Origin: Natranaeroarchaeum aerophilus | GTDB taxonomy: Archaea > Halobacteriota > Halobacteria > Halobacteriales > Natronoarchaeaceae | Reading direction: 5' to 3' | Length of the DNA stretch: 59,000 nucleotides | Assembly: GCF_023638055.1 (NCBI RefSeq) | Contig: NZ_JAKRVY010000013.1 | Coordinates: 1-59,000 of the forward strand | Shown here: in pieces, positions 1 to 59,000 of the stretch | Layout: each line of letters begins with the position of its first letter | Numbering within the stretch: position 1 is the stretch's first letter | The notes under the pieces: generated by a model | What the model saw: only the letters and a program-made list of their open reading frames with translations | Databases searched by the model: none | Told to the model about the DNA's origin: nothing | Made by a program: the position numbers and the translations under genes

Positions 1-41
1 ACAATCCCGGACGGACGAAGCTCAAGACCCTGTGATTGATT

Positions 42-215
42 CTATGACACGCTCGTAAATATATCCAAAATCCAGCCAAGCCATCCGACCCACTTTGCAG
101 CAAAGTAGTTCCGAAGATACGTATATTTCACAGACCATTTACGAGAAGTAGCCTGTTTGAAAATGGGGACTCTTTCCTGAAAATTAATATCATAATCATC
201 TGAGCGGTTAGACAT
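42..215 (-). CDS. Possible small protein, unknown
   Basis: A 57-residue reading frame in AT-rich DNA at the window edge; four residues could be added upstream. The first half is polar and basic. The second half is aromatic-rich with a short hydrophobic stretch containing several tryptophans, perhaps a weak membrane or amphipathic segment. I recognise no family. Its position beside an integrase suggests accessory DNA. It could be a chance frame, because AT-rich haloarchaeal DNA has different stop-codon statistics from the rest of the window. Confidence 0.25.
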   Translation of the reverse strand: MSNRSDDYDINFQERVPIFKQATSRKWSVKYTYLRNYFAAKWVGWLGWILDIFTSVS

Positions 216-356
216 GGCTAATAACATTGTAGATTATGCTGCCTGATAAATACAGTTAAATTCGGATACCGTGGGTCAGATAGGTCAATAATTCTCCAAT
301 GACCGCTAGATGTTACTTAACACCCCTTTATGAAGTAACTGTATTCAGATAGTAAT

Positions 357-896
357 TCACCCCCACACCTCGCTCGCTTCCTCGTTCAACTGCACACCAC
401 TATATTCGATGTACGTATTCGCGCTCGACAGATCGGCGTGGCCCATTGTTTGCCGAATGTACTGCGGCGTCGCACCCTTCGAGGCGATTAATGTACCGTA
501 GGTATGCCGAAGAACGTGCGGTGTCACCTTCTTCTGAATCCCAGTCTCGTCGGCGACGCGCGTCACTCGGTAGTAGACCGCCTGTCGGCCCACGCCCACG
601 GCTTCGTTCCGCTTGAAGAACTCGCGGATCACTCGAAGCGTATCGGGATCCCGGACGGGAATCGTTCGAGCTGCGTGTTCGGTCTTGGGCGTCCACCCGT
701 CCTGTTCGGCAGGCACTCGTAGCTGTTCGTTCTGCCAGTCCATCCAGTCGCTCCGGAGCTGCGAGAACTCGCCCGCTCGAAGTCCGGTGTGAACCAGCGT
801 CCGGATCGTGAAGTCGTGGGCCAGGTCAAACGTCTCGACGATGTCGAGCAGCTCGGTCAGTTCGTCTTTCTCCAGGGGCTCGCGTTTCCATGTCAT
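357..896 (-). CDS. Tyrosine recombinase (XerC/D-like integrase), catalytic domain only
   Basis: A site-specific recombinase that would cut and rejoin DNA through a 3'-phosphotyrosine. The catalytic set is visible in the 179 residues: Arg40 in HTGLRAGE, Lys71 in the beta-hairpin TPKTEHAART, the HVLRHT box with His127 and Arg130, His153 in GHADLSS, and nucleophile Tyr162. Family members are usually 280-350 residues with an N-terminal core-binding domain. That domain is absent here, and a stop lies about 110 bases upstream in frame, so the gene is either a naturally short integrase or a 5'-truncated remnant. It sits at the edge of an AT-richer island, in keeping with a provirus or integrative element. 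Confidence 0.85.
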   Translation of the reverse strand: MTWKREPLEKDELTELLDIVETFDLAHDFTIRTLVHTGLRAGEFSQLRSDWMDWQNEQLRVPAEQDGWTPKTEHAARTIPVRDPDTLRVIREFFKRNEAVGVGRQAVYYRVTRVADETGIQKKVTPHVLRHTYGTLIASKGATPQYIRQTMGHADLSSANTYIEYSGVQLNEEASEVWG

Positions 897-1031
897 TGTA
901 CTTCGACGCGAGCGGTGTGCAAAACAATCTACAATGAAGCTTGGGATTCGGGGGTTTCGAGGGGGAATCCGGTGATCCGTTTAACAGATTAAGAAGACTG
1001 TAAAGCGATATTTCAAATACAGGGAGATGGG

Positions 1032-1712
1032 TTATGAGGATGAGAGTAGACGAGTCTCGTCAAGATAAACTCGATACTCTAATCCATCATCCACTTCAAC
1101 GACTTGTTCATCAGCGGCCTCAAACCGATAAATACACTCCGTATCGTCCATTTTCTCATCATCAGTTATCTCATTGGCCAACTCGTCGGTGCTTTTAGCC
1201 ACATTTTGGTATGATCGGAGAACAACCCCGTCGTGCTTATTTGGCGAGAGAGCGGCTTGATAATATCGGGCTTGCCCATCGATATCACTACTTGGCCCTA
1301 CAAAAGCAGAGAGGTATTTTTGATCATCATGTTGCAAAATATCCGGGTCGTTATCTAGCTCACTCTCTGTCTCTTCAGGTTCCCGGCGTTCCTCAACACG
1401 ACTATCAATCTCAGAACGGACCCATGAGGTTTGTTCCTGCATTTCCTCAGACCAGTCAGAGTCATTTTCGTCTGGAGAAATAGCAATTTTAAACTCTCGA
1501 TCTCCATACCACTCAACCACACCCAGCATTGAGATTCGATACAAGTCTTGGTTTATAGATGACTCATCAGGGACGTCTTCAGGATCCTTGGCTCGTAGTA
1601 ACTCTGTTTCTAGGTCACTGGCTGAGAAGCGTTCATAACCAAAATTTTCCCAAGCGTCTACGTAGCGGTTCGTAATCCTCTCAATATCTGGTCTCTTTCG
1701 ACTGGGTGACAT
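1032..1712 (-). CDS. Hypothetical protein, possible N-terminal winged helix
   Basis: 226 residues, no family recognised. The first 70 residues look helical, with a pattern like a small winged-helix fold (a segment reading FSASDLETELLRAK, then SSINQDLYRISMLGVVEW). Residues 80-125 are a very acidic, probably disordered linker rich in Glu and Asp. The C-terminal 100 residues may form a second small domain. It is flanked by the integrase and a nuclease-like gene, and its base composition is lower in G+C than the chromosomal genes after 3 kb, which fits acquired DNA. Start codon chosen as the first ATG. Function unknown. Confidence 0.6.
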   Translation of the reverse strand: MSPSRKRPDIERITNRYVDAWENFGYERFSASDLETELLRAKDPEDVPDESSINQDLYRISMLGVVEWYGDREFKIAISPDENDSDWSEEMQEQTSWVRSEIDSRVEERREPEETESELDNDPDILQHDDQKYLSAFVGPSSDIDGQARYYQAALSPNKHDGVVLRSYQNVAKSTDELANEITDDEKMDDTECIYRFEAADEQVVEVDDGLEYRVYLDETRLLSSS

Positions 1713-1796
1713 ACAATATAAAAACTCACCACTATCATATAGTTCATTTCATTTGATAGATTATGGTTATGGTTGGTTTCCATATACCAGTCAAGC

Positions 1797-2189
1797 TCAA
1801 AGAACCGCCTGTATCGATATTTTTGCTTGTTCCGTACCGCGGTGGTCACCTCCACCATGCCACCGAATTAACTGAAGATCCCCCACTCTAACCATCTTAT
1901 CGTCGAGCACAGTACATCCGGATCGTCCGTGTGGTCGGTACACAACGAAACAGTACCAGCCGTCGTGACGTCGAAGCTTCTCGTGGTACTTCTGATAGAT
2001 CTTGAAATTACCTGGCTGGCCATCTGAGTGCTTGACCATCGTACTCTTAATCTCGACTGGCGTCCCGTTCTGAAACCGAGCATCGTGCCAGCTCGCCCGC
2101 TCCAGAGAGAACCGCCGCTTCTTCGCCATTCGCTTCTCACAGATCGTCCCGAAGTGATTCGCTCGCTTCGAGCGGTTCACGCACACCAC
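1797..2189 (-). CDS. PD-(D/E)XK nuclease-like protein of mobile elements
   Basis: A 130-residue basic protein resembling, from memory, small proteins found in haloviruses and proviruses. The central stretch has Asp in WHDARFQNGTP followed by VEIKST, the layout of the PD-(D/E)XK nuclease core (Asp, then Glu-X-Lys). It is followed by a WYCFVVYRPHGR strand-turn segment and a C-terminal RWHGGGDHRG motif. I kept the upstream start because NRSKRANHFGTICEKR reads like part of the fold. An alternative start is at position 2129. A TATA-like run at 2205-2213 lies about 20 bases upstream. Nuclease activity is inferred from the motif only. Confidence 0.6.
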   Translation of the reverse strand: MVCVNRSKRANHFGTICEKRMAKKRRFSLERASWHDARFQNGTPVEIKSTMVKHSDGQPGNFKIYQKYHEKLRRHDGWYCFVVYRPHGRSGCTVLDDKMVRVGDLQLIRWHGGGDHRGTEQAKISIQAVL

Positions 2190-2347
2190 GCGCCTCGCGC
2201 GCCGATATATATACTACTCCACTGGTTGCTCGACGTCGCGCCCATCGCTGGCGCTCGTCGCCCGACAGGGTGACGAGCGCGGCATGGGCTTTCAGCTATA
2301 CTAAAGGGGGGCTGCCTGAAGTTGAAACGTTGAAAATCCCGACGCTG

Positions 2348-2530
2348 TCATCCAATCACCCGGTCGACTGTTTCAACCCACTCCCGCTTCTCCGGATCCC
2401 CGCTCTCGTAGGCATCCAGCCAGTCGTAAACGGTCGTGTGAGAGTACGGAACGTACTCTGCAGCCTGATTCGGGCTCATCCCCTGCTCGCGCACACACGT
2501 TTTGATAGTCCACATGGCGACGCGCTTCAC
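2348..2530 (-). CDS. Small helix-turn-helix protein
   Basis: 60 residues almost entirely occupied by one helix-turn-helix: VREQGMSPNQAAEYV, then PYSHTTVYDWLDAYESGD, which matches the pattern of transposase and phage-type HTH domains (helix, turn, recognition helix with an S/T-T-V-Y-D-W core). It could be the N-terminal piece of a decayed transposase or a stand-alone regulator. No catalytic domain follows in any frame, so I call it a small or remnant DNA-binding protein. Its neighbours are the nuclease-like gene and the island boundary. Confidence 0.5.
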   Translation of the reverse strand: MKRVAMWTIKTCVREQGMSPNQAAEYVPYSHTTVYDWLDAYESGDPEKREWVETVDRVIG

Positions 2531-2619
2531 GCCGCCGCTTTTACCGCCGTGACGCAGATGGCTGTGTCCACCTACACATCGCAGAAGGTGTAGCTACCAG
2601 TTGCGCAGAGGGCACACCA

Positions 2620-2751
2620 TTATTGCTCGATGATATTGGGTTCCGGACTTTCCTGATGGTCTTCAGGACAATTACCGTCTTTCACCTCAAGGTCCCGCCA
2701 TATGGACACAGGAGCGTCATTCTCCTCTGTATCAAACTTCTTTTTTTCCAT
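2620..2751 (-). CDS. Possible 43-residue acidic protein
   Basis: A short acidic frame starting MEKKKFDTEEND, with the single Cys in the segment DGNCPEDHQESPEP. A longer in-frame start at 2856 would overlap the CBS gene on the other strand, so I chose the internal ATG. That ATG is preceded by a GGTGG purine-rich run and, about 25 bases upstream, a TATA-like GGTATTAG. No family recognised. Low confidence because of size. Confidence 0.3.
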   Translation of the reverse strand: MEKKKFDTEENDAPVSIWRDLEVKDGNCPEDHQESPEPNIIEQ

Positions 2752-2800
2752 ATTCTTTCCACCACCAAGAACTAATACCCAGCCCATCGTGGCCGAAAAT

Positions 2801-3199
2801 ATGCAAGTCAAAGACTGTATGACCTCGCCCGTGGTGACCGTGTCTCCAACTGACACAGTCCACGATGCGATGGGAACGATGCTTGCAGAGCACGTCGGAA
2901 GCGTCGTCGTGGCGGATTCGGATCCGATCGGGATCCTTACTCGGTCGGACGTGTTGCGGGCTGTCTATCGTAACGGTGCAGACGTCACAGACCAGCGAGT
3001 AGAGGATAGGATGAGTGCTGATCTTGTGACCATTTCACCCTGTGATTCGGTCGACAAGGCACTCCACGAGATGGAGATACACGATATCAAAAAGTTACCA
3101 GTCGTAGGACAACAACTCGTCGGTATAGTTACCTTGACCGATATCGCCCGTAATCGATCGGAGCGGGTGGTCAGGGTCAAGGACGGTCGGACTAACTGA
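2801..3199 (+). CDS. CBS-pair protein
   Basis: 132 residues made of two tandem CBS motifs and little else: the first begins MQVKDCMTSPVVTVSPTDTV and the second begins near residue 64 at RVEDRMSADLVTISPCDSV. CBS pairs bind adenosine ligands (AMP, ATP, SAM) and act as sensors for partner proteins. The start is set by the usual first-strand pattern of the family. An upstream in-frame ATG at 2702 would add a 33-residue Phe/Pro-rich leader unlike the family. An AATA-type TATA element about 27 bases before this ATG suggests a leaderless transcript. No partner gene is adjacent, so the target is unknown. Confidence 0.85.
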   Translation: MQVKDCMTSPVVTVSPTDTVHDAMGTMLAEHVGSVVVADSDPIGILTRSDVLRAVYRNGADVTDQRVEDRMSADLVTISPCDSVDKALHEMEIHDIKKLPVVGQQLVGIVTLTDIARNRSERVVRVKDGRTN

Positions 3200-3241
3200 A
3201 TGTTCTGAAACGGGGTCTCTGAGTCAGGTAGTGTCGTCGGC

Positions 3242-4456
3242 TCAGGCGAACGTCTTCGAGACGTCCTCGTCCTCGGTTTCCTTCTGGATCTTCTCCCAGG
3301 CGTTGCGGAAGTCGGCCATCCGAATGTCTGTGCGATCCTCACGGATAGCGAACATTCCGGCTTCGGTACAGATCGCTTTGACGTCCGCACCACTTGCTTC
3401 GTGGGCCATCTCGGCAAGCTGACCGAAGTCGACGTCCTCTGCAACGTTCATATCTCGAGTGTGGATCTGGAAGATGATCTCACGGCCCGTACGGTCTGGT
3501 TTCGGCACCTCGATAAGTCGGTCGAAGCGGCCGGGGCGGAGGATCGCACGGTCGAGCATATCGAAACGGTTCGTCGCTGCGATGATGCGGATGTCGCCGC
3601 GGTCCTCGAAGCCGTCCATCTCCGAGAGGAGTTGCATCATCGTCCGCTGGACCTCGGCGTCACCGGAGGTTTTCGACTCCGTTCGCTTGGAGGCGATGGC
3701 GTCGATCTCGTCGATGAAGAGGACGGCGGGCTGGTTCTCGCGGGCGACCTCGAAAAGATCACGGACGAGTTTCGCGCCCTCGCCAATGAACTTGTGAACG
3801 AGTTCGGAGCCAGCCATTTTGATGAAGGTGGCGTCGGTCTGGTTGGCCACCGCTTTGGCGAGCATCGTCTTGCCGGTTCCCGGTGGACCGTACAGGAGGA
3901 CGCCGCTCGGAGGTTCGATCCCGACATCGTCGAATGCGTCGGGCTTTTTCAGCGGCATCTCGACGGTCTCGCGGACCTCGTTGATCTGCTCTTCGATGCC
4001 GCCGATATCCTCGTAGGTGACGTCAGGGGATTCGTCGACTTCCATCACGCGGGCGCGCACGTCGGTCTCACTGTCGAGTTTCTTGACGATCGACAGGGAG
4101 TTGTTCACCGCGACGCGGTCGTCGGGCTCCAGATCCGAGCGCATCTCCTGGGTCACCTCGGTGAGGGCCTCCTGATTGTTGCCGTGCTGTTTGATGATGA
4201 CGCCCTCCTCGGAGAGCTCCTGGACCGTCGCCACGAACAGCGGCGACTGTTTGAGTTTCTTGTTCTCGTGAGTGAGCCGTTCGAGCTTCTGCTGGTATTT
4301 GTTGTTCTCTGCGTTCGCGTCGAGTAGCTTGTCCCGCATCTCCTCGTTCTGTGATTCGAGGACTTCGAGGCGTTCCCGAAGTGCCTCGATTTTCTCCCGC
4401 TGTGACGCCTCCTCCTCATCGTAGGGAAGGTCGACGTCCTCCACAGTGTCGGTCAT
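3242..4456 (-). CDS. panA: Proteasome-activating nucleotidase (PAN)
   Basis: Hexameric AAA+ ATPase that unfolds proteins and feeds them to the archaeal 20S proteasome. The 404 residues contain an N-terminal coiled coil (about 17-70), an OB domain (about 72-135), Walker A GPPGTGKT at 190-197, the pore-loop segment KFIGEG at 222-227, Walker B LFIDEID ending at 252, and an AAA lid at the C terminus. Length is typical. The C terminus reads SKTFA, so the last three residues are Thr-Phe-Ala rather than the usual hydrophobic-Tyr-X that docks into proteasome pockets. Other haloarchaea have two PAN paralogues, so the 'A' assignment is tentative. Confidence 0.95.
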   Translation of the reverse strand: MTDTVEDVDLPYDEEEASQREKIEALRERLEVLESQNEEMRDKLLDANAENNKYQQKLERLTHENKKLKQSPLFVATVQELSEEGVIIKQHGNNQEALTEVTQEMRSDLEPDDRVAVNNSLSIVKKLDSETDVRARVMEVDESPDVTYEDIGGIEEQINEVRETVEMPLKKPDAFDDVGIEPPSGVLLYGPPGTGKTMLAKAVANQTDATFIKMAGSELVHKFIGEGAKLVRDLFEVARENQPAVLFIDEIDAIASKRTESKTSGDAEVQRTMMQLLSEMDGFEDRGDIRIIAATNRFDMLDRAILRPGRFDRLIEVPKPDRTGREIIFQIHTRDMNVAEDVDFGQLAEMAHEASGADVKAICTEAGMFAIREDRTDIRMADFRNAWEKIQKETEDEDVSKTFA

Positions 4457-4502
4457 TGTCGGTGTTAGGGCGTTGGTTCATAAGAGGCTTCGGGTCGGCA
4501 GA

Positions 4503-4537
4503 ATCCGGGGCGGCAAAGCCATCCGGGGACGCAAAGG
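4503..4537. repeat. 18-bp direct repeat, two copies
   Basis: Two head-to-tail copies of an 18-bp unit beginning ATCCGGGG, with the second copy ending GCAAAGG. They lie between the panA start and the divergent winged-helix gene. A weaker third copy may precede them. Possibly slippage in a promoter-proximal region. Confidence 0.5.
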
Positions 4538-4624
4538 TGATATATCTCAGCCACAATTGATTCTTCACAGTAATAAATAGAAAGGAACAATATTATTACC
4601 CTGTATGTCCAAGCGTGGAGTACT

Positions 4625-4894
4625 ATGAGTGCACCAGAGCCTGTTCAGATCGATACTCCCGAATCCGAAGCGAGCTGGGACGACGTTCGTGACCTGCCGC
4701 CGAGCGCCAAACTCGTCGCGAAAGTCCTGGAGTACAACGGGACGCTCACCCAGAGCCAGCTGGCGGAGGAGACGCTACTCCCTGCCCGCACCGTCCGATA
4801 TGCGCTGAACCGACTCGAAGAGCGCGATGTTGTCGACTCGCGGTTTTCCTTTTCGGACGCGCGAAAGCGGATCTACACGCTCGATATCGAGTAG
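4625..4894 (+). CDS. Winged-helix DNA-binding protein
   Basis: An 89-residue protein whose residues 25-88 form a MarR/TrmB-type winged helix: LPPSAKLVAKVLEYNG, TLTQSQLAEETLL, PARTVRYALNRLEERDVV, then a wing with SRFSFSDARKRIYTL. It ends 90 bases before mre11 on the same strand and may be co-transcribed, so a role in regulating repair genes is possible but unproven. A GGAG just upstream of the ATG and an AT-rich element at about 4570-4600 form a plausible promoter region. Ligand and targets unknown. Confidence 0.8.
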   Translation: MSAPEPVQIDTPESEASWDDVRDLPPSAKLVAKVLEYNGTLTQSQLAEETLLPARTVRYALNRLEERDVVDSRFSFSDARKRIYTLDIE

Positions 4895-4984
4895 TCACCG
4901 CTCCCGAATCGGCACCTGTCCTCGTCGTTTCAGTTTCACTACGGTCGCGGAACCGTCTTAAGAACGCCAGTACAAGAGGCGTCT

Positions 4985-6304
4985 ATGACACGGGTGATCC
5001 ACACCGGCGACACCCACATCGGGTATCGGCAGTACCATTCGCCGGAGCGCCGTCAGGATTTTCTTGACGCGTTCCGACAGGTCGTTGAGGACGCTATCGC
5101 CGACGACGTCGACGCCGTCGTTCACGCTGGCGACCTCTTTCACGACCGACGGCCCGACCTCCCCGACATACAGGGGACGGTAGCCGCCCTACGAGAGCTC
5201 GACGATGCCGACATCCCGTTTCTCGCAGTCGTCGGGAACCACGAGACGAAACGCGACGGACAGTGGCTCGATCTCTTCGAGGATCTCGGCCTGACGATCC
5301 GGCTCGGGGCGACGCCGGAAGTCGTCGGGGATATTGCATTCTACGGCCTCGATTTCGTCCCCGAATCACAGCGTGATGAACTCGACTACGAGTTCGACGG
5401 GGCCGACGATGCCGACCACGCGATGCTGGTGGGCCACGGGCTTTTCGAGCCCTTTGCCCACGCCGACTGGGACACCGAACGTGTCCTGACTGCCGCCTCG
5501 ATCGACTTTGATGCCCTGCTGCTCGGCGACAACCATGCGCCCGGGAAACGGGAGCTACTGGACACCTGGGTCACCTACTGTGGCTCGACGGAACGGGCGA
5601 GCGCGTCCGAACGGGACGAACGGGGCTACAACATCGTCACGGTCGACGGGGACGGGGTCTCTATCACCAGACGCGCCGTTGCCGATACCCGCGACTTTCG
5701 CTTCGTGGACGTAGAGCTGGCTGAGGGAGAGGGGACCGACAGGGTCCGCGAGCGCGTCCGCCAGCACGACGTCGAGGACGCGGTCGTCATCGTCACGGTC
5801 GAGGGCGAAGGTGAACCGGTGACGCCCGCGAGTGTCGAAGAGCTCGCGCTGGATAATGGCGCGTTGATCGCCAGAGTCAACGACCGCCGCGAGATCGACC
5901 AGGAGACGGATGTCAGCGTTAGTTTCGCGGATCCCGACGACGCCGTACGGGAGCGACTGGGTGACCTGGGTCTGAGTCCCGCCGCCCGAGATATCGACGA
6001 GACGGTCCGCGAGAGCAAGGTCGCCGACTCGAACGTCCGAGAGCGTGTCGAGTCGCTCGTGCGCGAGCGCGTGGACGAGGGGCTCGACGCCTTCGAGAGC
6101 GCCGAGACCGATAGTGGCGGCGAGGCGGCCGACCAGTCCGATGAGGACACTCAACCGGACGAAACCGACGACCACCCGGTCGAGGAGCCGGCCGCGGACG
6201 ATGACAGCGCGGCTGAGGATCCGACCGGAATCGACGCCGACCGGACGGATACAGACAACGCCGGAGACACGGACTCACAGCGATCCATGGAGGAGTATCT
6301 ATGA
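4985..6304 (+). CDS. mre11: DNA repair exonuclease/endonuclease Mre11
   Basis: Manganese-dependent nuclease that, with Rad50, processes DNA double-strand breaks. Phosphoesterase motifs are in place in the 439 residues: GDTHIG at 8-13, GDLFHDR at 49-55, GNHE at 84-87 and a later GHGLFE. The capping region follows. The last 80 residues are an Asp/Glu-rich tail, longer than in bacterial SbcD and probably unstructured. The stop overlaps the rad50 ATG by four bases, the standard arrangement for stoichiometric translation. Confidence 0.96.
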
Positions 6305-8979
6305 GGTTTCGGCAGGTTCGGATGGAGAACTTCAAGTGCTATGCCGACGCCGAACTCGATCTCGATACCGGCGTCACCGTGATCCACGGGGTCAACGGGA
6401 GCGGCAAGTCCTCGCTGCTGGAGGCGTGTTTCTTCGCCCTCTACGGTTCCAAGGCGCTTGACGACCGGACGCTCGACGACGTGATCACGAACGGCGCTGA
6501 GGACGCCGAAATCGAACTCGTCTTCGACCACGCGGGCGAGTCCTACCGGATCGAACGCCGCCTGCGACTGAGCGGCGAGCGCGCCCAGACGGCAAAGTGC
6601 GTCCTGGAGACGCCGGAAGGGAGCGTCGACGGGGCACGTGCGGTGCGCGAGCACGTCACCGAACTGTTGCGGATGGACGCCGAGGCGTTCGTCAACTGCG
6701 CGTACGTCCGGCAGGGAGAGGTAAACAAGCTGATCCACGCCTCGCCGAGCGATCGCCAGGACATGATCGACGATCTGCTCCAGCTCGGGAAACTGGAAGA
6801 GTACCGCGAGCGGGCGAGTGAAGCGCGGCTAGCGGTCAAAACAGTTCTCGACGGCCAGCGCGACGTGATCGAGAGCCTCGACACCCAGATCGAGGACAAG
6901 GAACAAAAGGAGTTACACGCACAACTCAACGAGCTGGAGACCGAACTGGAGGAGAGCAACGCCGAGATAGACCGGCTCGAAGACCAGATCGAGTCCGCGC
7001 GTGAGACGAAAGCCGACGCGGAGTCGGTGCTTGCGGAGTACGAGGAGAAACGTGAGCGGATCGACGACCTCGAAGCCGATATCGAGGAGCTCCGCGACAA
7101 AATAAGCGACACTGAGGAGGAACGCGACCGTCTCAAATCCGAGATCGGCGAGTATCGCGACCGACTCGACGACCTGCACGAGCGCCGCGACGAGCTGCTG
7201 GCCGACGCGAGCATCGGCGACGATGCGGACACCACGGCGGTCGAATCGACCCTCGACGACCTCGAAGCGCGAGATGACGAGCTCCGCGACGATCTCGAAT
7301 CCATCCGGGGAGAGATCGGCGAGTACACCACTACGGCCGAGAACGCCCGAGAACGTGCCGAGGAACTCGAAGCGGAGGCCGAAACCGTACGGGAGGACGC
7401 CACCGATCTCGAAGCCGAACTCGACGAGGACGAGACCAAACTCGACGAGCGCCGCGACAAACTGGACGAGATCGACGACGAGATCGCGGCAGCGAACGAA
7501 ACCCTTCAGGACGCACCGGTCGAGTTCGGTGAGGCGACCGACCACGCCGACACGCTTGAGGCCGAACACGAGGAGCTACGCGAGGAACTCACGGACGTCC
7601 GGACCAAACTCGAATCCGCCAGAGGGTCGGTCGAGGAGGCCGAAGCTCTGCTGGAGGAAGGCAAGTGCCCCGAGTGCGGCCAGCCGGTCGAGGACTCACC
7701 ACACGTCGACACACTCGCCGACGATCGCGACCGTGTGGCGGAGCTGGAGGCAAAGCGCGAGGAACTGGCCGAAGAGCGCTCGGCGGTCCGCGAGCGCCGC
7801 GAGGCAGCCGAGGCGCTCGTCGAAGCGGAGCGACGTGTAGAAGAACTTCGTACGAACCGTCAGAATGTCGAGCAACTGATCGAGGAACGGGAAGCGACGC
7901 TATCGGACAAACGCGAGCGGGTCGACGACCTCGAAGAGCGTGCAGAAACCCTCGACGAGCGCGCGGAGGAAAAGCGGGCGGCTGCATCCGAGGCCGCGAC
8001 GGATGCCGAGGAGCTTCGCGGGGAGATTGCCGAGATCAACGCCGAGCGTGCGGAGATCAGGGACCGCCGCGAGCGGCTCGAATCGCTCGAAGAAACCCTT
8101 GATGAGATCGAGGAGCTACAGGATGCCATCGAGGAGCACCGCGAGCGCCGTACCGAAAAGGACGAGTTGAACGACGAGCGACGCGAGCGGCTGGCCGAGA
8201 AGCGCGAGCGCAAAACGGACCTGCAGTCGGCGTTCGACGACGACCGCATCGAGGCGGCCCGTGAGGACCGGGAGCGTGCCGAGAAGTATCTGGAGCAGGC
8301 AGAACCGGCTGCCGAGGAAGAACGCGACCGTCGCGACGATCTGCTCGACCGGATCGGTGGCGTCAAAAACGAGCTGAGCGAGCTCGAATCACTGCGCGAG
8401 AAACGAGAGAGCGTCGCTGCACGACAGAGCGCCCTCGAATCGTTATACGACGAAGCTCAGCAGCTACAGGAGACGTACGGGGACCTGCGGGCTGAGCTCC
8501 GCCAGCAGAACGTCGAGACGCTCGAACGGATGCTCAACGAGACCTTCGATCTGGTCTACCAGAACGACTCGTACTCCCACATCGAACTCGACGGCGAGTA
8601 CGAACTAACTGTCTATCAGAAAGACGGCGCACCGCTGGCCCCGGATCAGCTATCGGGTGGTGAGCGCGCCCTCTTTAATCTCAGTCTCCGGTGTGCGATC
8701 TATCGCCTCCTCGCCGAGGGGATCGATGGGGCCGCGCCGATGCCGCCGCTGATCCTCGACGAACCGACCGTCTTCCTCGATTCGGGACACGTCTCACAGC
8801 TTGTGGAACTGATCGGCTCGATGCGTGATCTCGGCGTCGAACAGATCATCGTCGTGAGCCACGACGACGAGCTGGTGGGTGCAGCCGATAGCGTTGTCGA
8901 AGTACGGAAGGATCCGACGTCGAACCGCTCGTCCGTGGAGCGCCGCGAGGAGGTCGGGGCGGCAGCGCTCGCCGAGTAA
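6301..8979 (+). CDS. rad50: DNA repair SMC-like ATPase Rad50
   Basis: Partner of Mre11 that tethers and senses broken DNA ends through ATP-driven dimerisation. The 892 residues show Walker [10 protein letters not shown] at 30-38, two long charged heptad coiled coils, a zinc hook CPEC at 456-459 midway between them, the ABC signature LSGGE at 784-788, Walker B LILDEPT with Asp820-Glu821, and a D-loop (FLDSGH). Length and hook position are typical of archaeal Rad50. Many Arg/Glu repeats in the coils produce long spurious frames on the opposite strand. Confidence 0.97.
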
Positions 8980-8987
8980 GCGGGTGA

Positions 8988-9416
8988 TTAGTCCTCAGCG
9001 CGGAGGGTTGCGAGCGCCTCGACAGTAAGCTCCGTGGCGTCGTAGCCCCGCTCGCCCGCCACCCGACATTCTTTGATAAGCCCTGCCGCGCGCAACTCGG
9101 CCAGACGACCGTGGAGATCCGATTCGCACTGATCGTACTCATGCATCATGTCCCGAACTGGAACGGGCCCGCGATCGGTAAGATCCGCGAGCAAACCGAG
9201 TCCGACGTCGTCGTGGACACCTGCGAGAAGCTGCCGGACAGGTGCCGAAACGCCGCTTGCAGCCGTTTCCAGGGCTGATGCTCCGTCGATCGGTTCGAGC
9301 CGATCGTTGTCGATGTAGCGCTCGCTCCCGTCGTCGGGATCACGAACCAGACTACTGTCCGTCGAGGACTTCACGACGACGTAGTATTTCCCCGAGCTGT
9401 CACGGACTGTTCGCAT
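8988..9416 (-). CDS. Haloarchaeal conserved protein with C-terminal winged helix
   Basis: 142 residues, convergent with rad50 and ending 8 bases from it. The N-terminal 45 residues (KYYVVVKSSTDSSLVRDPD, with a DNDRLEPIDG segment) look like a small beta domain. Residues 60-140 form a winged helix: LLADLTDRGPVPVRDMMHEYDQ, then SDLHGRLAELRAAGLIKE and a wing. This matches, from memory, an uncharacterised haloarchaeal family found next to rad50. Probably a DNA-binding regulator; target not known. Confidence 0.7.
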   Translation of the reverse strand: MRTVRDSSGKYYVVVKSSTDSSLVRDPDDGSERYIDNDRLEPIDGASALETAASGVSAPVRQLLAGVHDDVGLGLLADLTDRGPVPVRDMMHEYDQCESDLHGRLAELRAAGLIKECRVAGERGYDATELTVEALATLRAED

Positions 9417-9477
9417 GGCTCAGTGTAGCTGGGGGCCGGTGATAACCGCAACGATCAGTCGATCGTTGGGTTTCCCG

Positions 9478-9789
9478 TTAACTATACTTCGACCGTCGAT
9501 ACTTCACGTACGCGTGGGCAAGCGAGAACAGACCGAGGGCAAGTGCAGCAGCGCCAACCTGTCGGTAGGGCGTAAGCGCGAGGAGGAGCGCACCGATGCT
9601 CCCCGACAGGAGACCGACCTTCACCAGCAAGAACACACCCCAGAACGTCCTCTTGACCTCGGACGGCGCGTTCGACCCGTCCGGAACCTCCGGTCCGAGG
9701 TTCTCCTCGGTATCCAGGACGCCGAAATCCAGTTCGTCCTCGGGATTAGGTTCGTTGGGTTCGATGTCGAGTGGGTCGTCGAGGTTCAC
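9478..9789 (-). CDS. Small haloarchaeal membrane protein
   Basis: 103 residues: an acidic, Pro/Glu/Asn-rich cytoplasmic N terminus of about 45 residues, then two hydrophobic helices (about 48-68 and 73-92) and a basic tail YRRSKYS. The positive-inside rule puts both ends in the cytoplasm. No motif indicates a function. It lies 61 bases upstream of nothing obvious on its own strand and seems monocistronic. Confidence 0.65.
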   Translation of the reverse strand: MNLDDPLDIEPNEPNPEDELDFGVLDTEENLGPEVPDGSNAPSEVKRTFWGVFLLVKVGLLSGSIGALLLALTPYRQVGAAALALGLFSLAHAYVKYRRSKYS

Positions 9790-9852
9790 TGTGGATGGCT
9801 TGGGGATACGAAGTGAAAAAGTCGGCGTCCGGGGCTGTCGATGGGAGGAAGC

Positions 9853-10032
9853 TCAGACCTGGTTGTCGAGTTCGACTGTCCGTGTCGCCTCTACCCACGC
9901 GAGCGGGTTATCGGCATCGAAGAAAACGACGCCCTCGTCCGTCTCATACCGCTCGACAGTTTCGACACCGTCCGCTCGTTCCGTCGCGCTATCCTGCCAG
10001 TCGGTTGTTGCGTGGTCGGACACGTTCGTCAT
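9853..10032 (-). CDS. Small acidic haloarchaeal protein
   Basis: 59 residues starting MTNVSDHATTDWQDS; an in-frame start nine codons upstream is possible. The second half, YETDEGVVFFDADNPLAWVE, looks like a compact beta-strand unit that I have seen as a conserved small haloarchaeal protein, without known function. It is divergent from the lyase gene, sharing a 111-base intergenic region. Acidic composition fits a soluble cytoplasmic protein. Confidence 0.55.
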   Translation of the reverse strand: MTNVSDHATTDWQDSATERADGVETVERYETDEGVVFFDADNPLAWVEATRTVELDNQV

Positions 10033-10143
10033 CTCTACAACCTTGTTATGTGTTACCACGTTATATGCTTTGTTGCTGCGGCCATACTGGACTCAGTCGA
10101 GACTACCGCCCGTATTTTAGTACTCCGCGAAGCATATGTCGGT

Positions 10144-10983
10144 ATGACACGACGGAGCGTGCTGTTCTCGCCGGGTAATCGGCCGGAGATGCTCCGGACG
10201 GCAGCGGACTCGGCAGCCGATGTACTCGTGTTCGATCTGGAGGATGCAGTCGCACCGGATCGGAAAGACGCCGCCAGAGAGACGGTCACTGACGTCCTCT
10301 CCGATCCGGAGTTCGATCCAGCGTGTGAAGTCTTCGTCCGGGTGAACGAACTACCGGACGGCAAAGATGACCTCGCTACAGTTCTGAGTGAGGACACACG
10401 GCTCGACGGACTGGTCCTCCCGAAAGTCAACGAGGCGGAGGAAGTCAACGCGTTTGTGAGCGCGATGCGGGCGCACGGGAGCGAGCTACCGGTGTTCGCG
10501 CTCGTCGAGACGGCTGCTGGCGTCTTGCACGCCGAGTCCATCGCCGCGGTCGATGCGACCGACGCCCTCGTGTTTGGGGCAGAAGACCTGACAGCGGACA
10601 TCGGTGCAACACGATCCAGATCCGGTGACGAGATTATGTACGCCCGTCAGCACGTCGTCCTCGCAGCCCGCACAGCAGGTGTCGACGCGATCGACACACT
10701 CTGTACGGCGGTCGACGACACCGAGCGAGTTTACGCGGACGCAGAGCACGGTGTAACGCTTGGATACGACGGAAAATTAGCGATCCATCCCGCCCAGATC
10801 GACCCGATTCACGAGGCGTTCGTTCCTGGCGACGACGAGATTGAATGGGCGCGTCGCGTCCTTGCAGCCAGTGAACATCACGACGGTGTCTTCAAAGTCG
10901 ATGGAGAGATGATCGACCAGCCGTTGATTCGTCGTGCCGAACGGATCAAGGACCGGGCTGGCCGGCAGTTCCATGAACACTGA
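10144..10983 (+). CDS. HpcH/HpaI-CitE family CoA-ester lyase
   Basis: 279 residues of the citrate lyase beta/malyl-CoA lyase TIM-barrel family: start MTRRSVLFSPGNRPEML, the FDLEDAVAPDRKD segment, the VLPKVN strand, an ALVETAAGVLHA strand carrying the metal-binding Glu, and FGAEDLTADIG with the second acidic ligand. Family members cleave or form L-malyl-CoA, beta-methylmalyl-CoA or citramalyl-CoA. Haloarchaea use such an enzyme in the methylaspartate cycle, but the exact substrate cannot be told here. The upstream open frame from 9841 is not family-like, so I set the start at 10144. The gene stands alone. Confidence 0.85.
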   Translation: MTRRSVLFSPGNRPEMLRTAADSAADVLVFDLEDAVAPDRKDAARETVTDVLSDPEFDPACEVFVRVNELPDGKDDLATVLSEDTRLDGLVLPKVNEAEEVNAFVSAMRAHGSELPVFALVETAAGVLHAESIAAVDATDALVFGAEDLTADIGATRSRSGDEIMYARQHVVLAARTAGVDAIDTLCTAVDDTERVYADAEHGVTLGYDGKLAIHPAQIDPIHEAFVPGDDEIEWARRVLAASEHHDGVFKVDGEMIDQPLIRRAERIKDRAGRQFHEH

Positions 10984-11177
10984 CCAGAACTGACCGTTCG
11001 TCGGTATCGGTGTTGAGTATATTCTTCGTTCGTCATCTGCAGTGATCATTCGTGAACCGGAGCTGGGAAAGATCCCATACAACACACACTTTTACGATAT
11101 CCATCACGTTCTATATTTACGTTTAATCGGCCATTGTACTTGTTTAATGTCTTTCAATCTCTTTGAATATCGCTACA

Positions 11178-11183
11178 CTTAAA
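11178..11183 (+). promoter_or_regulatory. TATA box of gdhB
   Basis: CTTAAA centred about 27 bases before the gdhB ATG, preceded by an AT-rich stretch. That spacing places the transcription start at or next to the start codon, so a leaderless mRNA is likely. Confidence 0.55.
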
Positions 11184-11207
11184 CTACCGCTGTGAAAAGG
11201 CACGGGT

Positions 11208-12464
11208 ATGTCTGACGGTGTCAACCCTTTTGAAAGCCTGCAGGAACAGATCGACGACGCCGGAGCGTTCATCGACATCGATGACGATGTTCTTGCGCGG
11301 CTCAAACAGCCCGAGCGTGTACTGGAGACGAACCTTTCCGTCGAGATGGACGACGGTTCCATCGAGACGTTCACCGCATTTCGCTCGCAGTTCAACGGCG
11401 ACCGCGGTCCCTACAAGGGCGGCATCCGATACCACCCAGACGTCTCCCGCGATGAAGTCAAAGCACTCTCCGGGTGGATGGTGTACAAGTGTGCGACCGT
11501 TGGAATTCCGTTCGGCGGCGGTAAGGGTGGCATCATCATCGATCCAGCAGAGTACTCCGAATCCGAACTCGAACGGATCACGCGGTCGTTCGCCCGCGAA
11601 CTCCGACCGATGATCGGCGAGGACCGGGATATCCCCGCACCGGACGTCAACACCGGTCAGCGGGAGATGAACTGGATCAAAGACACCTACGAGACGCTCG
11701 AAAACACGACCGAGCCCGGCGTCATCACCGGCAAGGACATCTCCAGTGGTGGGAGTGAAGGGCGTGTCGAAGCGACTGGTCGATCGACCGTCGTTGCGGC
11801 CCGCGAGGCGTTTGATTACCTTGACAAGGACCTCAACGGCGCGACCGTCGCAGTGCAGGGCTATGGAAACGCTGGCTGGATCGCCGCAAAACTCATCGAC
11901 GAGATGGGCGCATCTGTCGTCGCCGTCAGCGACTCCAGTGGCGGCATCTACAACGCCGAGGGCTTCGACCCCGTCGCCGCAAAGGATCACAAAAACGAGA
12001 CCGGTAGCGTTGTCGGGTTCGAGGGCGCCGATGAGGAGCTCACGAACGACGAACTCCTGACGCTCGATGTCGACCTGCTGATTCCGGCCGCGCTGGAAAA
12101 CGCTATCGACGAAGCGATCGCCCGAGATATCGAAGCAGATGTCATCTCCGAGGCCGCGAACGGTCCCATCACTCCAAAAGGTGATGCCATTCTCGAAGAC
12201 AAGGACGTCATCGTAATCCCGGATATTCTGGCGAACGCGGGCGGCGTCACCGTCAGCTACTTCGAGTGGGTTCAGAACCGCCAGCGATTCTACTGGTCCG
12301 AAGAGCGTGTCAACGAACAGCTAGATGAGATCATCGTCGACTCGTTCGACACACTCATCGAAGCATACGAGGATCACGACCTGCCAAGCCTTCGCGTTGC
12401 AGCCTACGTCGTCTCGATCCAGCGCGTCGCTACCGCCTTCGAAGAAGGCGGCGTCTGGCCCTGA
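11208..12464 (+). CDS. gdhB: Glutamate dehydrogenase
   Basis: Hexameric enzyme interconverting glutamate and 2-oxoglutarate plus ammonia. The 418 residues carry the substrate-binding [11 protein letters not shown] segment, the catalytic region [12 protein letters not shown] with its conserved Lys, the PAPDVNTG segment, and a Rossmann domain with GYGNAGW for the nicotinamide cofactor. The C terminus [12 protein letters not shown] is usual for the family. Haloarchaea have several paralogues with different cofactor preference; the letter B is a best guess. Monocistronic, with a strong TATA element. Confidence 0.93.
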
Positions 12465-12471
12465 GGACGGT

Positions 12472-13269
12472 TCACTGTAGTCGCTCTATCGTCTCTACGA
12501 GTGGATGTCGTGCGTAATCGACCACTTCGACATCGTCGAGCCCATCGAGTCCATCTTTCTCCGCGGTCTGTTGCATGCCCAGGTCCAGCTCCTGATCGAT
12601 GACGATGACGTAGGCATCCATCTCCTCGGTCCCGAGTTGATCGGCCGCAAGGACGCGGTGGTGGCCGTCCGCCAGCAGATACTCCCCAGCGTTGTCGATC
12701 ACAACGAGCGGTTCCGCCAGTCCGTGCTCCAGTTCGTACTGTCGTCCTTTTAGCTCGTCGGCATAGACCTTCGACTGCGTTGGCATGAGTTTCACCAGCG
12801 GGACCGTCCGGCGTTCTTGACGGAGTTCGACACCATGGATGTTCTCCAGAGTTCTGAGCAACTTGCCGACCTTCTTGGGAGTAGCCCGTTCGATCTGACT
12901 GCGGATCACGTCCGTGTTACTGATGATCCCGACGAGGTTCCCCGCGTCGTCGACGACGGGCAACTTCTGAATCCCCGATCGCAGAATTACGCGAGCGGCA
13001 TCCGTGACCTTCATGTCGGGGTGGGCGACGACCAGATCGGTTGTCATCACCTGAAAGATCGGCGTGGAGTCGTCCACCAACAACAGGTCACGCGCGGTGA
13101 CAAAGCCCTCAACACGTCTGCGTTCACAGACTGGGAACCCATTATGTTCGTCAGTCCCGGCTATCTTCCGGGCCACTTCCGCGACGGTATCGTCCGGTGC
13201 GACCGTCTCCACGTCCCGGGTCATGTACTCTCTGACCTGTGCCGACCCACTGACTCCGCTCACGTCCAT
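12472..13269 (-). CDS. Fusion of CBS pair and ParB-like nuclease domain
   Basis: 265 residues in two parts. Residues 10-125 are two CBS motifs (MTRDVETVAPDDTV and MTTDLVVAHPDMKV). Residues 150-255 are a ParB/sulfiredoxin-like domain with the signature DGHHR at 201-205 in ADGHHRVLAADQLG. ParB-fold domains bind CTP or other nucleotides and may have nuclease or kinase activity. Fused to CBS, the protein is likely to respond to an adenosine nucleotide. There is no ParA partner and no DNA-binding HTH, so chromosome partition is unlikely. It ends seven bases from gdhB, convergent. Confidence 0.8.
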   Translation of the reverse strand: MDVSGVSGSAQVREYMTRDVETVAPDDTVAEVARKIAGTDEHNGFPVCERRRVEGFVTARDLLLVDDSTPIFQVMTTDLVVAHPDMKVTDAARVILRSGIQKLPVVDDAGNLVGIISNTDVIRSQIERATPKKVGKLLRTLENIHGVELRQERRTVPLVKLMPTQSKVYADELKGRQYELEHGLAEPLVVIDNAGEYLLADGHHRVLAADQLGTEEMDAYVIVIDQELDLGMQQTAEKDGLDGLDDVEVVDYARHPLVETIERLQ

Positions 13270-13311
13270 ACTACTCTATGGAGTCACCAGCGGCAAAAAA
13301 CTGTCTCGGAA

Positions 13312-14820
13312 CTACCGATCTTCGGTCGGGGGGGAGCTATTGGCGGAGAGCAACGGAAATTCGAACTCCGAGACTTCGTCAACGTACTCGTCGGGCAGGT
13401 CGAAAGGGCGCTCGTGTAACGCCTCGAAAAAACGGTCTCTGACAACGTCCTCGACGACTGACTCCCTCGTCTCGTTGGTATCTTCGACGGTCCCAAGTAC
13501 GCCAATTGGAATCTGTGCCCCTGCCATATCGGAATGGCCTCCGGCGCTGCCAATTCGGTTGAACGCCTGCCGCAAGGTCTCACCGAGATCAAGTCCGCCA
13601 CCGCGTGACCGGGCCGAGACGTAGATCGTATCATCGATGACCCCCCAGACAAGCGTCGCGGAAACGCCGTCCATCTCGAGCAACTGATCGGCTGCCTGGG
13701 CCAGTGAGTCCCGATCCGAGATCTCGCCGACGCTCGTCGTCAGTATCGAGCCATCGACCTGACGGCTCTCGATGGCCCGTGCAACGGTATCGAGCGTCTC
13801 TCCGGACACGCTGGGCGATTCGACCCGTTCGAGCAGGGACGTATTGGCATGCTTGATCAACTCACTTGCCGCCCGAAAGTCGAGGTCCGATACTTCACGC
13901 TCGAAGTCGTCGGTGTCGATGCGAATGCCATACAACAATGCGCTTGCAACTGTCTCGTCGAGATCCAGATCGAACTGTGAAAAATAATCGACCAGCAAGG
14001 TACATGTGGCTCCGGCATCGCTCCGAATATCGACGAATCGACCGTCAACCGGCCCCCGTGGTGGGTGGTGATCAATTACAATATCGATGGCCAGTTCTTC
14101 CGGGAGCTGATCGTTGATGCCTGGTCTGCTGTGATCGACAAGCGCGACCCCCGAAAACTCACCCAGTTCCTCAGGATCGTTGGGATCTAGCTGTCGAAGG
14201 TCGATATCGAGCAAGTTCACCATCGCCTGATTCTCCTGGTGGTTGATGCTCCCATAATGACATGGGACGGCATCGACCCCGACATGCTCCGCCAGACGAG
14301 TGAGCGCTACCGCGCTTCCGATCGCGTCCGGATCCGGATTGTCGTGTGCGATCACGGCGAGTCGCCCGTCGATGCTCTGTAACGTCGACCGCAATCGACG
14401 CGAGCGCATCGCTTCTGGACCCGTAGCGAATCCGAGCACGTGGCCTGCGAGTTCCGCACTCGGTTCCATCATGCGGTCCGTGAGTTCACGTAGCGTCGAC
14501 AGTTCGCTGTCGGTTGGACCGGTTCCGGAATACGCCAGAACGAAGGCATTGGGATAGACGTCGCGTGCTGTCTTCGCCATCTGGACGTTGCGCTTCGAGT
14601 CGTCATCGGCGATGATGACAACATCAGCAGTCGCTGTAACCTCTGCAAGCAACTTCGGGTTCGTCGGATCTCCTTCCGTTACACTCCTATCCGGACCCCG
14701 GAGCGCATCGATCCGGTCCGGATCGTCCGCAATGACCTGTAGAGTACCATCCTTCCCGGCGATACGGCTGGCCAGTGTCTGCCCGACCGTCCCACAGCCC
14801 AGCAGTAGCCGGGAAACCAT
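13312..14820 (-). CDS. TrkA-N / DHH phosphoesterase fusion
   Basis: 502 residues. The N-terminal 130 residues are a Rossmann RCK/TrkA-N domain (GCGTVGQTLASRI at 8-20, nucleotide-binding Asp later). Residues 150-500 are a DHH/DHHA1 phosphoesterase of the RecJ/NrnA group: HDNPDPDA at 159-166, ALVDHSRPG, IDHHPP, then GGHSDMAGAQIP in DHHA1. Such enzymes cleave short oligonucleotides, cyclic dinucleotides or pAp with Mn2+. The RCK part suggests control by NAD(H) or a nucleotide ligand. The start is set at the Rossmann MVSRLLLG; the 55 codons before it are not family-like. Neighbour of nuoN, same strand, separate promoter likely. Confidence 0.85.
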   Translation of the reverse strand: MVSRLLLGCGTVGQTLASRIAGKDGTLQVIADDPDRIDALRGPDRSVTEGDPTNPKLLAEVTATADVVIIADDDSKRNVQMAKTARDVYPNAFVLAYSGTGPTDSELSTLRELTDRMMEPSAELAGHVLGFATGPEAMRSRRLRSTLQSIDGRLAVIAHDNPDPDAIGSAVALTRLAEHVGVDAVPCHYGSINHQENQAMVNLLDIDLRQLDPNDPEELGEFSGVALVDHSRPGINDQLPEELAIDIVIDHHPPRGPVDGRFVDIRSDAGATCTLLVDYFSQFDLDLDETVASALLYGIRIDTDDFEREVSDLDFRAASELIKHANTSLLERVESPSVSGETLDTVARAIESRQVDGSILTTSVGEISDRDSLAQAADQLLEMDGVSATLVWGVIDDTIYVSARSRGGGLDLGETLRQAFNRIGSAGGHSDMAGAQIPIGVLGTVEDTNETRESVVEDVVRDRFFEALHERPFDLPDEYVDEVSEFEFPLLSANSSPPTEDR

Positions 14821-14914
14821 ACCGATCCATACCGATCCGTCGGAGTAAAAGCTACCGTCTTCGATCCGTGGAAACAACGTCAGACGCGGGCGGAGAACGC
14901 CCGAGTTGCCGATG

Positions 14915-16417
14915 TCAGGCCAGCAGCGATGCGGCGGCGTTGACGGCCGTGTCGGCGACGGGACCGAATGCGGCCAGCAGCGCAACCGTGACGACGGCCG
15001 CGGCGATGATAGCGACGTACAGCCCAGTTGGCGTGTCCGGGAGCGAGAGGTCGTCGGCCGGCTCTTCGAGCCACATGGCCTTCATCAGCTTCGCGTAGTA
15101 GTACAGCGAGAGCGCGCTGGCGGCCGCACCGATCGCGGCGAGCCAGACGAAGCCGTTGTTCACTGCACCCGCAAAGAGGACGTATTTGCTCCAGAAGCCG
15201 CCGCCAAGGGGCAGTCCGGCGAGGTTTACGAGGAACACCGACATCGCGACCGAGGCAATCGGTGCCTGCGTTGCGAGGCCATTGAAGTCCTCGAACGTCC
15301 GACCGATCTCCCAGTGCTCGGTCATCGCCAGGAACAGGAACGCGCCGGTGTTCATGAAGCCGTAGACGAACAGGTGCATCAGGGCACCGCCGAGCACGAG
15401 TTCGTTCGCACCACCAGTGTTCGACAGCGCAGCAAGTCCGATCAGCGCGTAGCCAGCGTGGCCGATCGAGGAGTACGCCAGCATTCGCTTGACGTTGTTC
15501 TGGACTGCAGCGGCGAGGTTACCGAGGATCATCGTCACCACGGCCAGCACCTGGAAGGCGATCATCCACTCAATGCCCAGATCGACCATCGCCGCGATCG
15601 GGAACGCATCGACGAAGATGCGGAACGCGATCACGAATCCGGCAGCTTTCGAGGCCGACGAGAGGAATGCACTTATTGGGGCAGGTGCGCCCTCGTATGC
15701 CTCCGGAGCCCAGAAGTGGAACGGAACGGAGGCGGTCTTGTACGCCACCCCACCGATCATCATCAGAATGCCGATACCGAGGATCCCCTCATCGAGAACG
15801 TTGTCGAGCGAGCCCGCGATTTCCGGGATCAGCAGGGAGCCTGTCGCGGCGTACACGAGGCTGATGCCATACAGGAAGATCGCCGAGGAGACTGCCCCGA
15901 TCAGGAAGTACTTCAACCCGGCCTCGACGCTGCCGCGGTTGTGCTTGAGGTACGCGACAAGTGCGTAGGATGGCAGGCTGGCGAGTTCGAGCGCGATGAA
16001 GACGGTGACGAGGCTGTTTGCCATCGCCATCGTGACCATCCCGGTCGCCGCGAGCAGCACCAGCGAGTAGTACTCGCCGCGGTGGTGCATGTCGTGGACG
16101 TAATCGTAACTGCCGATCAGCACGAGCGAGGTGACGCTGAGGACCACGAACGTGATAAACAGCGCCATCTCGTCGACGACGAGCGCCGAATCAAACAGCA
16201 GGAACGGCGTCTCGCCGACGCCGTCGAGTAGATACCACGCTGTAAAGGCAAGCGAGAGGAGCGTGCCGCCGATCGCGGTGCCGGCGATCAGCTCGTGACT
16301 CGTCGAGTCGGGATCGATACTATCGATTACGAACGCCAGCAGCGCTGTCCCTGCGAGGAGCAGTAGCGGTGCAAGCGCCTCGTAGGTCGTCACGTCGAGT
16401 ACGCCGAATTCAGCCAT
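14915..16417 (-). CDS. nuoN: Complex I membrane subunit NuoN
   Basis: 500 residues, about 14 transmembrane helices of the Mrp/antiporter-like proton-pump family. Recognisable core segments include ALELASLPSYALVAYLK with the key Glu, GSVEAGLKYFLIGAVSS, and the Lys-containing TM FWAPEAYEGAP. It pumps protons as the antiporter subunit nearest NuoK. It is the last gene of the operon and starts on the stop of nuoM (position 16417 shared). Confidence 0.95.
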   Translation of the reverse strand: MAEFGVLDVTTYEALAPLLLLAGTALLAFVIDSIDPDSTSHELIAGTAIGGTLLSLAFTAWYLLDGVGETPFLLFDSALVVDEMALFITFVVLSVTSLVLIGSYDYVHDMHHRGEYYSLVLLAATGMVTMAMANSLVTVFIALELASLPSYALVAYLKHNRGSVEAGLKYFLIGAVSSAIFLYGISLVYAATGSLLIPEIAGSLDNVLDEGILGIGILMMIGGVAYKTASVPFHFWAPEAYEGAPAPISAFLSSASKAAGFVIAFRIFVDAFPIAAMVDLGIEWMIAFQVLAVVTMILGNLAAAVQNNVKRMLAYSSIGHAGYALIGLAALSNTGGANELVLGGALMHLFVYGFMNTGAFLFLAMTEHWEIGRTFEDFNGLATQAPIASVAMSVFLVNLAGLPLGGGFWSKYVLFAGAVNNGFVWLAAIGAAASALSLYYYAKLMKAMWLEEPADDLSLPDTPTGLYVAIIAAAVVTVALLAAFGPVADTAVNAAASLLA

Positions 16418-17958
16418 TAGATATCACCTCCGGGAAGGATCGGGTCGACCGCGTCGGTGATCATCTCGAAGATCAGGTCCGGCGCGACGCCGAGCAGGAT
16501 GATCAGCCCGAGCAGGACGAACAGGGGCAGGACATCGTGTACCGGTGCACGCCCGACCTCGTAGTCCGTATCGAGGTCGTACGGGCCAAAGAGCGTGCGC
16601 TGCATCGCGTACAGCAGGTAGCCCGCTACGATGACGATCCCGAACATCGCCAGCGCGGTGAACAGTGGCGCGAGCGAGCCGATGGCGTCGACCGCGCCGA
16701 AGGAGCCGAGGAAAATGAAGAACTCGGCCGCGAAACCGCTCATCAGCGGCAGCCCCATGTATCCGAAGGCACCGGCGATGAAGATACCGACCACGACCGG
16801 CATCCTGTCTGCCATACCGGACATGTCGGTGACCATCCGCGTGTGCGTCGCGTTGTAGATGACGCCGACCGCCATGAACATCAGCCCGGAGATCAGACCG
16901 TGGCTGATCATCTGGAAGGTCGCGCCACCGACGCCGTAGACGGTGTACGCGATCAGCCCGAGGATCACGTAGCCCATCGAGGACACCGACGAGTACGCGA
17001 CGATCCGTTTGAGATCCTGCTGAGCCAGCGCCAGCATCGCGCCGTAGATCACCGAGACCACGGCGAAGACGGCGATCAACACCGCAAAGTCCGTGGCGAC
17101 GTCCGGCAGCATCGTGAAGTTGAATCGGAGCAGTGCGTAGGTCCCCATCTTCAGCAGGACGCCTGCCAGCAGTACCGACACCGGGGTCGGCGCTTCGACG
17201 TGAGCGTCAGGCAGCCACGTGTGGACCGGAACGACCGGCACCTTCACGGCAAACCCGGCGAACATCGCGAAGAACGCGAAGATCTTCAGCGTGTTCGCGT
17301 CGATCCACGGTGCAGCATCGGGTTCAGCGCCATCCAGCACGAGTGCCTGTGCGGTGTCTGCGAGGTTGAACGTGTCCAGACCGAGACCGAACACGAGCGC
17401 CACGAAGCCGATGAACATCACCAGGGACGCAACGTTGGTGTAAATGAACATCTTGATCGCGGCGTACTTCCGCCGGGAGCCGCCCCAGACGCCAATCAGG
17501 AAGTACATCGGGATCAGCACGGCCTCCCAGAAGACGAACCAGAGGAAGAAATCGAGCGCCGCGAAGACGCCGATCAGTGCCGCCTCCAGGAAGAGGACGA
17601 GCCCGTAGAACTGGGACTGACGCTCGTCGATCGGCGTCCACGCGCTGACGATCGCCAGCGTGGTCAGGATCGTCGTCAGGACGACCAGCGGCAGGCTGAT
17701 CCCGTCCAGCCCGACGTGCCAGTCGATCGTGTACAGGCCACCGAGTTCGATCCACGTCTCGCGCGTGTAGAAGGCGATCTCGGCTGGATCAGCCAGTAGG
17801 GCGTTACCGCTTGCATCGAACGTACTGAACATCCAGAGGCTCCCGACTACCGGCAGCAGACTGACGCCGAATGCCAGTTTCCCAGCGTACCTGTTTGGGG
17901 CCGCGAGCACGGCCAGCGAGCCGATCAGACAGACTGCAATGAGCGCTTCAATCATCAT
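16417..17958 (-). CDS. nuoM: Complex I membrane subunit NuoM
   Basis: About 513 residues, 14 transmembrane helices. Core segments are FFLWFVFWEAVLIPMYFLIG with the pumping Glu, FAVKVPVVPVHTWLPDAH and KRIVAYSSVSSMGY. It is one of three antiporter-like proton-translocating subunits. The start overlaps the nuoL stop (ATGA style). A neighbouring in-frame ATG lies one codon downstream, and a third three codons upstream. Confidence 0.95.
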   Translation of the reverse strand: MMIEALIAVCLIGSLAVLAAPNRYAGKLAFGVSLLPVVGSLWMFSTFDASGNALLADPAEIAFYTRETWIELGGLYTIDWHVGLDGISLPLVVLTTILTTLAIVSAWTPIDERQSQFYGLVLFLEAALIGVFAALDFFLWFVFWEAVLIPMYFLIGVWGGSRRKYAAIKMFIYTNVASLVMFIGFVALVFGLGLDTFNLADTAQALVLDGAEPDAAPWIDANTLKIFAFFAMFAGFAVKVPVVPVHTWLPDAHVEAPTPVSVLLAGVLLKMGTYALLRFNFTMLPDVATDFAVLIAVFAVVSVIYGAMLALAQQDLKRIVAYSSVSSMGYVILGLIAYTVYGVGGATFQMISHGLISGLMFMAVGVIYNATHTRMVTDMSGMADRMPVVVGIFIAGAFGYMGLPLMSGFAAEFFIFLGSFGAVDAIGSLAPLFTALAMFGIVIVAGYLLYAMQRTLFGPYDLDTDYEVGRAPVHDVLPLFVLLGLIILLGVAPDLIFEMITDAVDPILPGGDI

Positions 17959-19988
17959 AGTAACCACCCTCCGTGGAGTCCGAAGCCAACGAGAAGCAAG
18001 ACGAGTGCCAGGGCAAGCATCGCCGCATAATCAGTGACGACACCGGTCTGGACGCGCCGGATGCGGTCGCCGCCGAAGAGACTCACACTTCCCGAACTGT
18101 TGACGACGCCGTCGATGACGCTCTGGTCGAACGTGTTCGCGGCACGGGCGACCGGCATCGTGACGCGCTCGGCGAGTGCGACCTGGAACTCGTCGAGGTA
18201 GTAGTTGCTGTACAGGACGTCGCGCACGGAGCCGAGGTTCTCGACGTGGGGCTCGGGTCGCGGGACGTTGTACAGGTAGTAGGCGAGTCCGGCACCGGCG
18301 AGCGCGAGACCGAGCGCGAGCGCACCGGCGATCAGCACGGTGACCTGCTCGGACTCCGCAATGAGCGTCGTATCGAGGTCTGCGGCCGCGGTGTAGGCGT
18401 CGTACGTCAGCGCCTCGTAGCCACCGACAGAACTCCCGTCGGTGCCCCCGTTGAGCCAGTCGGCGAGGAACGTCGCGTTCCCGACACCGGTCAGTTTCTC
18501 GACCGGCGCGAGGTTGGCGACACCGGCGACGGTCGCCAGTCCACCGAGCGTGATCAGTGGCACCTTGACGCTCCAGCCGACCGGATGCGGATCCTCCGCG
18601 TGTTCCGAGCGCGGCTCACCGTGGAAGGTGAGGAAGACCATCCGGAAGGTGTAGAAGCCGGTGAAGAACACGGCCGTCAGCCCCATCGCGTATGCCATGA
18701 GGAAGACCGGCTCGTTCAGTCCGAGAATGACCGCGTCGTAGAGGATCTCGTCTTTCGACCAGAAGCCCGAGAACGGGATGATCCCTGCAAGCGCGAGCGC
18801 GCCCGCGAGGAACGTGTAGTAGGTGACGGGCGCTTTGTCTTTGAGACCGCCCATCTTCCACATGTCCTGTTCGTGGTGCATCAGGATGATGACCGCACCG
18901 GCACCGAGGAACAGGAGCGCCTTGAAGAAGGCGTGGTTCATCAGGTGGAAGACACCAGCGACGTAGCCGCCGACGCCCAGTCCGAGCATCATATAGCCGT
19001 ACTGGCTGATCGTCGAGTACGCCAGCACCTGCTTGACGTCGTTTTTCACACAGCCCATCGTCGCCGCGAACAGGGCGGTAAACGCCCCGACGAAGGCTAT
19101 AATTCCGAGCGCGGTGGGGCTGAGCGCGTAGAAGCCGAACATCCGTGCGACGAGGTAGACACCTGCTGCGACCATCGTCGCGGCGTGGATGAGCGCGGAG
19201 ACAGTGGTTGGCCCTTCCATCGCGTCAGGCAGCCAGGTGTGCAGCGGGAACTGCGCGGATTTGCCGATCACACCACCCAGTACGAGCAGGGCGAGACCGG
19301 TGATCCACTGGCTCTCGCTGAGGCCGCCGGGTGTCCAGAAGTCACCGGCTTCAGCGACCGAGACGAACGACTCCATACCGCCCGCGGAGACGAACTGTGA
19401 GGTGCCAAAGGTCGCGATAATTCCGACGACACCGATGAGGAAGAAGTAGTCCCCAAAGCGGGTCACCAGGAACGCCTTCTTTGCTGCGCTGGCTGCACTG
19501 TCTGTGCGGAACCAGAAGCCGATCAGCAGATATGAACAGAGCCCGACGAGCTCGAAGAACATAAACGCCATCAGCAAGTTGTCCGCGTAGACGAAGGCGA
19601 GCATGCTGAACGTGAAGAGACCGAGCTCGGCGTAGTACCGGGGGAGCCCCGTTTCGCCCTCGGCGTTCATATAGCCGAGACTGAAGATGTGAACGAGGAA
19701 AGCGACCAGCGACACGATCACAAGCATCAGGGACGATAGGGGATCGATCAGTATCCCGAAGGTTAGGTCAACCGGTGCAGAGTCGGTCCAGACCCAGTAC
19801 GTTTCCTGATGCTGTTGACCGCCCGCAACAGCGATGAATGCCCAGATCGACAGGAGCAAGGAGCCACCGGTGGCGACGATGCCACCGATCGCACCCCTTT
19901 TGGGCATATACTTGCCCGCAGTAAGCGCGAGCAGGAACGATACGAAGGGAAGCAACGCGATCGCCGGTGAGAGTTCGAATATCGCCAT
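17955..19988 (-). CDS. nuoL: Complex I membrane subunit NuoL
   Basis: 677 residues, the distal antiporter-like subunit with about 16 transmembrane helices. Landmarks are MAFMFFELVGLCSYLLIGFW, SAQFPLHTWLPDAMEGPTTV, KQVLAYSTISQYGYM and a long C-terminal lateral-helix region after residue 560 that ends in a final hydrophobic helix. Size is normal for NuoL. It lies between nuoK and nuoM with minimal spacing. Confidence 0.95.
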   Translation of the reverse strand: MAIFELSPAIALLPFVSFLLALTAGKYMPKRGAIGGIVATGGSLLLSIWAFIAVAGGQQHQETYWVWTDSAPVDLTFGILIDPLSSLMLVIVSLVAFLVHIFSLGYMNAEGETGLPRYYAELGLFTFSMLAFVYADNLLMAFMFFELVGLCSYLLIGFWFRTDSAASAAKKAFLVTRFGDYFFLIGVVGIIATFGTSQFVSAGGMESFVSVAEAGDFWTPGGLSESQWITGLALLVLGGVIGKSAQFPLHTWLPDAMEGPTTVSALIHAATMVAAGVYLVARMFGFYALSPTALGIIAFVGAFTALFAATMGCVKNDVKQVLAYSTISQYGYMMLGLGVGGYVAGVFHLMNHAFFKALLFLGAGAVIILMHHEQDMWKMGGLKDKAPVTYYTFLAGALALAGIIPFSGFWSKDEILYDAVILGLNEPVFLMAYAMGLTAVFFTGFYTFRMVFLTFHGEPRSEHAEDPHPVGWSVKVPLITLGGLATVAGVANLAPVEKLTGVGNATFLADWLNGGTDGSSVGGYEALTYDAYTAAADLDTTLIAESEQVTVLIAGALALGLALAGAGLAYYLYNVPRPEPHVENLGSVRDVLYSNYYLDEFQVALAERVTMPVARAANTFDQSVIDGVVNSSGSVSLFGGDRIRRVQTGVVTDYAAMLALALVLLLVGFGLHGGWLL

Positions 19989-19991
19989 CTA

Positions 19992-20297
19992 TTACCACCT
20001 CATCGTTGTTGCGTTCTCGACGTCCAGATCGCCGTAGTTCCGGACCAGTACCAGGATGATTCCGATCCCGATCGCGACCTCCGCGGCCGCCAGACCGATC
20101 GTGAACAGCGCAAACACCTGCCCCGTCACGTTCCCGTAGAAGAACGAGAACGCGATGAGGTTGATGTTCGCGGCGTTAAGCATGAGCTCGACGGAGATGA
20201 GAAACATGATCGCGTTCCGGCGAGTCAGGACGCCGAACAGCCCGATACAGAACATCCCCGCCGACAGGAGGAGATAGAACTCGATCGGAACTGTCAT
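19992..20297 (-). CDS. nuoK: Complex I membrane subunit NuoK
   Basis: 101 residues, three transmembrane helices. The conserved glutamates sit in the middle of the second and third helices: FLISVELMLNAANINLIAFS and GLAAAEVAIGIGIILVL. These carry protons in the E-channel of complex I. It overlaps nuoJ2 by four bases. Confidence 0.95.
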   Translation of the reverse strand: MTVPIEFYLLLSAGMFCIGLFGVLTRRNAIMFLISVELMLNAANINLIAFSFFYGNVTGQVFALFTIGLAAAEVAIGIGIILVLVRNYGDLDVENATTMRW

Positions 20298-20635
20298 TCG
20301 TCACCACCCTTCCGTCGGTCGTTCCCTTCGGAACGGAGATCCGTCACGTTCTCGTCTTCACGTCGGGCCAGCATGATCGAGCCATCCAGCGCGGCGTCGA
20401 GTGCAAACGCGATGAGGATGAACGCGGCCAGGAACCCTTCCGTCGGGACAGTGCCCTCGGCGTCCGCGATATTGAGAAGCGAGAACCCAATACTTTCGAT
20501 CACCGATGCATTGCCGAACCCGGCTGGTTCGCCGATCGATGCGGTGAGGAAGACGGCAGCCATCACGCCGAACAGCGCGACGGCGATGACGCCTGGCAAC
20601 AGATGCCGGCCGATGCGGAAGGATGAGTTACTCAT
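20294..20635 (-). CDS. nuoJ2: Complex I subunit NuoJ, C-terminal half (J2)
   Basis: 113 residues with two hydrophobic helices (about 15-33 and 66-86) and a polar, charged C-terminal tail. It corresponds to the second half of bacterial NuoJ; haloarchaea typically encode NuoJ as two proteins. Sequence conservation is low, so the call rests on position between nuoJ1 and nuoK and on topology. Confidence 0.85.
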   Translation of the reverse strand: MSNSSFRIGRHLLPGVIAVALFGVMAAVFLTASIGEPAGFGNASVIESIGFSLLNIADAEGTVPTEGFLAAFILIAFALDAALDGSIMLARREDENVTDLRSEGNDRRKGGDE

Positions 20636-20664
20636 GAATACCCCCCGTAACCGTGTTCCGGCGC

Positions 20665-20940
20665 TCAGCTACCATGCTGAGTCACCCCCTCAGTTGTTTC
20701 GCCGCCACGTGTCAGCATCACGCCGAACGTGATGAGGACCAGAACCCCGCCGATGTAGACGAGTATCTGGATCACTGCAAGGAACTCCGCTTGCAGCATC
20801 ACGTAGTGCGCCGCGACGCTGGTCAGCGCGACGCCGAGCAGAAGTGCGGCGTGCCAGACGTCCCGTGCCAGCACGGCCCCGGCGCTGCTCGCCAGCGTGA
20901 CGAATGCAAACAGCGCGAACGCGATGTATTCAAGTGCCAT
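20665..20940 (-). CDS. nuoJ1: Complex I subunit NuoJ, N-terminal half (J1)
   Basis: 91 residues, three hydrophobic helices. It carries the NuoJ hallmark helix reading LLGVALTSVAAHYVMLQAEF and then AVIQILVYIGGVLVLITFGV, with the flexible Tyr-Ile-Gly-Gly pi-bulge region important for coupling. It is the first gene of the distal nuo segment. Upstream DNA on its strand is the vapB promoter region rather than nuoI, so it now needs its own promoter or read-through. Confidence 0.92.
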   Translation of the reverse strand: MALEYIAFALFAFVTLASSAGAVLARDVWHAALLLGVALTSVAAHYVMLQAEFLAVIQILVYIGGVLVLITFGVMLTRGGETTEGVTQHGS

Positions 20941-21106
20941 TAGTATCCCCTCGTTGTGGATACCCTTTGAAGATTTCGAGACTGTTCCGTCAGAACGGCT
21001 GATTTGCCGCTACTACTGGAAATGACCAGTCAGCGAACGCAATCAAGGCACTGGATAGCCAATTTCCGGGATAATTGTTATACGAATGGGGCCAGTAGCT
21101 GCATCC

Positions 21107-21343
21107 ATGGCAGTCCAGAGCAACGAGACGACAGTCAACGAGAGCTATGCTGTAACGATTCCTGCTGCTGTTCGGGAGGACCTAGATCTGGAGCCCGGAG
21201 ACCGTCTCCAGTGGGAGATTGACGACGGCGCGCTCGTCGCGACGATCATTCGCGAGCGCCACGGTGGCGCGGCCGATCTCGATCCTGTCGATATGGGGAA
21301 GACCGACGCGGTTGCGGTGACCGAAGAGTACGAGTGGTCCTGA
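21107..21343 (+). CDS. vapB: AbrB/MazE-type antitoxin (VapB)
   Basis: 78 residues. An N-terminal swapped-hairpin AbrB fold is evident: ESYAVTIPAAVREDL, then LEPGDRLQWEID, then GALVATIIRE. The C-terminal half is acidic (DPVDMGKTDAVAVTEEYEW), the usual toxin-binding tail. It neutralises the adjoining PIN toxin and represses the pair. The start is set by the AbrB domain; TTATAC about 27-30 bases upstream is a candidate TATA element, giving a leaderless transcript. Its stop overlaps the toxin start by one base. The pair lies antisense inside the complex I operon. Confidence 0.85.
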   Translation: MAVQSNETTVNESYAVTIPAAVREDLDLEPGDRLQWEIDDGALVATIIRERHGGAADLDPVDMGKTDAVAVTEEYEWS

Positions 21344-21774
21344 TGGGTGCTGCGCTCGTCGATGCGAACGTCGTATTTGCGTTTCGAAGCGCCAGAGACC
21401 AGTACCACGACCAGGCAACCGCAATCGTCCGAGCTATGGATGCAGGCGAGCTTCCGAGAGGCATCATAGCGAACTACACACTACCCGAGATCCTGAATCC
21501 GATCACCAAGCGAGCAGGACACGATCACGCCGTAGAAACGCTCGAATTTCTCGAACGGAGCGGGGGGTTCGAGCTACGACATCTCGCGAACGAGGACCTC
21601 GCGCGTGGCCGGTCCGTCTTCCGTGAGCAGGCTGGTGTCGAAATAACCGATGCGGTGCTTGCTGCGTATATGGACCGGACGGAAACCGAGTACATCTACA
21701 GCTTTGATGACGACTTCGACAGGTTCGATCATCTGACACGGCTGACCTCACCAGAAAATCCGTTCGAGCCCTGA
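21343..21774 (+). CDS. vapC: PIN-domain toxin (VapC)
   Basis: 143-residue PIN-fold ribonuclease. Acidic metal ligands are visible: Asp7 in LVDANVVFAF, Glu in NYTLPEILN, Asp in EITDAVLAAY and the SFDDDFDRF stretch near the end. VapC toxins cut specific tRNA or rRNA sites with Mg2+ or Mn2+ when VapB is lost. Translationally coupled to vapB through TGATG. It ends 164 bases before the convergent nuoI stop. All four acidic positions look intact, so the toxin is probably functional. Confidence 0.9.
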   Translation: MGAALVDANVVFAFRSARDQYHDQATAIVRAMDAGELPRGIIANYTLPEILNPITKRAGHDHAVETLEFLERSGGFELRHLANEDLARGRSVFREQAGVEITDAVLAAYMDRTETEYIYSFDDDFDRFDHLTRLTSPENPFEP

Positions 21775-21796
21775 CGACTCCGAGTAGCAAGTTCGC

Positions 21797-21826
21797 CTAC
21801 TGATAATCCGCTTCGCCTTCTCCCTC
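21797..21826. repeat. Duplicate of the nuoI 3' end (copy 1)
   Basis: A 30-base segment identical at 29 positions to the last nine codons plus stop of nuoI (21939-21968), in the same orientation. It is detached from any gene and lies just beyond vapC. The match ends abruptly at 21826. Confidence 0.9.
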
Positions 21827-21854
21827 AGGCCGCCACCTTTTTTTCGCTTCGGGA

Positions 21855-21875
21855 TGGCCTCGCTACGCTCGGCCA
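21855..21875. terminator. Hairpin with 11-nt loop, REP-like copy A
   Basis: Perfect 5-bp arms TGGCC/GGCCA around the loop TCGCTACGCTC. A T7 run precedes it (21838-21844) and an A7 run follows (21886-21892), together forming a larger inverted pairing TTTTTTTCG/CGAAAAAAA. It may end transcription from vapC or nuoI. Confidence 0.55.
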
Positions 21876-21910
21876 CCGCTCACCGAAAAAAATCTGGGCC
21901 AAAAAAGTCA

Positions 21911-21931
21911 GCCGCTCACTGCGCTCGCGGC
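21911..21931. terminator. Hairpin with 11-nt loop, REP-like copy B
   Basis: Perfect 5-bp arms GCCGC/GCGGC around the loop TCACTGCGCTC, which matches copy A at 9 of 11 loop positions. On the minus strand it is followed by a T6 run, as expected for a terminator behind nuoI, which ends eight bases away. Confidence 0.6.
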
Positions 21932-21938
21932 CGGTTAA

Positions 21939-22400
21939 CTACTGATAGTCCGCTTCGCCTTCTCCCTCGCCGATCCAGGCGTCCCGATCGGGTTCGCGGG
22001 AGGCGAGTGGGTCGATGTCCTTGTACCACGGGACGGACTTGAGCTGCTCTTTGTTGTAGACGAGGTCGTCTTTTGTGTCGCCAGTGAACTCGAAGTTCTG
22101 GGTCAGCAGGATGGCGTCGACGGGACAGACCTCCTCACAGAGACGGCAGTAGATACACTGGCCGATGTGGAGGTTGTACTGTTCGCCCTGCCGCTGTTCG
22201 TCGGTGACGATCTGGATCGTGTCGTTCGGGCAGACGTTCTCGCACTGCCGACACCAGATACACCGTTCCTGGCTGAACTTGTGAACGCCACGGAAGCGTG
22301 GGCTCACTTCGGGCGCTTCGTCTGGATACTCGACGGTGAATGTGTTCCCGTCGAGTGCGTGTTTCATCGTCGTCGCCATGGATTTCATGATTCCGATCAT
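21939..22400 (-). CDS. nuoI: Complex I iron-sulfur subunit NuoI
   Basis: 153-residue protein with two 4Fe-4S motifs: Cys47, 50, 53, 57 in CIWCRQCENVCP and Cys82, 85, 88, 92 in CIYCRLCEEVCP. These bind clusters N6a and N6b, which pass electrons to NuoB. The N terminus is slightly extended relative to the bacterial protein core. It overlaps nuoH by four bases. Its last nine codons are repeated at 21797-21826. In other haloarchaea nuoJ usually follows directly; here a spacer and vapBC follow. Confidence 0.95.
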   Translation of the reverse strand: MIGIMKSMATTMKHALDGNTFTVEYPDEAPEVSPRFRGVHKFSQERCIWCRQCENVCPNDTIQIVTDEQRQGEQYNLHIGQCIYCRLCEEVCPVDAILLTQNFEFTGDTKDDLVYNKEQLKSVPWYKDIDPLASREPDRDAWIGEGEGEADYQ

Positions 22401-23485
22401 AGTGCTAGCACCCCCACGATGACCGCAGTGAGGATCAGGTTAGCAAAGGAAAGGACGAGCAATCCTTTCCAGCCGATCTCGATCAGTTGATCGATCCGAA
22501 CGCGCGGGATCGCCGAGCGTGCCCACTGGGTGAACAGGAACACGGCCCACATCTTGATCAGCATCCAGAACAGCCCGGGCAGTACAGGGCCATCTGGGCC
22601 GCCCAGGAAGACAACGGCGACGATCGCGCCGCCGAGGAAGATGTGAACGAACTCTCCGAGATAGATCAGCACGAAGTACACCGACGAGTACTCGGTCTGG
22701 TATCCCGCGACGATCTCGGTCGGGGCTTCCGGCGTATCGAAGGGGTTCCGACCGACTTCTGCGAGGTTTGCCGCCAAAAACAGGACGAACGCGAACGGGT
22801 TGACGAAGGCGAACCACGTCGGGATCGCGACGCCAGCGACCGTCACGAGCGTCTCCTGCTGTGCGGCAACGATCTCGGAGAGCTGGAGCGTCCCAGCGAA
22901 GATCACGACCGACATCGCGGTGACAATCAGTGGGATCTCGTAGGCGAGGTTCTGGGCGACTGCGCGCAGTCCACCGAGCATCGAGTATTTGTTGTCCGAA
23001 GCGTAGCCACACATCACCAGCCCGAGGCTGGCAATTGAGGCGACCGCGAACACGTAGACTAGCCCGATCTCCGGGTCAGCAAGCTGGAAGTTCAGGGGCC
23101 CGAGCGATCCCATCGGGATCACCGCGAACCCACCGAGCGCGGAGAGCACGACCAGCAGTGGGCCGATGTCGTACGCCGGACGGTCCGCGCCTTCCGGAAT
23201 GATGAGCTCCTTCGAGAGCAGACGAACGGAGTCAGCGATGATGATGAACAGCCCAAACGGACCTACCCGGTTTACTGCGATCCGATCGGTGAACGCGGCG
23301 GTGATCTTTCGCTTCGCCCACGGTCCGGCGAGCGCAGCGTTGCCCAGCATGATCGACGCGATTACCACTGCGCCGATCAGTGCACCGACGAAGTCACCAG
23401 CGACACCAAGCGCGTCAAGCCCAAGCAGGTCGACGAGCTGGTCTGGCATCAACGGGACTTCAGTCTGCAGTGGAACCGAGCTCAT
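22397..23485 (-). CDS. nuoH: Complex I membrane subunit NuoH
   Basis: 362 residues, eight transmembrane helices, forming part of the quinone chamber. Typical features are [22 protein letters not shown] near residue 70-92, [12 protein letters not shown], and the loop [21 protein letters not shown] that lines the quinone tunnel. Overlaps nuoCD and nuoI by four bases each. Confidence 0.95.
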
Positions 23486-25164
23486 CGATCCACCTCCCCG
23501 AGGACGATATCGAGGCTACCGAGCGTCGCGACGAGATCCGCGATGTAGCCGCCCTCGGACATCTCCGGAAGCGCCTGGAGATTGGAGAAACACGGACTCC
23601 GGATCTTGAACCGGCCGGGTTTGTCCGTCCCATCAGCGCGAATGTAGATTCCGAGTTCGCCTTTTGCACCCTCGACCGCGCGGTAGATCTCCGTATCCGG
23701 ATCGGGTTTGAGCGTGCGCGGTACGTTGCTCTGGATCGTCCGGTCCTCCTCGGGCCAGTCCTCGAGCAGGTCGACACACTGGTCGATGATTTTCGCGGAC
23801 TCCTCGACTTCCTGCATCCGGACCAGCAGTCGGGCGAAGTTGTCACAGCCGTCCTCCGTGATGACCTCCCAGTCGAGTTCATCGTAGTAGCCGTAGGGAT
23901 CGTCACGGCGGAGATCGTAGTCGACGCCCGACCCCCGAGCGACGGGACCGGTCGCGCCGTACTGCTTTGCGACGTCGGGGTTGAGGACTCCGGTTTCGAT
24001 CGTCCGGGCCTGCAGTACCTCGTTGTTGGTCAGCAGGTTGTGATACTCCGCGACGGATTCGGGCAGGTCGTTAAGGAAGTCCCGGGTCTTCTCGAAGAAC
24101 TCCTCGCGCGGTTCCGGCAGGTCCCAGGCGACCCCACCCAGTCGGAAGTAGTTGAACATCAGCCGCTGGCCGGTCAGGTCTTCGAGCAGGTTCTGGACCC
24201 GTTCGCGGTCCTGAATCGCGTACATGAACGTGGCCGTGAAGTCGCCGTTGATGTCCAGTGCAAAGGTCGCCAGCGCGAGCATATGCGAGGCGATCCGGCA
24301 CATCTCGGCGGACATCGTCCGGATGATCTGTGCGTACTCGGGGACCTCCAGATCTGCGAGGTCCTCGGCGGCACGAGCGTACGCCCATTCGTTGAGCAAT
24401 CCGGCCGAAATGTAGTCCCACCGGTCGGGATACGGCATGATCTGATGACGATACGTCCCCTGCTGACACATCTGCTCCTCACAGCGGTGGAGATAGCCGA
24501 TATCGGGTTCGACATCCGCGACCTGCTCCCCGTCAAGGACGGTTTTCAGGTGGAGCACACCGTGGGTCGCAGGATGGTGTGGGCCGATGTTGAGGAACAT
24601 CGTGTCCGATTGCTCGCCATCGCCGCGATGGTCGTCCTGCAGCGGGTTGGCGTGTTCGGTCAGAGAGACGATCTGGGGCTTGTCCTGATCGTAGCTCTCC
24701 CGGAGTGGGTGTCCCTGCCACGTTTCGGGGAGGAGAATACGGCGGAGGTCGGGATGGCCCTCGTACTCGATGCCGACGAGATCGTAGGCTTCGCGTTCGT
24801 GCCACGCTGCGGTCCGATAGACCGGTTCCGCGGTCTGACTGACCGGGTTGTCGGTAGTCGTCGGCACGACGACGTTGACCTCCTGAGTGGGGTCGTCGAA
24901 CTTCTTGAGATGATAGATAGACTCGAAGCGATCGTCGTACTCCTGAGCGGTGACACAGGAGAGGTGATCGAAGTCGGCTTCATCACGCAGGCGGAACAAC
25001 GCGTCCTGTACCTCGTCGGGGCGGACGACGAACCCCTCGGCGTTTATATGCTCCTCGCGATCGAGGACCAGGTCTCCGAGCAACGCTTCGAGTTCGTCGT
25101 AGTCGACCTTGCCGGCGTCGTTGACGCCGATGTCGGCGGGGACTGGCTTTTCTTGCTTGCTCAT
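23482..25164 (-). CDS. nuoCD: Fused complex I subunit NuoCD
   Basis: 560 residues. Residues 1-175 are NuoC (30 kDa family; [46 protein letters not shown]). Residues 185-560 are NuoD (49 kDa family; [21 protein letters not shown], the quinone-site His and the [16 protein letters not shown] segment, and [18 protein letters not shown]). Together they shape the quinone-reducing site opposite NuoB cluster N2. The C-D fusion is known in several lineages. Overlaps nuoB and nuoH. Confidence 0.95.
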
Positions 25165-25868
25165 GGCGAATCAGCCCAGTTGTACCGCATCACGAGGTCG
25201 TCTTCGTCGATCTGTTCGGCGAGCTTGTCGACGATTTCGTCCTGTGGAAGATCGTCGAACTGCTGAAGCTCGTATGGTTTGACCGTCACCGGCGCTGTCT
25301 CGCCGTTGGCAACGCGCTCCTGGAGCTTGACGACACCGTAGACGAGCGCCTCGGGGCGGGGCGGGCAACCGGGAATGTGGATGTCCACCGGGATAACCTC
25401 CTCGGCACCCTTGACGACGTTGTATCCCTCCTGGAACGGGCCGCCGGAGATCGTACACGAACCCATCCCGACGACGAACTTCGGTTCCGGCATCTGGTCG
25501 TAAACCCGCTTCATGCGCGGGGCGAACTTGGAGACGATCGTTCCGGGCACGATAATCACGTCGGCCTGACGCGGCGACGCGCGGGGCACACCGGACCCGA
25601 ATCGGTCCAGGTCGTGTTTGACGGCGTACGTGTGCATCATCTCGATGCTACAGCAGGCGATCCCGAACTGGAGCATGAACATCGAGGAGCCCCGCACCCA
25701 GTTCATGAACTTGTCGAACTTCGTGAGGATAAACGGCGATGCGCCAAAGGCCTCGCGAAGTTTCGAGTTGAACCGGTCGTCCGCGCCGGGCCCGGTCCGG
25801 GCCTCGCGTGTCTCTGTTACCGGAACTGTACTCTCCGTAATCGCGTCCCGTGGGTTGTCGCTACTCAT
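25161..25868 (-). CDS. nuoB: Complex I iron-sulfur subunit NuoB
   Basis: 235 residues. Cluster N2 ligands are Cys72-Cys73 ([10 protein letters not shown]), Cys138 ([10 protein letters not shown]) and Cys168 ([11 protein letters not shown]). The first 40 residues form a polar extension not present in bacterial NuoB. The start at 25868 overlaps the nuoA stop; a longer frame reaching 25943 lies inside nuoA and is not needed. Electron exit point to quinone. Confidence 0.95.
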
Positions 25869-26272
25869 TGTTCTATCCGTTTGGTCCGTTCTTGTACGCG
25901 TGGACTCTTTGCCCACTCGACTACGCCACTGCGCCATGCCCACGCGAGTCCGACGACGAGGATACCGACGAAGACGAGCATCGGAACCAGCGCGTGTGCC
26001 AGCCCGACCAGCTCGATGGCATCCGTGTAGACAACAGCCCAGGGGAACAGAAGCACGGTCTCGACGTCAAAGACGACAAACAGGAGTGCGACCATGTAGT
26101 ACTGGATGTTGAATCGGATGCGCGTCCCACCCGTCGGAACCTCACCGCTCTCGTAGGTGGCGCGTTTACTGTCTTCTGGCACACTGGGTCGGAGCAACCA
26201 CGATGCCGCCATCATCACGAGCGGGATCCCGATTGCGACCAACGCCAGCGCGCCGACTGCTATCCATGACAT
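25865..26272 (-). CDS. nuoA: Complex I membrane subunit NuoA
   Basis: 135 residues, three transmembrane helices, with the conserved acidic helix YMVALLFVVFDVETVLLFPW. First gene of the operon. I chose the internal ATG: the alternative ATG at 26314 falls on the TATA box at 26313-26319, so it could not be within the transcript made from it. Confidence 0.93.
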   Translation of the reverse strand: MSWIAVGALALVAIGIPLVMMAASWLLRPSVPEDSKRATYESGEVPTGGTRIRFNIQYYMVALLFVVFDVETVLLFPWAVVYTDAIELVGLAHALVPMLVFVGILVVGLAWAWRSGVVEWAKSPRVQERTKRIEQ

Positions 26273-26312
26273 ACCGTATTCTCCGTAACGTGCTGAGGTT
26301 GGGAACCCACCC

Positions 26313-26319
26313 ATATAAG
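26313..26319 (-). promoter_or_regulatory. TATA box of the nuo operon
   Basis: CTTATAT on the minus strand, preceded by an A-rich BRE-like AGAATC region. The expected transcription start is about 26289, leaving a leader of roughly 17 bases before nuoA. Confidence 0.6.
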
Positions 26320-26376
26320 GGTTGATTCTTGCGATTCGACCGTTACAATGGCTGCTTCGGCGTGCTGTAACAATTG

Positions 26377-27018
26377 CTACTCGTATTGCTCACGAAATCC
26401 GGGCGTTCCGAGTTCGTGGAGATCTCGGGATATCTCACCGACATCCGCCTGCAGCCGCTCGTGGTATTCGACGAGCCGGTCGCGTAGCTCTTCGTTCTCG
26501 CGCGCGAGGATCTGTGCCGCCGAGAGCGCGGCGTTAAACGACTTCCCAGCGTCGACGGCGACAAGCGGCGCGCCGGTCGGCATCCCGATCACGGAGTCAA
26601 CCGACTTCTCCTGAACTGGGACGCCGATCACCGGCAACGGATAGGCGATCGAGGCCGTCATGTTCGGCAGGTCTGCGGACTTGCCGCCCGCTCCAGCGAT
26701 GATGACGTCGATACCCCGATCCGCAGCAGTCTCGGCGTAGGCGTACATCAACTCGGGCGTCCGGTGGGCCGAGACGACGAACGTCTCGAAGGTGTATCGG
26801 CTCTCCGGCGGATTCTCGTAGTCGGTCTGCTCCTCGAAGCCGAGCTCGTCGACGAAGGCGTCGTATGCGCCCGCCCGCCCCTCCTCGCTGCCTGCCATCA
26901 CGTCGAGATCGGAGTCGCTTCCCATGACGATGCCGATGTCCGGTGTCGTTTCCGGGTCGCGGTCCTCTCCAGCCTGTGCCTCCAGTTGCTCTATCAGCGC
27001 GTTGACTTCGTCTACCAT
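26377..27018 (-). CDS. purE: N5-carboxyaminoimidazole ribonucleotide mutase PurE
   Basis: Moves the carboxyl group of N5-CAIR to make CAIR in purine synthesis. The 213 residues contain MGSDSDLD at 32-39, the catalytic His85 in VVSAHRTPE and the AGAGGKSADLPNM glycine loop. Bacterial PurE is about 160 residues. The extra length is an N-terminal helix of 25 residues, a 30-residue charged insert between the SDSD and SAHR motifs, and a longer C-terminal helix. PurK lies 1.3 kb away on the same strand but is separated by two plus-strand genes. Confidence 0.95.
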   Translation of the reverse strand: MVDEVNALIEQLEAQAGEDRDPETTPDIGIVMGSDSDLDVMAGSEEGRAGAYDAFVDELGFEEQTDYENPPESRYTFETFVVSAHRTPELMYAYAETAADRGIDVIIAGAGGKSADLPNMTASIAYPLPVIGVPVQEKSVDSVIGMPTGAPLVAVDAGKSFNAALSAAQILARENEELRDRLVEYHERLQADVGEISRDLHELGTPGFREQYE

Positions 27019-27176
27019 TACCTACTGCGACGGAGAAGGGACCAATGTGTGTTTTGGAACGAGCTGCCGATCCGCGAATTGAAACCCGTTGGTTCTGATA
27101 GGAACCGAGTGTTGAATAGAGGGCACAGATCTCGCACCAAGACTTTCCTGAACGCGACATCACGATTAAATGGCGG

Positions 27177-27455
27177 ATGACACCACGAGTGCAACTCAAC
27201 GAGTGGGAGACACTGATTGATGAACTACGTCGATTCGGTCGCGGGGGAGATGTGACGGCTACTGATGATCGGATTCACATCGACTTCGGCTCTGCACGTG
27301 TCGAATTGTCCCGCAATGGGACGCTCCAGACTGGGATGCCGTTACACGATTTCACGCACGATAACACCGTTGCGGTTGTTGTGGATCACGACGCCGGCGC
27401 CCTCACAATTGACGCAGATACGGTAAACTACACCTTCAGGCGGCCAGGTGGGTGA
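27177..27455 (+). CDS. Conserved-looking hypothetical protein
   Basis: 92 residues, no family recognised. Mostly beta-strand: RIHIDFGSARVELSRNGTLQTGMPLHDF, then TVAVVVDHDAGALTIDADTVNYTFRRP. The repeating strand pattern suggests a compact beta domain. No signal peptide or membrane helix. It is divergent from purE, sharing a 158-base intergenic stretch. Confidence 0.55.
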   Translation: MTPRVQLNEWETLIDELRRFGRGGDVTATDDRIHIDFGSARVELSRNGTLQTGMPLHDFTHDNTVAVVVDHDAGALTIDADTVNYTFRRPGG

Positions 27456-27684
27456 TGAAGCCTCTGCGTGTGTCACGATGTTTCTGAACGCATTCTGGTA
27501 GGACATCTGGACGCTGCTGAATGCAGGGCGCGAGTCTCGTACGGGTATTCCACCGAAAGACCAGTTATTCAGATCAGTCAATACAGAGCATTACTGCAAC
27601 ACAACGGCCCAATTTATTCCGAAAGTTATATTAGGACATAAATTCTTACTAATAATTATATTAACTTAGATATAAATAGATACT

Positions 27685-28146
27685 ATGGTATATAGCTGGG
27701 AAGATATTAAACCAGGCGAGCCCACTCTAACGGTGCTTTCTTCAATTTTTGGGATACTACTCGGTTCTCTCGTTTCACTCACGTTCGGTGTTATCGTAGT
27801 AACTGTTTACTCATCAGTGATTGTAACGATACTCATTGCACCAGTAGTTGGTGGCATGAGTGCAGGATGTTTTTCACGAGGGAACCTACCGTTGGGCGCA
27901 TTCAACGGGGTCGGTGTTGGAACTATCACTGCGGTTGCAATACTTGGAACCGCTTGGACTATCGCAACAGATACACCGGTGACTGGTGGAGCAGGACTTG
28001 CTATAGGAATATTACTGTTGATGGCGGTCGTCGCCGCGGTGACATCGGTTGTACTTGCAGTAATCGGTGGACTTGTGGGTGCCGGTGGAAGCAAAATGTT
28101 CGAGAACTACCGGGCCGAGCAATCTGGAGAACAAAGCCACGATTAG
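27685..28146 (+). CDS. Small four-helix membrane protein (DUF5518-like)
   Basis: 153 residues with four hydrophobic segments (about 17-40, 44-65, 75-97, 107-133), glycine-rich helices, a polar N terminus of about 14 residues and a polar C-terminal tail. This matches, from memory, a haloarchaeal membrane family of unknown function (DUF5518). The gene and the DNA before it are AT-rich (27600-27680), unlike neighbouring pur genes, which suggests a recent arrival. Confidence 0.65.
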   Translation: MVYSWEDIKPGEPTLTVLSSIFGILLGSLVSLTFGVIVVTVYSSVIVTILIAPVVGGMSAGCFSRGNLPLGAFNGVGVGTITAVAILGTAWTIATDTPVTGGAGLAIGILLLMAVVAAVTSVVLAVIGGLVGAGGSKMFENYRAEQSGEQSHD

Positions 28147-28364
28147 TTCACAGCCGATATCTTTTACCCACTTGTATCGACTGATCACAGCGATCCCAAA
28201 CAGACCGATCCGTCATGCAACATACGCAAGCAGGTTCTGACAGCTGACTCAATTGCTTCTACATGAATAGAACATCCGTCGGCTGCTGAGTAGAACCCCT
28301 GTATCTTGCACGACCACGAAAACACATCACTCTCTATGTATTTTAACAGAGCCGGGCAACCGGA

Positions 28365-29549
28365 TCACGCCTTGTCAAACGTTACCCCGTCCCGCAAGTC
28401 ACGCGAGCGCGCGAGCAGTTGGTCAAGATCTTCTGCGGACCCGTCGGCGTTGACGCCCTGATCGGTCAGCGTGATATGGCCCATCTTCCGGAGCGGCCGG
28501 ACATCCCGCTTGCCGTACCAGTGCAGCGCCGCCCGTGGCGTCGAGAATACGGTGTCGAGTCCGTGAAGTTCGGCAGGCTGGGTCTCTTCGACATCGCCCA
28601 GAATATTGGTCATCACCGTGGGATCACGCTGTTCGGTCGATCCGAGTGGTCGACCGGTGACCGCACGGACGTGCTGCTCGAACTGGCAGGTAACCGCGCC
28701 CTCGATCGTCCAGTGGCCCGAGTTGTGTGGGCGCGGTGCGATCTCGTTGACCAGGATCTCACTCTCCGCCGTTTCGAAGAGTTCGATTCCGTAGACACCG
28801 CGGCCGTCCATCAGTTCGAGGACGTCCCGGGCGACCGAACGCGCGCGCTCCAGAACGTCCTCGGGCGCACGAGCAGGGACGATCGTCTCCCGCAGAATCT
28901 CCTCGCGGTGGACGTTCTCGCCGGTCGTGAACGTTGCTATCTCACCCTCTCCTTTGACGCCGATCACGGATAGCTCGCGCTCGAAATCGACGAACTTCTC
29001 GACCATCGCGGGCCCGGCGACGGAGTCAAGCACGGATTCTGCGTCGTTGGGGGACTCGATCGGTGCGTTGCCGCGACCGTCGTAGCCCCCTTCGCGGGCT
29101 TTCACCATCGCGGGTGTCCCGAACTCGTCGAGGGCCGCGCGCAGTTCCGCGGCGTCGTCGACTGCGCGATACTCGGGGACCGGGATCCCGGCATCAACCA
29201 ACGCGTCCTTCTGGACGAGTTTGTCCTGGATCGTCCGGAGCGTATCGGGCGATGGATGGACGGGAACGCCCGTCTCCGTCTCGACGCGTTCGAGCAGGTC
29301 CGGATCCGCGAGTTCGATCTCGAAAGTGAGGAAGTCGGATCGTTCGGCGAGTTCCCGGACAGCGTCCTCGTCGTCGAACTCGCCGACGATCTGGTCCCTG
29401 ACGACCGGTGAGGCGGGACAGTCAGGCGTCGGATCCAGTACGATCAGTTCGATTCCGAGCGGTCCGGCAGCCTCGCCGAGCATTCTGCCGAGCTGTCCTC
29501 CTCCGACGACGCCCAGCGTCGGACCGGGCGTGGAGAGTGGTGACGTCAT
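28365..29549 (-). CDS. purK: N5-carboxyaminoimidazole ribonucleotide synthase PurK
   Basis: ATP-grasp enzyme that carboxylates AIR using bicarbonate, upstream of PurE. The 394 residues begin with a biotin-carboxylase-like Rossmann fold (VGGGQLGRML at 15-24), followed by the ATP-grasp core (PAMVKAREGGYDGRGN) and the metal site NEIAPRPHNSGHWT. The start at 29549 fits the family; 21 more codons upstream are not needed. Confidence 0.95.
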   Translation of the reverse strand: MTSPLSTPGPTLGVVGGGQLGRMLGEAAGPLGIELIVLDPTPDCPASPVVRDQIVGEFDDEDAVRELAERSDFLTFEIELADPDLLERVETETGVPVHPSPDTLRTIQDKLVQKDALVDAGIPVPEYRAVDDAAELRAALDEFGTPAMVKAREGGYDGRGNAPIESPNDAESVLDSVAGPAMVEKFVDFERELSVIGVKGEGEIATFTTGENVHREEILRETIVPARAPEDVLERARSVARDVLELMDGRGVYGIELFETAESEILVNEIAPRPHNSGHWTIEGAVTCQFEQHVRAVTGRPLGSTEQRDPTVMTNILGDVEETQPAELHGLDTVFSTPRAALHWYGKRDVRPLRKMGHITLTDQGVNADGSAEDLDQLLARSRDLRDGVTFDKA

Positions 29550-29586
29550 CTTGCTCGCCGGTTCTCCGCGGCCGGGGTTAAGCGTT

Positions 29587-29634
29587 ACCTGTTGTATCGG
29601 TTCCTGACGCACCTGTTGTATCGGTCACTGACGA
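29587..29634. repeat. 24-bp direct repeat, two copies
   Basis: Two adjacent copies of a 24-bp unit beginning ACCTGTTGTATCGGT, just upstream of purK. Most likely a slippage product in the promoter region. Confidence 0.6.
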
Positions 29635-29781
29635 GTGTCGGCAGCGCCCGCCACCACAACTGTCAGAAACACAATTAAAGTTCACGGCCTGGCCAGCCTG
29701 TCGTCGAGGACCTGGAAAGCGAGATACGCGGTGTCGACGACGAAAGGGCGGATCCGGGTGCTCAGATCGTTAATGATCGAA

Positions 29782-29790
29782 AATTATAAA
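29782..29790 (+). promoter_or_regulatory. TATA box of the chemotaxis transducer
   Basis: AATTATAAA, 23 bases (centre) before the first ATG and 29 before the second ATG at 29815. The spacing favours leaderless initiation at the second ATG, which would shorten the protein by two residues. Confidence 0.55.
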
Positions 29791-29808
29791 GGTCTTTGAA
29801 TTGACACC

Positions 29809-32394
29809 ATGGATATGTCAGGGGGGTTACGATACGTTGTCCCGGACTTCGTCCGGCGGCGATACACGGTGAAGTTCGGCATCGCACTACTGATTCTCGG
29901 GCTGTCGGTCGCGGCCATCGGGTTCGTCGCGACAGCCGAAATCGAGGCCGGCGTCGAGGACAACGTCGAAGACGAGTACGCCACGATGGCAGCACAGGAG
30001 GCTGACGCCCTCGAAGCCTGGGACGACCAGCAACGACTCGTCACCGGGATGTTGACCGAGTCGGCGATCGTCCGTTCGGGCGACATCCAGCAGATACAGC
30101 CGTACGTTGAACGCTGGCACGTCGCGTTCAACGATCGCAACGAGGAGGATTACGTCGCCGCGATCCACTACGTGAACGTCGATGACGGGGAGATCCTCGC
30201 GAGTTCGGCAGGACTGGAGGGCGAACCCGTCGAAGCACTGGAGGTCCCCGAGGATGAACGGGCGCAGCTGGACGACGTGCCACGCGAGCAGGCCTATCGG
30301 ACCGATCCCTACCAGACGGATGACGGCCTGCCCGCGATGACGTACATGCGACAGGTCGTCGACGACCCCGACCATGCGATGGTGGTCACGATTGACCTCG
30401 CGGAGTACTCGCCGAATTTCCAGAGCGCCGGTGAGGACAGGACGACGCTCGTTCTCGACGGGGGCGACAACGTCATGTTCGACGACGCCGGCTTCGGTGA
30501 AGACGGCGCGGCGTTCCTGACAGCCTACGACGGCCACGGCGACCTCGGAGTCACTGCGCGTGAAGCAGGTCCGGGTACTCCATCCGTCGAGCGTGTCGAC
30601 GACTCGCCGACCGGCGCGCTCGCTGGCGACGCCTACGGGTTCCCCGATGAGGGCTACGTGGTCGGCTACTCACAGGTCGAGAACGCCGACTGGGTCGTCC
30701 TCGTTCACCAGCCCGAAAGCGACGCGTACGGATTCGTCGACGCGGTCTCGACGTGGGGAACCTATGCAACCGCAGGTGGCGTTCTGCTCGTTGCCCTGAT
30801 CGGTGCGGTGCTCGGGCGCAACACCGCCCGGTCGATCGACCGACTGACGGAAAAAACGGAGGCGATGGAGGCTGGCGACCTCGACGTCGAGTTCGAGACG
30901 ACTCGAATCGACAACATCGGACGGCTCTACGGCGGTTTTGCCAACATGCGCGATGCGCTCCGGGCACAGATCGAGGAGGCCCAGGAGGCCCGTGCCGCAG
31001 CCGAGAACGCCCGGACGGAGACCGAGCAGATGAACGATCATCTCGAACGGAAAGCCGCGGAGTACAGCGAGGTCCTGCAGGCCGCAAGCAACGGGGATCT
31101 CACCGCCCGCATGGATCCGGACAGCGATAGCGAGGCGATGAGTGAGATCGCAACGGCGTCGAACGACATGCTGGCTGAACTGGAAGCGACGACGGCACAG
31201 CTCAAATCGTTCGCCGGCGAGGTCGCTACGGCAAGCGAGGAGGTGACGGCCTCCAGCGAGGAGGTCCGGGGCGCGAGCCAGCAGGTCACGGAGTCCATTC
31301 AGGAGATTTCGGACGGCGCAGAGCGACAGAACCGCTCCCTGCAGACGGTGACCGGCGAGATGGACGGCCTCTCGACGACGACCGAGGAGATCGCCGCATC
31401 CTCGAACCAGGTCGCCGATATCGCCGAGCGCACGGCCGCAACCGGGCGTGAAGGGCGTGAAGCTGCTCAGCAGGCGATCGAGGGGATGAACCGGATCGAA
31501 GCCGAGAGCGAGGCAGCAGTTGCGGAGATCGAAACCCTGCAAGAGGAGGTCGCCCAGATCGACGAACTGCTGGAGTTCATCACCGAGGTCGCAGAGCAGA
31601 CGAACATGCTCGCGCTCAACGCCAACATCGAGGCGTCCCGTTCGGCGGACTCCGACGAGGGCTTTGCGGTCGTCGCCGAGGAGGTCAAACAGCTCTCCGC
31701 GGATACGAAGGACGCAGCCGAAGATATCGAAGACCGGCTCGAACGGATCAAGGCCCAGACCGACGACACCGCGGCGGAGGTCCGAACCACGAGTTCCGAG
31801 ATCACCGACCACACCGACTCGGTTCGGCGGGCTGCGGATGCACTCGACGAGATCGCCGAGTACGCCCAGGAGACCAACACCGGCGTCCAGGAAATCTCGG
31901 CGGCGACCGAAGAGCAGGCTGCCGCTACACAGCAGGTCGTCGCAATGGTCGACGAGGCCGCGACGATCTCAGAAGAGACGACTGCCGAAGCCGAGAACGT
32001 CGCCGCCGCAGCCGAACAGCAGACAACTGCACTGACCGAAGTATCCGGATCGGCGTCAGATCTGGCCAATCAGGCTGCACAGCTTTCCGAAGCCCTCGAC
32101 CGCTTCGAGACGGATACTGATGACGACCTCGATGGGGGACTTCCCGGGAGCGATACTACAGAGCCCCCACTCGATGCTGCCGAGTCGGAGGTCAGTGGTG
32201 AGCAGCAGTACGACGATACGGGTGGGGGCGACGACTCGGGGGAGTTCGAGGGCGGAGAGGCGACGATGACGGACGACGTGACCGCAGAGACCGCCGGGGA
32301 CGATCCCGATGGGGACGAACCGAACGCGACCGACAAGGGGACTCCTGACGGGTTCAGCTTCGGGCAGGTCGTCGACGAACCGGATGAGCGGTAG
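29809..32394 (+). CDS. Methyl-accepting chemotaxis transducer (Htr)
   Basis: 861-residue membrane receptor. TM1 is at about 24-45, an extracellular Cache-like sensor of about 265 residues follows, and TM2 is at about 314-335. HAMP and helical linker come next. The cytoplasmic coiled-coil hairpin has its tip at about 594-625 (FITEVAEQTNMLALNANIEA, GFAVVAEEVKQLS), where CheA and CheW bind. Glu/Gln-rich flanks hold methylation sites. A 100-residue acidic tail follows. Cache sensors usually bind amino acids or organic acids; the ligand is not known. The asparaginase gene begins 45 bases downstream, and the che genes are next to it. Confidence 0.93.
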   Translation: MDMSGGLRYVVPDFVRRRYTVKFGIALLILGLSVAAIGFVATAEIEAGVEDNVEDEYATMAAQEADALEAWDDQQRLVTGMLTESAIVRSGDIQQIQPYVERWHVAFNDRNEEDYVAAIHYVNVDDGEILASSAGLEGEPVEALEVPEDERAQLDDVPREQAYRTDPYQTDDGLPAMTYMRQVVDDPDHAMVVTIDLAEYSPNFQSAGEDRTTLVLDGGDNVMFDDAGFGEDGAAFLTAYDGHGDLGVTAREAGPGTPSVERVDDSPTGALAGDAYGFPDEGYVVGYSQVENADWVVLVHQPESDAYGFVDAVSTWGTYATAGGVLLVALIGAVLGRNTARSIDRLTEKTEAMEAGDLDVEFETTRIDNIGRLYGGFANMRDALRAQIEEAQEARAAAENARTETEQMNDHLERKAAEYSEVLQAASNGDLTARMDPDSDSEAMSEIATASNDMLAELEATTAQLKSFAGEVATASEEVTASSEEVRGASQQVTESIQEISDGAERQNRSLQTVTGEMDGLSTTTEEIAASSNQVADIAERTAATGREGREAAQQAIEGMNRIEAESEAAVAEIETLQEEVAQIDELLEFITEVAEQTNMLALNANIEASRSADSDEGFAVVAEEVKQLSADTKDAAEDIEDRLERIKAQTDDTAAEVRTTSSEITDHTDSVRRAADALDEIAEYAQETNTGVQEISAATEEQAAATQQVVAMVDEAATISEETTAEAENVAAAAEQQTTALTEVSGSASDLANQAAQLSEALDRFETDTDDDLDGGLPGSDTTEPPLDAAESEVSGEQQYDDTGGGDDSGEFEGGEATMTDDVTAETAGDDPDGDEPNATDKGTPDGFSFGQVVDEPDER

Positions 32395-32439
32395 TTGTCG
32401 ACCGACAGAATCTAACACGATCGAGTGTGATTCACACAT

Positions 32440-33402
32440 ATGACTCCACGGATCCGCGTGCTGGCGACGGGCGGCACGATCGCGTCGACTTCGGGAGACG
32501 GTGGTGCCACGCCGTCGCTGACCGGCGACGACCTCGTCGACGCAGTCGGCGACATCGAGGCGTACGCCGACATCGAGGTCGAACGCGTCTGCGACGAGTT
32601 GAGCTTTCACCTCGGCTTCGATCAGGTCGCCGACCTCGCACGCGCCGTCGAGCGTGCGGCTGCGGATGGAATCGACGGTGTCGTCGTCACCCACGGCACC
32701 GATACGATGGAAGAATCGGCGTACTATCTAGATATGGTGCTAGACGTCGACGTACCGGTCGTCTTCACCGGTGCGCAGCGTCCGGCAGACGCGGTGGGTG
32801 CTGATGGTCCCGCCAACCTGCTTGCGGCGATCCGCACGGCGGCGGACGACCGCTTCGAGTCGGGGGTCTACGTCGCGTTCAGCGATTCCATCCACGCCGC
32901 CCGGTGGGTTACGAAAGCCCACGCCAGTGCCCCCGCTGCCTACGCGTCGCCGGGGGCAGGGCCGGTCGGTGAACTAACTGCGAACGGGATTTCGCTGCGA
33001 CGCTCCCCCCGAAGCGAGTCGGTCACGATCCCGACGACCGAGTTCACGACGACGGTGAAACTGCTCCAGAGCGGGCTTGACGTCGAGGATACCCTGCTCA
33101 GACACGCGATCGTCGACGGTGTCGACGGCGTCGTCCTCGGCGCCAGCGGGATCGGTAACACCTCACGACGCGTGAGTGACACTATCGCCGAAGCTATCGA
33201 ACGAGGACTGACGGTCGCGCTGGCGACACGATGTTTCCGGGGGGAAGTCGCACCAAAGTACGGTGGCCCGGGTGGAAGCTACACGCTCCACGATCACGGT
33301 GTCATCCCGGCGGGCGATCTCCCGCCATGGAAAGCCCGGATTAAACTCGGACTCGCCCTATCGGCGTTTGACGACGAGAAAGCGGTTCGTGACGTGTTCT
33401 GA
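32440..33402 (+). CDS. ansA: L-asparaginase
   Basis: Hydrolyses asparagine to aspartate and ammonia. The 320 residues have the first active-site loop LATGGTIAST with nucleophile Thr13 or Thr10, and the second motif VVTHGTDTMEE with Thr87, Asp88 and the later Lys (VTKAH). Length is typical for the homodimeric or tetrameric enzyme. No signal peptide, so cytoplasmic. It follows the transducer gene by 45 bases on the same strand and is likely co-transcribed. Confidence 0.92.
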   Translation: MTPRIRVLATGGTIASTSGDGGATPSLTGDDLVDAVGDIEAYADIEVERVCDELSFHLGFDQVADLARAVERAAADGIDGVVVTHGTDTMEESAYYLDMVLDVDVPVVFTGAQRPADAVGADGPANLLAAIRTAADDRFESGVYVAFSDSIHAARWVTKAHASAPAAYASPGAGPVGELTANGISLRRSPRSESVTIPTTEFTTTVKLLQSGLDVEDTLLRHAIVDGVDGVVLGASGIGNTSRRVSDTIAEAIERGLTVALATRCFRGEVAPKYGGPGGSYTLHDHGVIPAGDLPPWKARIKLGLALSAFDDEKAVRDVF

Positions 33403-33409
33403 GTCTTCG

Positions 33410-34219
33410 CTACGCTTTCTGATAGATCCGCATCCGGCCGTCGAGGATCGTGAAGTCGGATTTTAGATCCGGCGGGATCGTCTCCGCTTTCCCGATAACG
33501 AGATAGCCACCGGGTCGGAGTGATTCGGAGATCGTCTCTAGCATCTCCTCCTTGTAGCCGTTGTCGATGTAAATGAAGAGGTTGCGACAGACGACCAGAT
33601 CGAAGCCGGATTTCGCGCCGTCGTTGATCAGATCGTGGTGCTCGAAAGTGACCATCCGCCTGACCGGTTCACGGATTTCGAAACGGTCGCCTGACTGGTC
33701 GACGTACCGATGGTAGTTCGAGAGGAAGGTGAGCTGATCGCCGATATCGATCGTTTTGCTGCTTTCGTAGACGCCCTCTCGTGCCGTTTCGAGTGCCGGA
33801 TCGCTGATATCGGTCGCAAGAATCGAAAGCTGATCGCCTGCCGTTCGTGGATCGTCGAGACCGAGCATCGCCATCGAGTAGGGCTCGCGGCCGTCCGCAC
33901 AGGCAGCGCTCCAGACGTGAATCCGCTCTTGCTCGTCGCTCAACGTTCGCAGTACCGACCGGATACCCTCCCAGACATCCGGATTACGGAAGAACCCGGT
34001 GACGTTGATCGAAAGAGCGTCAAGCAGTGCAACCTGTTCGTCCGGATCCTCCCGGACCAGTTCCAGATACTCCTCGAAGTCCTCCGAGCGAGTTCGGCGG
34101 AGACGAGAGGAGAACCGCCGGTTCAGGTAGCTGTTGTTGTAGTGGCTCGTCGCAAAATCGAGTTCGTTCTCGACGAACGTCGTCAGCGCCTCGAAGCCGG
34201 GTGCGAGCTCACTGCTCAC
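33410..34219 (-). CDS. cheR: Chemotaxis methyltransferase CheR
   Basis: Transfers methyl groups from SAM to receptor glutamates for adaptation. The 269 residues have the N-terminal helical CheR domain (NRRFSSRLRRTR, SINVTGFFRNPDVWE) and a C-terminal Rossmann SAM domain (RIHVWSAACADGREPYSMAM, VVCRNLFIYID). Last gene of the che run, overlapping cheD by four bases. Convergent with asparaginase. Confidence 0.95.
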   Translation of the reverse strand: MSSELAPGFEALTTFVENELDFATSHYNNSYLNRRFSSRLRRTRSEDFEEYLELVREDPDEQVALLDALSINVTGFFRNPDVWEGIRSVLRTLSDEQERIHVWSAACADGREPYSMAMLGLDDPRTAGDQLSILATDISDPALETAREGVYESSKTIDIGDQLTFLSNYHRYVDQSGDRFEIREPVRRMVTFEHHDLINDGAKSGFDLVVCRNLFIYIDNGYKEEMLETISESLRPGGYLVIGKAETIPPDLKSDFTILDGRMRIYQKA

Positions 34220-34740
34220 AGTTCCTCGACTGTCCCCTCGCCGTCGGCGGTCCGGATCGAGAGGACACCGGTTCCAGTGTCGAACTCGACGGTTCGGCCC
34301 TCCTGCCCACCGACTTCCTCGGCGGTGATCGGAACGCCGAGCTTGTCGAGTTCCTCCCGTGCGGCGACGACGTTTCGGTGGCCGACGCCGTCGCCGAAGC
34401 TCTCGAACTCGAACATGTCGCCACCGCCAGCGAGTTTCGCTTCTACGTCAGTGTAGCTGGCTCCGGTTTCGACCATCTGTCGAAGCATTGCCCGGATGGC
34501 CGTATCGGCAAACTTGCCGGGCTTTCGCTCGCTCATATCGTCGTTCTCGTCGCCGTTTGGCAACATGACGTGTGCGAGTCCGCCGACTTGCGACTGGTCG
34601 TCGTACAGCGCGACGGCGACACAGGAGCCCAGTCCAAAGGACTTGAGACACTGCCCGCTATCGCTGATCTCGAACTCGGAGATACCGACTCGGACCGGAT
34701 CCGACTCGGGCGCACCCGGCTCACTTCCGTAGGTCTTCAT
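34216..34740 (-). CDS. cheD: Receptor deamidase CheD
   Basis: Deamidates receptor glutamines and binds CheC. The 174 residues contain the catalytic Cys in GLGSCVAVALYD and the His in GGLAHVMLPNG; the third member of the Cys-His-Thr triad follows in the ETGASYTDVEAKLAGGGDM region. Overlaps cheC and cheR by four bases. Confidence 0.93.
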   Translation of the reverse strand: MKTYGSEPGAPESDPVRVGISEFEISDSGQCLKSFGLGSCVAVALYDDQSQVGGLAHVMLPNGDENDDMSERKPGKFADTAIRAMLRQMVETGASYTDVEAKLAGGGDMFEFESFGDGVGHRNVVAAREELDKLGVPITAEEVGGQEGRTVEFDTGTGVLSIRTADGEGTVEEL

Positions 34741-36005
34741 TGGTCGGTCTCGACCTCTTCGAGGGTCGCCTTTGTGGGCACTTCTTCGATCCGGTCCATC
34801 GGCAGGTCGTTGATCGCCCGTTCCAGATCCGACTCGTCGGGGATCGCGTAGATGTTGCAGTCAAACTCCCGATCGGCAGCCTGTACCGAGGTGTCGAAGA
34901 CGAACGCGTACTCCTGGTTTTCACCGAGCTGGATGACGACCGGATCGATCACGGCCGCACCCATGTCGTGGTTGTACTCGGGCGGGGAGTGATCGATCGT
35001 TGTATCGAGTACGTTCGCCCAGCCGTCAAGGAACCCACTGGCCATGATGTTTCCGAGCTCCTTGATCGCGCTCTGTCCCATCTCGTCGAACTCGTCGTCC
35101 GGTGCCATCGGCAACATCGCATTGACGATCTCCCGGGCGGACGATTCATCGAATGTGAAGAGGAGATAGCCGCTTGGCATCCCGTCGAACTCGAACGCGA
35201 CGCCGATCAACATCTCGTCGTCGATCTCCTCGGGGAGCACTTCTAGCGGAACGAAGTTGAGCCGCCGAATCTCCACATCGGTGTCGATCCCGGTCATCGT
35301 GGTGACGTTCGAGGCGACCTCGTCCGCACCGCGCTGTGCAAGTCGATCGAATCCGGCGAGCTTGTCGTACTCGATCCCGTCGTCGCTCGATGCACCCTGC
35401 TGGGCCAGCACATCCTCCATCGAGTCGTGGTCGGGGAACAGGTAGTACCGGAACTGGATCTCGGTGTCGATCGCCTCGATCTGGCTCTGGAAGAGCAGTG
35501 CCAGGTCGTCCGCACCGGGTGCCGTATCGATCCCCGCGAGAAACGGCTCCGCGGAGTCGCCATCGACGTATTCGGGCGTCGAAACGTCGATTGCAGTACC
35601 GAGGACATCCGCCCAGCCATCGATAAAGCCGCTGTGCATGATCTGTCCGACCTCGGTGATTGCGCTCCTGTTCATCTCGTCGAACTCCTCGTCGGGGCTG
35701 TCGGGAAGCGTATCCTCCGGGTCGACGGAGGGCTGTAACGTGCGGACGAGATGCGTTGCGCTTTCCCAGTCAAAGACGATTACGGCGTGACCGTCGAGTG
35801 CGCCGGTCAGTTCGACCCGAACGCCGACTTTCCGGACGCTGTCTCCAAGCTCCGCACGAATATCCGACCCGCGCATGAAGTTCAGCTTCGTCACGCCGAC
35901 GCGCGTGTCGACGTCAGTCATCCGTGTGAGTCGGCCGGCGGCGAGACCGGCACCTTCCTGGGCCATCTGATAGAACGTTCCGAGTGCAGTAACGTCGAGT
36001 TTCAT
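34737..36005 (-). CDS. cheC: Tandem CheC phosphatase (two CheC domains)
   Basis: 422 residues made of two CheC domains (about 1-205 and 215-410). CheC removes phosphate from CheY through E-x2-N motifs, normally two per domain. Here only the second motif of the second domain is intact: ELGN with Glu316-Asn319. The matching site of domain 1 has EVGQ (Glu118-Gln121), and both N-terminal motifs are degraded. So catalysis is probably limited to one site, and the rest may serve binding to CheD or CheY-P. Five bases after the shorter cheC. Confidence 0.9.
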   Translation of the reverse strand: MKLDVTALGTFYQMAQEGAGLAAGRLTRMTDVDTRVGVTKLNFMRGSDIRAELGDSVRKVGVRVELTGALDGHAVIVFDWESATHLVRTLQPSVDPEDTLPDSPDEEFDEMNRSAITEVGQIMHSGFIDGWADVLGTAIDVSTPEYVDGDSAEPFLAGIDTAPGADDLALLFQSQIEAIDTEIQFRYYLFPDHDSMEDVLAQQGASSDDGIEYDKLAGFDRLAQRGADEVASNVTTMTGIDTDVEIRRLNFVPLEVLPEEIDDEMLIGVAFEFDGMPSGYLLFTFDESSAREIVNAMLPMAPDDEFDEMGQSAIKELGNIMASGFLDGWANVLDTTIDHSPPEYNHDMGAAVIDPVVIQLGENQEYAFVFDTSVQAADREFDCNIYAIPDESDLERAINDLPMDRIEEVPTKATLEEVETDQ

Positions 36006-36010
36006 ATGGA

Positions 36011-36616
36011 TTACTCGTAGGAGGTTTCGATGCTGTTGACCATCTCGACGAACTCCTGCAGGTCAGGGAACGCGTAGATCTCGGCTTCGATCTCGTAGCT
36101 TGGGACGTTGAGACTGGAGTCGAAGAACAGTGCGAGATCCTCCTCGCCGAGGCTTGCCGTCCGGCCGACGATCTCTGCTGCTGGCGCGTACACCAGCTGT
36201 GGCGTCGCGATATCGATCGTCGTCCCGAGCACGTCGGCCCAGCCGTCGATGAAGCCACTCGCCATCATATTGCCCAGCTCCTCGACAGCGCTCCGGGCCA
36301 TCTCACCGGACACAGAGGACATATCGTCGACCATGTCGTTCAGCATGAGCGCCGTGATCTTCTTTGCGCTCTCCTCGGGGAAGAGAATGAGGATGTGTCC
36401 GTGTGGCGGCTCCATAAGCCGGACTCGAACCCCGACGCGCTTGCCTTCATCGAGCTGGGCAGTAAGGTCCTCCACGTCGATGAAGTTGGTCTTGGTGACC
36501 TCCATCTTGGCGTCCTCACCGGTCAGCTTGCTCATGTTGTCGGCCACGCCGTTTGTCCCGACTTTCGCCATTTCGTTAATGAAACTCAACTTCCGAATGT
36601 CGACCATTAGACTCAT
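36011..36616 (-). CDS. cheC: CheC, single-domain
   Basis: 201-residue CheC protein. Its second phosphatase motif is intact (EELGN, Glu113-Asn116) while the first is changed (EMAKVGTNG, Asn replaced by Lys). Hence one-sided activity is likely. A start three codons further in (36607) is possible. It sits 15 bases after cheA. Three CheC-family units in one operon imply divided roles in CheY-P removal or CheD control. Confidence 0.9.
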   Translation of the reverse strand: MSLMVDIRKLSFINEMAKVGTNGVADNMSKLTGEDAKMEVTKTNFIDVEDLTAQLDEGKRVGVRVRLMEPPHGHILILFPEESAKKITALMLNDMVDDMSSVSGEMARSAVEELGNMMASGFIDGWADVLGTTIDIATPQLVYAPAAEIVGRTASLGEEDLALFFDSSLNVPSYEIEAEIYAFPDLQEFVEMVNSIETSYE

Positions 36617-36631
36617 AGTATCACCTGTCTC

Positions 36632-39600
36632 TCATAGCGTCTCGATGTCGAGAATGTTCACCACGTCACCCTCTCCGAGCACGGTCGCCCCGCTGAGCCC
36701 GGGAATATCACCGATGAACCCCTCGAACGGTTTGACAACGACTTCCTGTTGGCCCCGAACGCGGTCACAGTGGACCGCAACCGGACGCACATCGTCGCGT
36801 ACCTGTACTAGCATTCCGTCGCCGTTCTGCCCGCGTTCCGGCGTCTCCAGCGCTTCGTCCAGCCGGATCAACGGATAGGACGTCTCGCCGCGCCTGACGA
36901 CCTCCTGGCCGTCCTCGAGTTCTACTGCGCCGGACGGACCGATCTCGCTGACTACCCGGGTCGGGATGCCGTACTCTTCTCCGCCGGATTCGACGAAGAG
37001 CACGTCGGCAATCGCCAGCGAGATCGGCACCTCGATCCGGACTGTCGTCCCGTCGCCCGGCTCGCTTTCGATGTCGACGGACCCGTCGAGGTCGTTGATG
37101 GTCCGGGCAACGACGTCCATCCCGACGCCACGGCCGCTGACGTCAGTGACCTCTTCACTCGTCGAGAAGCCCGGATGAAAGACGAGTTCGTAGATCTCTT
37201 CGTCATCCATCGTCACCAGGTCCTCACGCTCGACGATCCCCTCCGCGACTGCAGCATCACCGAGGTCGTCGACATCGATCCCGCGCCCATCGTCCTCGAC
37301 TTCAATGACGACAGTGTCTCGCTCGCGGTGGGCCCGGAGTTCGATCGATCCGCTGGGATCTTTCCCCGCTTCCTCACGTTCCTCGGGCGGCTCGATACCG
37401 TGATCGATCGCATTCCGGACGATATGCATGAGCGGATCGCCGATCTCGTCGAGGATCGACCGATCGACCTCGACGTCTTCGCCTTCCATGTCGAGGGTAA
37501 CCTGCTTGTCCTGGTCGCGGGAGATATCCCGCACCAGCCGCGGAAGCTTGTTGACGACGTTTCGCAGGGGAACGAGACGAACGTCCATCACCGTATCCTG
37601 GAGTTCGGAGGTGAGCGCGTCGAGCTCGTCGACCTCGTTGTCGATGACCCGGCGCGGCTCGTCAGCCTCGACCGCCCGGCGCAAGCGCGCCCGAGTCGAC
37701 ACGAGCCCCTCGACGAGACTCATCAGTTGGTCCACCTGCTCAGTGTCGACCCGGACCGACTGGATCGTTTCCGAATCGACATCCGTTCCGGCCGCGGCTG
37801 ACGGGCGCTCGTAGCCCACATCCGGCGGTTCCGTTCCCGAATCCAGGTTCACCGATTCGACGGATGCCTCGACGGCCTCGTCGGATGGCTCGTCATCCGC
37901 TGTCCCATCCCCGGCGGTCGTTCCGGGATCCGATTCCTGAAGCGCTTCGCTGGGATCGGTGTCTTCGAGTGTCGAGTCGGGATCCGCTTCGAGTGTCGAG
38001 TCGGGATCCGCTTCGAGTGTCGAGTCGGGATCGATGTCTTCTGGTGTCGAGTCGGGATCGATGTCTTCTGGTGTCCCGGCAGGCTCCGCTTCGAGCGTCG
38101 AGTCGGCATCTCCACTCGATTGGTTCTCTTCGGGACTCACACTCTCATCGTCCGCTGCTTCGAGATCCATCGACAGGTCCAGCTCGTCCGCCGAGCCGAA
38201 GCCACCGGCGTCGAGTTCGCCCGGTTCCGCTTCGGGATCCGCAGGATCGCCGAAGTCGATGTCGGAGAATGCGCCCGCTTCGCTGATCGCTGAGTCGTCC
38301 TGGACGTCATCAGTGTCGTCGAGGCTGTCACCGTCCTCAGCAGTGGCGGTATCCGCGTCCGGCTCGTCGATAGACTCCGAACCGGCGAAGGGATCTTCGA
38401 GGTCGAGTTCCGGACTTTCGTCGGCGTCGTCGACGTCCTGGATCTCCGCATCATCCAGATCGAGGGCTCCTGGCGCTTCCTCCTCGGGAACGTCATCGAT
38501 TGTGTCGTCACCGAACAGCTCGTCGTTCCCGGCAGGGAAGTCGAGGTCGTCGGCCTCGGAAGTCTGCTCTGTGCTGCCGGTCGTGTCGGCGGCTTCCGTC
38601 TCATCGTCGTCCGCTTTGACAGCAGTGGCGGTAGTCGGCTCATCGGATTCGACGTCCGGCTCGTCGGATTCGACGTCCGGCTCGTCGGATTCGACGTCCG
38701 GCTCGTCGGGAGTGGTGACATCCTGATCGCCCTCACCAGCTTCGACGTCTGGGTCGGCCGGATCGGCTTCCTCGGCCTCGTCGAGCAGTTCGTCGACACC
38801 GATTTCATCACCCTCGTCGCCAGCGCCGAATGGGTCGTCCTCGGTGAACTCACCGGCAGCGAACGGATCGTCACCGCCGAGTTCGTCCTCCTCGAGCAGT
38901 TCGTCGAAGCCGACCTCGTCGTCGTCGAGTTCCTCGAACTCCAGTTCGTCGAGTTCGGCCTGTAGCTCGTCGAAGCCGACCGGATCGACTTCCTGTTGCA
39001 GCTCTTTGAACGTATCCGAGGCGTCTTCGACCTCGTCGTCATCAGCCAGTTCAGTACTCGCCTCGACGGCGTCGTCGCCCGCCTCTTCCATGTCCGCCGG
39101 GTCCTCGTCGACGGGATCGATGTCACCGACCTCGATATCGTCGAACGATCCGGCATCGCCGAGGTCGTCGAACCCTTCCACATCGTCGACCTGTTCGACC
39201 ATTTCGTCCAGATCGTCGTACTCGCTGAACTCGTTGAGCAGGTCGTCGACTTCCATCTCTTCGGGGTCCTGTCCGTCGTCGGTATCGACATCAGTAGCCT
39301 CACCAGCGTCGTCGGTCGAAGGAGAGACCTCCCGGTCAGTCACCTCCTCGATGAGTGCGTCCTCGACGGCATCAACGGGATCGAGCGCGGCCGATATCGA
39401 CTCCTCTCCGACCGCGCTCGCGAACACGGCGTCGAAGTTGCCGCCGTATTCGCCCTCGCTGATCTCTGCTTCCGGTGGGGAGGTGCCGAGGAGATCGAAC
39501 GCGTCTTCGAGCGCTTCGACAACGAGCATCCCGTGCTGTTCCCGTTCCTCGGCCACGTTCAGCCGGACGTGAAACCGGTTGTGACGATCGTCCGCTGGCT

Positions 39601-40033
39601 CGTCGGCAGCGGCCAGTAACTCGTCTATCTCCGCATCCGTCGGTATGGAGATGGCTGCGGCCGCTTCGAGCTCCTCGCGAAGCATCTCGATCGTCTCCTC
39701 TGGCTCCGTTTGCGGTGAGCCGTGCTCGGGGATCTCCTCGATCATCGCCTCTAGCTGATCAACAGCATCGAAGATTCGGTCCATCAACTGGGCGGATACC
39801 TCGATCTCGCCACGCCGGACAGCGTCAAGCAGGTCTTCGAGTGCGTGCGCGAGCGCTTCCGCACGATCGAATCCCATCGCACCGGCGTTGCCCTTGAGGG
39901 TATGTGCGGTACGGAAGATCAGATCCATCGCGTCGTCGTCGTCAGGATTCTGCTCCAGCGTGAGCAAGGCGTTGTTCAATTCCGTGATCCCTTCCTCGCT
40001 TTCCCGCACGAACTCCCGTACGTACTCATCCAT
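36632..40033 (-). CDS. cheA: Chemotaxis histidine kinase CheA, with very long acidic linker
   Basis: 1133-residue kinase, where archaeal CheA is usually about 650. P1 phosphotransfer domain 1-115 with His44 in RTAHTLKGNAGAMG; a P2-like domain at 155-240; dimerisation P3 from about 755; ATP-binding P4 with N box HIVRNAIDHGIE, G1 DDGRGI and G2 GRGVGMD; CheW-like P5 at about 990-1133. Between P2 and P3 lie about 500 residues rich in Asp, Glu, Ser, with short repeats (DPDSTLEA, EPDVESD). The linker stays in frame without stops, so it is genuine coding sequence. Overlaps cheB by eight bases. Confidence 0.95.
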   Translation of the reverse strand: MDEYVREFVRESEEGITELNNALLTLEQNPDDDDAMDLIFRTAHTLKGNAGAMGFDRAEALAHALEDLLDAVRRGEIEVSAQLMDRIFDAVDQLEAMIEEIPEHGSPQTEPEETIEMLREELEAAAAISIPTDAEIDELLAAADEPADDRHNRFHVRLNVAEEREQHGMLVVEALEDAFDLLGTSPPEAEISEGEYGGNFDAVFASAVGEESISAALDPVDAVEDALIEEVTDREVSPSTDDAGEATDVDTDDGQDPEEMEVDDLLNEFSEYDDLDEMVEQVDDVEGFDDLGDAGSFDDIEVGDIDPVDEDPADMEEAGDDAVEASTELADDDEVEDASDTFKELQQEVDPVGFDELQAELDELEFEELDDDEVGFDELLEEDELGGDDPFAAGEFTEDDPFGAGDEGDEIGVDELLDEAEEADPADPDVEAGEGDQDVTTPDEPDVESDEPDVESDEPDVESDEPTTATAVKADDDETEAADTTGSTEQTSEADDLDFPAGNDELFGDDTIDDVPEEEAPGALDLDDAEIQDVDDADESPELDLEDPFAGSESIDEPDADTATAEDGDSLDDTDDVQDDSAISEAGAFSDIDFGDPADPEAEPGELDAGGFGSADELDLSMDLEAADDESVSPEENQSSGDADSTLEAEPAGTPEDIDPDSTPEDIDPDSTLEADPDSTLEADPDSTLEDTDPSEALQESDPGTTAGDGTADDEPSDEAVEASVESVNLDSGTEPPDVGYERPSAAAGTDVDSETIQSVRVDTEQVDQLMSLVEGLVSTRARLRRAVEADEPRRVIDNEVDELDALTSELQDTVMDVRLVPLRNVVNKLPRLVRDISRDQDKQVTLDMEGEDVEVDRSILDEIGDPLMHIVRNAIDHGIEPPEEREEAGKDPSGSIELRAHRERDTVVIEVEDDGRGIDVDDLGDAAVAEGIVEREDLVTMDDEEIYELVFHPGFSTSEEVTDVSGRGVGMDVVARTINDLDGSVDIESEPGDGTTVRIEVPISLAIADVLFVESGGEEYGIPTRVVSEIGPSGAVELEDGQEVVRRGETSYPLIRLDEALETPERGQNGDGMLVQVRDDVRPVAVHCDRVRGQQEVVVKPFEGFIGDIPGLSGATVLGEGDVVNILDIETL
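37965..38090 (-). repeat. 24-bp coding repeat in cheA linker
   Basis: Head-to-tail 24-bp units encoding DPDSTLEA and DPDSTPEDI variants. The period is a multiple of three, so expansion keeps the frame. Confidence 0.85.
38641..38708 (-). repeat. 21-bp coding repeat in cheA linker
   Basis: Three near-identical 21-bp units encoding EPDVESD. The DNA copies are almost identical, which points to recent expansion. Confidence 0.85.
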
Positions 40034-41180
40034 GAGTTGTCACCTCCGTCGAAAGACTGTCGAGCACGCCATCCGTAATCCTCTCTGCAGGAAGCACGTG
40101 GTCAACTGCACCAGTCGCTATCGCCTGTCTGGGGATACCGAACACGGGGCTTGTCCCCTCATCCTGTGCGATCGTCGTACCGCCCGCATCCTTGATCGCG
40201 CGGATACCTGCCGCGCCGTCTTTCCCCATTCCCGTAAGCGCAATACCGACAACTGGTTGTTCGACAGTCTCCGCGACCGACTCCATCGTAACATCGATCG
40301 ACGGTCTGACACCGTTGACCGGGTCATCGTCGGTCAGGCGCACTTTCGACCGCCCGGCAACCGAGTGGGCGACCACCATGTGCCGGTCACCGTGGGCAAC
40401 CAGCACCTCACCGCCCGATATCCTGTCGCCATCATCGGCTTCTTTGACGCGATACGCACAGCGATCGTCGAGGCGTTTGGCGAGTCGCACCGTGAACTCG
40501 GGGGGCATGTGTTGAATGATCAGAACGCGAGCATCGAGATCGAGCGGCAACGAACAGAGCAGTCGCTCGATGACTTTCGGCCCACCGGTCGACGCTCCGA
40601 TGACGATCGTGGGGTGCTCCAGATACGTCCGATCCTCATCGGCGGTGGCATCGCTCCACGTACTCGACCTCCGGTCGTCCCGCATATCGGCGGGATCCGC
40701 AGATCGTGAGGACGTCCCTGTCGGCGTCTCTACGCCACCAGCGACACGTCGTGCCGATGCGGCCGTTCGTGAGCGTGCCAGCGAAGCGACATGGGCATCT
40801 TCGACAGCGGTGATCGCGTCGATCAGCCGATCCTCGAGTCCGGCGATATCCGTCGAGACTTCACCGCTCGGTTTTTCGAGGAAGTCGATCGCGCCGGATG
40901 CGAGAGCCCGAAGCGTCGCATCAGCACCATCCTCGGTATGTGCACTGAGCATTAGTATGCGGGTCGGATACTCGGTCATGATACGATCGACGGCCTCGAT
41001 CCCGTCCATTTCCGGCATCTGGACGTCCATCGTCACGATATCCGGACTGTGCTCTCGGACGGCTTCAACCGCCCGCTCGCCGTTACTCGCACGGTACACC
41101 TCGTAGCCGTGATCGGCGAGGATGTTGCCGATGACTGTCCGCATGAACTGCGAGTCATCGACAACGAGCACGCTCGTCAT
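40026..41180 (-). CDS. cheB: Chemotaxis methylesterase CheB
   Basis: 384 residues. Receiver domain 1-120 with phosphoacceptor Asp52 in TMDVQMPEMDG. Linker 120-190. Methylesterase/deamidase domain with Ser197 in GASTGGP, His224 in IQHMPPEFT and Asp321 in LTGMGKDGAAG. It removes methyl groups from receptors when phosphorylated by CheA. I set the start at 41180 (MTSVLVVDD); upstream codons lie in cheY. It overlaps cheY by four bases. Confidence 0.95.
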   Translation of the reverse strand: MTSVLVVDDSQFMRTVIGNILADHGYEVYRASNGERAVEAVREHSPDIVTMDVQMPEMDGIEAVDRIMTEYPTRILMLSAHTEDGADATLRALASGAIDFLEKPSGEVSTDIAGLEDRLIDAITAVEDAHVASLARSRTAASARRVAGGVETPTGTSSRSADPADMRDDRRSSTWSDATADEDRTYLEHPTIVIGASTGGPKVIERLLCSLPLDLDARVLIIQHMPPEFTVRLAKRLDDRCAYRVKEADDGDRISGGEVLVAHGDRHMVVAHSVAGRSKVRLTDDDPVNGVRPSIDVTMESVAETVEQPVVGIALTGMGKDGAAGIRAIKDAGGTTIAQDEGTSPVFGIPRQAIATGAVDHVLPAERITDGVLDSLSTEVTTHG

Positions 41181-41539
41181 GCCGGAATAACGTCCCTGAG
41201 CGCCTTTCTGACGCTCGGTTCCTCGAACGGTTTCGTTACATAGCCGTCCGCACCGGCTTTGACGGCCAGTTTCATCTTCTCGCGCTGTCCCACGCTCGTA
41301 CACATGATCACGCGGGAGTCGGGATCGAGCTTCTTGATCGCCGCGGTGGCCTTGATCCCGTTACATTTGGGCATCACGATGTCCATCATCACGATGTCCG
41401 GTTCCTGTTCTTTGTACAACTTGACCGCTTCAGCACCGTTGGACGCCTCTCCCACTATGTCGTAGTCTTCTTCCAGAATCTGTCTGAGTAGATTCCGCAT
41501 AAAATGAGAGTCGTCCACGATGAGCACCCCTGTCGACAT
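41177..41539 (-). CDS. cheY: Chemotaxis response regulator CheY
   Basis: 120-residue single receiver domain. Asp9-Asp10, phosphoacceptor Asp53 (MMDIVMPKCNG), Thr81 (MCTSVG) and Lys103 (VTKPF) complete the active site. Phospho-CheY would act on the archaellum switch through CheF-type adaptors, none of which is encoded in this window. First gene of the tightly packed che run. Confidence 0.95.
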   Translation of the reverse strand: MSTGVLIVDDSHFMRNLLRQILEEDYDIVGEASNGAEAVKLYKEQEPDIVMMDIVMPKCNGIKATAAIKKLDPDSRVIMCTSVGQREKMKLAVKAGADGYVTKPFEEPSVRKALRDVIPA

Positions 41540-41725
41540 TCAGTTGATACACCACGCACGGCTTGGCGAACTACCAACATAAATGCTGTTCTTATATTAT
41601 CAAATCTGATATTCTCGGTCTCGGCCGGACGTGCACGGGACAGACATCGGTAACATTCGGTCAACAGGCCAGAGATTGGAGTCGGAATACGCGAGACGGT
41701 GCTTGAGACTGTCAGCGAGGCCCGA

Positions 41726-42289
41726 TCAGGCGTTCCCGGCCGCCTGCACCAGTCCGCCGAGATCGATTACTGAGACCTGTCTGTCACTGTTGTCCTGCTC
41801 GGGCCTGACAACCGCACGGACCAGCGCGTGAGAGAGAGCGCTCGGGTCGATATCCTGCTGTGGTGACGGTTTGTGGAAGATGCTGCTCACGGGGATGGAC
41901 TCGACCCCGAGCACCTCGTCGACTTTGAGCCCAACACCCTGCTGATCGCTCGGTCTGTTGAGGACGACGACTTGCTGCTCGTCGGGCGAATCGTCGTCGC
42001 GACTGGCCCCGAGATAGGTCTGGGGGTCGATCACCGCCGTGATTGCCCCACGGAGATCGATCAGCCCTTCGATCGCGTCCGAGGTCCGGGGGAGTCGTGT
42101 GTACTCGGTCTCTTCGACAACGCTGAGCACCTGATCGACTTCCAGTCCGTACTCGGTATCTCCGATGCGAAAGACGACGAAGCGCTCCCGTTCTTCCGCT
42201 TCCTCGTCGTCGCCGTCAGGATCTGGATCCCGGTCGTCAGTCCCCTCACTATCGATATTCAGTAGCTTATCCGGCAGTTCCGTCGACAT
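41726..42289 (-). CDS. cheW: Chemotaxis coupling protein CheW
   Basis: 187 residues. Residues 35-187 are the CheW double beta-barrel (FVVFRIGDTEYGLEVDQVLSV, LIDLRGAITAVIDPQTYLG, VGLKVDEVLGVESIP). The first 30 residues are a strongly acidic extension rich in Asp and Glu. It links receptors to CheA. It lies 186 bases ahead of cheY, so it may have its own promoter. Confidence 0.94.
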   Translation of the reverse strand: MSTELPDKLLNIDSEGTDDRDPDPDGDDEEAEERERFVVFRIGDTEYGLEVDQVLSVVEETEYTRLPRTSDAIEGLIDLRGAITAVIDPQTYLGASRDDDSPDEQQVVVLNRPSDQQGVGLKVDEVLGVESIPVSSIFHKPSPQQDIDPSALSHALVRAVVRPEQDNSDRQVSVIDLGGLVQAAGNA

Positions 42290-42398
42290 TCCTTGCTTGG
42301 TATCTACACCGGAGCAACAAAAACATTGACCACGGTTGCTTGTTGGCTACTTGTACGTGCCGCAAGCTTCAAATCTGATAACGCGATACTATCCGGAT

Positions 42399-42758
42399 AT
42401 GCTCTCAACGGAGACGGTCGATGGATCTACAGTTCCGGCGGAGACACTGCTTTCGGCACTGGGTGGGAAGTACAGCGCAGAGATATTGAGCGAGACACGA
42501 ACGCCGACCTCCGCACAGGAGCTGAGTTCCCGGATCGAGATCCCGATCGCAACCTGCTACCGCCGAATCGAAGAACTCGAAGACGCCGGGCTGCTTCGCT
42601 GTGAGGGGCGACAGCTCTCGGAAGAAGGTCGACGCACCAACGTGTATCGGCGGACGGTCGATACCGTAACGTTCGATTTTACCGGTCAGGCCCCGAGTAT
42701 CGAGTCCAAAAAACGCTCAGAGGCGAAAAATCAGTTGCAGGACCAGCTCGATGAGTGA
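42399..42758 (+). CDS. ArsR-like winged-helix regulator
   Basis: 119 residues. A single winged helix occupies residues 15-80: LLSALGGKYSAEILSETRTP, TSAQELSSRIEIPIATCYRRIEELEDAGLL, then the wing with RRTNVYRRTVDTV. The tail is charged and may be helical. Divergent from cheW with a short shared region (about 110 bases), so it could control the che genes. Ligand unknown. The start is set by the domain; a longer frame begins at 42336. Confidence 0.75.
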   Translation: MLSTETVDGSTVPAETLLSALGGKYSAEILSETRTPTSAQELSSRIEIPIATCYRRIEELEDAGLLRCEGRQLSEEGRRTNVYRRTVDTVTFDFTGQAPSIESKKRSEAKNQLQDQLDE

Positions 42759-42851
42759 TCGAAGACGACTTTTATTCCACTCCCCGTAATCCACGTCGAC
42801 CGCTGGAACGACGCCCCCGAAACCCCAGAATGACGTCCCTGCAACCTGATC

Positions 42852-43580
42852 ATGACCCAACAAAACACCCCAACCGACCCCGAGAAGTCGACGCGCGGAG
42901 CCGTCGTCCTGGCCTCCGGCGGCATGGACAGCGCAACTGCTGCCTACGAGGCGCGCGAGCAGGGCTACAATCTGTACCTGTTGCACACCTCGTACGGTCA
43001 GCGGACCGAAGACCGTGAACTGGAGTGCGCTCGCAGACTCGCCGACGAGATTGATGCTGCCGGCTTCCTCGCAGTCGAAACCAGCCACCTCGAACGTATC
43101 GGCGCGTCGAGTTTGACGGACGACGACATAGATGTCGAGGACGCCGTTGACGCACCCGACGACGAGATCCCCGATACGTACGTCCCGTTTCGGAACGCAA
43201 ACCTGCTCTCGATGGCGGTCTCCTACGCCGAAGCGAACGACTGTACGGCCGTGTTCATCGGTGCCCACAGCGAGGACTTCTCGGGCTATCCGGACTGCCG
43301 CCCCGCCTTCTTCGAGGCGTTCCAGTCAGTTGTCGAGACGGGGACGAAACCGGAGACCGACATCTCGATCGAAGCGCCGTTCGTCGAGTGGTCGAAAACC
43401 GAGATTGCAGAGCGAGGGGTGGAGCTCGACGTTCCCTACGAGGACACATGGAGCTGTTACCGGGAGAATGCCCCCGCTTGCGGCACCTGCGACGCCTGCA
43501 AGTTCCGGCTCGAAGCGTTCCAGCGCATCGGCGTCCGCGATCCGATCGAGTACGAACAACGCCCCGGATACACCGACTAG
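42852..43580 (+). CDS. queC: 7-cyano-7-deazaguanine synthase QueC
   Basis: Makes preQ0 from 7-carboxy-7-deazaguanine with ATP and ammonia; in archaea preQ0 goes to archaeosine in tRNA. The 242 residues contain the PP-loop SGGMDS at 22-27 and a zinc site of Cys202, 210, 213, 216 in SCYRENAPACGTCDACK. Length is as expected. It follows the winged-helix gene by 93 bases; the other pathway genes are not in the window. Confidence 0.95.
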   Translation: MTQQNTPTDPEKSTRGAVVLASGGMDSATAAYEAREQGYNLYLLHTSYGQRTEDRELECARRLADEIDAAGFLAVETSHLERIGASSLTDDDIDVEDAVDAPDDEIPDTYVPFRNANLLSMAVSYAEANDCTAVFIGAHSEDFSGYPDCRPAFFEAFQSVVETGTKPETDISIEAPFVEWSKTEIAERGVELDVPYEDTWSCYRENAPACGTCDACKFRLEAFQRIGVRDPIEYEQRPGYTD

Positions 43581-43581
43581 T

Positions 43582-44559
43582 TCAGTCGACTTTCGCCGTT
43601 TCTGGATCGGGGTCCTCCCCACCGCCGTCACTCCTACGGACCTCCCCAGTGCCGTCACTACTCCGGGACGTACTCGCCAGATAGATCCCGCCGAGAACAA
43701 TCACTCCGCCGAGTGCAGTTCCCGTCCCCGGCACCTCGGCGAGCAGGAGGACCGCCAGGATTGTTGCTCCGACCGGCTCGCCGAGCATCGTGATGCCGAC
43801 GACGGTCGAGCGAACGTGTTCGAGCGCCCAGTTGACCACCGTGTGGCCCAGAAGTCCCGGCCCGGCTGCGAGCGCAACAAAGAGCACCCACTCACGCGGC
43901 GGATAGCCCAGTAGTGCAGCATCCTGCGCCCCGACGACCACAAGCAGCGTGAGGGCACAGCTCGTGTAGACAACCGTGACATAGGGGAACACCGACACAC
44001 GCTGGCGGATCGAGCGCCCGGCAAGGACGTACGCACCGGCGGCGACTGCACCGACGAGCGCGAGCGTGTTGCCGAGTCGGGCGTCCCCCTCTACAGCGAT
44101 CGCCGCGCCGGGGTCAGCAAGCGTCATCGCGGCAGCACCACAGACCGTCAGGACGATACCGCCGACGATTCGCCGGTCGATCCGCTCGTCAAGCAGGAGA
44201 TACGCACCGATGGCGACGAAGACGGGCTGGGTCTGGACGAGCGTAACCGAGGCAGCGACGCTCGTCCACGCCAGGCTCTCGAACCATGCGGCAAAGTGGA
44301 TGCCCAGCGCGATCCCGGCCGCCGTCGCTGACAGGAGGTCCCGGCGGGATAGCGTCCGAAACTCCGACCGGCGTTGGCCGAGGACGAAGGGGCCGACGAG
44401 TGCGAGCGTAAACAGGACGCGATAGAACGCGACGACGCTCGACGGCGCGGCGCTCCAGCGGATCAGGATCGACGCGGTGCTCATCGCGATGACGGCTCCG
44501 GCGAGCGCTAGCATCGGCGAGACGTGCTCGCGTCCCCACTTGCGCAGGCTCCGTGGCAC
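43582..44559 (-). CDS. DMT-superfamily (EamA) transporter
   Basis: 325 residues, ten hydrophobic helices in two EamA repeats (about 18-150 and 160-300), with the first repeat showing FYRVLFTLALVGPF and the second a GLLGHTVVNWALEHV helix. Such carriers export amino acids, nucleosides or metabolites; the substrate is not predictable. A charged Ser/Gly/Asp tail lies in the cytoplasm. It ends one base after the convergent queC stop. Confidence 0.85.
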   Translation of the reverse strand: MPRSLRKWGREHVSPMLALAGAVIAMSTASILIRWSAAPSSVVAFYRVLFTLALVGPFVLGQRRSEFRTLSRRDLLSATAAGIALGIHFAAWFESLAWTSVAASVTLVQTQPVFVAIGAYLLLDERIDRRIVGGIVLTVCGAAAMTLADPGAAIAVEGDARLGNTLALVGAVAAGAYVLAGRSIRQRVSVFPYVTVVYTSCALTLLVVVGAQDAALLGYPPREWVLFVALAAGPGLLGHTVVNWALEHVRSTVVGITMLGEPVGATILAVLLLAEVPGTGTALGGVIVLGGIYLASTSRSSDGTGEVRRSDGGGEDPDPETAKVD

Positions 44560-44723
44560 GCTCGAAGGGGCGGTATCGAGTGGCTTACCGATTTCGGCTC
44601 CGACTGTGGCCTCGTAGATTCGTTTTTGTCCCGCTGTTAGCAGCTGTAGTCCAATACTACAATCCTTGTAGTGTATTGCTTCGAAAGTTATACCGTTGGG
44701 GCTACACCCGACAGTCGGGTCGC

Positions 44724-45233
44724 TTACCGCTGTCGCCGCCAGCTACCGCTCTCCAGTAGCTCCGTTGTTACCTGATGGCGTTTGCGAAACATCGGGGCGA
44801 AGCCGATTCTCGACAGCGGTGCGACAGCCCGCCCCAGCGCGCCGAAGGGGAGTTCGTACTTGACGTGATCCCGGAGCAGCGTCGTCTCGCCATCGGCGTA
44901 AAACGAGTGGGTGTGCTCCCACGACGCGAACGGGCCGTTTTCCATCACGTCGGTGAACCATGCGACACCGTCTCCCTCCTCACGTTCGGTAATCACAGAG
45001 GTCCACGACTGTCGCGGCCCGACGCCGAACGGTCGGACCGACATGTGGAGTTTCGAGCCTGCTTCGAGCACAGTGGGATCAGGCTCGCCGTCCGGTCCGA
45101 CCACGGACTCGACCTCAAGGCCCATCCAGTCGGGGGTCAGCGCTTCGAGACCCTGTTCCGTCGAGTGAAACTCCCAGACATCGGAAAGCGACGCGTGGAT
45201 CTGCGTCTCACGTCGGTACTTTGCCATACCCAT
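44724..45233 (-). CDS. SRPBCC-fold protein (polyketide cyclase/dehydrase family)
   Basis: 169 residues with the START-like helix-grip fold: YRRETQIHASLSDVWEFHS at the N terminus, the mid-strand HMSVRPFGVGPRQSWTSVI, WEHTHSFYADGETTLLRDHVKYELPFG, and a C-terminal helix RKRHQVTTELLE. These proteins bind hydrophobic ligands in a central cavity. A start two codons in (45227) is equally likely. Stand-alone gene. Confidence 0.8.
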   Translation of the reverse strand: MGMAKYRRETQIHASLSDVWEFHSTEQGLEALTPDWMGLEVESVVGPDGEPDPTVLEAGSKLHMSVRPFGVGPRQSWTSVITEREEGDGVAWFTDVMENGPFASWEHTHSFYADGETTLLRDHVKYELPFGALGRAVAPLSRIGFAPMFRKRHQVTTELLESGSWRRQR

Positions 45234-45272
45234 GGTTTGGCGTCCGACAGCAAAACAGCCGTGGTCGACGCA

Positions 45273-45335
45273 GTGGTCTTCGAAATCGGCGCGGTAGTCC
45301 TCGGAGTCGGCGCGGTAGTCCTCGAAATCAACGCC
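45273..45335. repeat. Intergenic 21-bp tandem array, three copies
   Basis: Three head-to-tail 21-bp units in the intergenic space between the SRPBCC gene and lrp; units begin GTGGTC or GTAGTC and end GGCGCG or AACGCC, at 45273, 45294 and 45315. A 12-bp partial unit precedes them at 45261. Confidence 0.8.
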
Positions 45336-45342
45336 GGCCGCC

Positions 45343-45771
45343 TTATTTCAGCCGCTCCTGCAGGAAGGATGGATGTGCTGCGGTGACTCCCTCGATATCG
45401 ACCAGTTTGTCACTGATGATATCCGCGAGGTCGTCACCGTCGGCCGCCCGAACCTCCGCCATCAGCATGTGGTCGCCGCTCGAACTGTACAGCGACTCGA
45501 CCTCGTCCAGTTCTTTGATCTCGCGGGTCGCCCTGACGTACTCGTCACTGGCGACATCGAGACCGACGAGCGCGATGGACTTGCTCGCCAGTTTCTTTGG
45601 ATCGACATCGGCGGAATAGCCAATGATAACGCCATCCTCTTCGAGCTGTTCGATATATTTGCGGACGGTGGGCTTCGAGACGTCCGCTCGCTCCGCGATC
45701 TCCGCGTAGGACGCTTTGGCGTCCTCTTCGAGAACAGAGAGAATACGGTTTGCCGTCGACTCGCTACTCAT
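45343..45771 (-). CDS. Lrp/AsnC family transcriptional regulator
   Basis: 142 residues: N-terminal AsnC-type HTH (NRILSVLEEDAKASYAEIAERADVS, then PTVRKYIEQLEEDGVI) and C-terminal RAM ligand domain (ALVGLDVASDEYVRATREI). It senses an amino acid or related metabolite and binds DNA as a dimer or octamer. It follows korB by 107 bases on the same strand, making the korAB operon a plausible target. A TATA-like AAAAGATATTTT lies about 30 bases upstream. Confidence 0.88.
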   Translation of the reverse strand: MSSESTANRILSVLEEDAKASYAEIAERADVSKPTVRKYIEQLEEDGVIIGYSADVDPKKLASKSIALVGLDVASDEYVRATREIKELDEVESLYSSSGDHMLMAEVRAADGDDLADIISDKLVDIEGVTAAHPSFLQERLK

Positions 45772-45878
45772 ACGTACTAATTTTGCGGCAGAGGGAAAAT
45801 ATCTTTTGAATCAGTTAAGCTCGGCTACTGGACAGTAGCTACCACGTTCACGAGAAAAATACGATGTCGGCTACCCGC

Positions 45879-46820
45879 TCAGACGTGTCGGTCGAGCAGG
45901 TCGTAAGACCGCTTCTGGTCCCAGTCGTAGTCGTCGTCGAAGTACCGCTCCGCGAGCGGCTCCTCGGGCATTTCGCCGATTGCCTTCTTTTCTTCCTGGT
46001 AGGACGGTCGGTCCTCGTCGACGTAGAAGCGACCGGTGAGGACTTCCCCCTCGTGGAGGGCGTCCTCGGCCTCGTACATCATCTCGCTCGCCTCGCGACG
46101 ATCCGTGATGTCGAAGTCGTAGTCGTCGCTGTCCTGAATATCGACGTATGGGACGTACTGCTTGGCGTCCTTGTTCCAGGTGGGACACTGGGTCAGGAAG
46201 TCGACGTGAGCGAAGCCGTCGTGCTCGATGGCTTCGACGAGGATCTCCTTGGCCTGGTTCGGGTTGACCGCGGCCGTCCGGGCGACGTAGGACGCACCCG
46301 ACGTCAGCGAGAGGCTGAGCGGCCGGATCGGCGTCTTCGCGCTACCCGAGGGCTGGGTCTTGGACTTGTGGCCTTTGGGGCTGGTCGGGGACGTCTGTCC
46401 CTTCGTCAGCCCGAAGATCTCGTTGTTGAACACGATATACGTCATATCGTGGTTCTCGCGGGCCGTATGCATGAAGTGGTTTCCGCCGATCCCGTAGCCG
46501 TCACCGTCACCGCCGGCGGCGATGACTTCGAGGCCGGGGTTGGCCAGCTTCGCCGCGCGGGCGACCGGTAGCGATCGGCCGTGGATCGTGTGGAAGCCGT
46601 ACGTGTCCAGATAGCTGTTCAGTTTTCCGGAACAGCCGATCCCGGTACAGAGCAGCGTTTCCTCGGGCGTTCGGCCGACTTCCGGCAGCGCCTGTTTCAG
46701 CGCCTTGAGGACGCCGAAGTCACCACAGCCAGGACACCACGTCGGCTGGGGCTCGATGCCGGGTGTGTACTCGTCTCGGTCGATATCGCGTTCTTCACCG
46801 ATTGCGTTGAATGCACTCAT
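45879..46820 (-). CDS. korB: 2-oxoacid:ferredoxin oxidoreductase beta subunit
   Basis: Thiamine-pyrophosphate-binding subunit, 313 residues. Motifs are WCPGCGDFGVLKAL with two Cys, GIGCSGK, the TPP motif GGDGDGYGIGGNHF, NNEIFGLTKGQTSPT and TQCPTWN, whose cysteines bind one 4Fe-4S cluster. It decarboxylates 2-oxoglutarate or pyruvate in complex with KorA. It lies 16 bases after korA. No separate delta/ferredoxin subunit is present, as in other haloarchaeal enzymes. Confidence 0.93.
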   Translation of the reverse strand: MSAFNAIGEERDIDRDEYTPGIEPQPTWCPGCGDFGVLKALKQALPEVGRTPEETLLCTGIGCSGKLNSYLDTYGFHTIHGRSLPVARAAKLANPGLEVIAAGGDGDGYGIGGNHFMHTARENHDMTYIVFNNEIFGLTKGQTSPTSPKGHKSKTQPSGSAKTPIRPLSLSLTSGASYVARTAAVNPNQAKEILVEAIEHDGFAHVDFLTQCPTWNKDAKQYVPYVDIQDSDDYDFDITDRREASEMMYEAEDALHEGEVLTGRFYVDEDRPSYQEEKKAIGEMPEEPLAERYFDDDYDWDQKRSYDLLDRHV

Positions 46821-46836
46821 ATGTGAATCTCCTCGA

Positions 46837-48732
46837 TTAGTCCCCCGCGGCAGGGCGAATCTCGGTTCGAGTTACCGGCGATTCGTCCGCGCCGTTGATC
46901 TGTGCTTCGAAGGCCTCGACGACCTCCTCGGGCTCGAACGGGTTCCCGTCGTACTTGAGGAAGCTGGTCAGTTTCTCGCCGAACTGGCCGAGCTCCTTCT
47001 GGGTGAGCCCGCGGAACTGTGCGGTGGCGTTCATTTCGACGATCATGGCTTCCTCGACGCTCTCGAGGAACTCCGTCATCTCCTGTTCGGGGTACGGCAT
47101 CATATCGCTGACACCGATCGACTTGACGGAGACGCCTCTCTCGTTGAGTCGGTCGACCGCTTCCTCGACGGTCCCCTGCTGGGACCCCCAGGTGATGAGA
47201 CCGTACTCGGCGTCCTCCGGGCCGCGGTAGGACTGCTGAGACTCGTGTTCTTCGTCGAGTTCCTCACGGATCGAGACGAGCTTGCTCATCCGGCGGCTCA
47301 TCTGTGCGACCCGGTTATCGGGATCCTCGTCGATGTGACCCGCCTTGTTGTGCTCGTTACCGGTTGCGAGATAACGTCCATCCTTCTGTCCGGGGAGCGA
47401 GCGCGGCGCGACACCGTTTTCGGTCTCGTGGATGAATCGGTTGAACTTGCCGGACTCGTCGTGTGCTGCCTCGGCGAGTTCCTCCTCGGTAAGGACGCTG
47501 CCGGGGTCGGCGTCGACCGGGCGGTCGAAGAAGCTCTTGGGAACGTTGCGGTTCTCGCCGGAGAGCTTCTGGTCGATGATGACGATGGCCGGGATCTGGT
47601 AATCGTAGGCCAGCTTGAACGCCATCCTGGTCTGGTCGTACGCCTCGGCAGGATCCGCCGGTGCGAAGACGACGCGGTTCGAGTCACCCTGACTGGAGTA
47701 CAGGATCGATTCGAGGTCGCCCTGCTCGGGTTTGGTCGGCAGACCCGTCGAGGGACCTGCTCGCATCGCTTCGATCAGGACGATCGGGGTCTCGGTCATC
47801 TCCGCGAGGCCGAGTGGCTCGCCCATCAGGGCGAAGCCACCGCCGGAGGAACCGGACATGGACTTGACGCCAGCGTGGCTCGCACCGACTGCGAGCGCCG
47901 CCGCCGCGATCTCGTCTTCGACCTGCTCGGAGATACCGCCGAACTTGGGCAGGTTCTGGGACATGATCGCGAAGACGTCGGTCCACGGTGTCATCGGGTA
48001 GCCCGCAATGAAGCGACAGCCAGCGTCGAGGGCACCGTATGCGACGCCGTTCGAGCCGGAGACGAGCACCTGCTCTTCGTCGTGGTCGCCCGTCGGAACG
48101 CGGAGGTCGTGCTCGAACTCGTACTCCTCGTTGGTCATCTCGTAGGCGTCGTGGAGTACGTTCAGGTTGGCTTCGAGCATATCGCCCCCCATGGCGTCCT
48201 CCATGAGGTTCTCGATCTCGCCGAGTTCCATATCGAGCAGCGCCGCGGTGACACCGACACCGGCGGTGTTACGCATAATCTCGCGGCCGTGCTCTTTGGC
48301 GAGCTCCCGGAGATTGATGTCGAAGACGTGCCAGTTGTTCTCCTCGGCGCGCTCGTCGAAGTTCGGAACGTCATCCGTGTCGAGCATCCCCGAGTCGTAG
48401 ACGATAATTCCGCCCTCGCGGAGTTCATCAAGGTTCTCGTAGAGGGGCTTGATCTCCTCCTCGCCGTAGTAGGCGTTCTCCTTCGGATTCCGGGCGAAGG
48501 AGTCGCCAAGTGCGAGCAGGAAGTTATAGCCGTCACCACGAGATTTGACGGTGTCCTCTCGCGCGCGAATCTCGACGTAGGTGTGGCCACCACGGATCCG
48601 CGACGGGTAATGGCGATGCGTGAATACGTTCAGCCCCGAGCGCATCAGGGCCTTTGCGAAGTTCTGACTTGTCGAGTCGATTCCGTCACCGGAACCGCCT
48701 GCGATTCGCCAGATGAGTTCGTCATCAGTCAT
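46837..48732 (-). CDS. korA: 2-oxoacid:ferredoxin oxidoreductase alpha subunit (gamma-alpha fusion)
   Basis: 631 residues in which the gamma domain (1-195, start RIAGGSGDGIDSTSQNFAKAL) is fused to the alpha pyrimidine-binding domain (220-630, GYPMTPWTD, SSGGGFALMGEPLGLAEM). Together with KorB it forms the two-subunit haloarchaeal enzyme that oxidises 2-oxoacids with CoA and ferredoxin, replacing the NAD-linked dehydrogenase. Whether the substrate is 2-oxoglutarate or another oxoacid is not settled; the symbol is the best guess. Confidence 0.92.
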   Translation of the reverse strand: MTDDELIWRIAGGSGDGIDSTSQNFAKALMRSGLNVFTHRHYPSRIRGGHTYVEIRAREDTVKSRGDGYNFLLALGDSFARNPKENAYYGEEEIKPLYENLDELREGGIIVYDSGMLDTDDVPNFDERAEENNWHVFDINLRELAKEHGREIMRNTAGVGVTAALLDMELGEIENLMEDAMGGDMLEANLNVLHDAYEMTNEEYEFEHDLRVPTGDHDEEQVLVSGSNGVAYGALDAGCRFIAGYPMTPWTDVFAIMSQNLPKFGGISEQVEDEIAAAALAVGASHAGVKSMSGSSGGGFALMGEPLGLAEMTETPIVLIEAMRAGPSTGLPTKPEQGDLESILYSSQGDSNRVVFAPADPAEAYDQTRMAFKLAYDYQIPAIVIIDQKLSGENRNVPKSFFDRPVDADPGSVLTEEELAEAAHDESGKFNRFIHETENGVAPRSLPGQKDGRYLATGNEHNKAGHIDEDPDNRVAQMSRRMSKLVSIREELDEEHESQQSYRGPEDAEYGLITWGSQQGTVEEAVDRLNERGVSVKSIGVSDMMPYPEQEMTEFLESVEEAMIVEMNATAQFRGLTQKELGQFGEKLTSFLKYDGNPFEPEEVVEAFEAQINGADESPVTRTEIRPAAGD

Positions 48733-48743
48733 AATTTATACCC

Positions 48744-48758
48744 GGCCCAGCGTGGGCC
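48744..48758. promoter_or_regulatory. Inverted repeat upstream of korA
   Basis: Perfect 6-bp arms GGCCCA and TGGGCC with a 3-base spacer, 12 bases before the korA start, next to an AATTTATA element (48733-48740). Position fits an operator or a 5' hairpin. Confidence 0.4.
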
Positions 48759-48852
48759 AGCAGTATCTGAAAGTTTGGTGTGACCCGAACTAAAGCCTTT
48801 GCTATCCTTTGCCAAGAAACTATTATGAAGATTATCTTAAACGCCTATTTTC

Positions 48853-49002
48853 TTAATAATCGTCCATAACTAATTGGCCGAGAACGGTGGCTGACTGGGT
48901 CCGAGCCGGCGACGACGATCCGTCAAGCAGCAGGTCCCTGGACAGTTGCTCAATCATTTGCTCGGAGCCACTACTCGCTTCGAAGGCCGCCTCCCCGGCC
49001 AT
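48853..49002 (-). CDS. Possible 49-residue protein in the korA-surE gap
   Basis: The 362-base gap between korA and surE contains one credible small frame of 49 residues, starting MAGEAAFEASSGSEQ and ending VLGQLVMDDY. The middle, MIEQLSRDLLLDGSSSPARTQ, looks like an amphipathic helix plus a turn. It is acidic and high in G+C, like real haloarchaeal coding DNA, and lies upstream of korA on the same strand. No family recognised. The rest of the gap (48759-48852, 49003-49094) shows nothing. Confidence 0.35.
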   Translation of the reverse strand: MAGEAAFEASSGSEQMIEQLSRDLLLDGSSSPARTQSATVLGQLVMDDY

Positions 49003-49094
49003 CGTCTGACGTTCTCGGGTGAGTGAGTTTCCAGACCCCCCACGGATTCCCGGACTGTGACGATGTCGAGGGGTCGACTGCTGGCGGCTCGAGT

Positions 49095-49889
49095 TCAGCG
49101 GTGTTCGTAGTCGCCGACGAGCGTATCCAGCGCGTCGTGGTGCTCGGTCGTGTGTGGTGCAGTCAGCGGCGAGACGCTAATATTCCCGTGGACGACGGCG
49201 CGTCGATCGGTCCCATCGGGATCGTTGATCTCGGCCGTAGCCATCCGCTCCCAGATCCGGTCGTGGAGTGTAATCGAGTCCCCGTTGTGGGTTGCATCCA
49301 TGTCGTAGACGTGCGATGGGCTGGTAATCGTCATCCCTGCTGGCTCGTCGTCCGGGACCGGTGCGTTGACGTTGAGATAGTCGGCGTCATCGAACACCCC
49401 CTCGCTGAGTGCCCGCTCCGCAAGATACTCGGTTGCTCTGACTGCTTCCGCGTAGTCCTCGCGCGTAACCTCTATTTCGTGGAACGCAAGATCACCTGTT
49501 GGCACGTACAGCGAGACGGCGATCGCTGGGACGCCAAAAAATGCCGCTTCGACCGCCGCACTCACCGTCCCCGATCGTCCGAGGACGTACTGACCCAGAT
49601 TTGCACCGCGATTACAGCCCGAAACGACGAGATCGGGATACGGGCCGATCGCCTCCAGTCCTGCAACGACACAGTCGGATGGGGTACCCTGAATCGCATA
49701 GCCCAGCTCGTGTTCTTCGATTTCGACCTCGGTTGAAATCGCCCGCCCAACGGCACTCTGATCGTCCGCTGGCGCGACGACTGTGACGTTACCGACCTCG
49801 GTCAGTGCGTCGTGTAAGGCTCGAATTCCGACACTGCCGATCCCGTCGTCGTTTGTCAGGAGGATCTCGAGGTCCTCAGTCTCGTCCAT
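49095..49889 (-). CDS. surE: 5'-nucleotidase SurE
   Basis: 264 residues. The SurE nucleotidase fold opens with LLTNDDGIGSVGIRAL (metal ligands Asp14, Asp15), followed by VAPADDQSAVGRAIS, GTPSDCV and SGCNRGANLG. It dephosphorylates nucleoside 5'- and 3'-monophosphates. Size is typical. No operon partner; korA lies 363 bases further on. Confidence 0.94.
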   Translation of the reverse strand: MDETEDLEILLTNDDGIGSVGIRALHDALTEVGNVTVVAPADDQSAVGRAISTEVEIEEHELGYAIQGTPSDCVVAGLEAIGPYPDLVVSGCNRGANLGQYVLGRSGTVSAAVEAAFFGVPAIAVSLYVPTGDLAFHEIEVTREDYAEAVRATEYLAERALSEGVFDDADYLNVNAPVPDDEPAGMTITSPSHVYDMDATHNGDSITLHDRIWERMATAEINDPDGTDRRAVVHGNISVSPLTAPHTTEHHDALDTLVGDYEHR

Positions 49890-49981
49890 GCACCACCGTC
49901 GAACGCGGAAGCGAAAAACACACCGATACCGACAGCCATTCTGGATCGTCCCGCTTCGTCACACTGGTAAATCCCGCCTCG

Positions 49982-50122
49982 TCACAGCAGTGTCACGGCG
50001 AGATATGGGAGTGCGAACAGGACGACGAATACCACTGTGAGGATGATTCCCCACGCGATGAGCGTACTGACAGCAGTGATCCATGCCGGATGATCGAACC
50101 GGGAGAGACGCTCGGTTACCAT
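49982..50122 (-). CDS. Small single-helix membrane protein
   Basis: 46 residues: MVTERLSRFDHPAWITAVS followed by a hydrophobic helix (about 17-42). Haloarchaea have several such mini-membrane proteins with unknown function. The start at 50122 is preferred, since upstream codons to 50197 are polar and not conserved-looking. Basic residues before the helix place the N terminus in the cytoplasm. Confidence 0.5.
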   Translation of the reverse strand: MVTERLSRFDHPAWITAVSTLIAWGIILTVVFVVLFALPYLAVTLL

Positions 50123-50267
50123 ATGCGGGTGAATGAGTGGTGTCGTGTTAATTCTATGCACACGAGGAACAACTGACATATCGTTTTCGTGTCCCACGAT
50201 CGCGCATTTCCCGCCATACTGGGCGCATTCGGACGGCTTTTATTCGCCGCGTGAGTAGCGCCTGCCA

Positions 50268-50819
50268 ATGACGAAGATCGACGTGGTCGACAACCACGGC
50301 CAGTTCACCCACCTGGAGCAGCGTGCGCTCCGGGACATGGGCATCGACACGGAACTGATCGACAACGAGACGCCACCAGAAGAGATAGACGCTGACGGAC
50401 TCGTCCTTTCGGGCGGGCCGGATATCGATGACATCGGCCGGTGCTCGGAGTATCTCGATCTCGATATCCCGGTGCTCGGAATCTGTCTCGGGATGCAGAT
50501 CATCGCCGACGAACTCGGCGGGCGCATCGGCGGCGGCGAGTACGGCGGCTACGCCGATGTCACGGTCGAACTGCTCGAAGAGAGCGATCCGCTTACGGGG
50601 TCACTGTATCCTGAAACGCGCGTGTGGGCGAGCCACGCTGATGAGGTGAAGGAACTGCCCGAAGGCTTCGAGCTAACCGGCAAAAGCGACGTCTGTGGTG
50701 TCGAGTCGATGAGCAACGCCGATCGCGACCTCTACGGCGTCCAGTGGCATCCCGAAGTTGCCCATACCGAAGAAGGCGAGGAACTGTTCGAGAACTTCCG
50801 CGCGATCTGCGAGGAGTGA
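50268..50819 (+). CDS. guaAA: GMP synthase glutamine amidotransferase subunit
   Basis: 183-residue class I glutaminase with Cys73 in LGICLGMQ, His161 and Glu163 in QWHPEVAH. In archaea GMP synthase is split; this subunit delivers ammonia to the separate ATP-pyrophosphatase subunit, which is not in the window. Start fits the N-terminal VVDNHGQF strand. Confidence 0.94.
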   Translation: MTKIDVVDNHGQFTHLEQRALRDMGIDTELIDNETPPEEIDADGLVLSGGPDIDDIGRCSEYLDLDIPVLGICLGMQIIADELGGRIGGGEYGGYADVTVELLEESDPLTGSLYPETRVWASHADEVKELPEGFELTGKSDVCGVESMSNADRDLYGVQWHPEVAHTEEGEELFENFRAICEE

Positions 50820-50886
50820 GGCAGGTCAGGCGGGGAATTGTGGCAGGGGTCGGTGTATTTATTTCCCGTCAGGAAGAGTTCAACGT

Positions 50887-51357
50887 ATGAGGACGTCGAC
50901 TGAGCAGTATTCGATTGCCACTGCCGTCTGGATCGGCTCGTTGATCCTGGTCGGTATCCCTGTATTTCTGCTACTGAGTTATGTGTTTGAGCCTCTGCCA
51001 GACCGTCTTGGTATCGCTTCGTATCCGATCGCCAGTCTCGTGGTCGTGGTAGTGATCCCTGCGGCGGTCGCTGTCGAGGTTGCAACCGCTATCGCCGCGG
51101 TTCGACTTGCGGAGTCCAGGCCTTTTGCCCGGTTCGGAACGGTCCAACGTCTCTCACTGATTTGCGCCCTGGGTGCCGCCTGTGTGCTCGGTCTCGCCGT
51201 CATCGCCTGGATCTTCCATCGGATCTTTTATTCGGGACTGTTGGACGGTATGCCCGGACAGACTGCAGTCGGCGTCGTGCTGGCTGGGGCATTTCTCGTG
51301 TTTGTCGTACTGGCGGTTCACGGGTTCGTAGCGGGATATCAGTCGACAGACGCCTGA
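50887..51357 (+). CDS. Four-helix membrane protein, unknown
   Basis: 156 residues with four hydrophobic helices (about 10-32, 48-72, 86-108, 122-145) and short loops; the loop after the second helix is basic (ESRPFARFG). No family recognised. The start is at 50887 because the upstream frame to 50758 runs into guaAA. It follows guaAA by 67 bases and may be co-transcribed. Confidence 0.6.
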   Translation: MRTSTEQYSIATAVWIGSLILVGIPVFLLLSYVFEPLPDRLGIASYPIASLVVVVVIPAAVAVEVATAIAAVRLAESRPFARFGTVQRLSLICALGAACVLGLAVIAWIFHRIFYSGLLDGMPGQTAVGVVLAGAFLVFVVLAVHGFVAGYQSTDA

Positions 51358-51435
51358 CTCCGAAAGGTTGCATGGAACCTGAGACGGTTGTCTCCACAGG
51401 GATATGGCTTGTCTCCGTGAACCCGAAGAGGCTGG

Positions 51436-51852
51436 TCACCGCGAACTGAGAGTGGAGACGATAGTAAAGCCAGTGATCAACAGGAACCCGAGCAACGCCA
51501 TGTTCGGAATGCTAAGCCCGAGCAGTTCGTACTGTACAGCGGTACAGCCACCGCCAACTGTGCAGGAGCCGACGCCGCCGGTCGCATACTGGATATAGGA
51601 GTGGTACGCCGCCAGGAGCGCCCCCGGAACGGAAAGCGAGAGGACGATCGGTGCGAGGCTGTCGTTGCGCTGGTACGCGCCGATGACGAGGATCACGACC
51701 AGCGGATACATGAAGATCCGCTGGTACCAGCAAAGGTCACAGGGCGTCAACCCCATGCCGCGACTGAAGTACAGGCTCCCGGCTGTCGAGATCGCGGCGA
51801 CAAGGGTGCCCGCGGCGAGGTACTGTCGCGTCTCGACTGCCGGACGACTCAT
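51436..51852 (-). CDS. dsbB: DsbB-family disulfide oxidoreductase
   Basis: 138-residue membrane protein with four helices. Redox pairs are visible: Cys38-Cys41 in TPCDLCWYQR and Cys97/Cys103 in the second extracytoplasmic loop SCTVGGGC. It regenerates oxidised DsbA-like proteins and passes electrons to quinone. The second loop is shorter than in bacterial DsbB. DsbA is not in the window. Confidence 0.9.
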   Translation of the reverse strand: MSRPAVETRQYLAAGTLVAAISTAGSLYFSRGMGLTPCDLCWYQRIFMYPLVVILVIGAYQRNDSLAPIVLSLSVPGALLAAYHSYIQYATGGVGSCTVGGGCTAVQYELLGLSIPNMALLGFLLITGFTIVSTLSSR

Positions 51853-51884
51853 TACCCGAGTTGACGGCCGACACCTCGAAAAAG

Positions 51885-51949
51885 CTTCTGACAGGGCGCT
51901 ATCTGATACTCTGACACTGGACTACTTCTGACAGGATGCCAGCTGATAC
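51885..51949. repeat. Two imperfect 25-bp direct repeats
   Basis: CTTCTGACAGG...CTGATAC occurs at 51885 and 51925, spacing 40, in the gap upstream of dsbB. No gene there. Confidence 0.6.
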
Positions 51950-52009
51950 GCGAAACTGGTCACTTGTGATGTCGTGTTACAGGTAAAAAGTGGTGGGCGC
52001 GTCAGCGCG

Positions 52010-52252
52010 TTACGACGCGTCCTCGAACAGGTCGTCGACAGCGGACTGGGCCGCAAGTGCGGCGTCGTCGGCGACCACCTGCTCGTCCTCGTCGGCCTCG
52101 GGTGCGTTGAGGTAGACGTCGACATCGAGCACGCCGTCCTCGAAGGTGACCGTCACGTCGACATCCTCGACGTTCGAGTTCTTTACTCGTGAGAGGATCA
52201 ACCCCTCAGCGGCCTCGGCGGCCGTCTGAACCACTTCCTCGTCGTCTGGCAT
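52010..52252 (-). CDS. DUF3194 family protein
   Basis: 80 residues of an archaeal family of unknown function that is always next to prefoldin beta. Helix AAEAAEGLILSRV, strand-strand VEDVDVTVTFEDGVLDVDVYLNAPEAD, then helix AALAAQSAVDDLF. Acidic. It lies 7 bases after pfdB and is probably co-translated with it. Confidence 0.85.
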   Translation of the reverse strand: MPDDEEVVQTAAEAAEGLILSRVKNSNVEDVDVTVTFEDGVLDVDVYLNAPEADEDEQVVADDAALAAQSAVDDLFEDAS

Positions 52253-52259
52253 CGTCTCC

Positions 52260-52643
52260 TTATGCGCCGCCGGGGCCGCCCATCGGCGCGCCGCCGGGGC
52301 CGCCGCCGAGCAGCTCTTCGAGCTCGCCCTGCAGGTCCTCGAACTGCTCCTGAACGCGCTCTTCCTGTTTGGTCAGCGTCTCGACACGGATTTCGAGGCT
52401 GTCGACCTTCTCGTCGAGGTCGTCGTTCGCTGTCTCGTAGTCCGTCTCGACGAGCAGTTCGCCGACCTCTCGGTACATGACGGTGTCCTCGTCGATGTCT
52501 TCGAGCTCGTCGAGCGCCGTCTCGGCTTCGTTGAGCTGCGTTTCGGCCTCGTTCTTCTGGGCCGCGACCTGCTGTGCGGTCTCCTGAAGGTCCTGAAGCT
52601 GTTCGAGTTTCTCCTGTGCTTCCGGCGGTAGGTTGCCTTGCAT
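52260..52643 (-). CDS. pfdB: Prefoldin beta subunit
   Basis: 127 residues, a coiled-coil chaperone subunit forming the body of the hexamer that hands nascent chains to the thermosome. Long heptad helices at 10-50 and 68-112, separated by a beta-hairpin ([16 protein letters not shown]). The C terminus is Gly/Pro-rich ([15 protein letters not shown]), as in other haloarchaea. Start at 52643 ([16 protein letters not shown]); upstream codons are not family-like. Confidence 0.94.
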
Positions 52644-52680
52644 ACTTCTCAGGTGGAGGTCCGGACGGAAAAACCCCGTC

Positions 52681-52690
52681 ATTATAGTTG
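52681..52690 (-). promoter_or_regulatory. TATA box of pfdB
   Basis: CAACTATAAT on the minus strand, giving a predicted start about 14 bases before the pfdB ATG. Confidence 0.5.
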
Positions 52691-52710
52691 CGACCCAGCA
52701 TCGTGGGTCG
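52691..52710. promoter_or_regulatory. Inverted repeat next to the pfdB TATA box
   Basis: Perfect 7-bp arms CGACCCA/TGGGTCG with a 6-base spacer, directly upstream of the TATA box (BRE position). Could be an operator or the pcc1 terminator. Confidence 0.4.
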
Positions 52711-52772
52711 TCCTGTGTCCTCCGATAGCCGACAGGGACAGTACGTATCCGCAGATCGTATCCGTTGATCGG

Positions 52773-52860
52773 CCGTAGTCAGCGAGATTCCCTGCCGTAG
52801 TCAGCGAGATTCCCTGCCGCAGTCAGCGACATGCCCGGCCGCAGTCAGCGACGGACTCGG
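52773..52860. repeat. 22-bp tandem array, four copies, overlapping pcc1
   Basis: Units start at 52773, 52795, 52817 and 52839. The first two are identical (CCGTAGTCAGCGAGATTCC core); the third and fourth share CCGCAGTCAGCGAC. The pcc1 stop codon (52823-52825) lies inside the third copy, so the end of the gene is array sequence. Confidence 0.9.
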
Positions 52861-53086
52861 CCACGTCGACCAGCGTTAACCAGGTGTTCGAGGCCGCACG
52901 GAGTGCAACCAGATCAGTCGCTTCAACGGTAACCTCTATTGTTGATTCCGAGCGAGAGAGGGAGACCTGCGAGCGCTCGTCATCAATATCACCGACCTCT
53001 GGACGGACGCTCCGCTCGATTATCCGTGCAACAGTAGCCGAGTCGTACGCAAACGTGTAGGTCGCTCCGTGTACGAACGCGTCCAT
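52823..53086 (-). CDS. pcc1: KEOPS complex subunit Pcc1
   Basis: 87 residues. Pcc1 dimerises within KEOPS, which makes t6A37 in tRNA. The family pattern is evident: ATYTFAYDSATVARIIERSVRPEVGD, then STIEVTVEATDLVALRAASNTWLTLVDVAESV. The last nine residues (VADCGRACR) come from the 22-bp array and are not family-like. It lies 11 bases after rpoP. Confidence 0.9.
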   Translation of the reverse strand: MDAFVHGATYTFAYDSATVARIIERSVRPEVGDIDDERSQVSLSRSESTIEVTVEATDLVALRAASNTWLTLVDVAESVADCGRACR

Positions 53087-53097
53087 ACGGAGGCGGT

Positions 53098-53232
53098 CTA
53101 CTCGACGCTGACTTCCTTTACGTCCCGGCTCCGTTCTTTGAGAAGTACACGGTGCCCGCAGTAGGGACAGCGGACGCCCCCGTACTCGTCGAGTTCGACG
53201 TCACGCTTGCAGCGCGAGCACTTGTACGACAT
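53098..53232 (-). CDS. rpoP: RNA polymerase subunit P (Rpo12)
   Basis: 44 residues, a single zinc ribbon with Cys5, Cys8, Cys22 and Cys25 ([24 protein letters not shown]). Small subunit of archaeal RNA polymerase, homologous to Rpb12. It is tightly packed between rpl37ae (2 bases) and pcc1 (11 bases). Confidence 0.95.
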
Positions 53233-53234
53233 CG

Positions 53235-53501
53235 TTACTCGTCCTCGGAGAGTGCGGCGCGGATCGATCGTTTGACGCTACGTCCGGCGGGGGTGTCCGG
53301 TCGGTACGCCCCACCAGCGAACTTCTCGCCGGTCTCCTCGTTGATCCAGATCCCGGTTCCGACGCGTTTGACGTCGTCACCGTCGACGGTTGCGTTCTGC
53401 ATGTCACTCTCGATCTCGGAGACGCGTTTCCGTGCGACGCGACCGTAGCGAGCACCGAAGCGGCCCGAACTCCCGGTCTGTCGTCGTTTGCCTTCGGCCA
53501 T
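53235..53501 (-). CDS. rpl37ae: Ribosomal protein L37Ae without zinc ribbon
   Basis: 88 residues of the large-subunit protein. Conserved blocks: [22 protein letters not shown], then [37 protein letters not shown]. The usual four zinc cysteines (CPxC and CxxC flanking the GTGIW strand) are absent; DGDDVKRV and NEETGE take their places. Ribosome assembly does not always need zinc, since other families have lost such ribbons. The start is at 53501 ([10 protein letters not shown]). First gene of the rpl37ae-rpoP-pcc1 run. Confidence 0.93.
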
Positions 53502-53645
53502 AGTACCGATTAATAATTCGAGCGACCTGATAAACCCTTTGAGTTGGTCCGGTACGGAGTCTATCGAAGGTATCCGTGCGGGGGGCTGGTCGTTCGGCGT
53601 CTCATCGTGAAGTGTGTTCGTAATCTGCGTTTTGCGGGACGGCAA

Positions 53646-53855
53646 TCAGTAGTGTTCAACGGGTGGTTGGATGAACACTTCGTGGCACACGACCAGCACG
53701 GCAGCCAACAGTCCGGCGAGTATCAGCGGGAGCTCTGGAAGTCCCACGTGGATTCCGAGTACCGCCGTGAACAGTGAAGCAACGTACTGAACGACGACAC
53801 CACTGACCGCCAGAACTGGCAGGAAAGCGAGTACGATATCGTGTCGTGAGGTCAT
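53646..53855 (-). CDS. Small two-helix membrane protein
   Basis: 69 residues with two hydrophobic helices (about 7-33 and 39-60). A polar start (MTSRHD) and a Pro-rich tail (IQPPVEHY) frame them. No family recognised. An AT-rich dyad directly precedes the ATG. It marks the edge of the origin-like region. Confidence 0.5.
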   Translation of the reverse strand: MTSRHDIVLAFLPVLAVSGVVVQYVASLFTAVLGIHVGLPELPLILAGLLAAVLVVCHEVFIQPPVEHY

Positions 53856-53860
53856 CGTTC

Positions 53861-53884
53861 TAATTATATGTAATTACCACGTGG
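53861..53884. promoter_or_regulatory. AT-rich dyad and CCACGTGG palindrome
   Basis: TAATTA-TATG-TAATTA (53861-53876) directly followed by the perfect palindrome CCACGTGG (53877-53884), upstream of the small membrane-protein gene. May serve as TATA/BRE plus operator. Confidence 0.45.
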
Positions 53885-53924
53885 CACGTAAACGTCGGGG
53901 GGTGCTTTCGAGGGAAACAGAGTC

Positions 53925-53945
53925 TCCCCACCATGTCGAGTGTTC
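53925..53945 (-). repeat. Origin-recognition-box-like element, weak copy
   Basis: On the minus strand GAACACTCGACA followed by TGGTGGGGA. It keeps the AACACTCGACA core but lacks the full G run. Confidence 0.5.
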
Positions 53946-53976
53946 GCACTTCGACGGGGGTGTCGGTGAATGGGAC

Positions 53977-54002
53977 CCTCCCACCCCACTGTGTCCAGTG
54001 TT
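53977..54002 (-). repeat. Origin-recognition-box-like element
   Basis: Minus strand AACACTGGACA, CAGTGGGGTGGGAGG. Same core as the copies at 54131 and 56101. Confidence 0.7.
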
Positions 54003-54130
54003 CCACCGGTGAGGTGGGTGGGGGTAGCTTGTGCCAGCTATCTTCTTACAGCGAGAGAATCCCGCCGTTCACGGCGAGGAGGATGTCACCCAGAAGACGA
54101 CGCAAGTGAGCATACTTTGCAATGTATCAA

Positions 54131-54156
54131 CACCCCACCCCACTCTGTCGAGTGTT
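54131..54156 (-). repeat. Origin-recognition-box-like element
   Basis: Minus strand AACACTCGACA, GAGTGGGGTGGGGTG. Near-identical to 56101-56125, which lies in the opposite orientation. Confidence 0.75.
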
Positions 54157-54215
54157 CTCGGAGAATCTAGTGGGGGAGTCTACTGAGGGTGTTTCCATGC
54201 GACAGAGAAGCGTGA

Positions 54216-55427
54216 TCACGGAGCGTGACGCAACACGTCGGGCGGAAGATCGACCGTCTCCAGATCTTCGATGACGTCAAGCACCATGTCGACGGCGACG
54301 TCGAGATCGTATACGTAGTACTTGCCACCAGCGCGTCCCTCGTTGCGAGTATTTCGGGAGAGAATCCCCTGCATCGCAAGATCCGAGAGGTGGTCGTGCA
54401 TCCGCCGACGGACGAGTGGGTTCGTCCCCACGTATTCCGCAGCCGAGCGGTATCGCGGATAGATCTCGCGGACACGTGCAGGTGTCTCCTCTTCAAGGGC
54501 GAGACTCAACACGGCGACCAGCGACAGATGGCCGTGCTGGGTAAGATCAACCATTCCCTGTTTGATTCGCCCCCGTTCGAGCGCACGCTGTGCTTCCCTG
54601 ACGTGTTTCTCTTCGACGCCTTCGACGTCCTGTGATCGGGCAAGATCGCCCGCCTTGTACAGCAGGTCGAGGGCCTGTCGGGCGCTTCCGGTGTCCTGCG
54701 CCGCGAGGGCAGCACAGAGCGGTAGGACACCATCGGCGAGGACGTCCTCGTGGAGCGCGTTCTGTGCACGCTGCTGAAGGATCGATTCGAGTTCGTTTGC
54801 GACGTACGGCGAGAAGTGGATCTCCTCCTCACAGAGCGTGTCCTTTACTTTGGGCGACAATCCGCTGCGGAAGCTAAAGTCGTTGCTGATGCCGATGATT
54901 CCGGGTTTTCCCTGCGAGAGGTAGCCGTTCGCTCGAGCACGTGGAAGTTCGTACAGCAGGTCGTCGTCGTCGCCAATGTGATCGATCTCGTCCAGTACGA
55001 TCAGCACGGTTTCCCCGAGCGAGTCCAGTTCGTCGTACAGCATGTCGAAGATCGTCTGCTGGGGATAACCGGTCGTGCTAATCTGTTCGTTCGGCCCGCG
55101 GAGCTCGTTGACGAGGTGGGCCGCAACCTGGTACGAGGATGTGAGATTGTTGCAGTTCAACCAGACGATCGAGAGATCTACGTCGTCGTACTCGGCGACA
55201 TCCCGCTGCAGATGGTCGAGCAGATAGCGGGTCGCGACGGTTTTTCCCACCCCCGTCTTCCCGTACAGGAAGATGTTCCGCGGCTGAGCTCCGTTTACTA
55301 CCGGCTGAAGCGCCGTCTTGTACGCATCGAGTTCCTCCTCTCGCTCCTGGATCGACTCGGGCTGGTAGTCCTCCCGGAGGACATCTTCGTCCTGAAAAAT
55401 AGTCGTGTCCCGATCGAAGAGCGGCAT
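54216..55427 (-). CDS. orc: Orc1/Cdc6 replication initiator
   Basis: 403 residues. AAA+ ATPase with Walker A GKTGVGKT at 56-63 and Walker [10 protein letters not shown] at 144-152; the C-terminal 100 residues form the DNA-binding winged helix ([34 protein letters not shown]). It binds origin recognition boxes and loads MCM. I place the start at 55427 ([11 protein letters not shown]): the TATA element at 55451-55459 is about 28 bases upstream, suiting a leaderless transcript; a start four codons earlier (55439) would be too close. The gene lies inside a pair of box-containing regions, typical of archaeal origins. Confidence 0.93.
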
Positions 55428-55450
55428 TTGCGTAACCATAGAACAGGTGG

Positions 55451-55459
55451 CATATAAAA
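55451..55459 (-). promoter_or_regulatory. TATA box of orc
   Basis: TTTTATATG on the minus strand, centre 28 bases before position 55427; supports leaderless initiation at that ATG. Confidence 0.6.
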
Positions 55460-55504
55460 CCACCGTGTCGAGTGCGTCGACTGTTTCTGGCGGTATATAT
55501 TCGA

Positions 55505-55527
55505 CCACCCCCAGTGTGTCCAGTGTT
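55505..55527 (-). repeat. Origin-recognition-box-like element
   Basis: Minus strand AACACTGGACA followed by CACTGGGGGTGG. Lies just upstream of the orc promoter, with a degenerate second copy at 55460-55474 overlapping the promoter, so Orc could regulate its own gene. Confidence 0.65.
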
Positions 55528-55701
55528 CTTGTAACTGATACCGTACTTTCGAGATCGATGGTCGCTCTGGAGTGGTATGTTGCTGGGATCACGGATCGTC
55601 TGACACCACTCCGTCAGATGTTCTATTCCGAGCGTGTCTGGTAAACACGTTTCGATGTATCCGTAACAAAACGGTATCTGAATCACGAATACCACGGACC
55701 T

Positions 55702-55783
55702 AGCAACGAACCACTTGAACCCAGCAACGAACCACTTGAACCCAGCAACGAACCACTTGAACCCAGCAACGAACCACTTGAAG
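55702..55783. repeat. 21-bp tandem array (iteron-like), four copies
   Basis: Units at 55702, 55723, 55744 and 55765, reading AGCAACGAACCACTTGAA plus CCC. The first three are identical; the fourth ends with GAAG. No spacers and no open frame. Sits in the middle of the origin region. Confidence 0.9.
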
Positions 55784-55903
55784 CCGTTCTATCCTGTGAC
55801 TGGGTCTCACCACGTCATGGGATGTCACCTTGCGTGATGGGATTCGAAACTACTCGTGTCAGGTAGAGATTCAGTTTTCGGAGGTCGGCTGGATATTCCC
55901 AGT

Positions 55904-55948
55904 AACACTCGACAGTGTGGGGTGGGGGACAGTGTGGGGTGGGGGAGG
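55904..55948 (+). repeat. Two tandem origin-recognition-box-like elements
   Basis: AACACTCGACA then GTGTGGGGTGGGGG, immediately followed by a second ACAGTGTGGGGTGGGGGAGG. Orientation opposite to the copies beside orc. Confidence 0.75.
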
Positions 55949-56020
55949 CGGCGGAGAATCTAGACGAATCTCTGTAATCCAGCTGAATCTCTGTGATTCA
56001 TTCGATATGCTGGTGTGAGC

Positions 56021-56094
56021 GACCCCTTCTCTCACCCTTTTTGCCTACTTTTCCCACCCTCTCTTTCTATCCTTCTCCCCCACCCATCCCTCCA
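56021..56094 (+). other. Polypyrimidine tract
   Basis: About 74 bases almost purely C and T, between the last two box elements. Strand-asymmetric tracts of this kind ease duplex opening or triplex formation. It contains no coding signal. Confidence 0.7.
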
Positions 56095-56100
56095 AGCAGT

Positions 56101-56125
56101 AACACTCGACAGAGTGGGGTGGGGG
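56101..56125 (+). repeat. Origin-recognition-box-like element
   Basis: AACACTCGACA followed by GAGTGGGGTGGGGG, the best copy on the right side; a degenerate copy follows at about 56162. Confidence 0.75.
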
Positions 56126-56229
56126 AGGTATCGCCTCGATCGCTCCCCTGATCAAACATCCCGTAACACGCGACATACTGGTGTCTCTGTCGGGATCCGG
56201 ACATCGGATTCTGGAATTCGTGTGCCGGG

Positions 56230-56952
56230 TTAGTATAGGTCTTCCTCGTCCAGCGCGTCGTTGAGGTCCTCCCTGACGAGCTCACCGCCATCGACATCCC
56301 GCGCCGTCGTGACGATTCGGTTTTCCTGTACGCTTGACCCATCCCGCAAGAGCAGTCTCACGTTCCCGTTCGTATCAGCCCGGGTTACCTTCGCACGGAG
56401 GCCCGACTGTGATCCCACCCCACCGGCATCAATCGGTCCCGGAATCACCTTCTTGACGTGAGGATGACCAGCGACGGTCTGGATCGCCTGTCGACCGTCG
56501 CGACCCCCGATCAGGGTCGTGTGTGATCCACCCAGTTTCTCTTCGGGGGCAAGGTCGACGACGTCGAGTGCCCGCTCTCCCCGACGTTCGATCACGGCCT
56601 CTACGGGACCGTCGTCGCTGTTGATCCGATAAAAATCGTAGTGCAACTGCGCTCGCGCCGCCCGCAACACGTCCCTGTTGCCCGTCGCATACACCTCATC
56701 AGGACGTTTTCGTCGCACCTCGTCGGCGATCTTTCCACCGAAGTTTCGCAGTTCCACCACTTCCTCCTCATCGCCGTCTTCGGGCTTTGTCGTCACCGTC
56801 GTTTCCCCGAGCACATCGTCCTCGTCGAGAATCGTCACGGTCGCCCGGTCCCGATCGAGATCGAGCACCACAGTGTCGGCGTTGCCCGTGTGACAGACCA
56901 GACAGTAATCACCTGGCCGGTCTAACGGACTCGCACAGCGCCGACACTCCAT
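56230..56952 (-). CDS. DUF2103 metal-binding protein
   Basis: 240 residues of an archaeal family of unknown function. The N terminus is a zinc ribbon with Cys3, Cys6, Cys17 and Cys20 (CRRCASPL, YCLVCHTG). The body has GKIADEVRRKRPDEVYATGNRDVLRAARA, EKLGGSHTTLIGGRDG and a C-terminal beta region IVTTARDVDGGE. The ribbon suggests nucleic-acid contact. A TTTTACA element about 26 bases upstream fits a leaderless start. Confidence 0.85.
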   Translation of the reverse strand: MECRRCASPLDRPGDYCLVCHTGNADTVVLDLDRDRATVTILDEDDVLGETTVTTKPEDGDEEEVVELRNFGGKIADEVRRKRPDEVYATGNRDVLRAARAQLHYDFYRINSDDGPVEAVIERRGERALDVVDLAPEEKLGGSHTTLIGGRDGRQAIQTVAGHPHVKKVIPGPIDAGGVGSQSGLRAKVTRADTNGNVRLLLRDGSSVQENRIVTTARDVDGGELVREDLNDALDEEDLY

Positions 56953-57064
56953 ACTCGCACTTACTGTGCGACGTGTAAAACAGGCGTGTTTCTCCGCCGG
57001 TGGCGTCCATCGGATCCGTATCGATTCGTCTACTATTCGTCTGCCGATTCACTGATCCTGCCAG

Positions 57065-58420
57065 TCAACCCATCTCGATTGGGTCCGCTTTCAGAAACTC
57101 CCGCAACACGACGGTTGCATAGCTCCCTTTCGGCAGCGCGAACTCGAATGTCGCTCTCTCGCTTCCCGTCGTGACGTCCAGTTCGGTCCGCAGGAGGATC
57201 GCACGCCGGGTCCCCGTGGAGTCGAACACCCCCGGTAGATCGAAATCACCCGGCTCCAGGCCCAGATCGTCCAGCACCGACCGCTCGATTTCGCCTTGCT
57301 CACCGTCAGCAAGTTCGGTCTCGGTGCCGACCAGCGGTGCAGTGACGAACGCACGCCCACGCGCGCAATGCCGGTTCATTGTTTCAACGCGGTCTGCCGT
57401 CACGCGCTGGAGGCGGTCGATATCCGGCACGACGAGTTCGGCTGGCCCCTCTTGATCCGAAAAGCAGGCCACGTCGCCAGCAACAGGACGATCAAATGGC
57501 AGGCCCCGTTCCAGCCGCTCGCTTAGCATCAGATTGAATGCGTACGACTGGGCGGCGTGCACGAACAGCCGCTGGAGGTTGCTCGGCACCGTCTCAAGGG
57601 CTTCCCGGAAGTCCGCGGCGGTCTCCCCGCCGTTCTCCGCGAGGGTGTGAAGCATCGAGCGTTCGTATCGGAGCCGCCGCGGATACTCCTCCAGTACGGC
57701 AGCCCAGTCCTGGTCGCCGCTCGCCGCCTCGTCCGCCCGTGCCCGTGCCCGGCGCGTCCCCTCGGATTCGGCCTCGAACGGGTTGCCGACGTACGACAGC
57801 ACCGCCTTTTCCCACTCCTCGCGGGCGACGTGCAGGCCGACCTCGTGGGTGACGGGGCGCTGGCTGCCAAAGCGCTGCTGGCCGAACCAGTTTGGAACGC
57901 CGACCGTGTCCCCCTCCGTCCCCTCGCCGCCGAACTCCTGTAGCTCTCGGAGAACGTCCTCGGCACGTCCGGGTGCCGTCGCCTCGCTGACTACGATCTC
58001 GAACTCGTTGCCCACCAGATCACCGAACTCGATTGGCCGCCCCGCGCGCCCGACGAACTCCACGTCCGCCCGTGAAATCTCGGGGAACTGCTCTGGATCG
58101 ACGCCACGGACGCTAAACAGCTGTGTCGTGACGGCGTGTTTGTCCTTCGTCCCCGCCCACGAGATTCGTTCGCGGCTGATCCCGAGTTCGTTCGAGAGCC
58201 GCGAGACGAAGTCGTTGGTGTCCCAGCCCCGGAGTGTCGCCCGGAAGACGACGTCCGGGTAGGCGTCCGGAGTCGCCGAAAGCGGCTGCGTCTCGAAATG
58301 CTCGATCTCGCGCACCTGGAAGTACTCGTCGCGCCCGCGAAGCACGCCGCCGATCCCCTCGCCCTCGCTGATGTACCACTCTATCCCGACTTCCCGTTCG
58401 GTCGGATGTGCCTGCCGCAT
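57065..58420 (-). CDS. truD: tRNA pseudouridine synthase TruD
   Basis: Makes pseudouridine 13 in tRNA. The 451 residues carry the catalytic Asp93 in [13 protein letters not shown], with [13 protein letters not shown] and the TRUD insertion domain after it, and a C-terminal [23 protein letters not shown]. Length is typical of archaeal TruD. Shares one base with pth2. Confidence 0.95.
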
Positions 58421-58758
58421 CAGTATAGCGAGAGGTCCCCGGTCACTTCATCCACGACTCGCTCGTCGCCGGGCCCGACTGCGAGCGCCGTCACGGTCCC
58501 CGGATCCAGCTGCGTGTGCCCGGCATCCCGGATAATCGCGGTCGGGAGTCCCTTCCGTTCCGCAACATCAGCCAACTCAAATAGCGTCTGCTCGCCGTCC
58601 GCTTTCAGCACGACCTTCTTCTGTCCGCCGCCTTTCCACTCTCGGCGGTCCGGCCCCGCCGTATCTTCGTAGGCCGACAGTGAGGCGTGTGCCACCTGTG
58701 CGGCGAGTTTTCCCTTTCCCATTCCGATATCCGTCCGCGCGACGATAGCCTGTTTCAT
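58420..58758 (-). CDS. pth2: Peptidyl-tRNA hydrolase Pth2
   Basis: 112 residues of the archaeal/eukaryotic type: [64 protein letters not shown]. It frees tRNA from stalled peptidyl-tRNA. The stop overlaps the truD ATG, so both are made from one transcript. Confidence 0.95.
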
Positions 58759-58826
58759 ACGCCAACGTGCGTGCCCGCCCGCTTAACCGCTGTCGTTCGT
58801 CCGTCATTCAGGGTCGTTCAGTTCAA

Positions 58827-58901
58827 CATCCGAGGTCGTTGGTCCGACATCCAAGGTCGCTCGTCCGGCATCCGAGGCCATTTGTCCGGCATCCGAGTCC
58901 C
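58827..58901. repeat. Imperfect 21-bp tandem array
   Basis: Units at 58827, 58848, 58869 and a partial at 58890, each starting CATCCRAGG. Same period as the arrays at 45.3 and 55.7 kb. It sits just upstream of pth2. Confidence 0.8.
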
Positions 58902-59000
58902 CCCTCGTCCCTGCTGGCGATGTAACAATGTTACGGAAAATTCGAGGGCGGTGTTCAGATAAGGATTGAAAAGTGAGGCGGTGCGTTTTCAAAGTGATTC

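Follow-up and report, generated by a model that had tools for sequence, protein, structure and literature searches.

Published features of haloarchaeal replication origins include inverted G-string origin recognition boxes (ORBs), an adjacent orc gene and a cluster of ORBs downstream of it (PMC3528665; PMC3936714). The sequence of the ORBs is linked to the family of the Orc initiator, and Orc proteins are treated as orthologous when they share at least 80% identity (PMC3528665). In oriC1 of Haloarcula hispanica, the G-strings point outwards around an AT-rich core, and genetic analyses of oriC2D from the same organism showed that increasing the number of downstream ORBs lowers plasmid concentration (PMC3936714).

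Here, we analysed a locus from Natranaeroarchaeum aerophilus situated at positions 53856-56229 of the window, i.e. the whole 59,000-nt stretch of DNA under analysis. A first-pass annotation had proposed a probable replication origin around an orc gene, and this is supported by the agreement of three elements: the orc gene itself, inverted and family-specific G-string boxes that are unique to the locus, and the same arrangement at homologous loci. Judging from its sequence, the locus is very probably a secondary replication origin of the chromosome, acquired in this lineage and belonging to the replicator-initiator kind of haloarchaea. Its overall class, a replicator-initiator pair with G-string ORBs, is an established one; what we add is the empty-site boundary of the cassette and a tandem element in the orc promoter. 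The features of the locus are the following:

53856-56229, no strand: whole cassette of 2,374 bp (ORB cluster, orc and origin region), with an empty site in the sister genus
53922-53944 (core 53934-53944), minus: ORB of the downstream one-way cluster, exact core, shortened G-string
53980-54002 (core 53992-54002), minus: ORB of the downstream cluster, exact core
54134-54156 (core 54146-54156), minus: ORB of the downstream one-way cluster, exact core
54216-55427, minus: orc1/cdc6 initiator gene, 403 aa from the conserved ATG at 55427 or 407 aa from an in-frame ATG at 55439
55452-55482, minus: orc promoter element, AGTCGACGC ACTCGACAC plus GGTGG, abutting the TATA box TTTTATAT
55505-55527 (core 55517-55527), minus: gene-proximal ORB of the upstream region, AACACTGGACACACTGGGGGTGG, exact core
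55616-55735, no strand: candidate unwinding region between inverted ORBs, with modest AT enrichment only
55698-55782, plus: array of 4 x 21 bp overlapping the candidate unwinding region, 98% matches
55904-55926 (core 55904-55914), plus: distal ORB of the upstream region, inverted with respect to that at 55505, exact core
55928-55943, plus: partial box, a tandem duplication (17-bp period) of the G-string half of the ORB at 55904
about 56022-56093, plus: pyrimidine-rich tract between the two distal ORBs, 8 purines in 72 positions
56101-56123 (core 56101-56111), plus: distal ORB of the upstream region, exact core
56165-56183, plus: weak ORB, AACACGCGACATACTGGTG

The host draft genome (G000) comprises 3.29 Mb and contains nine genes with a Cdc6 lid domain. 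The Orc from the locus shows the Pfam domains Cdc6_lid (5e-26), Cdc6_C (8e-20) and AAA_22, and its best solved relative is Cdc6-1 (2qby_A, 6e-62). We place its start at the Met that is residue 5 of the longer reading (MPLFDRD...), because its relatives have no codon for the earlier Met. The protein is 99.5% identical in a congener (G006) and 90-92% identical in two genomes of another genus (G007 and G008), while the surrounding non-coding DNA has diverged far more, indicating that orc is under purifying selection. Its nearest named homologues from Haloarcula are 70-71% identical.

Six exact AACACTSGACA cores, each followed by a G-string, flank orc, with four on the minus strand and two on the plus strand, which bears out the earlier description of a box repeated in two orientations. 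The copy reported as weaker at 53925 does have an exact core and differs only in its G-string tail, and what had been taken for another box at 55929 repeats in tandem, over 17 bp, the second half of the box at 55904 and lacks the AACACTC core. The pattern AACACTSGACANNNNGGGG has only eight matches with 0-1 mismatches in the whole genome, and six of them fall in a single 2.3-kb stretch at the locus (P about 3.5e-15). An equal frequency of the motif elsewhere, which the first-pass annotation had named as refuting an origin, is not what the genome shows. The two remaining matches are at C18:5252 and C6:136706; the former was discarded as a further Orc site because it lies inside a TFB-like coding gene, and near-matches from G007 and G008 were likewise discarded, since they are inside a gene for a MeaB-like GTPase. 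A search with a similar pattern in six other whole records (G006, G007, G008, two named genomes and plasmid pR1SE2) retrieved 43 matches, about 38 of which are at orc loci, and the reversed pattern yielded none in the same records. Literature searches with the box sequence returned unrelated matches only.

These boxes might instead be operators of an Orc-like transcription regulator, in a locus that is not an origin. In Sulfolobus, Orc1-2 does not act as an initiator and binds the promoter of its own gene (PMC9738581), and there is a box-like element on the orc promoter studied here. Nevertheless, long inverted G-string boxes that flank orc on either side and are nearly absent from the rest of the genome agree better with an initiator than with a regulon, and H. 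hispanica origins with a comparable layout replicate plasmids (PMC3936714), so we consider this explanation highly improbable.

The sequence criteria of Wu et al. for haloarchaeal replication origins adjacent to orc/cdc6 also agree with an origin here. The gene encodes an Orc of more than 300 aa (403-407 aa) with AAA+ and C-terminal winged-helix domains; the adjoining intergenic regions contain repeated G-string ORB-like boxes, six in all; at least two inverted ORBs, at 55505 (minus) versus 55904 and 56101 (plus), surround a modestly AT-enriched stretch, a candidate unwinding region; and the box sequence is specific to the Orc family, being AACACTCGACA in clade A and AACAGCGGACA in clade B. 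As had been anticipated from known archaeal origins, an Orc1/Cdc6 gene paired with boxes of opposite polarity is found both here and at homologous loci. In about 20 homologous orc loci, the G-strings of the boxes on each side are directed away from orc, and the upstream region additionally holds boxes of the other polarity. Both boxes and polarity are kept in the four genomes that carry the cassette (G000, G006, G007 and G008).

In its layout, the locus most resembles oriC2-cdc6E from H. hispanica (PMC3936714), with which it shares G-string ORBs of its own, a bipolar upstream set and a secondary chromosomal position. The likeness in layout extends to oriC2D, because a one-way cluster without inverted pairs of its own, composed of three same-way boxes (53922-54156), lies directly downstream of orc; it has three boxes in about 0.36 kb, versus 11 in 722 bp at oriC2D. 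The nearest plasmid-borne sister group with a named, characterised locus that we found is H. hispanica oriP-cdc6K, on pHH400, with its relatives. Their orc is likewise flanked by boxes on either side and its promoter has the same layout, but their Orc is about 60-63% identical and the core is AACAGCGGACA, as read in the relatives L074-L076 rather than in pHH400 itself, instead of AACACTCGACA. In turn, plasmid pR1SE2 from Halorubrum lacusprofundi contains an identical box, AACACTCGACACGGTGGGG, on both sides of an Orc gene and with the same polarity, the Orc being about 67-70% identical; unlike our locus, this pair is plasmid-borne, has more upstream boxes and different neighbours. Haloarchaeal oriC1-cdc6A also has inverted G-string ORBs adjoining an orc gene. 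The locus does not, however, belong to this type: it has neither the oriC1 gene neighbours nor its closest similarity to Cdc6A, identity between its Orc and that of oriC1 reaching only some 33-40% over the aligned stretches. A cdc6A-like gene exists elsewhere, at C1:212063 in the host and at position 1365 in the congener, in whose complete genome the locus is ca. 1.14 Mb away from oriC1. No relatives were found among viral contigs.

In an IQ-TREE phylogeny of the Orc proteins, the two types of box are separated from each other by a branch with support 100/99. Clade A includes the Orc studied here and others from Haloarcula, Natronomonas, Halovenus, Halorubrum and pR1SE2, whereas clade B includes those from Halobaculum, from plasmids of Haloferax gibbonsii and H. 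marismortui, and from some Halorubrum. This split is the published linkage between Orc family and ORB, found again. Among these relatives, Halovenus carboxidivorans (L060) has a second pair of the same boxes (about 700-1170) at ca. 5 kb from the intact pair (5836-7445), next to a fragment of a degraded orc, as would be left by a duplication of the origin followed by decay of one copy. Likewise, Halorubrum coriense (L063) and H. distributum (L065) contain further orc-like sequences 1-6 kb from the origin, with many boxes; these are clustered origins.

The AT-richer stretch between opposed boxes spans about 55528-55903. Within it, the segment 55616-55695 has an AT content of 0.57 and its helix instability is at the 97.8th percentile within the window. 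That this enrichment is only modest counts against an origin, and so does the lack, in several relatives, of any full inverted box upstream other than the promoter element. The other repeats that had been reported in this region are real as sequences, including the 4 x 21-bp array, with a degenerate inverted copy of its unit at 55571-55591, and the 19-bp-period repeat, with two copies at 55957-55994 (84%). The 11-mer shared by both flanks is also there, in fact as a 12-mer, CGGAGAATCTAG, at 54159 and 55952. Nonetheless, the array is absent from G006, G007 and G008, i.e. it is species-specific among the relatives compared, and was discarded as an essential part of the origin. The alignment with the congener does not retain the 12-mer, so that neither of the two looks like a core component. 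The polypyrimidine tract is confirmed and is the sole one of its kind in the window; the congener likewise shows a purine-rich stretch on the orc strand at that position. Within the 21-bp unit, CACTTGAACC corresponds to the box core CACTTGAACCGGTGG found beside the orc genes L038 and L039 of G007 and G008. We saw no close relative of the L038/L039 Orc in the host genome, and this match is possibly due to chance.

The cassette sits between a DUF2103 gene and a gene for a small membrane protein. In five genomes of the sister genus (G001-G005), the order is DUF2103, a gap of about 70-100 bp, the small membrane-protein gene, rpl37ae and pcc1, with no orc in between, and in G000, G006, G007 and G008 the same gap holds the unit of boxes, orc and boxes. 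The origin was therefore either acquired whole by the common ancestor of the two genera that have it, or the sister genus has lost it.

Alternatively, the cassette could be a dormant or decaying origin, a backup or the relic of an integrated plasmid, with replication carried out by oriC1 and possibly by another origin. Some predicted ori-cdc6 pairs are documented as dormant in wild-type Haloferax mediterranei (PMC4595724), the cassette is lineage-specific, a relative of the Orc/box pair is on a plasmid, and skew analyses gave no clear signal. For GC skew, we examined evenly spaced 20-kb stretches, which together make up some 40% of the chromosome in the complete genome of G006, the congener, and found no turning point at the locus nor at oriC1; being flat even at oriC1, it says nothing about the locus. 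Gene-strand bias did not yield any signal either (p 0.82). The cumulative AT skew of this genome, sampled every 50 kb, turns at 1.80 Mb (permutation p 0.02), ca. 0.1 Mb from the locus at 1.902 Mb, a turn that could correspond to a terminus as well as to an origin. Over the G006 chromosome C1, this skew describes a single V, with turns near 1.80 Mb and 2.95 Mb, close to the locus and to oriC1. Dormancy has to be reconciled, however, with the conservation of Orc across two genera under purifying selection, and with the retention of boxes and polarity in four of four genomes; we regard it as somewhat unlikely.

The orc promoter has an element of which we found no description in the openly accessible article texts searched. 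The weak box copy noted at 55460 is indeed a degenerate match, although it is really a tandem of the ORB core with a 9-bp period, joined to the orc TATA box (55452-55459), which precedes the conserved ATG by some 34 nt. In the direction of orc, from 55482 to 55452, it consists of two 9-bp units of the ORB core, then the first bases of the G-string and then the TATA box. The same layout is present at most of the orc genes compared, spanning 13 protein clusters, and is in single copy in each of G000, G006, G007 and G008. The stretch upstream of the congener cdc6A did not show any promoter tandem, which is a further difference from oriC1. The self-similarity of the promoter elements at lag 9 has a mean of 0.468 over cluster representatives, a value that none of 2,000 shuffled sequences reached (best lag 0.334 +/- 0.015), and is 0.275 for 130 other G/C-TTTTA(T/A) sites of the congener. 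In 11 of 13 clusters, the element is closer to the boxes of its own locus than to the boxes of the remaining clusters (Wilcoxon p 0.0017), p values here being indicative only because the TATA-like pattern was picked by eye and the clusters share descent. The resemblance is strong in L050, L051 and L034 and absent in the L035, L040 and L042 group, so that the element tends to change along with the ORB but does not always do so.

A copy of the ORB core at this position suggests that Orc represses its own gene, or that the copy is the inverted partner box of the origin. On the first reading, Orc on its own promoter would likely compete with TBP/TFB and orc would be repressed; there are precedents both for an Orc protein that sits at the promoter of its own gene, in Sulfolobus Orc1-2 (PMC9738581), and for initiator autoregulation, in DnaA (cited in PMC3936714). 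We consider it an evenly balanced proposal that the plasmid-type ('shell') orc genes of haloarchaea share an autoregulatory switch, made of two or three 9-bp repeats of their own ORB core joined to the TATA box, whereby the level of initiator would be set by the same code that marks the origin, and which would re-evolve with the box in each Orc family. According to the second reading, the tandem would be the inner inverted Orc platform of the origin, beside an AT-rich stretch containing the TATA box, and would not serve autorepression. Several clade A loci (e.g. L059-L063 and L073) agree with this, as they have no full gene-proximal inverted box upstream beside the promoter element. Yet in the window, L032, L056 and L058 a full inverted box does exist in addition to the element, some 100 bp upstream of the start, and the element is always contiguous with the TATA box, at 31-44 nt from the start, so we lean against a platform that excludes autorepression. 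The two roles are compatible with each other.

We thus propose that the Orc encoded at 54216-55427 would bind its family-specific boxes, and that those of opposite polarity flanking about 55528-55903 would place two Orc complexes face to face. Two MCM hexamers would then be loaded at the AT-richer stretch and, upon firing, forks would leave both ways. If it behaves like oriC2D of H. hispanica, the downstream cluster of three boxes would titrate Orc and thereby restrain initiation, while the ORB-core tandem on the TATA box would set the supply of Orc through self-repression. As a complete, probable secondary origin with known limits, for which the sister genomes offer a clean empty site, the cassette allows the gain or loss of a chromosomal origin to be studied, and the 2.4-kb unit could be moved as one piece. 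If the promoter element acts as proposed, it would be a direct archaeal link between initiator dosage and origin identity, much as the DnaA boxes within the promoter of dnaA are, and one could then test whether the copy numbers of many origins residing together are controlled independently.

The surroundings of the cassette had also been related to a secondary chromosomal origin near rpl37ae-rpoP-pcc1 in other haloarchaea. There is no orc relative in the DUF2103-rpl37ae interval of the genomes checked outside the family, nor in the flanking sequence covered, and named relatives outside it carry the same Orc/box unit in unrelated surroundings; hence, this link is unsupported for this origin within the few kb checked. 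In H. volcanii, Orc2 (oriC3) is HVO_0634 and Orc5 (oriC2) is HVO_1725 (PMC7776575). The DUF2103-rpl37ae interval reaches 4.5-5 kb in two other haloarchaea, at L127 and L128 (G113 and G068), without a relative of this orc. Finally, the window contains a 22-bp tandem array of about four copies at 52770-52862, at the 3' end of pcc1, which is partly present in the congener, where the compared sequence ends.
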